Source: Gammaproteobacteria bacterium | Lineage (GTDB): Bacteria; Pseudomonadota; Gammaproteobacteria; JABXHR01 | NCBI GenBank assembly: GCA_013373515.1 | Contig: JABXHR010000090.1 | Span: 1 to 43,760 of the forward strand | Length of the DNA: 43,760 nucleotides | Direction: 5' to 3' | Shown here: piece by piece, positions 1-43,760 of the stretch | Numbering within the stretch: the first letter of the stretch is position 1 | How the letters are laid out: each line of letters opens with the position of its first letter | Program-made: the position numbers and the translations under genes | Notes under the pieces: generated by a model | What the model saw: only the letters and a program-made list of their open reading frames with translations | What the model was told of the DNA's origin: nothing | Database searches by the model: none

Positions 1-1
1 C

Positions 2-1225
2 GAAATCATCCTCAAAATCGAAGAGTTGCTTGAGATTCTGCGCAATCCAGAGCGTCTTCGCGAAGTCATTCGTGAAGAACTCGAAGCGATTCGTGATCAA
101 TACGGCGAGCCACGTCGCACCGAGATTTCAGCGGATTACAGCAATCTCTCGCAAGAAGACCTCATTCCAGAGACCGATATGGTCGTCACGTTGTCGCACG
201 AGGGGTACATCAAAGCGCAGCCGCTGGATGATTACCAAACCCAACGTCGTGGCGGTCGTGGCAAGTCTGCCACGTCGATGAAAGACAATGACTTCATCGA
301 TAAGCTCTTTGTCGCCAGCAGCCATGACATGTGTTTGTTCTTTACCAGTCGCGGCCGTGTTTACTGGCGCAAGGTGTATCAGCTCCCTGCGGCCAGCCGT
401 GGGTCCAAAGGTCGCCCGATTATCAATGTATTGCCGCTACAGGAAAATGAGCGCGTCAACACCACATTGGCGGTGCGCGACTTCCCAGATGACCAATTTG
501 TGTTCTTTGCCACGCGCAATGGCGTGGTAAAGAAAACCGCGCTATCGGCGTTCTCACGCCCATTGGCCAGCGGCATCATCGCAGTAGATTTGCGCCAAGA
601 CGACTACCTAGTCAAAGTCGATATTACCGATGGCACCAAAGACGTCATGCTGATCTCTGCCGATGGCCAAGCGATGCGATTCAATGAAAACGATGTTCGC
701 GCCATGGGTCGTACGGCGGCGGGCGTACGCGGCATTCGTTTGAAGAACGCTGAAGACCATGTGGTGGCGTTGATTGTCTGCGACGACGATTCACAGGTGC
801 TGACAGCCACTGAAATGGGCAACGGTAAACGCACACACATCACCGAGTACCCTTGCAAAGGCCGAGGCGGACAAGGTGTCATTGATATTAAAACTGAGGA
901 TCGCAATGGCAAGGTGATCGGTGCGGTCAAGGTGGCAGAAGATGCTGATGTCATGCTGATCACCAACGGCGGCACACTGGTGCGGACGAAGGTCGCTGAG
1001 GTGCGTGAGGTCAGTCGCAATACCTATGGGGTATCGCTAATTCGTTTGACCAAAGGCGAGAAGTTGGTTGAGATCGCTGCAGTGCCGTTTACGGAGACCG
1101 ACGAAGAAGAGCCTGTGGAAGGCAACGAGCCAATAGATGGCGACGCGGGTGCAAGCGCGGGTGCAAACACCCAAGCGTCAGAAGACACCTCTGAGCCGCC
1201 AACGTCTGAAGGCGACGACGCATAA
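2..1225 (+). CDS. gyrA: DNA gyrase subunit A, C-terminal part (5' end outside window)
   Basis: The reading frame is open from the first bases of the window, so the start codon and the catalytic N-terminal half lie upstream. What remains is the end of the coiled-coil/tail-gate region followed by the beta-pinwheel that wraps DNA. The GyrA box QRRGGRGKS, needed for DNA wrapping and negative supercoiling, is visible near bases 242-268, which separates it from ParC. Repeated blade motifs follow (for example GRGGQGV near 870). The last ~40 residues are an acidic Glu/Asp/Ser/Thr-rich tail; in E. coli GyrA an acidic tail tunes supercoiling. The stop overlaps the serC start by one base (TAATG), suggesting translational coupling. 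Confidence 0.97.
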   Translation, partial: EIILKIEELLEILRNPERLREVIREELEAIRDQYGEPRRTEISADYSNLSQEDLIPETDMVVTLSHEGYIKAQPLDDYQTQRRGGRGKSATSMKDNDFIDKLFVASSHDMCLFFTSRGRVYWRKVYQLPAASRGSKGRPIINVLPLQENERVNTTLAVRDFPDDQFVFFATRNGVVKKTALSAFSRPLASGIIAVDLRQDDYLVKVDITDGTKDVMLISADGQAMRFNENDVRAMGRTAAGVRGIRLKNAEDHVVALIVCDDDSQVLTATEMGNGKRTHITEYPCKGRGGQGVIDIKTEDRNGKVIGAVKVAEDADVMLITNGGTLVRTKVAEVREVSRNTYGVSLIRLTKGEKLVEIAAVPFTETDEEEPVEGNEPIDGDAGASAGANTQASEDTSEPPTSEGDDA

Positions 1226-2298
1226 TGCGGGTGCACAATTTTAGTGCGGGCCCGGCAGCGATCGCGACGCCAGTACTCGAGCGAGCGCAAGCGGAGCTGT
1301 TGAATTATGCCGGAGTCGGTGCCTCGGTGATGGAAATCAGCCATCGAGGTGCACCTTTCATGGCGTTGGCCGAGCAAATTGAGGCCAATTTACGCAAGTT
1401 GGCTTCCATTCCCGACGACTATGCGGTGCTATTTCTCCAAGGCGGCGCCACTGGCCAGTTTAGTAACATTCCGCAAAACTTTTTAGATGGCGGCGCTGCA
1501 GATTATCTGGTGACAGGGCATTGGTCTAAGAAGGCCTTTGAGGTGGCAAGTCGATACCCCGCTGCAGGTTCGGTGCACTGCATTGCAAATACCGCCTCAA
1601 CGCAGTATCGCTCGATGGTGTCTGAATTCACGGAAACCAGCGGCTCACGATATTTGCATTTGGCGAGCAACGAGACGATTCACGGCGTGCAGTTTAAGCA
1701 GTGGCCGAAGAGCGTTGCACCGCTGGTGATCGATATGTCGTCTGATATCTTGTCGAAACCGATCGATTTCACCAATGTCGGCATGATTTACGCGGGCGCG
1801 CAAAAGAACATTGGGCCGTCTGGCATTACGCTGGTGGTTGTGCGTCGTGATTTGCTGGGTCGTTGCCAAGACAGCTGGCCAGATATATTCAATTACCAAT
1901 GCCAGCTCGATAAAGATTCAATGCTCAATACGCCGCCGACCTTTGCTTGGTATTTGGCGGGGCTGTCGTTTGAGTGGCTTTTGGATCAGGGTGGGCTTGA
2001 TGCCATTGCAGCGATCAACACACGCAAGGCCGCGATGCTTTACGACTACATCGATCAATCGTCTCTGTATGACAATGCGATTGATCGCGATTGCCGATCT
2101 GCTATGAATGTGCCGTTTACGCTTGCGGATGATGCGTTGACGACTGCTTTTCTCGATGCTGCTGCGAAAGAAGGTATGCTGGGGTTAAAAGGCCACAAGG
2201 CACTTGGGGGTTGTCGCGCGAGCATTTATAACGCCATCTCAGAGGCTGCAGTCGTGGATTTGGTGTCGTTAATGCAAGAGTTCGAACGAACTCGTTAA
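1225..2298 (+). CDS. serC: Phosphoserine aminotransferase
   Basis: This 357-residue class V PLP aminotransferase converts 3-phosphohydroxypyruvate to phosphoserine using glutamate. It also makes 4-phosphohydroxythreonine for vitamin B6. The N-terminus HNFSAGPAA is typical of the family, the motif FLQGGATGQF lies near residue 70, and the Schiff-base lysine is in GAQKNIGPSG at about residue 194. The usual length is ~360, so it is complete. The start overlaps the gyrA stop, as in pseudomonad-type genomes where gyrA leads into serC. A strong intrinsic terminator follows directly, so the serC transcript probably ends here and does not run into pheA. Confidence 0.97.
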   Translation: MRVHNFSAGPAAIATPVLERAQAELLNYAGVGASVMEISHRGAPFMALAEQIEANLRKLASIPDDYAVLFLQGGATGQFSNIPQNFLDGGAADYLVTGHWSKKAFEVASRYPAAGSVHCIANTASTQYRSMVSEFTETSGSRYLHLASNETIHGVQFKQWPKSVAPLVIDMSSDILSKPIDFTNVGMIYAGAQKNIGPSGITLVVVRRDLLGRCQDSWPDIFNYQCQLDKDSMLNTPPTFAWYLAGLSFEWLLDQGGLDAIAAINTRKAAMLYDYIDQSSLYDNAIDRDCRSAMNVPFTLADDALTTAFLDAAAKEGMLGLKGHKALGGCRASIYNAISEAAVVDLVSLMQEFERTR

Positions 2299-2312
2299 GT
2301 TCTGCGAACGAT

Positions 2313-2338
2313 AAAAGGCGCCAATCGGCGCCTTTTTT
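2313..2338. terminator. Bidirectional intrinsic terminator between serC and the DUF3108 gene
   Basis: A perfect GGCGCC (2317-2322) / GGCGCC (2327-2332) hairpin has a 4-base loop, AAAA on the left and TTTTTT on the right. A/T runs on both sides let it work in both directions. It lies 14 bases after the serC stop, and the T-run overlaps the stop codon of the opposing gene, as expected at a convergent junction. Confidence 0.92.
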
Positions 2339-3041
2339 ATTTGCGAACGGCTTTCACCGTGCCAAGTGGGGTATTGATTTCTAGCTCCATCGGTAGGTTG
2401 CCGATGTCAGTGCGCTCGAATGTGATGCTGGCACCTTTGTCGTTATTGATATCGAAGTCGGTGCCTTCGTCAAAGCCGGCGAATTTATTAACCGACAACT
2501 TGCAGGTGAATGTTTGATCGCTGCTGTCGAGCATGGAGATGTTTAATTGGTAGTGTCGGCGGCCGTCAAACACCTCAAATTGGCCGTCGCATCCCTGCTG
2601 ACCACTGATGACGCGATAGAGCGGCGTCAGAGGGTCTGTGGCATATTTGACGCGCGAATTGCTGAGTTGGTCGGTCTCATGGACGGGGTCTTTGGGGTTT
2701 ACGTTGTAGTCTGCGACTTGGCCGTTTTCGTCCCAATTGACCACGCTTTCACGTATGCCGCGCGATAGAATTTCGGTGACGCGGTTGTGGTTGTTGGGTT
2801 GCACGCGTTTACGATCGCCCACTGTGAAAAAATATGCCTTCTGTCGTCCAAAAACTGAGGCTAGGCCGCCAGATTCAACACCAATGCCGACGCCGTATCG
2901 ATCTTCACCTTGCATCACACTGAGCTCTAAATCGGCAATGGGAAGCCCTTTATATTTAACTGAAAACGGCAGTGTGAGGTCTTGGGCGGCAGCAGGAATG
3001 GCGGTCAGTAGTAGACTGAACAAGAGCACAATATGGTGCAT
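2337..3041 (-). CDS. DUF3108 domain exported protein
   Basis: The 234-residue protein has a clear Sec signal peptide (MHHIVLLFSLLLTAIPAAAQ, probable cleavage after AAA). The mature part resembles DUF3108 proteins: an opening YKGLPIADLEL segment, a central DPLTPLYRVI segment, a CDGQFEVFDGRRHY stretch and a C-terminal GNLPMELE segment. Two cysteines in the mature part could form a periplasmic disulfide. DUF3108 proteins are predicted to be beta-rich envelope proteins of unknown function. The gene runs against its neighbours and interrupts the serC-pheA pair that is adjacent in many gammaproteobacteria. It is probably monocistronic, with its promoter in the 3042-3186 spacer. Confidence 0.8.
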   Translation of the reverse strand: MHHIVLLFSLLLTAIPAAAQDLTLPFSVKYKGLPIADLELSVMQGEDRYGVGIGVESGGLASVFGRQKAYFFTVGDRKRVQPNNHNRVTEILSRGIRESVVNWDENGQVADYNVNPKDPVHETDQLSNSRVKYATDPLTPLYRVISGQQGCDGQFEVFDGRRHYQLNISMLDSSDQTFTCKLSVNKFAGFDEGTDFDINNDKGASITFERTDIGNLPMELEINTPLGTVKAVRK

Positions 3042-3186
3042 GCGAGACGTCGGTCGGCGATTGAAAGCTTATTTGTGCCATGAAATCATGAATTTAATCT
3101 GAATGTCTGTCCGGTAATGCCATCTGCGCTATGGTGCTGGTGCAAATTCTGGCAGAATAACGGGCTAATTTACTCTGGGCTTTGTG

Positions 3187-4272
3187 ATGACGGACTCGCT
3201 TGATCAAATTCGTATAGAAATTGATGCCATAGACGATCAAATTGCGGCGCTGCTTCAACAGCGCGCACAGTGTGCTGAGCGTGTGGGGCACGTTAAGAAG
3301 CATGATCCAAACCCGATTTACTATCGTCCGGAGCGCGAGGCGCAAATCATCCGCCGCGTCACCAGTCGCGATGATTTGGTCATGCCCAAAGAGAGTGTCG
3401 AGCGAATCTTTCGTGAGATTATTTCTAGCTGCCTTGGCATGGAGCGGCCACTGTCGATTGCCTACCTTGGGCCGGCGGGGACGTTTTCTGAAGAAGCAGT
3501 CCGCAAACATTTTGGCGGCGCGGTAGATGCGGTAGCGCACAGTGATATCGAATCGATATTTAAGTCGGTCGAGTCCGGGCAGTGCCAATACGCCATGGTG
3601 CCTGTGGAAAATAGTACCGGTGGCACCATTACCGACACGCTAGACCAATTGATGGACACTTCGCTCAAAATTTGCGGTGAGCGCTATTTGCGTATCCATC
3701 AAAATCTTTGCGGCAATATCGATGATGTCAGTCAAATCACCAAGGTTTACTCACACGAATCATCGCTCAAACAGTGCCGTAACTGGTTGGCAGCCAATTT
3801 GCCTGGGGTGTCGACGGTACCTGTGCGCAGTAACGCTGAAGCTGCACGCTTAGCCGCACAGGAAGCCGGCGCAGCAGCGGTATGTGGCGCTGTGGCAGCG
3901 GAGCAATACGGCTTGGCCATCAAAGTCGAGAAAATCGAGGACCGGTCGGATAACACCACGCGCTTTTGGGTCATCGGCGATCAAGTCACCAAGCCAAGTG
4001 GTTCAGATAAAACCAGTCTTCTGGCTATCGCGCCGCACAAAACCGGGGCATTGTTTAGTTTGTTGCAGCCGCTCGCGGAGCTCGGTTTGAACATGACGCG
4101 CATCGAGTCACGCCCAACCCCCAAAGGTATGTGGGAGTATGCATTTTTTATTGATATCGAGGGTCATGCCAGCGAAGCGCGTATTGAATCTGCAATAGAG
4201 CGCTTGAAAGATGTTTCAGCCCATTTGCGGGTGCTAGGGGCCTACCCATCGGCCATCAGCAAAGATGACTGA
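3187..4272 (+). CDS. pheA: Bifunctional chorismate mutase / prephenate dehydratase (P-protein)
   Basis: The product has ~361 residues. Residues ~1-90 are an AroQ-type chorismate mutase domain (IDAIDDQIAALLQQR). Residues ~92-270 are the prephenate dehydratase domain, opening with YLGPAGTFSEEA and containing the catalytic TRF motif in DNTTRFWVIG. The C-terminal ACT domain carries ESRP, the phenylalanine-binding motif for feedback inhibition. The enzyme takes chorismate through prephenate to phenylpyruvate. GTG at 3184 directly before ATG 3187 is an alternative start; neither has a strong Shine-Dalgarno. The 3' end overlaps tyrA by 8 bases. In pseudomonads a hisC-type aminotransferase lies between pheA and tyrA; it is absent here. 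Confidence 0.96.
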   Translation: MTDSLDQIRIEIDAIDDQIAALLQQRAQCAERVGHVKKHDPNPIYYRPEREAQIIRRVTSRDDLVMPKESVERIFREIISSCLGMERPLSIAYLGPAGTFSEEAVRKHFGGAVDAVAHSDIESIFKSVESGQCQYAMVPVENSTGGTITDTLDQLMDTSLKICGERYLRIHQNLCGNIDDVSQITKVYSHESSLKQCRNWLAANLPGVSTVPVRSNAEAARLAAQEAGAAAVCGAVAAEQYGLAIKVEKIEDRSDNTTRFWVIGDQVTKPSGSDKTSLLAIAPHKTGALFSLLQPLAELGLNMTRIESRPTPKGMWEYAFFIDIEGHASEARIESAIERLKDVSAHLRVLGAYPSAISKDD

Positions 4273-5170
4273 GCAACGCTTTAGCCGCCAGTCGGTGCAC
4301 ACCATCGGGCTGATTGGTCTTGGGTTGATTGCCGGGTCTTTTTCGTTGGCGTTACAAGCCTCGCGCAAGTCGCGTTATCGCTTTGTTGGCTACTCGCGCA
4401 AGGCGGAAAATCGAGAGGCCTCGTTGGCCCGAGGGCTGGTACACGATGTCGTGCCCAGCATCGCCGAGCTCACCGCTTGTTGCGATGTCATTATGATTGC
4501 AGTGCCAATGTTGGCAATGCCAGATGTACTGGCGGAGTTGGCTCATCATGTCCGTCCCGACAGCATTATCACGGATGCCGGTTCTGTGAAGGGCAGCTTT
4601 GTAGCAGCCTGCGAAGCAGCGGGTCTCGATATGCGCCAAGTGGTTCCTGGACACCCAATTGCCGGCACAGAGAAATCGGGCGTCGCAGCGGGTTTTGCGG
4701 AGCTCTACCGAGGACGTCGCGTGGTGTTAACACCGCATAAACAGACATCTCACCAAGCCACAGAAGTGGTGATGGATCTCTGGCAAGCCTGTGGTGCTGA
4801 GGTCGATATGATGGCCGTTGAGCAGCACGATCGTGTACTGGCGGCGACAAGCCATTTGCCACACATGCTCGCATTTGCATTGGTCGATACGCTAATTACT
4901 CGGGAAAGCGACGAGCAGGTGTTCCGCTATGCCGCGGGCGGCTTTAAGGACTTTTCGCGTATTGCCAGCTCTGATCCGGTGATGTGGCGGGATATTGCAC
5001 TGGCAAATAAAACCGCGGTACTCGATGCGATGCGCGATTTGCAGACGCATTTTGATGCTTTGATCGCCAAAATCGAAAACGATGATGGCGAGGCCATCGT
5101 ACAGACTTTTGCCAATGCACGAGATCGTCGTGACGATTGGCTCGAATCCTTCCTAAATTCAAGACAATGA
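4265..5170 (+). CDS. tyrA: Prephenate dehydrogenase
   Basis: The 301-residue NAD(P)-dependent enzyme converts prephenate to 4-hydroxyphenylpyruvate in tyrosine synthesis. The N-terminal Rossmann fingerprint is GLIGLGLIAGS (residues ~15-25). The family motif PGHPIAGTEKSG is near residue 128 and a conserved ATSHLPHMLAF segment is near residue 198. There is no chorismate mutase domain and no ACT domain, so it is the monofunctional form. It overlaps pheA upstream and ends in an ATGA overlap with aroA. In several pseudomonads tyrA and aroA are fused; here they remain separate but coupled. Confidence 0.95.
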   Translation: MTEQRFSRQSVHTIGLIGLGLIAGSFSLALQASRKSRYRFVGYSRKAENREASLARGLVHDVVPSIAELTACCDVIMIAVPMLAMPDVLAELAHHVRPDSIITDAGSVKGSFVAACEAAGLDMRQVVPGHPIAGTEKSGVAAGFAELYRGRRVVLTPHKQTSHQATEVVMDLWQACGAEVDMMAVEQHDRVLAATSHLPHMLAFALVDTLITRESDEQVFRYAAGGFKDFSRIASSDPVMWRDIALANKTAVLDAMRDLQTHFDALIAKIENDDGEAIVQTFANARDRRDDWLESFLNSRQ

Positions 5171-6459
5171 CAGACTCTCTACTCGTTGCGCCGCGTGAAG
5201 GCGCTTACGGAACCGTGGCCATTCCGGGTTCTAAAAGTATTTCCAATCGTGCCTTGCTGCTGTGCGCCCTTGCCGACGGCACCACGGAACTCAGTGCGCT
5301 ACTCGAATCCGATGATACGCGTTATATGCGTCAAGCTTTGGCTGCATTGGGTGTTGATGTGGTGGCGAACAGCGAGACCGAATTTACCGTCAAGGGCTGT
5401 GGTGGCGACTTTCCAAATCGCAAAGCAAGCTTGTTTCTAGGCAATGCGGGTACGGCAGTACGCAGTTTGACCGCTGTCTTGGCCCTAACAGCTGGTGAGT
5501 TTGAAATTGACGGCATCGCTCGCATGCGTGAGCGGCCAATCAAGGATTTGCTCGATGCGCTACAGCCGCTAGGTGCAACCATAGACTGCCTAGATAACGA
5601 GGGCTTCTTGCCGCTGCGTTTATCGACACAATCTCTGGCTCAGACGCTATCGACAGCCGTAAAAGGCAATGTGTCTTCGCAGTATCTTACTGGGCTTTTG
5701 ATGGCGTTGCCGGTCACAGGCAAGGCGGCTGAGATTCAGATCGTCGGTGAGTTAATTTCAAAACCCTATGTGGCCATGACCATTGCACTGATGAAGCAGT
5801 TTGGGGTCGAAGTGATTAATCACGATTGGCAGCGCTTCGAAATTCCGGCCGGACAGTGTTACCGCTCGCCAGGTGTTTTGCGTGTTGAGGCCGATGCGTC
5901 AAGTGCCTCGTATTTCTTAGCTGCGGGCGCAATCGGTGGTGATGTCACCATTGAAGGCGTTGGCGCTGACAGTTTGCAGGGCGATGTCAAGTTTGCAGAT
6001 GCGCTAGCAGTGATGGGCGCCAACGTAGAGTGGGGCCCTGATTGGATTCGTTGTGCTAGGCCGCAAAGTGGGCAGCTCAAAGCGTTTGATCTCGATCTAA
6101 ATCATATTCCAGATGCGGCGATGACATTGGCTGTGGCCGCCGTATTTGCAGATGGGCCTTGTCACTTGCGGAACATTGGTTCGTGGAAGGTCAAAGAGAC
6201 GGATCGAATTTTGGCAATGGCCAATGAGCTGAGCAAACTCGGCATAAAGGTGGAATACACCGATGAGAGGTTGTCGGTCTGGCCTGGCCAGCCGAAGGCC
6301 CATATTGATATCGAAACTTATGATGATCACCGTATCGCGATGTGCTTTTCTTTGATTTCGCTGGCGGGCGTGCCGGTCAATATTCTCGATCCCGGTTGCA
6401 CCGCCAAAACCTACCCTAAGTACTTCGATGACTTTGCCACGCTGGCGGAACGCTCGTGA
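5167..6459 (+). CDS. aroA: 3-phosphoshikimate 1-carboxyvinyltransferase (EPSP synthase)
   Basis: This 430-residue enzyme transfers enolpyruvate from PEP to shikimate-3-phosphate, the sixth shikimate-pathway step. Motifs seen are PGSKSISNRALLL near the N-terminus, LFLGNAGTAVRSL (PEP/glyphosate site) near residue 90, RERPIKDL, and DDHRIAM near the C-terminus. A longer frame begins at a TTG ten codons upstream, but ATG 5167 sits in an ATGA overlap with the tyrA stop and gives the expected N-terminus. The 3' end overlaps cmk by four bases. Confidence 0.96.
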   Translation: MTDSLLVAPREGAYGTVAIPGSKSISNRALLLCALADGTTELSALLESDDTRYMRQALAALGVDVVANSETEFTVKGCGGDFPNRKASLFLGNAGTAVRSLTAVLALTAGEFEIDGIARMRERPIKDLLDALQPLGATIDCLDNEGFLPLRLSTQSLAQTLSTAVKGNVSSQYLTGLLMALPVTGKAAEIQIVGELISKPYVAMTIALMKQFGVEVINHDWQRFEIPAGQCYRSPGVLRVEADASSASYFLAAGAIGGDVTIEGVGADSLQGDVKFADALAVMGANVEWGPDWIRCARPQSGQLKAFDLDLNHIPDAAMTLAVAAVFADGPCHLRNIGSWKVKETDRILAMANELSKLGIKVEYTDERLSVWPGQPKAHIDIETYDDHRIAMCFSLISLAGVPVNILDPGCTAKTYPKYFDDFATLAERS

Positions 6460-7136
6460 GTGTGGTTATCACCGTTGATGGTCCGAGTGGTGTCGGTAAG
6501 GGCACACTTGCAATCAAACTTGCACAGGTTCTAGGTTTTCATCTTCTCGACAGTGGTGCAATCTACCGTGTCATCGGTGTGGCTGCCGATCGCTCTGGTA
6601 TTGCCTTGGACGATGAAAATGCCCTTGTGCATTTGGCCGAGCATAGCGATATGCAGTTTGTACCTAATGTAAAGTCAGGGCCGGTCGCAGTAATGCTGGA
6701 CGGCGAAGACCTAACGGTTGAAGTACGAACTGAAAAAGCAGGCAACTTGGCTTCGATGGTTGCCGTCTTGCCGGCACTGCGTGCCGCATTGCTTCAAAAA
6801 CAAAAGGATTTTTCTCAGGCGCCAGGGTTAGTCGCCGATGGGCGCGATATGGGAACCGTGGTATTTCCCGAAGCCGATTTGAAATTTTTCCTCGATGCCT
6901 CTGCCGAAGTACGTGCAGAACGCCGCGTTAAGCAATTGCAAGCAATGGGCAGAGATGTTATCTTTAACAAGATTTATCAAGAGGTTATGGAGCGTGATCA
7001 GCGTGATCGTAACCGGAAAGTTGCACCGCTCGCCCCAGCAGACGATGCAATTTTGATAGATACATCGACAATTTCGGCTGAGCAAGTCTTTGAAATGGTT
7101 AAAAAAACGATTTCTAAGCAGCTCGGCCTTTTGTAA
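6456..7136 (+). CDS. cmk: Cytidylate kinase
   Basis: The 226-residue enzyme phosphorylates CMP and dCMP with ATP, recycling cytidine nucleotides for RNA, DNA and phospholipid synthesis. The P-loop VDGPSGVGKGTLA is at residues ~7-19, followed by LLDSGAIYR (CMP binding) and DGRDMGTVVFP near residue 128. The start is GTG in a GTGA overlap with the aroA stop. The aroA-cmk-rpsA order is a hallmark of Gammaproteobacteria. Length matches the family. Confidence 0.96.
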   Translation: MSVVITVDGPSGVGKGTLAIKLAQVLGFHLLDSGAIYRVIGVAADRSGIALDDENALVHLAEHSDMQFVPNVKSGPVAVMLDGEDLTVEVRTEKAGNLASMVAVLPALRAALLQKQKDFSQAPGLVADGRDMGTVVFPEADLKFFLDASAEVRAERRVKQLQAMGRDVIFNKIYQEVMERDQRDRNRKVAPLAPADDAILIDTSTISAEQVFEMVKKTISKQLGLL

Positions 7137-7137
7137 T

Positions 7138-7213
7138 GGCGCCGCTTCCCATCAGGCGTCACTTTTCATGACCAAGACGAGGGGAGTCGTCTTGCTAAAT
7201 TGGTAATTTTTTA
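7138..7213 (+). promoter_or_regulatory. Structured rpsA translation initiation region (probable S1 autoregulatory leader)
   Basis: The 77-base cmk-rpsA spacer contains a perfect 8-bp hairpin, CAAGACGA (7173-7180) with TCGTCTTG (7187-7194), whose loop GGGGAG contains GGA. An upstream stem can form between 7138-7143 and 7155-7160 with one G-U pair. The rpsA start at 7214 lacks a good Shine-Dalgarno; an A/T-rich stretch precedes it. In E. coli and other gammaproteobacteria the rpsA leader likewise lacks a strong Shine-Dalgarno and uses hairpins with GGA-containing loops for efficient initiation and S1 autorepression. Assignment here is by analogy of structure and position. Confidence 0.6.
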
Positions 7214-8884
7214 ATGACTGAATCATTTGCGGAACTCTTTGAACAGAGCCTTGTTGAAGCTCAAATGCAACCTGGCGCGCTGTTGGTTGGTACTGTTTTA
7301 GGTATCTCTGGCGATCACGTAATCGTCAACTGCGGCTTGAAATCTGAAGGGGTTATTCCGAAAGAACAATTTTTGAACGAACAGGGTGAACTCGAAGTTG
7401 CCATCGGCGACACGGTAGAAGTTGCACTCGACACCGTAGAAGATGGTTTCGGCGAAACACGTCTATCTCGCGACAAAGCTAAGCGTGCACGAACTTGGTC
7501 ACGTTTGGAAGAAGCGATGAACAGCGATGAAATCATCAAAGGTGCCATCACTGGTAAGGTTAAAGGCGGCTTCACCGTCGAAGTTGAGCGCATTCGTGCG
7601 TTCCTACCTGGCTCATTGGTTGATGTGCGTCCTGTTCGTGACACTGCATACCTCGAAGGCAAAGAGCTTGAGTTCAAAGTCATCAAGCTTGACCAAAAAC
7701 GTAACAATGTTGTGGTTTCTCGCCGTGCAGTGGTAGAGCAAGAGTACTCAGAAGAGCGCGAAGAATTGCTCAAGAACTTGGCCGAAGGCTCTGAGGCAAT
7801 CGGTGTGGTCAAGAACCTCACAGATTACGGTGCGTTTATCGATCTCGGTGGTATTGATGGCTTGTTGCACATCACCGACATGGCTTGGAAGCGTGTTAAA
7901 CACCCATCAGAAGTCGTTGAAGTTGGTCAAGAGCTCAAAGTTAAGGTTCTCAAATTCGACCGTGATCGCAACCGCGTTTCACTCGGCCTCAAGCAATTGG
8001 GCGATGATCCATGGGTAGAATTGAAGCGTCGTTACCCAGAGGGTACGCGTGTATTCGGTCATGTGACTAACATCGCTGACTACGGCTGCTTTGTTGAAAT
8101 CGAGCAGGGCGTTGAAGGTTTGGTTCATGTGTCTGAAATGGATTGGACTAACCGCAACGTTAACCCATCACGCGTTGTAGCGTTGGGCGATGAGGTTGAG
8201 GTCATGATCCTTGATATCGATGAAGAGCGTCGTCGTATTTCTCTCGGTATCAAGCAATGTAAAGCCAATCCGTGGGAAGAGTTTGCAACCACGCACAACA
8301 AAGGCGATCGCGTTGCAGGCAAGATCAAGTCAATCACTGACTTCGGTATCTTCATTGGTTTGGACGGCGGCATTGACGGCCTGATTCACTTGTCAGATCT
8401 ATCTTGGAACGAAACCGGCGAAGATGCAGTACGTCGTTACAAGAAAGGCGATGAAGTCGAAGCAGTTGTGTTGGCAGTTGACACAGATCGTGAGCGCATC
8501 TCGTTGGGTGTTAAGCAAATCGATCAAGATCCATTCAGCCAGTTCATTGCAGACAATCCTAAAGGCGCAATCGTCAAAGGTACTGTCTCTGCAGTTGAAG
8601 CGCGCATGGTTACTGTAGACTTGGGCGATGGCGTTGATGGCCAGATCCGCGTCAGTGAATTGAGCCGTGAGCGCGTTGATGATGCGAGCTCTGTGGTTTC
8701 AGTCGGCGAAGCGCTCGAAGCTCGTGTTGTTGGCGTTGACCGCAAGTCGCGTGCAATTGCACTGTCTATCCGTGCGAAAGAACTGGGCGAAGAAGCTGAT
8801 CTGATCAATGAATTCTCTCAGGATTCGGGTGCCGGTGTCACATTTGGTGATTTGTTGAAAGATCAACTGAATCGTGACGAGTAA
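7214..8884 (+). CDS. rpsA: 30S ribosomal protein S1
   Basis: The 556-residue protein matches the ~557 of gammaproteobacterial S1. Six consecutive S1 (OB-fold) domains can be read: two N-terminal ribosome-binding domains, then four RNA-binding repeats with recurring patterns such as [20 protein letters not shown] (~212) and [20 protein letters not shown] (~380). S1 brings mRNA to the 30S subunit and melts structure at start sites. The gene is preceded by the structured leader described separately and followed by a consensus -10 element and ihfB. Confidence 0.98.
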
Positions 8885-8886
8885 GG

Positions 8887-8892
8887 TATAAT
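8887..8892 (+). promoter_or_regulatory. Consensus -10 element, possible ihfB promoter
   Basis: A perfect TATAAT begins two bases after the rpsA stop. No good -35 lies at 16-18 bases; TTGAAA at 8855-8860 is too far away. An independent promoter for ihfB would fit its ability to be expressed separately from rpsA, but the support is one hexamer. Confidence 0.35.
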
Positions 8893-8916
8893 TCAGCTAC
8901 TTTGCTGAGTTAAAAT

Positions 8917-8941
8917 GCGGTGGTTTAATCGAAGCCACCGC
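8917..8941 (+). other. Hairpin in the rpsA-ihfB spacer
   Basis: GCGGTGG (8917-8923) pairs with CCACCGC (8935-8941), and the stem extends to 10 bp through a G-U pair and two A-U pairs around the loop AATCG. There is no T-run after it, so it is not a standard terminator. It could be an attenuating or mRNA-stabilising structure between rpsA and ihfB. Confidence 0.5.
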
Positions 8942-8967
8942 TTCAAACCAAGAAATCGGTAAGCGAA

Positions 8968-9282
8968 ATGACTGATAACAATGACAAACAGCCGATGACC
9001 AAATCGGAGCTGATTGATGCGCTTTCAATGGAGCAGCGGCACTTGGCGCACAAAGACGTCGAATTGGCCGTCAAAACCATTCTTGAGCAAATGAGCGATG
9101 CCTTGGCGACAGGCGAGCGAATTGAGATTCGCGGATTCGGATCATTTTCATTACATTTCCGCGCCCCACGTACCGGTCGCAACCCTAAGTCAGGTGATAC
9201 GGTTGAGTTATCCGGTAAACACGTTCCGCACTTCAAGCCCGGCAAAGATTTGCGTGAGCGAGTCAATAAAGACTTCGAATAA
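8968..9282 (+). CDS. ihfB: Integration host factor subunit beta
   Basis: The 104-residue HU-family DNA-bending protein pairs with IhfA. The signature [20 protein letters not shown] is at residues ~49-68 and contains the beta-arm approach; [22 protein letters not shown] follows. The N-terminus has ~9 extra residues compared with E. coli IhfB, where the protein begins at MTKSEL. ATG at 8995 would give that form, but the purine-rich GGTAAGCGA before 8968 favours the longer one. It lies in the conserved position after rpsA. Confidence 0.95.
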
Positions 9283-9315
9283 TACGGTCTTCATCTATTT
9301 GTCACGAGGACAATC

Positions 9316-10431
9316 GTGACACTCTCGAATATTATTCTTTGGGCAGTACTCAGTTTGAGTGTTGCGCTGATTATTTACTTGAGCCTGCCGATGTCGCCAA
9401 ACCGGCGAGCAGTGCGGCGGCACAAAGCATTTTACGCTGGTCTCAAGCACCTGCTGGTCGACCAGCCTGATCATGCGCTCGACGCGTTTATCAACCAGAT
9501 CCGAATTGATCAGGACTCTGCGGAACTTCATATCACTGTCGGTAGCTTGTTTCGCAAAAAAGGCGAAATCGACCGCGCAATCAAAATTCACAGTCAAATT
9601 GTCAAACAGAGCGCCTTGTCGCAGCAGTGGCGTGCCACAGCGCAGCTTGAGTTGGCCAATGACTATTTGGCCGCAGGTTGGTATGACCGCGGTGAAAGCG
9701 TACTTAATTCACTGCCGGAAGGTGAAATCCCTGAAGAGGTGGTGATGCGCACGTTGCTTGATGCGCTGGAGATTCAACGAGAGTGGCGCAAGGCACTGCA
9801 ATACACGGTGCAGCGACCACTGCAAGACCGCAATATCCAGCTTCGTGGTGTTCACTATTGCTGTGAGCTGGCAGTCGAAACCGGCGAGCTAAAGTGGTTG
9901 GACAGTGTGTCTGAACTCAAGTTGGTTGATAGCTTGCGCCCTGCGATCGAGCGATTTGTCCAGTCAGATGAGGCCCAGCGGCTTGCCATGTTGGACAAAA
10001 TGATGGACATGCTGTCGCTTGACCCAAATAAACTGAATTTCTGTTTTCAGGCGCTTGCTGATAGTGTCATTAAATCGAATAACACATCGAAAATTCAGCA
10101 TTTTTCAGACTGGTTACTGACGTATAAACTGCCCTATGAGCAGGTTAAGCAATTTGCGTCGCAAGCCGAGCCTCACCTAATCGTGGGTTGGCTAGCGACT
10201 TATGTGGTGCGTCATCCAAGTCTCACTGCACTGAATGATTATTTAGAGCGCTTGCCTGTCCAAGAAGAGGTTGTCACTGCGCTAGCACCGTTGGTGACCA
10301 AAATGGCGACACAGCGCAAACGTTACCGCTGTACGGACTGTGGGTTCAAAGCGGATCAGATCTATTGGCAGTGCCCAGGCTGCCGAGCGTGGGAGACCAT
10401 GTTATTTGTCCCGGGCATTGAAGGCCACTGA
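9316..10431 (+). CDS. lapB: Lipopolysaccharide assembly protein B (TPR/rubredoxin-like)
   Basis: The 371-residue membrane-anchored protein has one N-terminal transmembrane helix (residues ~5-24), then tetratricopeptide-like repeats beginning with [19 protein letters not shown]. It ends in a rubredoxin-like zinc knuckle, CTDCGF with CPGC about 17 residues later. LapB (YciM) controls LpxC proteolysis through FtsH and so balances LPS with phospholipid synthesis at the inner membrane. The start is GTG with GAGGA eight bases upstream. The usual partner gene lapA, which lies before lapB in E. coli, is missing; only 33 bases separate ihfB and lapB. Confidence 0.92.
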
Positions 10432-10445
10432 ACAAGGAGTTGAAC

Positions 10446-11129
10446 TTGAAATCCCCCGTAATTGTCGCCCTCGATTTTGCGACCCCTAAAGATGCGCTCG
10501 CCTTGGCAGGACAGTTAGACCCAACCATGTGCAGAGTGAAGGTCGGCAAAGAATTATTTACTGCCTCTGGACCTGCATTGGTTGAGCAGCTGCAGTCTCT
10601 AGGGTTTGAGGTGTTTTTGGATCTCAAGTTTCACGATATTCCAAACACGGTTGCCGGGGCCTTGCGTGCTGCGTCAGCGTTGGGGGTTTGGATGGTCAAC
10701 GTCCATGCGCTGGGTGGTCCTGCAATGCTTGAAGCGGCTCGAGCGGCAGTGGGTGATGACACCAAATTAATCGCGGTGACGGTTTTGACCAGTATGGATG
10801 CAAGTCAATTAACTGCGATCGGTCTTGGCGATGGCCCTGAGGCACAAGTGTTAAAGCTGGCAGGTTTAACGCATGCAGCGGGTTTGGATGGCGTGGTTTG
10901 TTCTCCGCTCGAGGCGGCGGCATTGAAGCAAAGATTTGGTGAGAAATTTTGTTTGGTGACACCAGGGGTTCGCCCAGCTGACAGTGCCAAAGGGGATCAA
11001 AAGCGTGTGATGACGCCGAAATCGGCGTTGGAAGCCGGCTCTAATTATTTGGTTATTGGTCGTCCAATTTCACAGGCCAACGACCCGAATCAAGCGCTTG
11101 TTTCAATTTTAGAATCATTGGAGTCATAA
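10446..11129 (+). CDS. pyrF: Orotidine 5'-phosphate decarboxylase
   Basis: The 227-residue enzyme forms UMP from OMP in pyrimidine synthesis. IVALDF is at the N-terminus, and the catalytic Asp-x-Lys-x-x-Asp pattern is in [13 protein letters not shown] near residue 58. TPGVRP (phosphate loop) and YLVIGRPI lie near the C-terminus. Two TTG codons could start it, at 10440 and 10446. AAGGAG at 10434-10439 is six bases before 10446 but abuts 10440, so the second is chosen. The lapB-pyrF order is as in E. coli. The next gene follows the stop with no gap. Confidence 0.95.
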
Positions 11130-11702
11130 ATGTTAGACAAGGTGTTTATCGACGCGCAGAGTTTGTTGATGGATTCATATCGGCTTGCTGCGCAAATTGA
11201 GGCCAGCGGCTTTATTCCGAATTTTATTGTTGGTGTTTGGCGCGGTGGCACACCTGTGGGTATTGCCGTACAAGAGTTCTTTGAATATATGGGTCACGAT
11301 ACCGATCATATCTCGATCCGTACCTCATCTTATGATGGCATGAATCGGCAAGAGCGGGATGTACGTGTACATGGCATGGACTACATCATTCGCAATATCA
11401 ACAGCGAGGATCGTTTGCTGATTGTCGATGATGTATTCGACACTGGCTTGTCAGTCGATGCGATTATTCGCCATCTCGCAGAACGCGCCCGCAAAAATAT
11501 GCCAGAAACGCGTATCGCAACGGCCTATTACAAGCCTACCAAAAATCGTACAGAGCGCATTCCTGACTATTACGTGCATGAATCTGCTGATTGGTTGGTG
11601 TTTCCGCATGAATTGGTGGGCATGTCTAAAGAAGAGCTTGAGCAGCACAAGCCCGGGTTTTTAGATATTGTGGCCTCTGTTCGTCCCGTGGTGGTGTCTT
11701 AG
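11130..11702 (+). CDS. Purine-type (hypoxanthine-like) phosphoribosyltransferase
   Basis: The 190-residue type I phosphoribosyltransferase carries the PRPP-binding signature LLIVDDVFDTGLS at residues ~92-104 and an N-terminal IVGVWRGGTPVG loop. Such enzymes join a base to PRPP. Homologues in marine gammaproteobacteria are usually annotated as hypoxanthine phosphoribosyltransferase, but the base specificity cannot be read from sequence. ATG follows the pyrF stop with no spacer, and GGAG lies before it inside pyrF, so the two are co-transcribed. The pairing suggests nucleotide salvage alongside de novo UMP synthesis. Confidence 0.82.
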   Translation: MLDKVFIDAQSLLMDSYRLAAQIEASGFIPNFIVGVWRGGTPVGIAVQEFFEYMGHDTDHISIRTSSYDGMNRQERDVRVHGMDYIIRNINSEDRLLIVDDVFDTGLSVDAIIRHLAERARKNMPETRIATAYYKPTKNRTERIPDYYVHESADWLVFPHELVGMSKEELEQHKPGFLDIVASVRPVVVS

Positions 11703-11738
11703 GGAAGCTCGCAACAAGTCTCGGCACGTTTCGACAAA

Positions 11739-11836
11739 GCGAGATTTGTTCAGGCTAGGCGGATTGCGCAGAGAGTGACCAGTCCTTTTCAATGGTCCGA
11801 CACTCGGCAATCCAACGTAGGATGAGCAAATCTCGC
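11739..11836. repeat. Large intergenic palindromic element (MITE/REP-like)
   Basis: The outer arms GCGAGATTTGTTC (11739-11751) and GAGCAAATCTCGC (11824-11836) pair over 13 bp with one G-U. Nested inside, GGATTG (11761-11766) pairs with CAATCC (11808-11813), GAGTG (11773-11777) with CACTC (11801-11805), and GACCA (11777-11781) with TGGTC (11793-11797), around an 11-base apical loop. The whole ~98 bases can fold into one long interrupted hairpin on either strand. The lack of a T-run argues against a simple terminator. The layout recalls repeated intergenic palindromes of marine gammaproteobacteria; copy number cannot be judged from one window. Confidence 0.65.
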
Positions 11837-11880
11837 AAAGTCCCTCCGGGCGGTGTTTTTAGGGGGTGGCCTAGGCCGCA

Positions 11881-12017
11881 CTGAGCGTTCTGGGTCGCCG
11901 GGCGGTCGATACTCTCGATAAGGGGTGCGCACGCTAGTGAACCATTATGCTTCGAGAATCTCCTAGCTCAGCACGCTGGATGGCCAGCCCCGTCAAACTC
12001 TCCCGCGAAACGCTCAG
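11881..12017. repeat. Second long-range inverted repeat
   Basis: CTGAGCGTT (11881-11889) is the exact reverse complement of AACGCTCAG (12009-12017), enclosing 119 bases. Flanking bases add only weak pairing. It may be the ends of a second palindromic element, or part of a larger composite with the one just before it. Confidence 0.4.
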
Positions 12018-12036
12018 AGACTTATTCCGAGCTTTC

Positions 12037-12495
12037 TTAGTCTTCGTCTGGCGTGATTTCGTCTGATGTTTGCGCTTTGTTGATGCGAGCATAAGCGCAC
12101 TCAAATGCGGGTTTTTGAAACTTTTTCAGCCCGCTTTCTGCAAAATCAATCGATAGGGGATAACGCTTGAGCGTTTCTTTTAGCGTGGTGTTTTTGATGA
12201 GTTTGACCGTGTAATCGGGCAAGCTTTGCAGCAAGGCCTCGAGTTTGAAACTCTCCGCACTACCGGAAAACTTTCCCTTGGTTGGTCGCTCACGGACGAT
12301 GACCTCACTGACTTTGTAGTCGCTTAGAAATTGTCCAAGTGCCCGCTGCAGATAGCGCACGTCGTTTTGGCGAATAGTGTCGCGAAGACTTAAGCGAGGG
12401 TTGCGAGTCGGTACAATCTCGATCAGCCCTTTGTCATATTCTAATACGCAAAAAGTCACTTCTCGTCCGCTAATGTCTGCGCCACAGATTCGCAT
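12037..12495 (-). CDS. DUF3010 family protein
   Basis: The 152-residue protein resembles DUF3010 proteins of gammaproteobacteria: an N-terminal MRICGADISG strand, a central VRER-TKGKFSGSAESFKLEALLQ region and a C-terminal GLKKFQKPAFECAYA segment. The fold suggests an RNase H-like or resolvase-like alpha/beta protein (acidic residue in the first strand and a KGKFSG core), but no function is established. The longest frame begins at TTG 12507. ATG 12495 matches the family N-terminus and has GGGAAG five bases upstream, so it is preferred. It is monocistronic and divergent from the next gene. Confidence 0.8.
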   Translation of the reverse strand: MRICGADISGREVTFCVLEYDKGLIEIVPTRNPRLSLRDTIRQNDVRYLQRALGQFLSDYKVSEVIVRERPTKGKFSGSAESFKLEALLQSLPDYTVKLIKNTTLKETLKRYPLSIDFAESGLKKFQKPAFECAYARINKAQTSDEITPDED

Positions 12496-12538
12496 TGTGC
12501 TTCCCAAGATCTAAAACCCATAGTTTACACCCAAAAGC

Positions 12539-12570
12539 CGCTCGTTTACTTCACGAAGACCTCACGAGCG
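12539..12570. promoter_or_regulatory. Inverted repeat in the divergent DUF3010 / cNMP-CBS promoter region
   Basis: CGCTCGT (12539-12545) and ACGAGCG (12564-12570) form a perfect 7-bp dyad with an 18-base spacer, 37 bases before the ATG of the following gene. It could be an operator or a 5'-leader hairpin. No known regulator motif was recognised. Confidence 0.4.
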
Positions 12571-12606
12571 AATAGACTGTGTGGATACGCAAACCCCTCG
12601 TCACTT

Positions 12607-14454
12607 ATGAACGCAGAACTAAAAATAATCTTTGACCGGTTAGCCAAGAATGCGCCGTTTGACGTGGTGCCGGTGGCGCGGTTGCGACAAACGGCAAAAA
12701 CGGTGTACATGGAATACTTCACCGCGGGAGAGGAAATTCTTCCCACGGGTGTGCGCAATCCTGCGCTTGGCATTGTTGTGACAGGATCTGTCGACATTAA
12801 AGATGGGGAAGGGCGGCTATTTGCGCGCGCAGAGAATGGCGGTTATTTTGGATTTTTTTCGCTGTTGCTGCGTCGTCCTACCCATCACCAAGTGGTGGCG
12901 ATTGAGGATTGCTTGATCTACCGTGTCCCCGCCGAAGAATTTGATTTGCTGCGCCATGAGTTTGATGCATTTGATATGTATTTTGCCGAGGAGCATGAGC
13001 AGCGACTGCGTAGCGCCCTCACAAAGCAACGAAATGAAGATGGATTGATGACAATTTTTGCACGAGATCTGATTCGTCGTGAGCCACTGACCATCGATCA
13101 GACGCAAACGGTTCAGCACGCCGCTCAGATTATGCGCGAGCATCGTGCCTCTTCGATTTTGGTGGTTGAGAATGATGCATTGATCGGCATTTTAACCGAC
13201 CGAGATCTTCGAAGCCGCATTGTAGCCGATGGTTTGCCCTACACCACGACGGTTGGCGAGATCATGACGCCGAATCCAGTGACTGCAGATGTGGGGGCAA
13301 TGGGCCATGAGCTGCTGTTGATTATGTCGCGGCGCAATGTTCATCATGTGCCCGTATGTGAGCGTTCGCGCCCACTTGGGATGGTGTCCATGACGGATTT
13401 GATGCAGGCGCAGAGTAGTAACAGTGCCTTTTTGGCTGTGCAGATTCACAACCAGCAGTCGGTCGAAGGGCTGGTGAAACAATCGGCGCGGATCAGCGAC
13501 ACCTTTATCCAGCTCGCACAGGCAGATGCGACGGCGGAAGCCATTGGGCATGTGATGACTTCTATCGGCGAAGCGGTCACACGGCGATTGATTTGGCTGG
13601 CGCAACAATCCCTAGGCCCGGCACCGTGCAGTTATGCGTGGATGAGCTTCGGCTCTCAGGGGCGCTCAGAGCAAACTGCTAAAACTGATCAAGACAATGG
13701 TTTGATTTTCGGTCACGACTATAACCCGATTGACCATGCTGACTATTTTGCAAAGCTGGCGGACTTTGTCTGTGATGGACTAGACCAGTGTGGCTACGTA
13801 TTTTGCCCCGGCAATATCATGGCGACCAATCCAGAGTTGCGGCAGAGCCTAGAGGGCTGGAAGCATAAGTTTACGCAATGGATCACCACGCCAACGCCAG
13901 AAGCGTTGATGTACATCAGCACCTTTTTTGATTTGCGCTGTATTGATGGGGAAGAGTCGCTAGTTAGTGCACTCCAGCAACACGTCCTTGAAACTGCTCG
14001 TCCTAATACTGGCTTTTTGGCAATGCTGGCGTCCAATGCGCTGCAATTTAGCCCACCCATAGGTTTCTTTCGCCAGTTTGTCCTTGAGGACAATGGTAAT
14101 GAAGGCAAGGGAATTGACCTCAAGCTGCGTGGCACGGTGCCCATTATCGATATTGCGCGTGTTTATGCCTTGGCCAATCAGATCGATTCGGTCAATACCT
14201 TTGATCGTCTGCGCGGCATAGATCGCAGTCATGGCATTTCACATGAAATGGCTCGAGACCTCATCGATACCTATGAGTATGTGGCCAATGTTCGAATTCA
14301 TCACCAGTATCGATTGTTGCTCGACAATAAACCTGCGGATAACTTCGCCCGACCATCTGACTTATCGCAGTTTGAGCGCCAACACTTGAAAGATGCCTTT
14401 AATGTGATTCGCAAGATGCAAGGCTTTATCGCGCAGCGCTACGGAGCGAGATAG
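12607..14454 (+). CDS. cNMP-binding / CBS / DUF294 nucleotidyltransferase-like protein
   Basis: The 615-residue soluble protein has four parts: a cyclic-nucleotide-binding-type beta-barrel (~20-130), a pair of CBS domains (~150-275, with GILTDRDLRSRIV and MGMVSMTDLM-like ends), a DUF294 nucleotidyltransferase-like domain (~300-440) and a DUF294 C-terminal helical domain (~460-605). The nucleotidyltransferase signature FGSQGRSEQTAKTDQDNG is near residue 345 and keeps the G-S and D-x-D pattern, as in GlnD-type enzymes. Relatives commonly sit beside a DnaQ-like exonuclease and a sodium/solute symporter with acetate genes. Here the exonuclease is next, overlapping by one base, but no symporter is in sight. 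The ligand and target are unknown. Confidence 0.85.
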   Translation: MNAELKIIFDRLAKNAPFDVVPVARLRQTAKTVYMEYFTAGEEILPTGVRNPALGIVVTGSVDIKDGEGRLFARAENGGYFGFFSLLLRRPTHHQVVAIEDCLIYRVPAEEFDLLRHEFDAFDMYFAEEHEQRLRSALTKQRNEDGLMTIFARDLIRREPLTIDQTQTVQHAAQIMREHRASSILVVENDALIGILTDRDLRSRIVADGLPYTTTVGEIMTPNPVTADVGAMGHELLLIMSRRNVHHVPVCERSRPLGMVSMTDLMQAQSSNSAFLAVQIHNQQSVEGLVKQSARISDTFIQLAQADATAEAIGHVMTSIGEAVTRRLIWLAQQSLGPAPCSYAWMSFGSQGRSEQTAKTDQDNGLIFGHDYNPIDHADYFAKLADFVCDGLDQCGYVFCPGNIMATNPELRQSLEGWKHKFTQWITTPTPEALMYISTFFDLRCIDGEESLVSALQQHVLETARPNTGFLAMLASNALQFSPPIGFFRQFVLEDNGNEGKGIDLKLRGTVPIIDIARVYALANQIDSVNTFDRLRGIDRSHGISHEMARDLIDTYEYVANVRIHHQYRLLLDNKPADNFARPSDLSQFERQHLKDAFNVIRKMQGFIAQRYGAR

Positions 14455-15149
14455 TGTTCAATAGCGTCAAGCGTTATCTGAAGCGCAGCCAAGCAGAGCA
14501 TTTGGCCGAACATGCCGAGTCGCCCTGGCTTAGAGACTATGCGGCAAAATTACCCCTCGATCGCCGTGCAAAGCTGCGGGATTTGCGGTTTGTGGCCATT
14601 GACATCGAGACCACGGGATTGGATGCAAGAATCCATGAGATTTTGTCAATTGGCACCGTCGATATTGAGGGTTTCCAAATTCGCTCAGAGTCCGCCCGGC
14701 AGTGGTGGGTCAAACCGCGTGGTCGGATTGAAGCGCAATCGGTGAACATTCATGGCATCACTGAATCACAGCTCGCTAACGCCCCTTATATTGAAGAGAT
14801 TGTGCCAGAGGTAATGGCGCATTTGTCTGGTGCGGTGTTACTTGCCCACAATGCCTTGATTGAACGTGACTTTCTGGCCGCTGCCATCTGGCAAGTTGAG
14901 GATGTCAAAGTCCCGTTTACCATGGCGGATACGCTTGTGTTGGAGCGAGCCAAATTGTTCCGACAAAACATTCCCATCAACCGCTTTGCCCTGCAACTCG
15001 ATACCGTGATGCAGCGCTATAACTTGCTGCAAGACCGTTCACACGATGCGCTGTCTGATGCACTGGGTTGTGCGCAAGTGGCGCTCGCGCTGTTCGCGCA
15101 CACCAAGATGCGTTCGCAATTGGACTTGAGGGCGATTCAATGGTGCTGA
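14454..15149 (+). CDS. DnaQ-like 3'-5' exonuclease (DEDDh)
   Basis: The 231-residue protein has all three exonuclease motifs: Exo I FVAIDIETTGLD (catalytic Asp and Glu at ~50 and 52), Exo II LLAHNALIERDFL near residue 128, and Exo III RSHDALSDALG near residue 190 with the DEDDh histidine. It resembles DNA polymerase III epsilon-like exonucleases that are encoded beside DUF294/CBS proteins and not the replicative epsilon subunit. The GTG start overlaps the preceding stop by one base. Its substrate is unknown. The 3' end overlaps the next gene by 10 bases. Confidence 0.88.
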   Translation: MFNSVKRYLKRSQAEHLAEHAESPWLRDYAAKLPLDRRAKLRDLRFVAIDIETTGLDARIHEILSIGTVDIEGFQIRSESARQWWVKPRGRIEAQSVNIHGITESQLANAPYIEEIVPEVMAHLSGAVLLAHNALIERDFLAAAIWQVEDVKVPFTMADTLVLERAKLFRQNIPINRFALQLDTVMQRYNLLQDRSHDALSDALGCAQVALALFAHTKMRSQLDLRAIQWC

Positions 15150-15679
15150 ACCTGCTGGTTTGGATTGTGGTGTTTGCACCGCTAATCACCGCAATCATTA
15201 GCATCGCAACGGGGCAGTGGGTCGAACCATTGACGGCTGCGATCACGATTTCGGGCTATAGCGCGCTGTGTTTTTATCTGGCGTCATTGGCCGCTAGACC
15301 GTTGGCCAAGCCACTGCGTACTTTGCAATTGATGCGCTTTCGTCGCCGGCTCGGCGTGACGTCTTTCGCCTATGCTGTGTTGCATTTGGTTTTGCATGGG
15401 ATCGATTTGGGCGGTGTTGCCGGGTTGAGCCGAGAAGTATTGGTTAGGCCCTTTCTCGCTTTGGGGTTTGTTGCCACAGTCGGGCTCACGGTATTGGCCG
15501 TTACATCGCTGAACTCTCTGCGCCGTAGATTGGGGCGTAGTTGGCAGTCTCTTCATCGTACAACACACTTACTTGCCGCCTTAATTACCGCCCATTATGT
15601 GCTTGCTCAGAAAGTCATTACCATTGAGCAATGGTTGGTGATCGCTGTGGTCGCCGCATTGTTGGTCCACCGAAAATGA
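15140..15679 (+). CDS. MsrQ-like heme-binding membrane protein (ferric reductase-like domain)
   Basis: The 179-residue protein has about five or six hydrophobic helices. It shows the MsrQ/YedZ pattern: RRLGVTSFAYAVLHLVLHG, then RPFLALGFVAT, AVTSLNSLRRRLGRSWQSLHRTTHL and a final TAHY, giving candidate heme histidines in helices 3, 5 and 6. MsrQ passes electrons from the quinone pool or a flavin reductase to the periplasmic methionine sulfoxide reductase MsrP. No msrP gene is adjacent, so the partner is unclear. ATG 15140 is preferred over a longer frame because GAGGG lies nine bases upstream. It ends in an ATGA overlap with the next gene. Confidence 0.72.
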   Translation: MVLNLLVWIVVFAPLITAIISIATGQWVEPLTAAITISGYSALCFYLASLAARPLAKPLRTLQLMRFRRRLGVTSFAYAVLHLVLHGIDLGGVAGLSREVLVRPFLALGFVATVGLTVLAVTSLNSLRRRLGRSWQSLHRTTHLLAALITAHYVLAQKVITIEQWLVIAVVAALLVHRK

Positions 15680-16281
15680 GGATTTGGCGACGCACATGGT
15701 ATGCGATCAAGCTGTGTTTTGCGCTTGGGATTGGCTGGATTGCAGCGGTGTCGGGTCTAGTGTTTTCGAGTGCGCAATCCAATCCAAGCGTGACAGCTGA
15801 CGCTGCGATTGTAATGGGTGCGGCGGCATGGAACGGGCGGCCTTCGCCTGTATTACAGAGCCGGTTGGATTATGCCGCGCAATTGTTCCTTCACCAGCAA
15901 GTGAAATGGGTTGTCGTCACTGGCGGCACCGGGGATAACGATTGGACCTCCGAGGGGGCGGTGGCAGCCGCCTATTTAATTCGACTAGGTTTACCTGAGA
16001 CAGCAATTATCAAAGAGACGCAAAGTCGCAATAGTTATCAAAATTTATGTTTGATCGCGCCGACTTTAAAGCAATTGTCGATTGAGACGCTTGCGGTGGT
16101 CACCGATCCGCCTCACGTGTATCGCAGCGCGTCAATTGCGCGAAGTTTGGGCTTTAAGGCCAAACCTGCTCCTATCGACCGCAGCCGCTTTGATAGTTTT
16201 GATTCGCTGATGAAATTTTATTTGCGTGAGATTTGGTATGCCTCTACCAGCTTTTTCGTTAACCATGGAAAGGGCTGTTAA
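15676..16281 (+). CDS. YdcF/ElyC-like DUF218 family membrane protein
   Basis: The 201-residue protein has one N-terminal transmembrane helix (~10-30) and a DUF218 alpha/beta domain. AAIVMGAAAWNGRPSPVLQSR near residue 45 is the family opening, followed by VVVTGGTGDND, EGAVAAAYL, the ETQSRNSYQNL helix and VVTDPPHVYRS. The family includes SanA, ElyC and YdcF, linked to envelope integrity, though the biochemical activity is unresolved. ATG 15676 sits in an ATGA overlap with the MsrQ-like gene and is chosen over a frame starting 45 bases upstream. It is the last gene of the four-gene run from 12607. Confidence 0.8.
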   Translation: MRIWRRTWYAIKLCFALGIGWIAAVSGLVFSSAQSNPSVTADAAIVMGAAAWNGRPSPVLQSRLDYAAQLFLHQQVKWVVVTGGTGDNDWTSEGAVAAAYLIRLGLPETAIIKETQSRNSYQNLCLIAPTLKQLSIETLAVVTDPPHVYRSASIARSLGFKAKPAPIDRSRFDSFDSLMKFYLREIWYASTSFFVNHGKGC

Positions 16282-16320
16282 ACGATACGTGACCTGATTC
16301 GAGATATGCTGATTCGTATT

Positions 16321-16347
16321 TAACGTTTCCCCCTTTTGCGCCGAAAC
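16321..16347 (+). promoter_or_regulatory. Sigma-28 (FliA)-type promoter before the chemoreceptor gene
   Basis: TAACGTTT (16321-16328), exactly 11 bases, then GCCGAAAC (16340-16347). The gammaproteobacterial FliA consensus is TAAAGTTT-N11-GCCGATAA, so 13 of 16 positions match with exact spacing. It lies 28 bases before the GTG start of a methyl-accepting chemotaxis-type gene, the class of gene normally under sigma-28. Confidence 0.7.
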
Positions 16348-16375
16348 TTAACCAATACAAAATGGGAACTTTCGC

Positions 16376-17839
16376 GTGCATTCAGCTCGTAATGAGGCTT
16401 TGGAATCGGAGTCCTGGCCAAATTACACTCAAAAGGACATGATGTCCGCACTAAAAACAGTCTATCTGATTGTTGCCGTTGGCTGCCTGTTTTTCAGCGC
16501 GGTCTATTTCCACTTTGAGATGAATTCACTGGCAATTTTGCTCAGCGCGATTGGTGGTGCGTGTGTCTTGGGCTTGCTCGATTTTCGAATGCATTGGATG
16601 TCGGTTGACTTGTCGCGGCTCTTGGCTTTATCCCTAACCACCGCTGCAGTGGTGATCAGCAACGCCGGTATCCTAAAATTTTCGGACGCCTCCTTGCCCT
16701 ACCTGATGGGCGTCCCGATTGTCGCTGCGGTTTTGTACAGCATACGCGCTGGTGTATTGGCGATGGTAGCGAGCATGTTGGCATGTCTTATTTTGCAAAG
16801 TCAGTTTGTCGCTGGTTGGGTGCAAACACCCACACTAACTCTGTCGCAGGTCTCCGCCATTGAGCTAATTTTGGAGCTGGCGTTTTTCCCGTCGATTGGG
16901 GCATTGTTTTTTTGGTCCCAGGCACGGTTACTGCGTGTTTCCCAGCGTCTGCGCCGTGATGGCCATGTGCTTAAGGTTCAGAAAAAGACAGTGGCGCAGA
17001 ACAATCGCGATCTTAAAGACATTGTCTTTAGTGTCACGACAGAAAGTAATCGATTGACAGAGCATGTTGCCGAGCTAGATTTGTTGTCGGATCAAATGGT
17101 GCAAATGTCGAAACATTCAGCGGCCGGTATGAATATGCTGAATCAAAATATTTCTGCCTCGCAGTATGCGACCCATGTATTGAAGTCAGACTTCAATGGC
17201 TGGTGCGTCAAGCTCGAACATATCCACAAACGCTCGATTTTGGCTTCTACCCGCGTGGGGGAGGGCTTGCAATTGGTCGAGCAAAGTTATGCGGCGATGG
17301 CCAAAATTTCGATTGCCAACGACGAAGTGAAGCAGTGTTTGAGTAACCTCGACAAACTTGCAACTCGCACGACTCTGTTAGCATTTAATGCAGCGATCGA
17401 AGCCGCTCGAGCTGGCGACACTGGCACTGGCTTTGCCATAGTAGCCAAAGAAATAGGAGAGCTTGCGGCAGAGAGTAAGCGGATGTCTAGCTTAGTCGGT
17501 CGGAAAATCGACTTGGCAGTCAGTGTCGTCGCGGAGGGTAACGGTGCTGTCGATCAAGCTGTAAATGCCTTGAATGATATCAATGCCATTGCAAAGCGTG
17601 TATCTCGTTCGGTCGATGGCTTGGCCAGTGACATTCGGCAGCACTCGACAGCTGTCTCCGCCATCTTTGATCATGGTGAACGCATTGCTTCGGAAGTTGA
17701 AGAGAGTGTCGATCAAGGGCAACAATTGGAGGTTGGTGCGGAGCGGCTAAGGCATACCGGTGGGGAAATTCAATCTATCTCTGAGCGACTAAAAGGGACC
17801 GTGACCAGTCATCGTCAAATTGAAGTGCCCACCGCATAG
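16376..17839 (+). CDS. Methyl-accepting chemotaxis-type protein with integral membrane sensor
   Basis: The 487-residue product has an N-terminal block of about six hydrophobic helices (~27-190) with almost no periplasmic loop, then a long cytoplasmic coiled coil. The hairpin-tip signature LLAFNAAIEAARAGDTGTGF, then AIVAKEIGELAAES, is at residues ~334-367 and is what chemoreceptors use to contact CheA/CheW. No HAMP domain is obvious, and the sensor is a MASE-like membrane bundle instead of a ligand-binding domain. GTG 16376 is the longest start. ATG 16439/16442 has AAAGGA just upstream and would remove ~21 hydrophilic residues. Expression is probably sigma-28-dependent. Confidence 0.88.
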   Translation: MHSARNEALESESWPNYTQKDMMSALKTVYLIVAVGCLFFSAVYFHFEMNSLAILLSAIGGACVLGLLDFRMHWMSVDLSRLLALSLTTAAVVISNAGILKFSDASLPYLMGVPIVAAVLYSIRAGVLAMVASMLACLILQSQFVAGWVQTPTLTLSQVSAIELILELAFFPSIGALFFWSQARLLRVSQRLRRDGHVLKVQKKTVAQNNRDLKDIVFSVTTESNRLTEHVAELDLLSDQMVQMSKHSAAGMNMLNQNISASQYATHVLKSDFNGWCVKLEHIHKRSILASTRVGEGLQLVEQSYAAMAKISIANDEVKQCLSNLDKLATRTTLLAFNAAIEAARAGDTGTGFAIVAKEIGELAAESKRMSSLVGRKIDLAVSVVAEGNGAVDQAVNALNDINAIAKRVSRSVDGLASDIRQHSTAVSAIFDHGERIASEVEESVDQGQQLEVGAERLRHTGGEIQSISERLKGTVTSHRQIEVPTA

Positions 17840-17850
17840 GTGGACACTTC
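17822..17850. terminator. Hairpin across the chemoreceptor stop codon, possible bidirectional terminator
   Basis: GAAGTG (17822-17827) pairs with CACTTC (17845-17850) and CCACC (17829-17833) with GGTGG (17839-17843), with one mismatch between and loop GCATA. It covers the TAG of the chemoreceptor gene and lies just beyond the mdh stop on the other strand. There is no T-run, so termination efficiency is uncertain. Confidence 0.5.
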
Positions 17851-17863
17851 GAACTGTCTGCGA

Positions 17864-18841
17864 TCAGACCAGTTCGGCAACTTCAGCAGCTTCTTCGGCA
17901 AGCTCTGCCTCCGAGGCTTTCATTTTCTCTGCATAGAAGTCGTTCACCTCAAGTCCTTGAACGATTTCGTATTTGCCATCTTTGCAAGTACATGGGAAAG
18001 AGTAGATCAGACCTTCTTGGATGCCGTAGCTGCCATCGCTAGGAATGCCCATGCTCACCCAATCGCCTTCGTCGGTGCCCAGTACCCAAGAGCGGATATG
18101 ATCGATTGCACCATTTGCCGCTGAGGCGGCTGAAGAGGCACCGCGTGCCTCAATGATTGCAGCACCACGCTTTGCCACGGTGGGGATAAAGGTTTCGCGC
18201 GCCCAAGTTTGGTCGACCAAACCAGGTGCGGCTTCGCCGTCGACGGTGCAGTGAGAAATATCTGGCACCTGTGTGGTTGAGTGGTTGCCCCAGATAATCA
18301 TGCGCTTAACGCTAGACACTGGCTTGCCAGTTTGTGCAGCCAGCTGGCTCATGGCGCGGTTGTGATCCAGACGAGTCATCGCAGTGATGTTCTCTGGCTT
18401 AATTTTCGGTGCATTGGCGCGCAAGATGTAGGCATTGGTGTTCGCTGGGTTACCGACGACCAATACTCTGCAGTCTGGGTTGGCGTTTTCAGATAGGGCG
18501 TTGCCCAAGGCGCTGAAAATCTTGCCATTGTCTTTCAGAAGGTCTGCGCGTTCCATGCCTGGGCCACGTGGCTTAGCGCCGACGAAAAGCGCAACGTCAG
18601 CGTCTTTGAACGCAACATTTGGATCGTCGGTTGCCACGATGCCAGCCAACAATGGGAACGCACAATCGTCCAGTTCCATTACGGTGCCATTCAGACGATC
18701 CATCGCTTGCGGGACTTCGAGCAACTGCAGGATGACTGGTTGATCGGTGCCAAGCATGTCACCAGCTGCAATTCTGAAAAGCAATGAGTAACAAATTTGT
18801 CCGGCTGCGCCTGTAATGGCTACGCGCATTGGTGATTTCAT
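17864..18841 (-). CDS. mdh: Malate dehydrogenase
   Basis: The 325-residue NAD-dependent enzyme interconverts malate and oxaloacetate in the TCA cycle. The Rossmann motif [19 protein letters not shown] is at the N-terminus, and [16 protein letters not shown] carries the mobile-loop arginines near residue 90. [19 protein letters not shown] and the active-site histidine in [12 protein letters not shown] (~187) follow. It belongs to the longer bacterial/cytosolic-type MDH (~325-330) and not the 312-residue E. coli type. AAGGAA six bases before the ATG is a good ribosome site. The C-terminus is Glu/Ala-rich. It is monocistronic and convergent with the chemoreceptor gene. Confidence 0.96.
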
Positions 18842-19084
18842 GAACGTTCCTTAAGTCTTGATTGGAGTGTTTTATGTCGCCGTCGGGATATTCTGATTGC
18901 GACGACTAGCTGCGTATTATCGCATGCAACTATCTACTATGGAATAGATTTTGGGCACTGCATCGAAATGCTCTGCGTCATTGCAGGGCCATGAATGACT
19001 AATTAATTGTTTTTATTGACTTTAGTGAAGGTGAAGGTCGCTTTCGTTTTGTTGTTAAGGATCTCGTCAGTCTTGAATCGGAAG

Positions 19085-19093
19085 TGTTACAAT
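19085..19093 (+). promoter_or_regulatory. Extended -10 candidate for the nrdR-rib operon
   Basis: TGTTACAAT is an extended -10 element (TG-N-TACAAT) 28 bases before the nrdR ATG. No convincing -35 is present at 17 bases, which extended -10 promoters can tolerate. The 279-base spacer from 18842 also holds the mdh promoter. No FMN riboswitch core was recognised in it. Confidence 0.35.
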
Positions 19094-19120
19094 ATGGGAT
19101 TGTTTTGTGGATCTTTATCA

Positions 19121-19645
19121 ATGCGTTGCCCCTATTGCGGTGCTCATGAAACCAAAGTGGTGGATAGTCGAGTGGCCGGAGACATGGACCAGATTCGCCG
19201 CCGCCGCGCGTGCGAAGAGTGTGGTGATCGTTTTACCACCTTTGAAACGGCCGAACTGACCATGCCGCGAGTGGTGAAAGCCAATGGGGCGCGAGAAGCA
19301 TTTGATGAAACCAAACTTCGTGCAGGTATCCAAACGGCACTCGAGAAACGTCCTGTTTCGGTCAACGATATCGAAACCGCAATATCCCGTATCAAGCGTT
19401 CCATTGTCAGGCTCGGCGAGCGTGAAATCTCGGCGCGTATTGTGGGGGATTTGGTGATGGAGCAATTGCGCAACCTCGATGAGGTAGGCTACATACGCTT
19501 CGCCTCGGTCTACAAAAGCTTCCAAGATGCAGAAGAATTTCGCGAGGTTTTGGAGCTCTTGCAGCGCAATCCTGGGCAGAAAACCGACAGTCAATTGCGC
19601 TTAATCGAGGATGCGGTGGCAGCCACTAAGGGCAGCAAGTCGTGA
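19121..19645 (+). CDS. nrdR: Transcriptional repressor NrdR
   Basis: The 174-residue repressor of ribonucleotide reductase genes begins with MRCPYCGA. A zinc ribbon (CPYCG ... CEECGDRFTTFE, residues 3-40) leads into an ATP-cone domain (~48-138), which senses ATP/dATP. A longer frame starts 38 codons upstream, but that extension is not homologous to NrdR and the family always starts at the zinc ribbon. The stop overlaps the GTG start of ribD by four bases. The nrdR-rib-nusB arrangement is conserved across proteobacteria. Confidence 0.96.
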   Translation: MRCPYCGAHETKVVDSRVAGDMDQIRRRRACEECGDRFTTFETAELTMPRVVKANGAREAFDETKLRAGIQTALEKRPVSVNDIETAISRIKRSIVRLGEREISARIVGDLVMEQLRNLDEVGYIRFASVYKSFQDAEEFREVLELLQRNPGQKTDSQLRLIEDAVAATKGSKS

Positions 19646-20745
19646 CACACGAGCACTGGATGAATCTGGCGCTAGATCTTGCCCATGCAGCGCGTTTTTC
19701 CGCGACACCTAATCCATCGGTGGGCTGTGTTCTAGTGAAGGACGATCGATTGATCGGCGAAGGTGCGCATGTGTACGCCAATGTCGATCACGCTGAAATT
19801 GTCGCACTGAAAGATGCCAAACAAAAAGGTCACGACACCAAAGGTGCAACGGCCTATGTCACGCTGGAGCCCTGCGCGCATCAAGGGCGCACCGGGCCAT
19901 GTGCGGCAGCTTTGCGTGATGCGGGCATTGCGACCTTGATTTATGCCACCGCCGATCCGAGTGATCAAGCTGCGGGCGGCGCGGCGCAGTTAGCAGATGC
20001 CGGGGTAGAGGTCATTCGCGGTGTCGGCGAGACACGGGCGCGTTGGATACATCGTGGTTTTTTGAAGCGAGTATCAAGTGGTAAGCCTTGGGTGCGCGCG
20101 AAAATGGCGTGCTCTTTGGATGGGCGTACTGCACTACCCAACGGTGAAAGCCAGTGGATTTCTAATGTTGTCTCACGCACTGATGTGCAGTTTCAGCGGG
20201 CGGAGGCATGCGCAGTGTTGGCGGGCGTTGGTACGGTGCTGGCCGATGATCCGTCTTTGAACGTGCGCTTGAGTGACATTGAGCTGGGCGTGGATACTGT
20301 CCGCCAACCGCTAAGAGTCATCACTGACGCCAAGGGCTTACTAACAGGGTCCGAGAAATTGTTCTCACTCGAGGGCAACGTTAGGATTTATACCCGTTTG
20401 GCAGATTACCCGCTTAAGCGTCCAAACTTATCGATCGCCACACAATCGCCTGGTCCCGGTCAGGGGCGTCAGCTCGATCTTGGTTATGTATTGGACGACC
20501 TCGGTACGCATGGCATCAATTTTGTTCATCTTGAAGCGGGCGCAAAGCTGGCTGGTGGCTTTTTGCAGTCGGGTTTGGTGGATGAGCTTGTTGTTTACCT
20601 TGCGCCAAAATTAATGGGACACAGAGCCTTTCCAGCATTTGAAATCGGAAGTCCAAACGCAATGGCCGACCTAAGCCGATGGTCACTTCACGATTGCACT
20701 CAGTTTGGCGATGATCTCAAACTGACCTATTTGGCGGCTGATTGA
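19642..20745 (+). CDS. ribD: Bifunctional diaminohydroxyphosphoribosylaminopyrimidine deaminase / reductase
   Basis: The 367-residue enzyme catalyses the second and third steps of riboflavin synthesis. The N-terminal deaminase domain has the zinc/catalytic motif HAEIVAL near residue 50 and PCAHQGRTGPC near residue 75. The C-terminal NADPH-dependent reductase domain begins around residue 148 (RAKMACSLDGRTALPNGESQ) and contains EAGAKLAGGFL. The GTG start lies in a GTGA overlap with nrdR. The 3' end overlaps ribE by one base (TGATG). Confidence 0.96.
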   Translation: MTHEHWMNLALDLAHAARFSATPNPSVGCVLVKDDRLIGEGAHVYANVDHAEIVALKDAKQKGHDTKGATAYVTLEPCAHQGRTGPCAAALRDAGIATLIYATADPSDQAAGGAAQLADAGVEVIRGVGETRARWIHRGFLKRVSSGKPWVRAKMACSLDGRTALPNGESQWISNVVSRTDVQFQRAEACAVLAGVGTVLADDPSLNVRLSDIELGVDTVRQPLRVITDAKGLLTGSEKLFSLEGNVRIYTRLADYPLKRPNLSIATQSPGPGQGRQLDLGYVLDDLGTHGINFVHLEAGAKLAGGFLQSGLVDELVVYLAPKLMGHRAFPAFEIGSPNAMADLSRWSLHDCTQFGDDLKLTYLAAD

Positions 20746-21392
20746 TGTTTACCGGTATTGTGCAGGCGCGCGGACGTCTTCAGAGACTCACTAAACATGG
20801 TGTCGACGCCACTGTGGTGGTTGCGCTGGGCGAACTGGCAGATCAGACGATTGCGCTGGGTGATAGTGTGGCCACCAATGGGGTTTGTCTCACGGTCACT
20901 CGGCTGGACTCCGGTTGTTTTGAAGCAGAAGTCTCTGCCGAAACACTTAAGCACACAGCGCTTGGCGGACTATCGGTGGGTGCGCCGCTCAATTTAGAGC
21001 TGGCAATGCAGCCAACTTCCAGATTTGGCGGTCACATTGTCAGTGGGCATGTTGATGGGGTGGGCGTGATTTTAGAGGCTCGTCCCGATGGTCGCTCGAC
21101 ACGTTGGCAGATACAAATGCCACAGGAAATTGCACACTATGTGGCGCACAAGGGATCGATCACCATCGATGGCGTAAGCCTAACCGTTAACACGGTGGGT
21201 AACGACTTTTTTGAGGTCAATATTGTGCCACATACGGCAAATAACACGCTGTTTGACACTTACAAGGTTGGGCATCGAGTCAATCTCGAAGTCGATGTGG
21301 TGGCGCGCTATTTGGAGCGGCTTTTGTCGGCTCGACAATCGCCCCAATCACTCAGCTATGACACTTTGCTAAACGCAGGATTTGTAAAGTAA
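20745..21392 (+). CDS. ribE: Riboflavin synthase, alpha subunit
   Basis: The 215-residue enzyme dismutates two 6,7-dimethyl-8-ribityllumazine molecules to riboflavin. It starts with the diagnostic MFTGIVQ and consists of two lumazine-binding barrels (~1-97 and ~98-195), with GDSVATNGVCLTV in the first and GSITIDGVSLTVN in the second. ATG 20745, sharing a base with the ribD stop, is preferred over the TTG just before it. The riboflavin synthase gene is called ribC in E. coli; ribE is the usual name in this operon type. Confidence 0.95.
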   Translation: MFTGIVQARGRLQRLTKHGVDATVVVALGELADQTIALGDSVATNGVCLTVTRLDSGCFEAEVSAETLKHTALGGLSVGAPLNLELAMQPTSRFGGHIVSGHVDGVGVILEARPDGRSTRWQIQMPQEIAHYVAHKGSITIDGVSLTVNTVGNDFFEVNIVPHTANNTLFDTYKVGHRVNLEVDVVARYLERLLSARQSPQSLSYDTLLNAGFVK

Positions 21393-21394
21393 TT

Positions 21395-22495
21395 ATGTTC
21401 AGTCCGGTAGAAGACATTATCGACGATATTCGTCAGGGCAAAATGGTCATCATTGTCGATGATGAAGATCGTGAAAATGAAGGCGATTTATTGATGGCAT
21501 CGGTGCACACACGGCCCGAAGACATCAACTTCATGGCGCGTTATGGACGCGGACTGATTTGCCTGACCTTGACCCGTAGCCGCTGTGAACGCCTCAATTT
21601 GCCAATGATGGTAAGAGACAATCAAGAGCAATTTTCGACGGCATTCACGGTGTCAATTGAAGCGGCGGAGGGCGTGACCACCGGAATATCTGCGGCCGAT
21701 CGTGCCAAGACCATCCAAGCCGCAGTCGCGCCCGATGCCACGGCGGCGAGTGTCGTACAGCCCGGACATATATTTCCATTAATGGCGCGTCCAGGTGGCG
21801 TGCTGGAGCGAGCCGGGCACACCGAAGCGGGCTGTGACTTGGCGCGTTTGGCAGGTTTGGAGCCGTCGGCGACCATTGTCGAGATTCTCAATGAAGATGG
21901 CACCATGGCACGCCGTCCAGACCTCGAGAAATTCGCGGCGGAGCATGATCTTAAAATTGGAACCATCGCGGATTTAATACGCTACCGTGCCCAAAAAGAC
22001 CCTGCGGTGGAGCGTTTTGCCGAAACCGAGCTCGAGACCGCGCATGGCAAATTTCGCCTCGTTTCCTATCAAGATCAGGTGCGACACAATATTCATTTTG
22101 CGCTGGTCAATGGCGCGATTGACAGCAGTAAGCCCGTCACGGTTCGGGTGCATGTCGAGAATATCTTTACTGATGTTCTAGGCGGTGTGTACACCGGAGA
22201 ATGGCCATTTGATGATGCGCTGGCGCGTGTGGCGCAATCTGAGCAGGGCGTTTTGGTGGTGCTGCGCAGTCACTCTGATCGAGATTCAATTGTACGCGAG
22301 ATCGAGTCGCGTATCGCACAAGCAGGTCGGCGGGAATGGACTGCCGATGATGATCGAACATCGGGCATTGGCGCTCAAATTTTGGCGGATCTCGGCGTGC
22401 GCGATATGCAGCTGATGACGGCACCAAAAATTTACCATGGGCTGTCTGGCTACGGCCTAAATGTTCAAGAATTTATTACGAGGGATGACTCATGA
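21395..22495 (+). CDS. ribBA: 3,4-dihydroxy-2-butanone 4-phosphate synthase with degenerate GTP cyclohydrolase II domain
   Basis: The product has 366 residues. The N-terminal ~200 residues are a complete DHBP synthase, with [13 protein letters not shown] near residue 25 (metal-binding acidic loop), the [13 protein letters not shown] segment and [13 protein letters not shown]. The rest is related to GTP cyclohydrolase II, but the zinc-binding cysteine cluster (C-x-GD-x-FGS-x2-C-x-C) is replaced by a cysteine-free stretch around [13 protein letters not shown]. That half is therefore probably not a cyclohydrolase. Such hybrids are known in gammaproteobacteria that carry a separate ribA, which should lie elsewhere in this genome. 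Confidence 0.93.
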
Positions 22496-22959
22496 CTCAC
22501 TCATTGGCAGGCAATGCCTATTTGTCGGCATCGAAGCCGGTTTTGATTTTGGTGGGCCGTTTCAATGGCTTTATCAATGAAAGTTTGTTGGAAGGTGCAA
22601 TCGACGCATTGACGCGCTCTGGCATGAATAGCGATGACATTACTGTCGCTCGTGTGCCTGGGGCTTACGAGCTACCATTGGCGGCGCAAGCGGGTTTGGC
22701 AACGGGCAAGTATGCGGGCGTCATTGCGCTTGGCTCTGTGATTCGTGGGTCAACTGCACACTTTGAATACGTCTCTGGTGAGTGCGCCAAGGGGCTGTCC
22801 AAGGTTCAGCTCGACTCTGGAAAGCCGGTTGTGTTCGGGGTATTGACCACCGATACCATTGAGCAGGCCATTGAGCGAGCCGGTACCAAAGCGGGCAATA
22901 AGGGCGCCGAAGCGGCCATGACCTTTATTGAAATGACTAACTTGTTGGATCAGTTTTAA
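22492..22959 (+). CDS. ribH: 6,7-dimethyl-8-ribityllumazine synthase
   Basis: The 155-residue enzyme condenses 5-amino-6-ribitylaminouracil with dihydroxybutanone phosphate. The family motifs are [16 protein letters not shown] near residue 22, [12 protein letters not shown] near 58 and [16 protein letters not shown] near 83, which includes the catalytic histidine. [20 protein letters not shown] near 120 closes the active site. ATGA overlap with ribBA and a one-base overlap with nusB indicate coupled translation. Confidence 0.96.
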
Positions 22960-23381
22960 TGTCCAGACGTGCACGGCATCAAGCCCGCTACAAAGCGGTG
23001 CAAGCCATTTATCAAGCTGACTTGGGCCAGAACTCGGCCACAGACCTCTGCCAACAGTTTCGACAGTTTCAAGATATGAACGACTGTGACCATGAGTTTT
23101 TTGATCTGTTGGTTCGCGGCGTGCTCAAAGAGTCTGCAGCGCTAGATGAGGCGTACGGACAGCATTTGGATCGTACGGTTGAAGAGCTCGACCCGATTGA
23201 ACGCAGCGTTTTGCGATTGGCCGCTTATGAGCTGAAGTTCGAATTCGAAACACCGTATAAAGTGGTCATCAACGAAGCCGTCGAACTGACCAAGACCTTC
23301 GGCGCAGAAGGTGGGCATAAATACATCAATGGCGTGTTGGATAAAACGGCAAAAACCTTGCGCCCGCTAGAGGTGCGTTAG
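22959..23381 (+). CDS. nusB: Transcription antitermination protein NusB
   Basis: The 140-residue all-helical protein starts with SRRARHQARYKAVQAIYQ, the arginine-rich boxA RNA-binding helix. The family C-terminal pattern PYKVVINEAVELTKTFGAEGGHKYINGVLDK begins near residue 100. NusB with NusE binds boxA in rRNA leaders for antitermination. It overlaps ribH by one base, matching the widespread ribH-nusB pairing. Confidence 0.96.
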   Translation: MSRRARHQARYKAVQAIYQADLGQNSATDLCQQFRQFQDMNDCDHEFFDLLVRGVLKESAALDEAYGQHLDRTVEELDPIERSVLRLAAYELKFEFETPYKVVINEAVELTKTFGAEGGHKYINGVLDKTAKTLRPLEVR

Positions 23382-23384
23382 TCT

Positions 23385-24293
23385 TTGCGCGAGTTTGAGT
23401 TTATCGACGATTTGATGCGCAGGAGCGTTGCACATCCTAACGTTGAGGTGGGCATCGGCGATGATGCGGCGGTGCTCAAGCTCGATTCTAAACGTCTGGT
23501 TGTCACCACAGATACCATGGTGGAGCATGTTCACTTCTTCAGTGAAACACCCGCCGCTTGCATCGGTCATAAACTTGTGCAAATGAATGTGTCTGATCTA
23601 GTGGCGATGGGCGCAAAACCCAAATTTGCCACCTTAAATTTATCGCTCCCGAGCATGTCCTCTGACTGGCTCGAAGCATTTATGAGTGCTCTGAATTCGG
23701 CGTTATCTGTGGCGGATTGTGTTTTGGTTGGTGGTAACACCACATCGTCGGCACAAATGCATCTGGGCTTAACCGTGTTTGGCGAGCCGTTGTTTTCAAA
23801 GCCTTTGCTCAGATCGACGGCCTCGGTGGGTGATGTCATTGCGGTCAGTGGCAGTCTTGGCGGCGCTGCGGCAGTGTTGAATCAGCTTTACGAGTTGCCC
23901 ATTGAGCTGCGCGCCTTGGACAACCCGGATTACACAGCCTGGCACCGACCCACGGCACGGCTGGATTTGCTGGCAAGCTTGGCAGAGGCGACGTCGATGA
24001 TCGATATTTCTGATGGGCTGTTGCAGGATTTGGCGCATTTATGCCAGCAAAGTCGGGTAGGCGCTGAATTAATTTCTGCGTCGATACCGGTGACGGATAA
24101 TGCCACATTGAATGACGCGCTTCATGGTGGAGAGGATTACCAGTTGCTCGGAACATGGCGCGATTTATCAGTCGTGCCAACGGGTTTTCGGGTGATTGGC
24201 CGATGTGTGAGCGAAGAACGTATCTTGCTGGATCAGCAAGTCATTGAACCGAAAGGATGGGACCATTTTCATGGGGCGGAATCCAACAATTAG
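23385..24293 (+). CDS. thiL: Thiamine-monophosphate kinase
   Basis: The 302-residue PurM/AIRS-fold kinase makes thiamine pyrophosphate from thiamine monophosphate. Motifs seen are EFEFIDDLM at the N-terminus, VGIGDDAAVL near residue 22, VTTDTMVEHVHF near 39, NVSDLVAMGA near 66 and a C-terminal MIDISDGLLQDL plus HGGEDYQLL. The start is TTG; GAGGTG lies nine bases upstream and the family N-terminus fits. It overlaps pgpA by 23 bases. Confidence 0.94.
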   Translation: MREFEFIDDLMRRSVAHPNVEVGIGDDAAVLKLDSKRLVVTTDTMVEHVHFFSETPAACIGHKLVQMNVSDLVAMGAKPKFATLNLSLPSMSSDWLEAFMSALNSALSVADCVLVGGNTTSSAQMHLGLTVFGEPLFSKPLLRSTASVGDVIAVSGSLGGAAAVLNQLYELPIELRALDNPDYTAWHRPTARLDLLASLAEATSMIDISDGLLQDLAHLCQQSRVGAELISASIPVTDNATLNDALHGGEDYQLLGTWRDLSVVPTGFRVIGRCVSEERILLDQQVIEPKGWDHFHGAESNN

Positions 24294-24744
24294 CGATTTA
24301 AAGCATCCTTGGATGTTTTTGGCATTGGGCGCGGGCTCTGGTCTTGCACCGAAGGCACCGGGCACCTTTGGCACTGCTGCATTCTTGCTGGTCGCGCCGT
24401 GGTTTGTTGCGTGGTCTTTACCGCTACAGCTCGTCTGCGTACTGGTGCTGTGCGTGCTCGGAACCCTAGCGGCAGATCGAGCGACCAAGCGGCTCGGCGT
24501 GCATGATCATGGTGCCATCGTGATTGATGAATGGGCTGGAATGGCGATTGCCTTAATGGCCGCGACCAGCGCGTTTGAGATTGCGGTAGCGTTTGTGGCG
24601 TTTCGCATTTTCGATATCATCAAGCCACCGCCGATCGGTTGGGTCGATCAACGTGTTCAGGGTGGCTTGGGAATTATGCTGGACGATCTAATTGCTGGCG
24701 TCTTTGCCTTGCCAGTGGTGATGCTGGCAAGCGGCATTTTCTAA
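24271..24744 (+). CDS. pgpA: Phosphatidylglycerophosphatase A
   Basis: The 157-residue membrane phosphatase converts phosphatidylglycerophosphate to phosphatidylglycerol. The N-terminal segment GAGSGLAPKAPGTFGT is diagnostic, and the catalytic acidic motif VIDEWAGM lies near residue 80. Three to four hydrophobic helices are present. A TTG at 24244 gives a longer frame, but ATG 24271 has GGGA eight bases upstream and the usual family start. It is the last gene of the nrdR-rib-nusB-thiL-pgpA run and its stop overlaps the opposing gene by four bases. Confidence 0.94.
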   Translation: MGRNPTISDLKHPWMFLALGAGSGLAPKAPGTFGTAAFLLVAPWFVAWSLPLQLVCVLVLCVLGTLAADRATKRLGVHDHGAIVIDEWAGMAIALMAATSAFEIAVAFVAFRIFDIIKPPPIGWVDQRVQGGLGIMLDDLIAGVFALPVVMLASGIF

Positions 24745-25265
24745 AACTTGCAATACACGCCGACGGTTGCTGCGTAGGCGTCTTCATCCCAACTGACCAG
24801 TTCAGCGACGACACCATAGCGTTGATTGATGCTGGCTTCTAAGCCGACACCTGCGCCGACGTGATACGCATGGGTGACTTTGACATTCTCGGTATCACTA
24901 CTGACGCTCAAGTGGCCGGTGAGGACTTTAGCGGTTAGGTTGACACGCTCATTCAGCGCAATGCGTTTACCGATGGCAATATCAAACGTTTGATAATCGA
25001 CATTCATATCTCGCTCGAATGTCGGTGAGCCAAGCGTGGTGAAACTAAAATCGAAAAAGGTTGTTTGACCGAGTTCTGAGCGCGAGGTGATCGAGACACC
25101 TTCTGTCGAAATGTGGTCTTTGATGTCGGTAACGGTTTTAGGTGACAGGTGTGCAATCGGCAGTGCTGCCTGCAATTGAAACCCGTGTTGCGGTGCGGTG
25201 TCACCCGCGTTGGCAGTTGCGGCACCCGCGAGAACAGCCGCAGTGAGTATGGCTTTAATTTCCAC
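24741..25265 (-). CDS. Small exported outer-membrane-type beta-barrel protein (putative)
   Basis: The 174-residue protein has a signal peptide (MEIKAILTAAVLAGAATANA, cleavage likely after ANA). Its mature part is rich in alternating polar/hydrophobic strands and ends in an aromatic residue (VGVYCKF), as expected of an 8-strand outer-membrane barrel. Segments such as FDIAIGKRIALNERVNLTAKVL resemble porin/OmpA-like strands, but no specific family is recognised. The start is GTG with no clear Shine-Dalgarno; no in-frame ATG exists. The function is unknown. Confidence 0.65.
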   Translation of the reverse strand: MEIKAILTAAVLAGAATANAGDTAPQHGFQLQAALPIAHLSPKTVTDIKDHISTEGVSITSRSELGQTTFFDFSFTTLGSPTFERDMNVDYQTFDIAIGKRIALNERVNLTAKVLTGHLSVSSDTENVKVTHAYHVGAGVGLEASINQRYGVVAELVSWDEDAYAATVGVYCKF

Positions 25266-25391
25266 GTCAACAATTTGTATAGTTCTAATTGTATAAACAT
25301 AACAGAGGCAGCGGGTTTTCGCCAGAGATGTTAACCTGTTGACTCGAAAGGTTTTTGCTTACTTTGTCTAATGGTTCAGCTGGAGGGGGCG

Positions 25392-25922
25392 ATGAAGCAT
25401 ATTTTAATACTGGTTGGTTTACTGGCCGGTGTTTCGTTATCGGCGCAGGATGGCGTGCTCAATCCCGAAGAGCTTTCAGTCAACCGTGTGATGGACAATG
25501 TCGAACACGGACGCCTAGATATGATGACCTGTGCGTCTGGTTATTTTATTACCAAGGCCGGTCAGCATGTGAAAGCGCGTGCGTTATTCGAGGCTTGCGC
25601 GGAAGCAGGTTACACCGGTGCGATGACTTGGATGGCACAGCTTGACGCCAATGGTTATGGCGATGTTTACAGCCCAGAATCCATGGCGAAGTGGGATCTG
25701 ATGGCAGCGCAAGGTAGCGACCCCAATGGCCTGTTCAATTATGGGCTGGATCTACTGCGTGGTCACGGTGTGCTGCAGGATGAAGAGCGCGGTATGGCGT
25801 TTATTGATCGTGCAGCAGAGCTCGGGCTAGCCATTGCGAAGACATTGCAACAGGCGGAGTATGATCTGGATGTGGTGACGCCCGATGCCGACAACTGGAA
25901 ATATCAGCCTTTATTGAATTAG
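25392..25922 (+). CDS. Exported Sel1-like repeat protein
   Basis: The 176-residue protein has a signal peptide (MKHILILVGLLAGVSLSA, cleavage likely before QDG). Sel1-like helical repeats follow: KARALFEACAEAGYTGAMTWMAQL, SPESMAKWDLMAAQGSDPNGLFNYGLDL and DEERGMAFIDRAAELGLAIAK. The family usually mediates protein-protein contacts in the periplasm. ATG 25392 is chosen because GGAGGGGG lies just upstream; a frame beginning 21 bases earlier lacks a ribosome site. It is divergent from the small barrel gene and no partner can be inferred. Confidence 0.75.
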   Translation: MKHILILVGLLAGVSLSAQDGVLNPEELSVNRVMDNVEHGRLDMMTCASGYFITKAGQHVKARALFEACAEAGYTGAMTWMAQLDANGYGDVYSPESMAKWDLMAAQGSDPNGLFNYGLDLLRGHGVLQDEERGMAFIDRAAELGLAIAKTLQQAEYDLDVVTPDADNWKYQPLLN

Positions 25923-26037
25923 CCCTGTGTGCCTTGAAGGCGCTGATTTGATGATTTATGCGCTGTCAGGGTTGGTATACACAGCGTGTCATTTGTGCGC
26001 TAGAACATAGGTTGTCACGTTGCCGAGTGAGCTGGCG

Positions 26038-27477
26038 TCAATCAAAAACGCCTTGGCAAAACCACTGTCCTTTTTCGCAATATATCCAGCGTTTAGTGCC
26101 GTTGCTGTCTTGGTCGATGGTGTAAATTCGGCGTTGATCATTTAACCACCAACCGCTTTCTAGGTATTCAGTGTGGTGACTGCCCTGAGGAGCGCAGATC
26201 GGCTTGGCATTTGGATAGAAGCCAACGGGGCGTTGTAGGCCCAATGGCATCACATAAGCCGGCGGTTTTGCTGACGTTTCCAGCTGCTGTTCAGGGCGAT
26301 GATCATCGTATAAGCACAGTGTACAGACTGACTCTGTGCCAAGCCGGTTGCGTATTAGGTCGATTAAACCGTTTTTTTCAGTGCGTTGCTGATTGCGGTT
26401 AAGCAATAAATCTTGGGTTTTAGCTTCGTAGGCTTGCAGTTGCCCGGCATCAAGCGACACGCCGTCGACAGGGCTTTCTAAGGTGACTGTCTCCAAGCGT
26501 TGTTGCCATAAACTTTGTAATTGTGCGGCATTCTGTGTGGCTTCAGAGAGTGATAGCTGGATACGCGTGATTGGATGGCAATTGCGGCGTCCTTCATGGT
26601 GCAGTGCAAGTTCACAGCTAATGCAGGCTTGTTGGCGTAGGCGTAGAAATGCACATAAGTCATTGATTAAACGAGCCAGTACAAAACGCAGCGATTGCGT
26701 GTTGTCGACGCTTTGTTGCAGTGAAATTTTGCTGGAAAACGTTTCTTCGAATCCCAGTGCAGTAGGCAAGGTTTGGGTCTCGCCTAAATACAGTTGTTTG
26801 AACTCGAGCAGGCGCTTATCAAAACGTCTGCTGAGCGAGCGTTGATCTAAGGCAAACCATTGGCCGACTTGATGAACGCCCATGGCCTCAAGACTGTCTG
26901 CCAGTGAAAGAGGCAGCACTTCGGTGACCAAACGTTGTTCTAGCCATTGTTTGTATTCCTTTGCATCCATTTGCCAGGCTGTATTTGCATAACGTGCGAT
27001 CAGCGTGCTGGCATGGGGGTGGGGGCCAAGTCCGAGCCTAAAGCACAATCCCAACGAGCTGAGTAACTCGCGAAGTTTATCCAGTAGAGGGTCAAAACCG
27101 CCGAACAGTGATTCGCTGGCACCAATTTCGACCAATAAGGTTTCTGAGTCGTAGCAAATGACTTCTGAGGACATGGATTGCAGCTGGATGGCAATTGAAT
27201 GTTGGAATTCTTGCTCGATCTCTGGGCGCTGCTCGATAAAGCGTGCACTGGGTGCAATGGCCTTGGCGCGATCTAATGTCTGGCCCAATTCAATTCCCAC
27301 CTGCAGCGCGGTCTTATTGGCGCTGATGACGGCGCTTGGTTTCTGACGCCTGACGATCACCACTTCAATCTCATGCATTTCGCTTTGCGTTATACAGAGC
27401 TGATCAAGCTGAAGTTGCGGGGTGAATATTCCCAACCAGCACTTACGGCGTGCTGACTTGCTGTGGTGTGTGCTCAT
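26038..27477 (-). CDS. imuB: ImuB, catalytically inactive Y-family polymerase-like mutagenesis protein
   Basis: The 479-residue DinB-like protein starts with CWLGIFTPQLQLDQL, the ImuB version of the Y-family first strand, where the metal-binding aspartate of true polymerases is replaced. The second catalytic motif (SIDE) is also missing; YDSETLLVEIGASESLFGGF stands in its place. A helix-hairpin-helix segment (SLADSLEAMGVHQVGQWF) and a little-finger-like region follow, then an ImuB-specific C-terminus rich in tryptophan. ImuB is a hub that brings ImuA and DnaE2 to the sliding clamp in damage-induced mutagenesis. It overlaps imuA by four bases. No dnaE2 follows. Confidence 0.88.
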   Translation of the reverse strand: MSTHHSKSARRKCWLGIFTPQLQLDQLCITQSEMHEIEVVIVRRQKPSAVISANKTALQVGIELGQTLDRAKAIAPSARFIEQRPEIEQEFQHSIAIQLQSMSSEVICYDSETLLVEIGASESLFGGFDPLLDKLRELLSSLGLCFRLGLGPHPHASTLIARYANTAWQMDAKEYKQWLEQRLVTEVLPLSLADSLEAMGVHQVGQWFALDQRSLSRRFDKRLLEFKQLYLGETQTLPTALGFEETFSSKISLQQSVDNTQSLRFVLARLINDLCAFLRLRQQACISCELALHHEGRRNCHPITRIQLSLSEATQNAAQLQSLWQQRLETVTLESPVDGVSLDAGQLQAYEAKTQDLLLNRNQQRTEKNGLIDLIRNRLGTESVCTLCLYDDHRPEQQLETSAKPPAYVMPLGLQRPVGFYPNAKPICAPQGSHHTEYLESGWWLNDQRRIYTIDQDSNGTKRWIYCEKGQWFCQGVFD

Positions 27478-28082
27478 GGTCGAGCGAGGCGGATGTGTTT
27501 TGAGCCGACCAATGCTTTGGCTTTGATCAGTTCAAGGTGTAATTCGGTGTTAGAGGCGTCTATGCACAAGCGCAAATTGGCGTGCGAGCTTTGATGGCGG
27601 TGGGCAGCTGGGCGAAAGCAAATCGTGGTGCACTGGCCTTGTTCAGAGGCCAATTGGGCGCGCCTTTGGGTTTTGGGCGTCGCTTGTGGGTTCCAGCAGA
27701 GCACCATCGATGCTGAGCCTTGTTTGGCAGATTGTTCAATGCTCCATTGCAAGTCTTTGTCTGTGCTTGGGAGAATTAGAAGGAGGTTATCGAGCTTGAC
27801 GCCCGCATAGACCAGTGCTGGCGCATATGGCGTGTAAGGCGGGTTGATCAAGGCCACAAGGGAATGTTGCGAAACAGAGGCAACCATGGGCAGGCATAAG
27901 CTCAATCCACCAACACCATAAACGCCCATAATCTCGCTAAGTGCGTGTGCCGGAAAGCCGCCACCGGGGATGGCTTGGTCTAAGGCGGGATGACCGCTTG
28001 GAATAGAGGGGTGTTCTGTGGGGTGATGCTGGCCGCGCCAAATATGGCGCGAGCCCTGCAACAGTGGTGTGAGCGCATCCAT
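27474..28082 (-). CDS. imuA: ImuA, translesion synthesis-associated RecA-like protein
   Basis: The 202-residue protein resembles the RecA-like core of ImuA. HPALDQAIPGGGFPAHALSEIMG matches the opening of RecA/SulA-type proteins, and a degenerate nucleotide-binding loop, GVYGVGGLSLCLP, replaces the usual Walker A. LLLILPSTDKDLQWSIEQSA and the C-terminal SNTELHLELIKA follow. The longest frame extends 82 codons into lexA in another frame; ATG 28082, 10 bases after the lexA stop, is the sensible start. With lexA upstream and imuB overlapping downstream it forms an SOS mutagenesis operon. Confidence 0.85.
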   Translation of the reverse strand: MDALTPLLQGSRHIWRGQHHPTEHPSIPSGHPALDQAIPGGGFPAHALSEIMGVYGVGGLSLCLPMVASVSQHSLVALINPPYTPYAPALVYAGVKLDNLLLILPSTDKDLQWSIEQSAKQGSASMVLCWNPQATPKTQRRAQLASEQGQCTTICFRPAAHRHQSSHANLRLCIDASNTELHLELIKAKALVGSKHIRLARP

Positions 28083-28092
28083 GATGAATGGC

Positions 28093-28743
28093 TCAATGAC
28101 GCAGCACTCCGACATACAACCCTTCGATATTGAACGACTCATCGCGAAGGTCAACTTTGATGATGTTGTAGTCGTCGTTTTCGGGATGTAGGTGGATGCG
28201 AGTGCTATCAACGCGTTCAAAGCGCTTGACGGTGACTTCTTCGCCGATGCGCGCCACCACAATTTGGCCATTGCGCACTTCTTGTGTGCTGTGTACGGCC
28301 AATAGATCTCCGTCCAAAATGCCCACATTAATCATACTGTCACCCTTGACGCGCAAAAGGTAATTGGCCGGTGGGTGAAAGAAACTGGGGGGAATTTGGC
28401 AGGTATCTTCGATGTGCTGCTCTGCCAAAACCGGCGATCCTGCGGCGACACGACCAATGATGGGTAGACCGTCGATTTCGGGGTCATTTGCGGCGCTAAG
28501 CTGAGCACACTCGGGGACGTGCTCGGCAGCCTCTGGCAGGAGTTGTATGCCGCGTGAGGAATTGGCTCGCAATTCGATTAGCCCTTTTTTGGCCAGTGCT
28601 CGCAGGTGCTCTTCGGCAGCATTGGCCGATTTGAAGCCAAAATGTTCGGCAATTTCGGCCCGAGTAGGGGGCATATTGCGATCTCGCATGTAGCGGCAGA
28701 TGAGCTGCATGATTTCACGTTGTCTAGGTGTTAGGCCACGCAT
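28093..28743 (-). CDS. lexA: LexA repressor
   Basis: The 216-residue SOS repressor begins with a winged helix ([23 protein letters not shown]). The self-cleavage site is Ala101-Gly102 in RVAAGSPV, and the catalytic dyad is Ser136 (KGDSM) and Lys173 (VTVKRF). Cleavage is triggered by RecA filaments after DNA damage. ATG 28743 has AGAGG seven bases upstream and is chosen over TTG 28749. A near-consensus LexA box lies upstream, indicating autoregulation, and imuA-imuB follow on the same strand. Confidence 0.96.
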
Positions 28744-28785
28744 GGGCAACCTCTGAGAATTCTGTTGCCATAACCTTACAATAAA

Positions 28786-28801
28786 CTGTTTATTTGTCCA
28801 G
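28786..28801 (-). promoter_or_regulatory. LexA (SOS) box upstream of lexA-imuA-imuB
   Basis: Read towards lexA the site is CTGGACAAATAAACAG, which is CTG-N10-CAG and differs from CTGT-N8-ACAG at one of the eight fixed positions. It is 43 bases before the lexA ATG and overlaps TGGACA, a candidate -35. It should put the three-gene operon under SOS control. Confidence 0.75.
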
Positions 28802-28835
28802 TGCTTTTTGGGGTGCTAGTCCAAAATTGCACAGA

Positions 28836-29930
28836 TCAACTGATTTTTCTTACAGCCATTGCCACGCCTAAGCCGCCGCCGCTGGCAATAGCGCAAAGGC
28901 CCAATTGATTGAAGTTGAGCCGATGAAACTGGGAGGCCACCAAGATCGCGCCGGATGCGCCAATTGGATGTCCGCGCGCCAGTGCACCGCCTTGGCGGTT
29001 GGTTTTGTCATTCGGAAGTTGCAGCTGTTGTCGATTGAACATGGCTTGAGCGGCGAAGGCTTCCATGAGCTCGATGTCATCGTATTGTGATGGCAAAAGT
29101 CCGAGCTGGTGAACCGCTTGGTTAAGCGCGGCTGGCGGGCATTCTGCGTCACCTTGTGCACTTGAAAAGGCTTCGATTTGCAGCACATTTGGCGGCAGGT
29201 TCGGCGGTAGTTGTGAGCGACGGGTCATTAACACCAATGCTGCAGCATCTGCGCTCAGGGCGGTGGTGCTGCTATCGACACGATAGCCTTGATGCTCTGC
29301 CAAGCTTGGCGTTCTGGCACATAAGCGGCGTTGTAGTTCGCGAGTGGCAGGGTCTTGATCGATACCGTTGATCGCGGTGATGTCGTGGCGTTGGTTTGCG
29401 GCATGCTGCGAACGTCGATGGCTTTCGATGGCGTAATCCCACTGCGCTTCGTTGGTATAGCCGCATTCGGCTGCCAGTTCGGCGGCAGTCTGCGGCATAT
29501 CAGGGTCTCGCCCGGGGCTAAATCGTGGTCGGTCATAGAAAGTGGGGGGGGAGGTTGGGTAGGCGCGAAGTGGACGTGTACTGGCGCTTTCTACACCGCC
29601 TGCCACCACCCAGTTGGCTTGGCCACTTTGAATCATGGCTGCGCCAAGGCCGATGGCACTGAGTCCACTGGCGCACTGCATATCGACGGTTTGTGCGGGG
29701 CAGTGTATGCCCGCCATCAGCGCCATCAGTCTTGCAGGGTTGCCGCCGCCATAGAGTGCATTGCCGATCACAAGATGATCGATTTTGGGTGTTGGCTTGT
29801 CAGCCAGCAGCGCACGGAGAATCTCGGCGCCAAGGCTAGGCGCATCGAGTGATTTAAAAGCACCGTGAACCGGCACAACGGCACTTCTTGTGGCCGCCAC
29901 AATGACGCAGGGGTCTTCAGAGGGCGCCAT
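28836..29930 (-). CDS. Thiolase-family acyltransferase, YhfS-like
   Basis: The 364-residue protein is somewhat shorter than typical thiolases (~390). The nucleophilic cysteine is in DMQCASGLSAIG at ~86, the general-base histidine is in GGALARGHPIGASGA, and a second cysteine is in the C-terminal CAIASGGGLGVA. All catalytic positions are present. Thiolases join or split acyl-CoAs. It is the last gene of the operon bioM-bioN-bioY-ligase-thiolase, overlapping the ligase gene by 14 bases. GGAAAG lies before ATG 29930; the longer frame from 30059 only runs inside the ligase gene. By context it may act in making a biotin precursor (inference). Confidence 0.85.
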   Translation of the reverse strand: MAPSEDPCVIVAATRSAVVPVHGAFKSLDAPSLGAEILRALLADKPTPKIDHLVIGNALYGGGNPARLMALMAGIHCPAQTVDMQCASGLSAIGLGAAMIQSGQANWVVAGGVESASTRPLRAYPTSPPTFYDRPRFSPGRDPDMPQTAAELAAECGYTNEAQWDYAIESHRRSQHAANQRHDITAINGIDQDPATRELQRRLCARTPSLAEHQGYRVDSSTTALSADAAALVLMTRRSQLPPNLPPNVLQIEAFSSAQGDAECPPAALNQAVHQLGLLPSQYDDIELMEAFAAQAMFNRQQLQLPNDKTNRQGGALARGHPIGASGAILVASQFHRLNFNQLGLCAIASGGGLGVAMAVRKIS

Positions 29931-31170
29931 AGTTGATCTTTCCACTGGCAAGCTTGGGAAGAGCGTCGGCGATGTGTATGTGTACGCTGCGATAAGCCTC
30001 GCCAAGCTCTGTAACGAGGTGTTGTTTGAGTGCTGCGACTGAGGCGCTACTGACAGCATGGGCCGTCACCCGCTGGCCTCTCAGTGGGTCGTCGTAATGT
30101 TTGACGGCCACTTGAATGACCGCGGCGTGTTTTTGCAGCGCTGCTTCGATTTGCGCGGGGTAGAGGAGTTTGCCCGCGACCTTGATGGCATCGATTCTGT
30201 GAAAAATGTCCAGTTCACCGTTTTCGCGCAGCTTGCCTTGATCACCGACATAAATAAAACCATCTGTATCTTCTAATAGTTCCGCGTTGAGATAGCCAAG
30301 GCAACGTTGCGAGCTGCGTACCCAAATCTCATGGTCGTCACGAATTCGAATGTCGACGCCATCGAGCGGCAGGCCAACAGAGGATGGTTTGGTGCGGGTG
30401 AGATCATAGATGGATACAAAACTGAGCTCTGAAGCACCGTAAAAGCCCAAAAATTGAGTATTGGGCAGGACGTTTTGCCAAGTGTTTATTTGCGCGGTAC
30501 TGATGGCGCTGCCGCCCAGCAGAATGACTTTGGGCGGCTGTTTGCTAAGCGCTTGATAGCACAGTTCTAGGTGGGTTGGTGTGCCGACCCAGACATCCGC
30601 TGCAAGCGAATCAAAGTGCACCGATTTACCCCGATGCAGCGCCCATAACGCAAAAAATACCCCCATTGAATGTGCCGCGCCTGTGGCCACGGCAATGCTT
30701 GGGTACGTTCCCACGAAACGATCTAGGTGTTGATAGCTTTGTAGCCAAGAGGCTTCGTCACGAAAAAAACACTTTGGCGTACCAGAGGAACCCGAGGTGA
30801 AACTGGCATAAAACGCAGTGTGCAAAGCGGGGTTTTGAATGGACGGTTGGCCGACTTCGGTGGCCGAGAGCGTTTTGGCGAGTTGTTCTGCGGCGGCTTG
30901 CTGATCTAGCCCAAGTAGATAACAAAAGCCATCGCGGCTGGCTTGGATTAGGCGGGCAAGGTGCTCAAGCCACTGGCTCGTTTGGCTGTATACCAAGCTT
31001 GGGCCGTCACGATGTTGCGGCAAACTTGCCACCTGATCGGCCAGTGCTTGATAGGTGACGATCTGATGATCGCTCTGGATCGCCGCTGTGCTGGGCGCGT
31101 GTTTGGCCCAGTGTTGTAAGCGCGCGTGGTGAGCGCCCTGCATCGGTTTTAGGCTCGGCCGGTTAGGCAC
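29917..31170 (-). CDS. AMP-dependent acyl-CoA synthetase-like protein, YhfT-like
   Basis: The 417-residue ANL-superfamily enzyme is short for the family (usually ~500). The AMP-binding P-loop TSGSSGTPK lies near residue 125, GFYGASELSF (A5 motif) near 242, a variant A7 motif YVGDQGKL near 305 and HRIDAIKVAGKLLYPAQIE after it. The C-terminal catalytic lysine is in PKLASGKI. It should adenylate a carboxylic acid and pass it to CoA or another thiol; the substrate is unknown. GTG 31170 is the longest start and ATG 31143 an alternative; neither has a Shine-Dalgarno. The start lies within a 14-base tandem repeat and six bases after the bioY stop. Confidence 0.82.
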   Translation of the reverse strand: MPNRPSLKPMQGAHHARLQHWAKHAPSTAAIQSDHQIVTYQALADQVASLPQHRDGPSLVYSQTSQWLEHLARLIQASRDGFCYLLGLDQQAAAEQLAKTLSATEVGQPSIQNPALHTAFYASFTSGSSGTPKCFFRDEASWLQSYQHLDRFVGTYPSIAVATGAAHSMGVFFALWALHRGKSVHFDSLAADVWVGTPTHLELCYQALSKQPPKVILLGGSAISTAQINTWQNVLPNTQFLGFYGASELSFVSIYDLTRTKPSSVGLPLDGVDIRIRDDHEIWVRSSQRCLGYLNAELLEDTDGFIYVGDQGKLRENGELDIFHRIDAIKVAGKLLYPAQIEAALQKHAAVIQVAVKHYDDPLRGQRVTAHAVSSASVAALKQHLVTELGEAYRSVHIHIADALPKLASGKINYGAL

Positions 31171-31190
31171 GGCCGGTTAGGCTCGGCTGG
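31149..31190. repeat. Three tandem 14-base repeats at the bioY-ligase junction
   Basis: TTAGGCTCGGCCGG (31149-31162), TTAGGCACGGCCGG (31163-31176) and TTAGGCTCGGCTGG (31177-31190) follow each other without gaps, each differing from the first at no more than one base. They cover the bioY stop codon (31177-31179), the GTG start of the ligase gene and its first codons. The unit is not a multiple of three. Confidence 0.85.
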
Positions 31191-31728
31191 CAACAGCGCT
31201 AGGCAGGCCACGCATGGCCGCGGCCGTAATCATCACGCTGGCCGCCACTTTTAACAAATCACCCGGAATAAATGCGCCCATCACGGTGACCGCTTTGACG
31301 ATGTTTGCCCCAGTCACCAGCATAAAACCGCCAATGCCACAGATATAAAGTCCCACAATACCGCCGAGTGTTGTTGCAAGCGCAGTGGCGACGTAAATAT
31401 TGAAAGACTTAAACCACTGCATCAACAATCCAGTAAGGCCCGCTGCGATGGGAAAACCGACAACAAACCCCGCTGTGGGCGAGCTAAATACGGCCAGTCC
31501 ACCACGGCCGCCTGCCAGTAAAGGCATGCCAATGGCCACCACAAAAATAAACAGCATCGCCGCTAAAAATCCATTGCGTGCACCGAGAAATACACCTGCC
31601 AACATAATACCGAGGCTTTGTGCGGTAATGGGCACGCCGGTGGGTAGCATCATAGAAGGCATAAAGCCAAGGGCGGCGATCAGTGCGGCAAACAGGGCGA
31701 TTGAGGCGATGTCTTTAGAAGGTGTCAT
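31177..31728 (-). CDS. bioY: Biotin transporter substrate-binding (S) component
   Basis: The 183-residue integral membrane protein has about six hydrophobic helices. It shows the BioY patterns ALIAALGFMPSMMLPTGVPITAQSLGIMLAG (residues ~14-44), GMPLLAGGRGGLAVFSSPTAGFVVGFPIAA (~67) and the late segment GAFIPGDLLKVAASV (~148). BioY captures biotin for the ECF transporter. Here it is encoded directly after its energising components BioM and BioN, so this is a full three-part BioMNY system and not a solitary BioY. It starts at ATG, 29 bases after the bioN stop. Confidence 0.93.
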   Translation of the reverse strand: MTPSKDIASIALFAALIAALGFMPSMMLPTGVPITAQSLGIMLAGVFLGARNGFLAAMLFIFVVAIGMPLLAGGRGGLAVFSSPTAGFVVGFPIAAGLTGLLMQWFKSFNIYVATALATTLGGIVGLYICGIGGFMLVTGANIVKAVTVMGAFIPGDLLKVAASVMITAAAMRGLPSAVASRA

Positions 31729-31757
31729 TGGGCTAAGTCTGAAGGTTTGTCGAGATT

Positions 31758-32390
31758 TTAAGGCTTTTCGCGGTGTGTTGCGAGATGTAAGCGATTGCTC
31801 AATGCATCGCCGACCTGTCTAGCCAGTAAGAGTGTTTGGATAATCAACGGGGTCATCAGGTGCCAGTGCCAGCGGCTATTTTGACCATTGAAGTGGCGGG
31901 TATGGTATGCGGCGGTCAGCTGCTCATTTTTGCGAAGAATATCGGGGATAAATCGCAACATTAAGCTGATACCGAGCGACAGTGTGCGGCTAGAGGGCAA
32001 AAACGGTACCCAATCCAGTGGCTTGAGCACCGTTTGGAAAACGTCTAACAGCTCATCGAGCGGCGTGCTCATGTTCAATAGGTTGGCCATCAAAATCAAT
32101 GCAATGATTCGCAGCGATAGCGTCAACGCCACCAGCCAGCCTTGGTCAATCAACACCCAAACCACAAATAGCGCCAAAAATGGCCCCAGCGAGAGAAATT
32201 TGCGCATTTGCGCTCTGCCGTGCTCGCCGTAGTACACATGGCCATAGATGGCCAAGACGGCCATTATCGCGTTGAGCGCGATATGATTGAGCACAATCAC
32301 AACAAGGCTCAATCCCAGCAAAGCTGCGAGCTTGACCCCTGGGCTAAGGCGATTGAGTGGATGGTCTGCAGGGCGATAGAGACTAATCAC
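31758..32390 (-). CDS. bioN: Biotin ECF transporter transmembrane (T) component
   Basis: The 210-residue protein has four or five hydrophobic helices (for example LAALLGLSLVVIVLNHIALNAIMAVLAIYG and FLALFVVWVLIDQGWLVAL). A cytoplasmic coupling region follows, SRTLSLGISLMLRFIPDILRKNEQLTAAYHTR, where EcfT proteins contact the ATPase. The GTG start overlaps the bioM stop by eight bases. It links BioY to the BioM ATPase dimer. Confidence 0.88.
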   Translation of the reverse strand: MISLYRPADHPLNRLSPGVKLAALLGLSLVVIVLNHIALNAIMAVLAIYGHVYYGEHGRAQMRKFLSLGPFLALFVVWVLIDQGWLVALTLSLRIIALILMANLLNMSTPLDELLDVFQTVLKPLDWVPFLPSSRTLSLGISLMLRFIPDILRKNEQLTAAYHTRHFNGQNSRWHWHLMTPLIIQTLLLARQVGDALSNRLHLATHREKP

Positions 32391-33060
32391 GATCTAGTTG
32401 CGCCCTGCAAAATGTCTCGTACTGCGACAAGACATCATCGGCTGGCCCGTGGGCCTTGAGCGTGCCTTCGTCAAGCCAAAGCACCTGATCGCAGTAGCGT
32501 AGCTCGCTTGGCTGATGACCGATGTGAATGCTCGGTACCGCAAGCGCTACAATTCGCTGTTGCATCCGCTGTTGCTGCACCCAGTCAAGGGCAGAAAAGG
32601 GCTCGTCGAACACGATGAGTTCAGGGGTCATAATTAAAATGGCGAGTAGACACACCAATTGCTTTTGACCTTCGGACAACTCGGCAACAGGCGCGTCGGC
32701 AATTGAACTTAATTGGTGTTGCTCTAGCAGTTGCATCGCTTGAGCATCGGCGAGTGTTTTGTCGAGACCACTTTGCACCAGCCCAAAGCGAATATCTTCG
32801 CGCACGGTGGGCATCAACAGCTGATGATCTGGATTTTGAAAGACATAGCCGACGGCGCAGTCGGTGCTGGGCTTGTGATCGAGCGTAATACCCCCTTCGG
32901 TTGGGGTTTCCAGTCCAGCAATGAGCCGCAGCAATGAGCTTTTGCCACTGCCGTTGAGGCCAATGACACCTAGACGCTGAAATGTGATCGCCCCACACAA
33001 GTCACGCAAGGCCGGGCGGGCATGTCGAATCAGCGTGAGGTGGTCTAGGTGAAGATGCAA
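32383..33060 (-). CDS. bioM: Biotin ECF transporter ATPase (A) component
   Basis: The 225-residue ABC ATPase has Walker A GLNGSGKSS (residues ~34-42), a Q-loop in GYVFQNPDHQLLMPTV, the ABC signature LSEGQKQ near residue 126 and Walker B LIVFDEPFSALDW. The histidine switch is in IHIGHQPSEL. The Q-loop FQNPDHQ is the form typical of ECF and cobalt/nickel ATPases. The start is TTG with no clear ribosome site and no in-frame ATG nearby, so the N-terminus is tentative. It is the first gene of the biotin operon. Confidence 0.9.
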   Translation of the reverse strand: MHLHLDHLTLIRHARPALRDLCGAITFQRLGVIGLNGSGKSSLLRLIAGLETPTEGGITLDHKPSTDCAVGYVFQNPDHQLLMPTVREDIRFGLVQSGLDKTLADAQAMQLLEQHQLSSIADAPVAELSEGQKQLVCLLAILIMTPELIVFDEPFSALDWVQQQRMQQRIVALAVPSIHIGHQPSELRYCDQVLWLDEGTLKAHGPADDVLSQYETFCRAQLDRD

Positions 33061-33086
33061 GTGAATCGAGGTGTAATTAAAACGCC

Positions 33087-33092
33087 ATTATA
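33087..33092 (-). promoter_or_regulatory. Candidate -10 of the biotin operon promoter
   Basis: Read towards bioM this is TATAAT, 27 bases before the TTG start. TTGTGT at 33114-33119 would be its best -35, but the spacing (21) is too long. No BirA palindrome (TTGTAAACC-type arms) or BioR-like site was recognised in the 33061-33139 spacer, which also serves the divergent TerB-like gene. Confidence 0.35.
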
Positions 33093-33139
33093 TCCCTGCT
33101 ATGCTTGCACAGAACACAAAACACCCCCAAATCTGAGCG

Positions 33140-33583
33140 ATGATTGAAAAACTAATGAAATGGCTCGGTGCAGACGCCGGCCAAGCAAAGCCCAGTATTG
33201 ATACCAAGCGCGCAGCCACAGCATTGCTGTTGGAAATTATGGCTGCCGATCAAAGTTGGGACGATCGTGAGCGACAAAAGATATTCGAGTTGCTACAAGA
33301 CGAGCTCGGCGTATCGGCAGAAGACTGCCAAACCTGCCTAATAATGGCGGAGCAAGATCATGCTGATTCAAATGATTTATACCGCTACACGCGAGTCATC
33401 AACGATCACTATGGTGAAGACGAAAAGTTCAAATTGGTCATCTTGTTGTGGAAAGTGGCCTATGCCGATGGAGATTTAGATCGCTTCGAGGAACATCTCA
33501 TCCGTAAAATCGCCGATCTAATCTATGTGCCGCACAAAGATTTTATCGCCGCCAAGCTCCATGCGCAGCGCGATCTTTCTTAA
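33140..33583 (+). CDS. TerB-like tellurite-resistance-domain protein
   Basis: The 147-residue soluble helical protein matches the TerB/DUF533-type fold. There are two related helical halves with acidic turns: LLLEIMAADQSWDDRERQKI (~28-47) and LLWKVAYADGDLDRFEEHLI (~100-120). The AADxxWDDRE and YADGDLDRFE pattern, with metal-coordinating acidic residues, is the family hallmark. Solitary TerB-like proteins are common and rarely have a proven link to tellurite; function is unknown. Only three bases separate it from the next gene, so the two are probably co-transcribed. Confidence 0.8.
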   Translation: MIEKLMKWLGADAGQAKPSIDTKRAATALLLEIMAADQSWDDRERQKIFELLQDELGVSAEDCQTCLIMAEQDHADSNDLYRYTRVINDHYGEDEKFKLVILLWKVAYADGDLDRFEEHLIRKIADLIYVPHKDFIAAKLHAQRDLS

Positions 33584-33586
33584 TCT

Positions 33587-34366
33587 ATGTCGAATTATCC
33601 GCTCGGCGATGGGGTAGCGCCTTACATTCCTGAGCAGTCGCGTGACATTCGTCATATGGGCATTCGCCAAGTCGAACAGGCGCACTGGTTGGCGCCTCAC
33701 CCGGCAGCGGAGCATTACCTGGCAAATAAAACTCAGCAGCGTATCTGTTTAGGCGACAAGGTGCATGCTTGCATTGAAGGGTATGAGCCATCTTTGGTCA
33801 CAGTGGTGCGCTACATGCTGGATCACTTGGCGAAAGTGCATCGTCGCTCAGTTGCCATAACAGCGGATGAGCCTCTCGATGCATTTTGGCAGCTATCGCT
33901 CGCCTGCATTGAAGATATCTGTGTGATTGATCTATCGGCTGCACAGCCGATGTTTGTGGCGGGCTCATTGTGTGCACCCACCTTGTGGCGCTTAGAGGAG
34001 AAGCTCGGCACGTCGCTGTTGGCTTTGCATCAGCCGGTGCCAGCCTATGCCGATATGCTGGGTCGGCAAGTGGATCAATTCTTTTTGCGCTTAAAGCCTG
34101 GCCGTGTATTTCAACGCTACAACTACGGCCTTTCCAAAAGTGAGGCACTTTGCCAGCGGCAGCCTAGCGAGGGATGCTTTGAATTTTGGCGTACAGAGCA
34201 GCAATCGCTTGTGCGCGTGCCCAATTCAGATCTAGCACTGTTTACTATTCGCGTGCAGGTACACCACCACACTCAGCTCACAGAAGCCCAATGGCAGCAG
34301 GTTCAAGGGATGATGGCGGCGCAGCCCGAGGACATACGACGCTACAAGGGCATGGCTACAGACTAA
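33587..34366 (+). CDS. DUF3445 (heme-dependent oxidative N-demethylase-like) protein
   Basis: The 259-residue protein shows the DUF3445 layout: an N-terminal IRHMGIRQVEQAHWL, LSLACIEDICVI, the core FVAGSLCAPTLWRLEEKLG, IH-type LHQPVPAYADMLGRQVDQFFLRLKPG, then WRTEQQSLVRVPNSDLALFTIRV. The family is named after the alpha subunit of a heme-dependent oxidative N-demethylase, which works with other subunits that are not encoded here. The actual activity is unknown. It follows the TerB-like gene after three bases and its end overlaps the opposing GNAT gene by 11 bases. Confidence 0.8.
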   Translation: MSNYPLGDGVAPYIPEQSRDIRHMGIRQVEQAHWLAPHPAAEHYLANKTQQRICLGDKVHACIEGYEPSLVTVVRYMLDHLAKVHRRSVAITADEPLDAFWQLSLACIEDICVIDLSAAQPMFVAGSLCAPTLWRLEEKLGTSLLALHQPVPAYADMLGRQVDQFFLRLKPGRVFQRYNYGLSKSEALCQRQPSEGCFEFWRTEQQSLVRVPNSDLALFTIRVQVHHHTQLTEAQWQQVQGMMAAQPEDIRRYKGMATD

Positions 34367-35045
34367 GCGGTGTCAGCTGTTGCCCTTCTGGGTCAAAGTT
34401 GCTCGGCTGCAAGTAGCGCCGATATTCGGCTTCCATGTGGTGCCAGTCTTGATCAATGATCGAAAACCAACTGGTGTCGCGATTTCGACCTTTGTAAACA
34501 GTGGCTTGGCGAAAAGTGCCTTCGTATTGAAAGCCGAGTCGCTTGGCTGCATTAACTGATGGCATGTTCAAGCTATCGCACTTCCATTCGTAACGTCGAT
34601 AACCGAGCGCAAAGGCATTTTGCATCATTAAAAACATCGCTTCGGTCGCCATGCGGCTGCGTTGAAGCAGCGGCGAGTAGGCGATATGACCGACTTCGAT
34701 TGCGCCGTTGTTCGGCTCGATTCGAAGATAACTTGCCACGCCGATGGCGTCTTCGGTCGTTTGATCGACAATCGCAAAAAACAGCGGATCATCGGATTTA
34801 GCCGCTGCGCTGACCCACGCTTGATAGTTGTCCAAGGTGTCAAAAGGGCCATAGGGCAGGTAGCTCCACATCAAACCGGCCTGATCTTGGCGGTTGGCGT
34901 TTAATAACGCAGGGCTGTGATCGGCTCTGAGCGGCTCCAGACGCGCGTATCGACCGATCAACGGAGATTTACTCGGTTTGGGCGGCGGTGTCCAATTGAC
35001 CAGTGTTTCGCCAAACTGGCGGTCAATATCGTTGCGGCTGCTCAT
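34356..35045 (-). CDS. GNAT family N-acetyltransferase (RimJ/RimL-like)
   Basis: The 229-residue protein is a Gcn5-related acetyltransferase of the RimJ/RimL type. It has GRYARLEPLRADHSPAL (first strand), IGVASYLRIEPNNGAIEVGHIAYSPLLQRSRMATEAMFLM (residues ~100-139, including the acetyl-CoA loop Q/R-x2-R/G-x-A) and YEWKCDSLNMPSVNAAKRLGFQYEGTFR. Members modify protein N-termini or small amines; the substrate cannot be predicted. It is monocistronic, convergent with the DUF3445 gene and divergent from fbp. Confidence 0.85.
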   Translation of the reverse strand: MSSRNDIDRQFGETLVNWTPPPKPSKSPLIGRYARLEPLRADHSPALLNANRQDQAGLMWSYLPYGPFDTLDNYQAWVSAAAKSDDPLFFAIVDQTTEDAIGVASYLRIEPNNGAIEVGHIAYSPLLQRSRMATEAMFLMMQNAFALGYRRYEWKCDSLNMPSVNAAKRLGFQYEGTFRQATVYKGRNRDTSWFSIIDQDWHHMEAEYRRYLQPSNFDPEGQQLTPLSL

Positions 35046-35127
35046 AACTCAGTCCCTCAGGTAAAAACTGACTTTAGCAACAGATGCCAAGCCTTTACAA
35101 TGACGGTTTTAAACGGAGTTGCTCTCA

Positions 35128-36105
35128 ATGCTGGATTCAGCGGATTTTTCTTTGTTAGGGTCGACAGATCCGGCCTTAAACCGCGTGCTATCGAGCATTG
35201 CAAGTATTTGCGCAGATATCAAAGATCGCATTGCAGGCGCAGCGCATGTGGGTGAATTGGGACTGGCCGGTCAAGACAATGTTCAGGGCGAAGCGCAAAA
35301 AGCGCTCGATGTGATCGCCAATGATTTGTTTGTTGAATCACTCCTCGCCCACCCAGATGTGGCAGGGCTCGCCAGCGAAGAAATGGACGATGCATTGTGG
35401 GCAGAACACGATGGCGGCGAACTTTTGGTGGTATTCGATCCGCTAGATGGTTCGTCAAATATTGACGTCAATGTATCTGTCGGTTCAATTTTCTCAATTC
35501 TGCGGGTGCCCGCCAACTCGACGCACGATGCTGCCGCATTTTTACAGCGTGGCCGAGATCAACTGGCCGCAGGTTATGCGGTGTATGGCCCAGCGACGCA
35601 ACTGGTGCTGTCGACTGGAAGCGGAACGGTGGGGTTTTCTTGGCACACAGGGCAGCAAAAATTTGCACCGGTCACCTCGCAATATCGGCTCAGCCAAGCT
35701 GCCAACGAATATGCGATCAACGCCTCTAACCAACGGTATTGGGATGCGCCGATTCAGCAGTATATTGCTGATTGCAACTTGGGTGAAACAGGGCCGCGTG
35801 GCAAGAATTTCAATATGCGTTGGGTGGCCTCGATGGTGGCAGAAATACACCGCATCTTGACTCGTGGCGGTGTGTTTTTATACCCGCATGATTCCCGTAT
35901 GCCGGAAGGCCATGGCAAGCTGCGTTTGTTATACGAAGCCAATCCGATGGCGATGTTGATCGAGCAGGCGGGCGGGGATAGCTCCACCGGTATTCAAAAG
36001 ATTATGGATATTGAGCCGACGGCGCTGCATCAGCGTGTACCGGTGATAACTGGTGCATGCGAAGAAGTGACAAAGGTTGAGTCCATGTATCGGCAGGGCA
36101 GCTGA
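35128..36105 (+). CDS. fbp: Fructose-1,6-bisphosphatase, class 1
   Basis: The 325-residue gluconeogenic enzyme hydrolyses fructose-1,6-bisphosphate. Metal and substrate motifs seen are GLASEEMDD (~80), VVFDPLDGSSNIDVNVSVGSIF (~103-124) and the C-terminal GKLRLLYEANPMAMLIEQAGG. ATG 35128 is preceded by GGAG ten bases upstream and is preferred over a TTG nine bases earlier that would sit on the ribosome site. The enzyme fits growth on organic acids or other non-sugar carbon. It is divergent from the GNAT gene. Confidence 0.96.
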   Translation: MLDSADFSLLGSTDPALNRVLSSIASICADIKDRIAGAAHVGELGLAGQDNVQGEAQKALDVIANDLFVESLLAHPDVAGLASEEMDDALWAEHDGGELLVVFDPLDGSSNIDVNVSVGSIFSILRVPANSTHDAAAFLQRGRDQLAAGYAVYGPATQLVLSTGSGTVGFSWHTGQQKFAPVTSQYRLSQAANEYAINASNQRYWDAPIQQYIADCNLGETGPRGKNFNMRWVASMVAEIHRILTRGGVFLYPHDSRMPEGHGKLRLLYEANPMAMLIEQAGGDSSTGIQKIMDIEPTALHQRVPVITGACEEVTKVESMYRQGS

Positions 36106-36116
36106 TTTTGGGGTAA

Positions 36117-36815
36117 TTAGACAGCGTGCAACGCTTTGTTTTGCGCGCGTCTTGGTTGCACTGAAGATTTGACGATCCAATCCATGAGCTTATCCCACTC
36201 CTGATGCTCACGACGCCAATTGCCGGTCTTCGGCAGCTCAAGTATGCCAACACCTTGCTCAGCGGCTTGGTTATAGCCCTGAAAGTCATTTAGCTCGGCG
36301 ATGATCGGGATATTGAGGGTTTTGAGAAACTTCTGCAAAGACAGATACATCTTGGTCTGGCTACGTACACGATTAGCGACCACACCCAGTTGGACGCCGT
36401 AATGTCGAGCTTTGCCAGTCACTAGCAGTTCGCCAATAAACTTGGCTGTTACACCCATATCAATGGGGGAGGGCAGCACGGGAATAACGATACAGTTAGA
36501 GCGCATGATGATCGAATGCAGGGCATCGCGATCGAGACCTGCCGCGGTATCGAACACCTGAAACGCCTCCTCTTTAGGAACCCCCATTTGATAGGCCTGA
36601 GTGACGCGTTGAACACGTCGACTGTGGGCCACAACACCATTGATTCTGGGCAAATCTAAAGAACGGTTTTGGAGCCACCGCGTAGCGGATTCAAAAGGAT
36701 CGTGATCGACCAAAACTGCGTTATACTCACGCAGCGCAGCACATGCCGCGATATTCGTACTCAGTGTGGTCTTGCCGCAACCACCCTTGGCGTTAACCAC
36801 CGAAACCTTATGCAT
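36117..36815 (-). CDS. Orphan ParA/MinD-family ATPase
   Basis: The 232-residue protein has the deviant Walker A of the ParA family, NAKGGCGKTTLSTNIA (residues ~8-23, with the signature lysine), an A' motif VLVDHDPFESATRWL (~34) and a Walker B-like FQVFDTAAGLD (~87). IPVLPSPIDMGVTAKFI and LGVVANRVRSQTKMY follow. No parB, minC, fliF or cellulose gene is adjacent, so its cargo is unknown. Members of this class position plasmids, chemoreceptor clusters, carboxysomes or flagella. It is not FlhG, which is longer and lies in flagellar operons. AGAGAGA precedes the ATG. Confidence 0.85.
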   Translation of the reverse strand: MHKVSVVNAKGGCGKTTLSTNIAACAALREYNAVLVDHDPFESATRWLQNRSLDLPRINGVVAHSRRVQRVTQAYQMGVPKEEAFQVFDTAAGLDRDALHSIIMRSNCIVIPVLPSPIDMGVTAKFIGELLVTGKARHYGVQLGVVANRVRSQTKMYLSLQKFLKTLNIPIIAELNDFQGYNQAAEQGVGILELPKTGNWRREHQEWDKLMDWIVKSSVQPRRAQNKALHAV

Positions 36816-36979
36816 TTCTCTCTCACTTGTTTTTTATATTTTTCCACCGCTGTGCGTATCTTATCGGCAAAAAACCGTCATTTAGCTGAAATGTGCTGCA
36901 AGTTTGACGGCGGTCACGCTAACCCATTTGAAGTAAGTGTGGATTCAGCTTTGACCTGCAATTGGTTGAGGACTGGTGC

Positions 36980-37924
36980 ATGTTAAGCGCACTCATTTTC
37001 TCAATCGGGATCACCGCGCCCGTACTGTTAGTGATGATGCTGGGCTATTTGGCACGCCACCGCGGTTGGGTCGATGGGCACTTTGTGACGCAAGGGTCGA
37101 CCATGGTGTTTAACGTTGGTCTACCAAGTGTGTTGTTTTTAAAAACCTCCCATATGGATTTTGCCGCAATCACGGGTGCATTTGATGTCATCGTGGTGGG
37201 TGCTTTGGCGACCGTCGGGGCCATATTGGTGATGTGGAAGGTATCGCCCCTGATTGCGCCGGCTCAGCATCAGCGTGGCGTCTTTGTGCAAGCCGCTTAC
37301 CGCTCGAATATGGGGATCATGGGGCTGGCGACAGTGATGAATATGTATGGCGATATTGCGCTGCCGATTGCCGCGATTTATCTGTCGCTGATCACGATTT
37401 TGTACAACGTCTGTGCTGTGGCGGTGCTGTCGCTATCTAATCAATCTGCGCTCGAATTAAAGCCGGTGTTTAAACATATTGCGCTCAATCCGCTGATTCA
37501 CTCGTTGTTGCTGGGAATCATCGCATCGGCGCTGAAGGTCGAATTGCCAGCAATTATAGTGGTGTCGCTAGAGTACTTGAGTGATATGGTTTTGCCGCTG
37601 GCACTGATTTGTATCGGTGCCAAGCTCGATTTGATTCGACTGTTGCGCCCGTCATTGATTGTATTTATCGGCTCGGCGGCCAAGCTATTGTTTACACCGC
37701 TGCTGGCGCTAGTGCTGGGCAAGCTTGCAGCGCTCGAGCCGATGGAGCTTGGCGTGTTGTTTTTGATGGCGTCTGCACCGAGCGCCTCGGCGAGTTTTGC
37801 AATGGCAAAACAGTTTGGCGGTGATGCGGAGCTTGCGGCGGACATGATTGCGGTGACGACGATTTTTGCCACCATAACGACCGCATTTGGTGTGTTTGTG
37901 TTGACACTAATCGGCTGGGTATGA
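36980..37924 (+). CDS. AEC (auxin efflux carrier) family transporter
   Basis: The 314-residue membrane protein has about ten hydrophobic helices in two halves. The start is LSALIFSIGITAPVLLVMMLGYLARHRG, with FVQAAYRSNMGIMGLA (~105) and a second-half crossover region PLALICIGAKLDLIRLLRP (~205) and APSASASFAMAKQFGGD (~265). These are the broken-helix motifs of the bile/arsenite/riboflavin (BART) fold. AEC proteins carry small organic anions such as malate or malonate; the substrate is unknown. ATG 36980 with GAGG nine bases upstream is preferred over a TTG 18 bases earlier. Confidence 0.87.
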   Translation: MLSALIFSIGITAPVLLVMMLGYLARHRGWVDGHFVTQGSTMVFNVGLPSVLFLKTSHMDFAAITGAFDVIVVGALATVGAILVMWKVSPLIAPAQHQRGVFVQAAYRSNMGIMGLATVMNMYGDIALPIAAIYLSLITILYNVCAVAVLSLSNQSALELKPVFKHIALNPLIHSLLLGIIASALKVELPAIIVVSLEYLSDMVLPLALICIGAKLDLIRLLRPSLIVFIGSAAKLLFTPLLALVLGKLAALEPMELGVLFLMASAPSASASFAMAKQFGGDAELAADMIAVTTIFATITTAFGVFVLTLIGWV

Positions 37925-37936
37925 TCTCACTGACGG

Positions 37937-38512
37937 CTATGGTATTTGCACGCCGAACTCTCGCAGCAGTTGGCAAGTGCTGATCATGGGTAGGCCGATC
38001 AAGCTGCCAGGCTGTTCGCTTCGAATGGCGCTAAATAGGCTCACACCTAACCCTTCGGATTTAAAGCTACCTGCGCAGTCGTAGGGTTCTTCTGCGTGCA
38101 GATAACGGGTGATTTCGCCATCGCTGAGATCACGAAAGACAACCTCTACAACATCGATCACATGTCGCGTTGGCGCCCCATGTTTGGCAACGGCCACAGT
38201 GGTGTAAAAATGGCAAGTCTTGCCCGAGGCGCGGCGCAGCTGGGCGAATGCGGTGGCGAAGTCGCCAGATTTACCGTTGGGTATTCCGTCAATCTCTGCC
38301 ACTTGATCGCTGCCAATCACCAGTGCGTCTGGGTTTGCTTTGGCAATGGCTTCGGCTTTTTCGATGGCAAGTCGTTCAGATAGGTCGCGTGAGCTTTCGT
38401 TTGGTTTGGCCGTTTCGTCGATATCAGGACTGGCTTGGGTGAAGGGCTGTTGTAATGATTGCAGTAAATCGCGGCGGTATTTCGAGCTTGAACCTAAGAT
38501 TATCGAGTACAT
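37937..38512 (-). CDS. yceF: Maf/YceF-family nucleotide pyrophosphatase
   Basis: The 191-residue protein has the Maf motifs ILGSSSKYRRDLL (residues ~4-16), SPDIDET (~28), LSERLAIEKA (~46), the catalytic Asp region VIGSDQVAEIDG (~68) and GKSGDFATAFAQLRRASGKTCHFYTTVAV. The SDQV form indicates the YceF subgroup, which hydrolyses m7GTP in E. coli. It lies back to back with yceD, as yceF does in E. coli. ATG 38512 is preferred over a longer frame that would run through the yceD promoter; AAGGCAAG lies upstream. The role is housecleaning of modified nucleotides. Confidence 0.88.
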   Translation of the reverse strand: MYSIILGSSSKYRRDLLQSLQQPFTQASPDIDETAKPNESSRDLSERLAIEKAEAIAKANPDALVIGSDQVAEIDGIPNGKSGDFATAFAQLRRASGKTCHFYTTVAVAKHGAPTRHVIDVVEVVFRDLSDGEITRYLHAEEPYDCAGSFKSEGLGVSLFSAIRSEQPGSLIGLPMISTCQLLREFGVQIP

Positions 38513-38513
38513 T

Positions 38514-38542
38514 TTGACTTGCCTTGAAATTCGCGTTATATT
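38514..38542 (+). promoter_or_regulatory. Sigma-70 promoter of yceD-rpmF-plsX-fabH
   Basis: TTGACT (38514-38519), a 17-base spacer and TATATT (38537-38542) make a strong sigma-70 promoter in the 39-base gap between the divergent yceF and yceD genes. The expected start of transcription, ~6-8 bases after the -10, falls at about 38549, only about three bases before the yceD ATG. Confidence 0.75.
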
Positions 38543-38551
38543 TGATCGTTT

Positions 38552-39076
38552 ATGACTACGCACATTGAACGGGTCGTTGATCCGCACATTTTAGCACAGC
38601 GCAACACGCCGATAGAGGCTTTGATTACCGCCGATATTGCACCGAGGCTCAGTGAATTACTCTCACAGCCAGAGGCGGAGGTGCTTGTGAAACTCGTGTT
38701 TCACAAAGAGGGCAAAGCGGTCAGAGCAGTGGGCTCGGTGTCCGGTGGTATGACACTTTGTTGCCAGCGCTGTTTGCAGGATTACTCAGAGCGCGTAGCA
38801 ATAGATTTGGATCTTCGATTTGTTGGGCCAAACGCGGCAGATAGTGACGACGATGTCGAGCTAGATGACGATGGTCTGGTAGAGATTAGAGCCCTGATCG
38901 AAGACGAACTTATTTTGGCGGTGCCCTTGATTCCGCGCCATCCCGAAGGGGGATGCGACGAATCAATCATCGGCCAATATATGGTTCAAGAAACAGAAGT
39001 TGCCTCGGCAGCACCGACTCGCAAACCATTTGCAGACGCGCTGGCTGGGCTAAATATTAAGAAAACTCAAGATTAA
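38552..39076 (+). CDS. yceD: DUF177 (YceD) protein, 23S rRNA accumulation factor
   Basis: The 174-residue acidic protein belongs to DUF177. The C-x2-C knuckle [16 protein letters not shown] lies near residue 69, followed by the acidic stretch [35 protein letters not shown]. YceD family proteins support 23S rRNA production and in plants and bacteria are always linked to rpmF. It is the first gene of the operon. The ATG has no Shine-Dalgarno and lies almost at the predicted transcription start, so the message may be essentially leaderless. Confidence 0.92.
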
Positions 39077-39090
39077 CCCGGAGCATTCAC

Positions 39091-39294
39091 ATGGCTGTCC
39101 AACAAAACCGTAAAACTCGTTCTAAGCGTGGTATGCGTCGTTCGCACGATGCGCTGACCTCTGCTGCACTGTCTGTTGATTCAACCTCAGGCGAGACGCA
39201 CCTGCGTCACCACATCACTGCTGATGGCTACTACAAAGGCAAAAAAGTTGTTGAAACTGCCGCCGTTTTTGAAGACGACGGCGACGACGAATAA
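39091..39294 (+). CDS. rpmF: 50S ribosomal protein L32
   Basis: The start [22 protein letters not shown] is typical of proteobacterial L32, followed by the [14 protein letters not shown] strand. At 67 residues it is about ten longer than the 57 of E. coli; the extra part is an acidic C-terminal tail (VFEDDGDDE). No zinc-binding cysteines are present, so it is the C-minus form. CCGGAG lies ahead of the ATG, 14 bases after yceD. L32 sits near the peptidyl transferase entrance on the 50S surface. Confidence 0.95.
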
Positions 39295-39308
39295 GTCGGC
39301 GACACTCG

Positions 39309-40325
39309 TTGGCTAAGTCTATTGTGACAGTCGCGGTCGACGCCATGAGCGGCGACCACGGCCTTAGCACCACAGTTCCCGCCGCACTTGCGGCAGTTTC
39401 TGTTAATGCGAAGCTGCACATTTTGCTTGTTGGCGATAAGGCGCAGCTCGAGCCTCTGGTTGCAAAAAGTTCCCATCTCGATCGCATCACCATTGTTCAT
39501 TCCACCGAGGTGGTTGAAATGGATGAGCCACCGGCTCAAGCATTGCGATCAAAGAAAGACTCTTCCATGCGTCTGGCGATCAACGCCGTCAAGGATGGTG
39601 ATGCACAAGCGTGTGTCTCTGCCGGTAATACCGGCGCGTTGATGGCCACAGCGAAATTTGTGCTGAAGACAATGGACGGCATTGATCGCCCGGCGATCTG
39701 CTCGCGTCTACCGACATTGGACGGCGTGGTTTACATGCTGGATCTCGGTGCAAACGTCGATAGCAGCCCGGAACACCTCAAGCAGTTCGCGGTGATGGGC
39801 GAGCAGCTGTGTAAAGCATTGAGCGATACAGTGTCGCCCAGAGTGGCGTTGCTCAACATTGGGTCTGAAGAAATTAAAGGCAATGAATTAGTTAAGCAAT
39901 CGGCTGAACTGATCGCGCCGCTTCCAATCAATTATGTCGGCTTCGTCGAAGCGGATGAAATCTTTCACGGTAAGACTGATGTTGTTGTCTGTGATGGTTT
40001 TGTTGGCAACGTTGCACTTAAGACGCTTGAGGGCACGGCGAAAATGATCGCGCATTTTATGCGAGCAGAATTCAATTCGAGTCTGATCAGTAAGGCGTCA
40101 GGTCTGGCAGCGATGCCAGTGTTAAAGCGCTTAGGCAAGCGTATTGATCCTCGAAAATACAATGGTGCAACCTTTCTCGGTTTGAAAGGCGCGGTGATTA
40201 AGAGTCACGGCGGTGCAGATGTGGTAGCGTTTCAAAATGCTATCGAAATCGCAATGCATGAAGCCGAACTCGATGTGCCAAAACGAATCTCAGACGCCAT
40301 GAGCGAGTCAAAGGTTACAGAATGA
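39309..40325 (+). CDS. plsX: Phosphate acyltransferase PlsX
   Basis: The 338-residue enzyme makes acyl-phosphate from acyl-ACP for phospholipid synthesis. The opening [27 protein letters not shown] near residue 98, [12 protein letters not shown] and the C-terminal [16 protein letters not shown] are all family features. The start is TTG (MAKSIV) without a strong ribosome site; a GTG at 39324 is possible but would trim the first strand. The gene ends in an ATGA overlap with fabH, linking membrane lipid and fatty-acid initiation. Confidence 0.95.
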
Positions 40326-41290
40326 TATATGCCAAAGTCGCTGGTACGGGCTCGGCACTTCCCAAGCGGGTCGTGAGCAACGAAGAATTGGCCCAAACAG
40401 TCGACACCAGCGACGAGTGGATCAAGCAGCGCACGGGCATTGCTCAGCGTTATATTGCCGGTGAGGGTGAAACCACCAGCTCACTGGCCGTTGATGCAGC
40501 TAAGCAAGCCATCGATACTGCGGGTTTGAACGCGTCTGACATCGACCTAATCATTGTTGCGACAACAACCCCTGATCTCGTCTTTCCATCGACGGCGACC
40601 ATCGTGCAAAACGAGCTGGGTTGCTTTGGTGGGCCAGCATTTGACGTGCAAGCGGTTTGTGCAGGATTTGTTTACGCCTTTGCCACTGCCGAAAAGTTTG
40701 TCAAAACCGGTGCTGCAAAAAACGCACTCGTTATTGGCGCAGAGACCTTCACTAGAATCCTAAATTGGGAAGACCGAACCACCTGTGTACTATTTGGTGA
40801 CGGTGCTGGTGCGGTTGTCCTGTCGGCCAGTGATGAACCTGGTGTCTTGACGACGCGTTTGTACGCCGATGGTCGCCAGAAAGAAAACCTCTGGGTGCCG
40901 TCAGGTGTGTCTACCAATTACCAAGCGATGCAAGATGGCGCGGCATTCGTGCAAATGAACGGCCAAGAAGTGTTTAAATTTGCCGTGAAGGCGCTGGCTC
41001 AGGTTGTCGATGATGCGCTTGAAGAAGCAGGGATGACTGCGGCAGAGATCGATTGGCTGGTGCCCCATCAGGCCAATATACGCATTATCCAGAGCACGGC
41101 GAAAAAGCTCAAAATGTCGATGGACAATGTCGTGGTTACCGTTGATCAGCATGGCAATACCTCAGCAGCGTCAATCCCATTAGCCCTAGACACTGCGGTG
41201 CGCGATGGACGTATCCAGCGCGGTCAGACCGTCCTGATAGAAGGCATTGGGGGTGGCTTTGCTTGGGGTGGTGCGATCTTCCGCTTCTAG
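40322..41290 (+). CDS. fabH: 3-oxoacyl-ACP synthase III (KAS III)
   Basis: The 322-residue enzyme starts fatty-acid synthesis by joining acetyl-CoA with malonyl-ACP. The catalytic triad is visible: cysteine in [12 protein letters not shown] (~113), histidine in [10 protein letters not shown] (~249) and asparagine in [15 protein letters not shown] (~279). The C-terminus ends in [15 protein letters not shown]. Normally fabD-fabG-acpP-fabF follow; here uvrC follows 13 bases later, so the rest of the fab cluster must be elsewhere. Confidence 0.96.
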
Positions 41291-41303
41291 GTAGGATGGG
41301 GCG

Positions 41304-43133
41304 GTGAATAGCCCATTTGATATTAAAGCCTACCTCAAAAACCTGACAACTCGCTCAGGGGTTTACCGTATGTATGATGAGGACGGTACCCTCATCTATA
41401 TCGGCAAAGCCAAGAATCTAAAAAACCGAGTCTCCAGTTATTTTCGAAGCGATCCCGGTTCACCAAAAGTTCGTGCCATGGTGGCGCAAATTGCGCTGAT
41501 TGATGTCACGGTGACGCCATCAGAGGCCGAAGCGCTCATTCTCGAGCACGATTTAATCAAGCAGCACCGTCCGCGCTACAACATTCTCCTAAGAGACGAT
41601 AAGTCCTATCCCTACATACGAATCAGTGATGATGAGTTTCCAAGGTTGGCTTATCACCGCGGATCTCGTAAGAAAAAAGGGCGTTTTATTGGGCCTTATC
41701 CCAATGCTTATGCCGTTAAGCAAACGCTGATTTTGATGCAAAAGCTGTTTAGGGTGCGCCAATGCGAAGACACGGTGTTTCGCAATCGCACACGGCCGTG
41801 TTTGCAGTACCAAATTAACCGATGCAGCGCGCCATGTGTGGGCTTGGTCTCCTCGGCAGATTATGCCAACGACGTGTCCATGACGGAGAAAGTCCTCACT
41901 GGCCGCAGCCAAGAGGTGCAAGCTCAGTTACAAGCAGACATGGAATCGGCTGCGGAGGATTTGCGGTTTGAAGAGGCGGCCATGTTGCGCAATCGTTTGC
42001 GGGATTTGCGCGTCGTTAACGAGGGAGATTACGCAGCCTCAACGGAGAGTGAGGTGGATATCTTCGCGGCTTATGTCTCCGATGGCTATGCCTGCGTTCA
42101 AGTGTTTTACATCCGTGGTGGGCATCACCTCGGCAATGAGTCGTTTTTTCCTGAAATCGGAATGGCGTCCGATGCAGGTGAAATTTTGGACGGTTTTATC
42201 GGCCAGTTTTATTTGTCGCGCACCATTCCCCGCGATATTTTGCTCAGCCATGAGATCGAAAGCCGAGACGCACTCGCTGCAGCGTTGCATTTACGCAGCG
42301 AGCGTAAGGTCAACTTAGTGGTCGGTGCGCGAGGCGAGCGTGGCAAGTGGGTTCGCAATGCTTTGGATAACGCTAAAAATGCCTTGGTGCAAAAGCGCTC
42401 AACCAATGCCAGTCAACAAAAGCGAATGCGTGATCTTTGTGAAAAATTGGGTCTGGATGAATTCCCAGATCGCATTGAGTGTTTTGATATTTCGCATACC
42501 CAGGGTGAGGCGACGGTGGCGTCCTGTGTCGTATTTGGTGCCGATGGCCCAATCAAAGAACAATATCGTCGTTACAATATCAATGGCATAACTGGTGGTG
42601 ATGATTATGCTGCGATGCGCCAAGTGGTGATGCGTCGTTACGCCAAGCAAGTTGAGCAGGGCGATAAACTACCTGACCTAGTGTTGATTGATGGCGGTAA
42701 GGGGCAAATCAGCACCGTAAAAGCGGCATTTGAAGAGTTGGGTATCAACGACAATGTTCAGCTAGTCGGTGTGAGCAAGGGCCCAGAGAGGCGTGCGGGC
42801 GAAGAGAACCTGATTATTGAGGGAACGTCCCGTAAAGTTGTACACCTTGGTATAGAGTCTGCAGCGCTACATTTGGTGATGCAAATTCGTGATGAGGCGC
42901 ACAGGTTTGCGATCACTGGGCACCGAGCCCAGCACGCTAAGGCTAGAGTGACATCTACTTTGGAGGCAATCCCGAAATTGGGGCCCAAGCGCCGGCAAGC
43001 GCTGGTTAAACATTTCGGTGGCATCGCGGGCGTTAAAGCGGCGAGCGCAGAAGAATTGTCAAAGGTGCAAGGCATTAGTCGCGCGCTTGCAGACGATATA
43101 TTTGCTTATTTGCATGGCGAAATTGAACAATAA
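41304..43133 (+). CDS. uvrC: Excinuclease ABC subunit C
   Basis: The 609-residue nucleotide-excision-repair nuclease makes the two incisions around damaged DNA with UvrA and UvrB. The GIY-YIG domain (GVYRMYDEDGTLIYIGKAKNLKNRV, ~19-43) makes the 3' cut. A UVR motif (ADMESAAEDLRFEEAAMLRNRL) near residue 212 binds UvrB. The RNase H-like C-nuclease has CFDISHTQGEATVASCVVF (~393) and LVLIDGGKGQ (~455), and two helix-hairpin-helix motifs end the protein. The start is GTG with AGGATGGGG upstream. uvrC-pgsA-tRNA-Gly order is as in E. coli. Confidence 0.97.
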   Translation: MNSPFDIKAYLKNLTTRSGVYRMYDEDGTLIYIGKAKNLKNRVSSYFRSDPGSPKVRAMVAQIALIDVTVTPSEAEALILEHDLIKQHRPRYNILLRDDKSYPYIRISDDEFPRLAYHRGSRKKKGRFIGPYPNAYAVKQTLILMQKLFRVRQCEDTVFRNRTRPCLQYQINRCSAPCVGLVSSADYANDVSMTEKVLTGRSQEVQAQLQADMESAAEDLRFEEAAMLRNRLRDLRVVNEGDYAASTESEVDIFAAYVSDGYACVQVFYIRGGHHLGNESFFPEIGMASDAGEILDGFIGQFYLSRTIPRDILLSHEIESRDALAAALHLRSERKVNLVVGARGERGKWVRNALDNAKNALVQKRSTNASQQKRMRDLCEKLGLDEFPDRIECFDISHTQGEATVASCVVFGADGPIKEQYRRYNINGITGGDDYAAMRQVVMRRYAKQVEQGDKLPDLVLIDGGKGQISTVKAAFEELGINDNVQLVGVSKGPERRAGEENLIIEGTSRKVVHLGIESAALHLVMQIRDEAHRFAITGHRAQHAKARVTSTLEAIPKLGPKRRQALVKHFGGIAGVKAASAEELSKVQGISRALADDIFAYLHGEIEQ

Positions 43134-43142
43134 AGGACAACT

Positions 43143-43694
43143 ATGACACTCCCAACCATGCTGACTTTGGCACGGGTGATCGCGATACCATTTTTGGTGG
43201 CGATTTACTTTTGGGCTGGAAAATGGGCGGGCGAAGTGGCTGCTGCGATATTTATTGCCGCGGCAATCACTGATTGGCTCGATGGCTATTTGGCCAGAAA
43301 ACTTGATCAATCATCCGCATTTGGCGCTTTTCTTGACCCTGTTGCGGATAAATTGATTGTGGCGGCAGCCTTGGTCTTGGCTGCACATCACTACCAAAAC
43401 ATCGTAATCTCAGTATGTGCTGTCGTTATCATTGGCCGCGAGATCACCATCTCGGCGCTTAGAGAATGGATGGCAGAACTTGGAGCACGTGGTGTGGTGG
43501 CGGTGTCTTGGTGGGGCAAATGGAAAACCACCGCGCAAATGATCGCTTTGCCATGCTTACTTTGGGAACAAGATCTATTCGGTTTGCCAACAAGGCAGAT
43601 TGGCGAGATCACTTTGGTGATTGCAACTGTGTTGACACTGATCTCGATGACAAATTATTTAAAAGCCGCCTATTTAACGGTTGACAACACATAG
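43143..43694 (+). CDS. pgsA: CDP-diacylglycerol--glycerol-3-phosphate 3-phosphatidyltransferase
   Basis: The 183-residue membrane enzyme forms phosphatidylglycerophosphate. The CDP-alcohol phosphatidyltransferase motif D-G-x2-A-R-x8-G-x3-D-x3-D is visible as DWLDGYLARKLDQSSAFGAFLDPVADK (residues ~42-68). About four further hydrophobic helices follow. The start LPTMLTLARVIAIPFLV is typical. AAAGGAC precedes the ATG nine bases after uvrC. Its product is dephosphorylated by PgpA, encoded at 24271, so two consecutive steps of phosphatidylglycerol synthesis lie in this window. Confidence 0.96.
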   Translation: MTLPTMLTLARVIAIPFLVAIYFWAGKWAGEVAAAIFIAAAITDWLDGYLARKLDQSSAFGAFLDPVADKLIVAAALVLAAHHYQNIVISVCAVVIIGREITISALREWMAELGARGVVAVSWWGKWKTTAQMIALPCLLWEQDLFGLPTRQIGEITLVIATVLTLISMTNYLKAAYLTVDNT

Positions 43695-43708
43695 GAATTG
43701 CTTAAAAT
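43681..43708 (+). promoter_or_regulatory. Sigma-70 promoter of the tRNA-Gly gene
   Basis: Perfect TTGACA (43681-43686), a 16-base spacer and TAAAAT (43703-43708) precede the tRNA by 14 bases. The -35 lies inside the last codons of pgsA. It would allow strong tRNA expression independent of uvrC-pgsA. Confidence 0.8.
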
Positions 43709-43722
43709 TACCAGCTTCTCAG

Positions 43723-43760
43723 GCGGGAATAGCTCAGTTGGTAGAGCACAACCTTGCCAA
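43723..43760 (+). tRNA. tRNA-Gly(GCC), 5' part only (cut by window end)
   Basis: The sequence starts GCGGGAATAGCTCAGTTGG, with the acceptor strand, the D-arm AGCTCAGTTGGTAGAGC and the anticodon stem/loop start. Numbering from the first G puts GCC at positions 34-36, so it decodes GGC/GGU. Position 38 is the last base in the window. It matches glyW, which follows pgsA in E. coli and starts a cysT/leuZ tRNA cluster. Confidence 0.93.

Follow-up and report, generated by a model that had tools for sequence, protein, structure and literature searches.

A five-gene row that encodes a BioMNY biotin importer together with an AMP-forming acyl ligase and a thiolase homologue was identified in a gammaproteobacterial contig of 43,760 nucleotides (the whole stretch of DNA analysed, hereafter the window). 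We hold, at somewhat less than even confidence, that the row is a cassette by which a probable auxotroph acquires biotin, and in which the ligase and thiolase homologue would activate an acid and then transfer or hydrolyse the acyl group.

The row occupies positions 28836-33060 on the minus strand, where five open reading frames lie head to tail:

33061..33139, minus strand: gap upstream of bioM, the sole sizeable one 5′ of the row, shared with a divergently oriented TerB-domain gene
32383..33060, minus strand: bioM, EcfA-type ATPase of the biotin ECF importer, first in the row (TTG start as listed; Pfam ABC_tran, 2.3e-24)
31758..32390, minus strand: bioN, EcfT transmembrane coupling subunit (Pfam CbiQ, 8.9e-16; 8-base overlap with bioM)
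31177..31728, minus strand: bioY, biotin-binding S component (Pfam BioY, 4e-29)
29917..31170, minus strand: AMP-forming acyl ligase, YhfT-like (PRK07638-type), 417 aa from a GTG start (Pfam AMP-binding and AMP-binding_C)
28836..29930, minus strand: YhfS-like thiolase homologue (PRK06690-type), 364 aa from the ATG at 29930 (Pfam Thiolase_N and Thiolase_C)

Junctions along the row are -8 (bioM/bioN), +29 (bioN-bioY), +6 (bioY-ligase) and -14 bases (ligase/thiolase), the last overlap presupposing a thiolase start at ATG 29930. These ORF coordinates bear out the five genes, strand and junctions described in an earlier note on this DNA, and Pfam its family assignments; the genomes labelled with the same class as the host fit its placement in the Gammaproteobacteria, in the GTDB sense. 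The best NCBIfam matches of BioM were ECF_ATPase models, and its translation carries a Walker A motif (GLNGSGKSS) and a signature motif (LSEGQ). A BioY S component thus occurs with dedicated BioM (EcfA) and BioN (EcfT) in one operon-like row, as in group I ECF importers. The row probably forms a single transcription unit. A TATAAT-like hexamer was present about 25 bases upstream of bioM, in the gap in which a promoter scan flagged nothing, and no BirA- or BioR-like operator upstream of bioM exceeded the window background; the row may be under a different regulator, or its operator may have diverged. At 0.53-0.58, the GC content of the five genes is just slightly higher than that of the remainder of the window; horizontal transfer was considered, and this small offset supports no claim.

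The arrangement of the row is not due to chance, because the identical five-gene order was found in other classes and another phylum, namely in Azospirillum and the actinomycete Streptantibioticus. Ligase and thiolase genes were adjacent in all 49 further loci. BioY was present in the fetched neighbourhood of 38 of these, nine of them co-linear in the window order and the others convergent or differently arranged; no BioY was nearby in the remaining 11. The linkage spans several families, other classes and a second phylum. The best NCBIfam equivalog models for the window ligase and thiolase were PRK07638 and PRK06690, which we take to represent the YhfT and YhfS types (window proteins and relatives all score below the curated cut-offs). 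The ligases and thiolases of the cassette each formed their own clade apart from ordinary paralogues (SH-aLRT 99 and support 100/99, respectively). Models and clades agree with the kinship to YhfT and YhfS that the earlier note had proposed and speak against a placement among ordinary beta-oxidation enzymes; with the conserved linkage, the separate clades also support its view of a single unit tied to biotin uptake.

Gene content suggests that the host is a probable biotin auxotroph. The search for biotin synthesis genes that the earlier note had named as a check (bioF/A/D/B and bioC) detected no BioB, BioF, BioD or BioC in the host genome; this result comes from one assembly (96.9% complete), and the sole family relative searched is 58% complete. 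BioB was absent in 41 of 47 carriers of the pair and present in six. In a comparison across the phylum, 3/16 carriers had BioB, vs 303/398 Pseudomonadota (Fisher p 1.2e-6). Within the sampled alphaproteobacterial family, the contrast was not significant (3/34 carriers vs 26/166 non-carriers, p 0.43), and the phylum-level association is therefore partly phylogenetic. BioF exceeded its cut-off in one of 16 carriers. Biotin protein ligase was found in 16/16 carriers, and we dropped the idea that the pair is a stand-in for this enzyme for that reason; the host copy, a fragment located at the end of a contig, scores slightly below the curated cut-off. The pair was present in R. etli CFN42 and in an S. 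meliloti strain other than 1021; R. etli CFN42 and S. meliloti 1021 have been reported as biotin auxotrophs (PMC8914248).

Residues of the window thiolase were assigned by alignment with E. coli AtoB, with positions given in Zoogloea thiolase numbering:

29673..29675, minus strand: codon of the nucleophilic Cys (Cys89), kept
29064..29066, minus strand: codon for Met at the position of the NEAF Asn (Asn316)
28968..28970, minus strand: codon of the GHP His (His348), kept
28884..28886, minus strand: codon for Ala at the position of the second catalytic Cys (Cys378)

The second Cys, in the CxG loop, was absent in 50/50 homologues (Ala in 39, Gly in 9 and Pro in 2), all of which kept the nucleophilic Cys and the GHP His. 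At the NEAF position, part of the oxyanion hole, Met was found in the window protein and 38 other homologues, Asn in 9 and His in 2. In contrast, the second Cys was present in all 20 paralogues from three genomes and in E. coli AtoB. The PRK06690 model ranks Gly over Cys at this position and the generic thiolase model does the reverse, as judged by scoring single-residue variants, which gives the preference of the model, not an actual Bacillus YhfS sequence. In the Zoogloea thiolase, acylation occurs first on Cys89, and Cys378 is the base (PMC3406046). By this alignment, the thiolase homologue retains the nucleophile and is devoid of the residue on which Claisen or thiolytic reactions depend; with no base left for this step, it would neither make nor break a C-C bond. 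Structure prediction of the thiolase homologue alone gave a mean pLDDT of 36.5. The claim of the earlier note that all catalytic residues of both enzymes appear intact fails here at two positions, the second Cys and the NEAF Asn, and holds for the ligase, which in alignment keeps the A3, A5, A7, A8 and A10 motifs and the catalytic Lys.

The N terminus of the window ligase is shorter than in typical ligases. In family terms, it neighbours medium and long-chain acyl-CoA ligases, and a scan of genome contigs with this single protein detected distant ligases only. It may, by family, form an acyl-CoA, and it could also be an amide or ACP ligase. Among solved structures, the top profile match to the ligase family, at low similarity, was McbA, an aryl-acid amide synthetase; the entries concerned, PDB 6sq8 and 6h1b, which we take to be McbA, carry the label 'Fatty acid CoA ligase'. 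The match hints that the ligase reaction need not finish as a CoA ester.

In the explanation we prefer, BioMNY would, by homology, be an ECF importer dedicated to the uptake of biotin. The ligase would adenylate the carboxyl group of an acid and convert it to an acyl thioester, and the thiolase homologue would accept the acyl group on its nucleophilic Cys and hand it on, with a further molecule or water as the acceptor, an acyl-transfer chemistry that we infer from the retained nucleophile. We suspect that the acid is most likely a biotin vitamer, whether unmodified biotin or a form that is conjugated or altered in its side chain, and this is the step of which we are least sure. The six of 47 carriers with BioB, the prototrophy of B. 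subtilis and S. aureus and the 11 of 49 loci without a nearby BioY count against the preferred explanation. More tentatively, and with some doubt, we suggest that the pair represents an undescribed vitamin B7 step. It would be a module for acyl transfer, driven by ATP and based on a thiolase that gave up C-C chemistry, and would allow biotin vitamers to be used, stored or released by auxotrophs. Its spread would take in Pseudomonadota and Actinomycetota at the least, and Bacillota too if the equation with YhfT/YhfS holds.

It is rather unlikely that the pair instead spares biotin. When biotin is scarce, acetyl-CoA carboxylase would fail and malonyl-CoA would be low; the ligase would then activate external fatty or dicarboxylic acids, from which lipids could be built with no need for de novo synthesis, and the acyl group would be moved on by the thiolase homologue. 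Such a role fits the family neighbours of the ligase and is compatible with auxotrophs and prototrophs alike, but the pair is tightly linked to the importer and not to lipid genes, and carriers already have ordinary acyl-CoA ligases (several in the host, for example). Retention of biotin is improbable as well. Here the ligase would convert imported biotin to an adenylate or thioester unable to exit the cell, and the thiolase homologue would release it or pass it on, forming a store beside biotin protein ligase. Retention would benefit auxotrophic hosts, and rhizavidin is reported to act in biotin conservation in rhizobia (PMC8914248); as biotin protein ligase was present in all 16 carriers, the pair would supplement and not replace it. 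However, our literature search found no known bacterial biotinyl-CoA store.

In the proposal of the earlier note, biotin synthesis would draw on a pimeloyl thioester that the ligase and thiolase obtain by shortening a dicarboxylic or long-chain acid. The ligase and thiolase genes do lie side by side with bioY, and a few carriers kept BioB, yet we regard this proposal as very unlikely, and for the host it is contradicted by both gene content and active site. Pimeloyl-CoA would be a dead end because BioB, BioF, BioD and BioC all went undetected in the host and most carriers have no BioB; BioF was likewise rare, the Claisen base is gone in every homologue, the NEAF Asn is also gone in the window protein, and the cassette contains neither a hydratase nor a hydroxyacyl dehydrogenase. 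That two ordinary beta-oxidation genes lie downstream of bioY by chance, as the generic labels of public records (AMP-binding protein, thiolase family protein) might suggest, is scarcely credible given their separate and strongly supported clades, the BioY linkage over several families and a second phylum, and the altered thiolase active site.

These observations place two constraints on the role of yhfT/yhfS: most carriers are unable to complete biotin synthesis, and the Claisen base is lost in every thiolase homologue examined. If the pair acts on biotin vitamers, it bears on the survival of auxotrophic soil, root-nodule and marine bacteria on trace biotin.

Biotin is known to regulate both yhfT and yhfS, which have been guessed to help supply fatty acids or pimelate, and our literature search found no assigned function for the ligase/thiolase pair. 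In B. subtilis (bioY/yhfT/yhfS) and S. aureus (BirA-controlled bioY and yhfS-yhfT operons), BioY is tied by position or regulator to a ligase and a thiolase, as in the window. Their yhfT/yhfS genes are BirA-regulated, and both organisms make biotin (PMC6391492, PMC11089781), whereas the window has a dedicated BioMNY and no BirA-like operator was found upstream of it. In addition, the window thiolase is of a Met/Ala subtype, whereas the PRK06690 model favours an Asn/Gly subtype. Members of the BioMNY family are established biotin importers, and those of Rhodobacter capsulatus and Rhizobium etli match the window in their three subunits and order; the window has two enzyme genes more, whereas the literature found handles the operon as bioMNY alone. 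The loci of Azospirillum, Sinorhizobium meliloti pSymB and Streptantibioticus share the bioMNY-ligase-thiolase order of the window. Two further genes stand in the S. meliloti locus, one for a 4HBT thioesterase and one of the zinc-dependent alcohol dehydrogenase family. Thiolases of all three retain the NEAF Asn where the window protein has Met, and those of Azospirillum and Streptantibioticus have Gly, in place of Ala, at the position of the second Cys.

Five genes lie head to tail on the minus strand of the window, between 28836 and 33060, with the positions and junction lengths given for them in an earlier note:

bioM, 32383-33060, minus strand, Pfam ABC_tran
bioN, 31758-32390, minus strand, Pfam CbiQ
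bioY, 31177-31728, minus strand, Pfam BioY
AMP-forming ligase, 29917-31170, minus strand, Pfam AMP-binding and its C-terminal domain
thiolase homolog, 28836-29930, minus strand, both Pfam thiolase domains

The row is flanked upstream of bioM by a divergent TerB-domain gene and downstream by lexA. A promoter scan of the window predicted nothing upstream of bioM, although a TATAAT-like hexamer is present there, some 25 bases ahead of the TTG start codon; thus, it is the spacing of the genes that suggests their co-transcription. In the flanks, three genes directly 3′ of the thiolase gene (26038-28749, minus strand), namely lexA and those for a short RecA-like protein and a Y-family polymerase relative, resemble a lexA-imuA-imuB mutagenesis cassette, and the TerB-domain gene and a haem-dependent oxidative N-demethylase-like gene occupy 33140-34366 on the plus strand, divergent from the row.

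The best curated equivalog models were PRK07638 for the ligase (129.6 bits, cut-off 518) and PRK06690 for the thiolase (183.5 bits, cut-off 498), which we take to be Bacillus YhfT and YhfS. Two ligases and four thiolases tested from alphaproteobacteria had the same best models with higher scores. The pair was not placed within ordinary beta-oxidation enzymes: 20 BioY-type thiolases were separated from 21 ordinary ones (20 from three carrier genomes and E. coli AtoB) with support of 100/99, and 20 ligases from 18 background ligases with an SH-aLRT of 99. Long branches of the window sequences in the two trees (1.3 and 2.5) indicate that they are diverged family members.

A profile built from five ligases detected 16 clear members, including the host, among 398 Pseudomonadota genomes (260 to 514 bits; all further scores below 195). 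Besides the window, we analyzed 49 loci, comprising profile members, four plasmid loci and 30 loci of one alphaproteobacterial family. Thiolase adjoined ligase in all 49, BioY was within the fetched neighborhood in 38, and the order seen in the window was present on one strand in nine (one without a bioM match). The complete order also occurred on a Streptantibioticus (Actinomycetota) plasmid and on S. meliloti pSymB, where the ligase was absent from the annotation and was detected by tblastn. Two carriers, G171 and G259, are from the same class as the host, which is thus not the only organism with this combination. In the family of genome G285, the pair at many loci faced a bioMNY operon in convergent orientation, and a nitroreductase-family gene was often present as well. 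Genes of this kind, found beside bioY or the pair at loci L033, L034, L095, L102, L103, L147-L153 and others, might encode a third enzyme with the same role. In Rhizobium etli and Sinorhizobium meliloti (loci L121, 6032-7470, and L122, 8152-9535), two further genes accompanied the pair, one for a 4HBT thioesterase and one of the zinc-dependent alcohol dehydrogenase family (in R. etli, a PIG3-like reductase), which gives these loci the look of a small assembled acyl-CoA pathway.

In the thiolase of Zoogloea, the acyl group is first taken up by Cys89, an oxyanion hole is made of Asn316 and His348, and Cys378 serves as base in the C-C step (PMC3406046). Aligned with AtoB, the window thiolase kept the nucleophilic Cys and the His, but Cys378 was replaced by Ala and Asn316 by Met; therefore, the earlier statement that all catalytic residues are intact does not hold for this enzyme. 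Among 50 homologs including the window, nucleophile and His were present in all and the second Cys in none (Ala in 39, Gly in 9, Pro in 2, the last at loci L172 and L173), and the Asn316 place was occupied by Met in 39, Asn in 9 and His in 2. Since the second Cys was kept in AtoB and in all 20 paralogs from three carrier genomes, its loss is specific to the cassette thiolases. When the Gly of an Azospirillum thiolase was changed in silico to Cys, the generic thiolase model score rose from 403.8 to 409.2 and that of PRK06690 fell from 370.7 to 367.4, which suggests that the family behind the latter model lacks this Cys as well. Such an active site implies that the pair moves acyl groups rather than builds chains, and the remaining chemistry of the thiolase is likely acyl transfer or hydrolysis. 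The two thiolases with His at the Asn316 place (L102 and L103, from carriers of the host's class) have a Cys-His-His set, as in ketoacyl-ACP synthases, and could be decarboxylative condensing enzymes.

The earlier note had also proposed that the pair supplies a pimeloyl precursor for biotin. The host assembly, 96.9% complete at 3.65 Mb, gave no real match to E. coli BioB, BioF, BioD or BioC, and the only sequences to appear were BioA-resembling class III aminotransferases and one weak radical-SAM-like stretch; pimeloyl-CoA made by the pair would have no downstream use in this host. BioB exceeded its curated cut-off in 3 of 16 carriers versus 303 of 398 Pseudomonadota (Fisher p 1.2e-6), and BioF in one of the 16 carriers. 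Within one alphaproteobacterial family (200 genomes), BioB occurrence did not differ significantly (3/34 carriers versus 26/166 others), and the association is therefore partly due to common descent. Overall, BioB was absent from 41 of 47 carriers. Biotin protein ligase was present in all 16 carriers among the 398 genomes, that of the host being cut by a contig end (score 81.9, cut-off 83.1). Biotin auxotrophy has been reported for R. etli CFN42 and S. meliloti 1021 (PMC8914248); the pair is carried by CFN42 itself and by an S. meliloti strain other than 1021.

Gene linkage implies that the pair works with biotin uptake, and the missing synthesis genes imply a target other than a biotin precursor in most carriers. 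A biotin vitamer would be the most economical choice of substrate, although we propose it with low confidence. In the main rival readings, the pair would either spare biotin through the use of external acids or serve to retain biotin. Repression of S. aureus yhfS-yhfT by BirA with biotin (PMC6391492) would fit the vitamer, sparing and retention readings alike.

The cassette is real and widespread, and the window contributes a diverged member. This kind of cassette was already known; the analysis adds that the thiolase base is missing in the whole of the sampled family and that the pimelate idea fits poorly.
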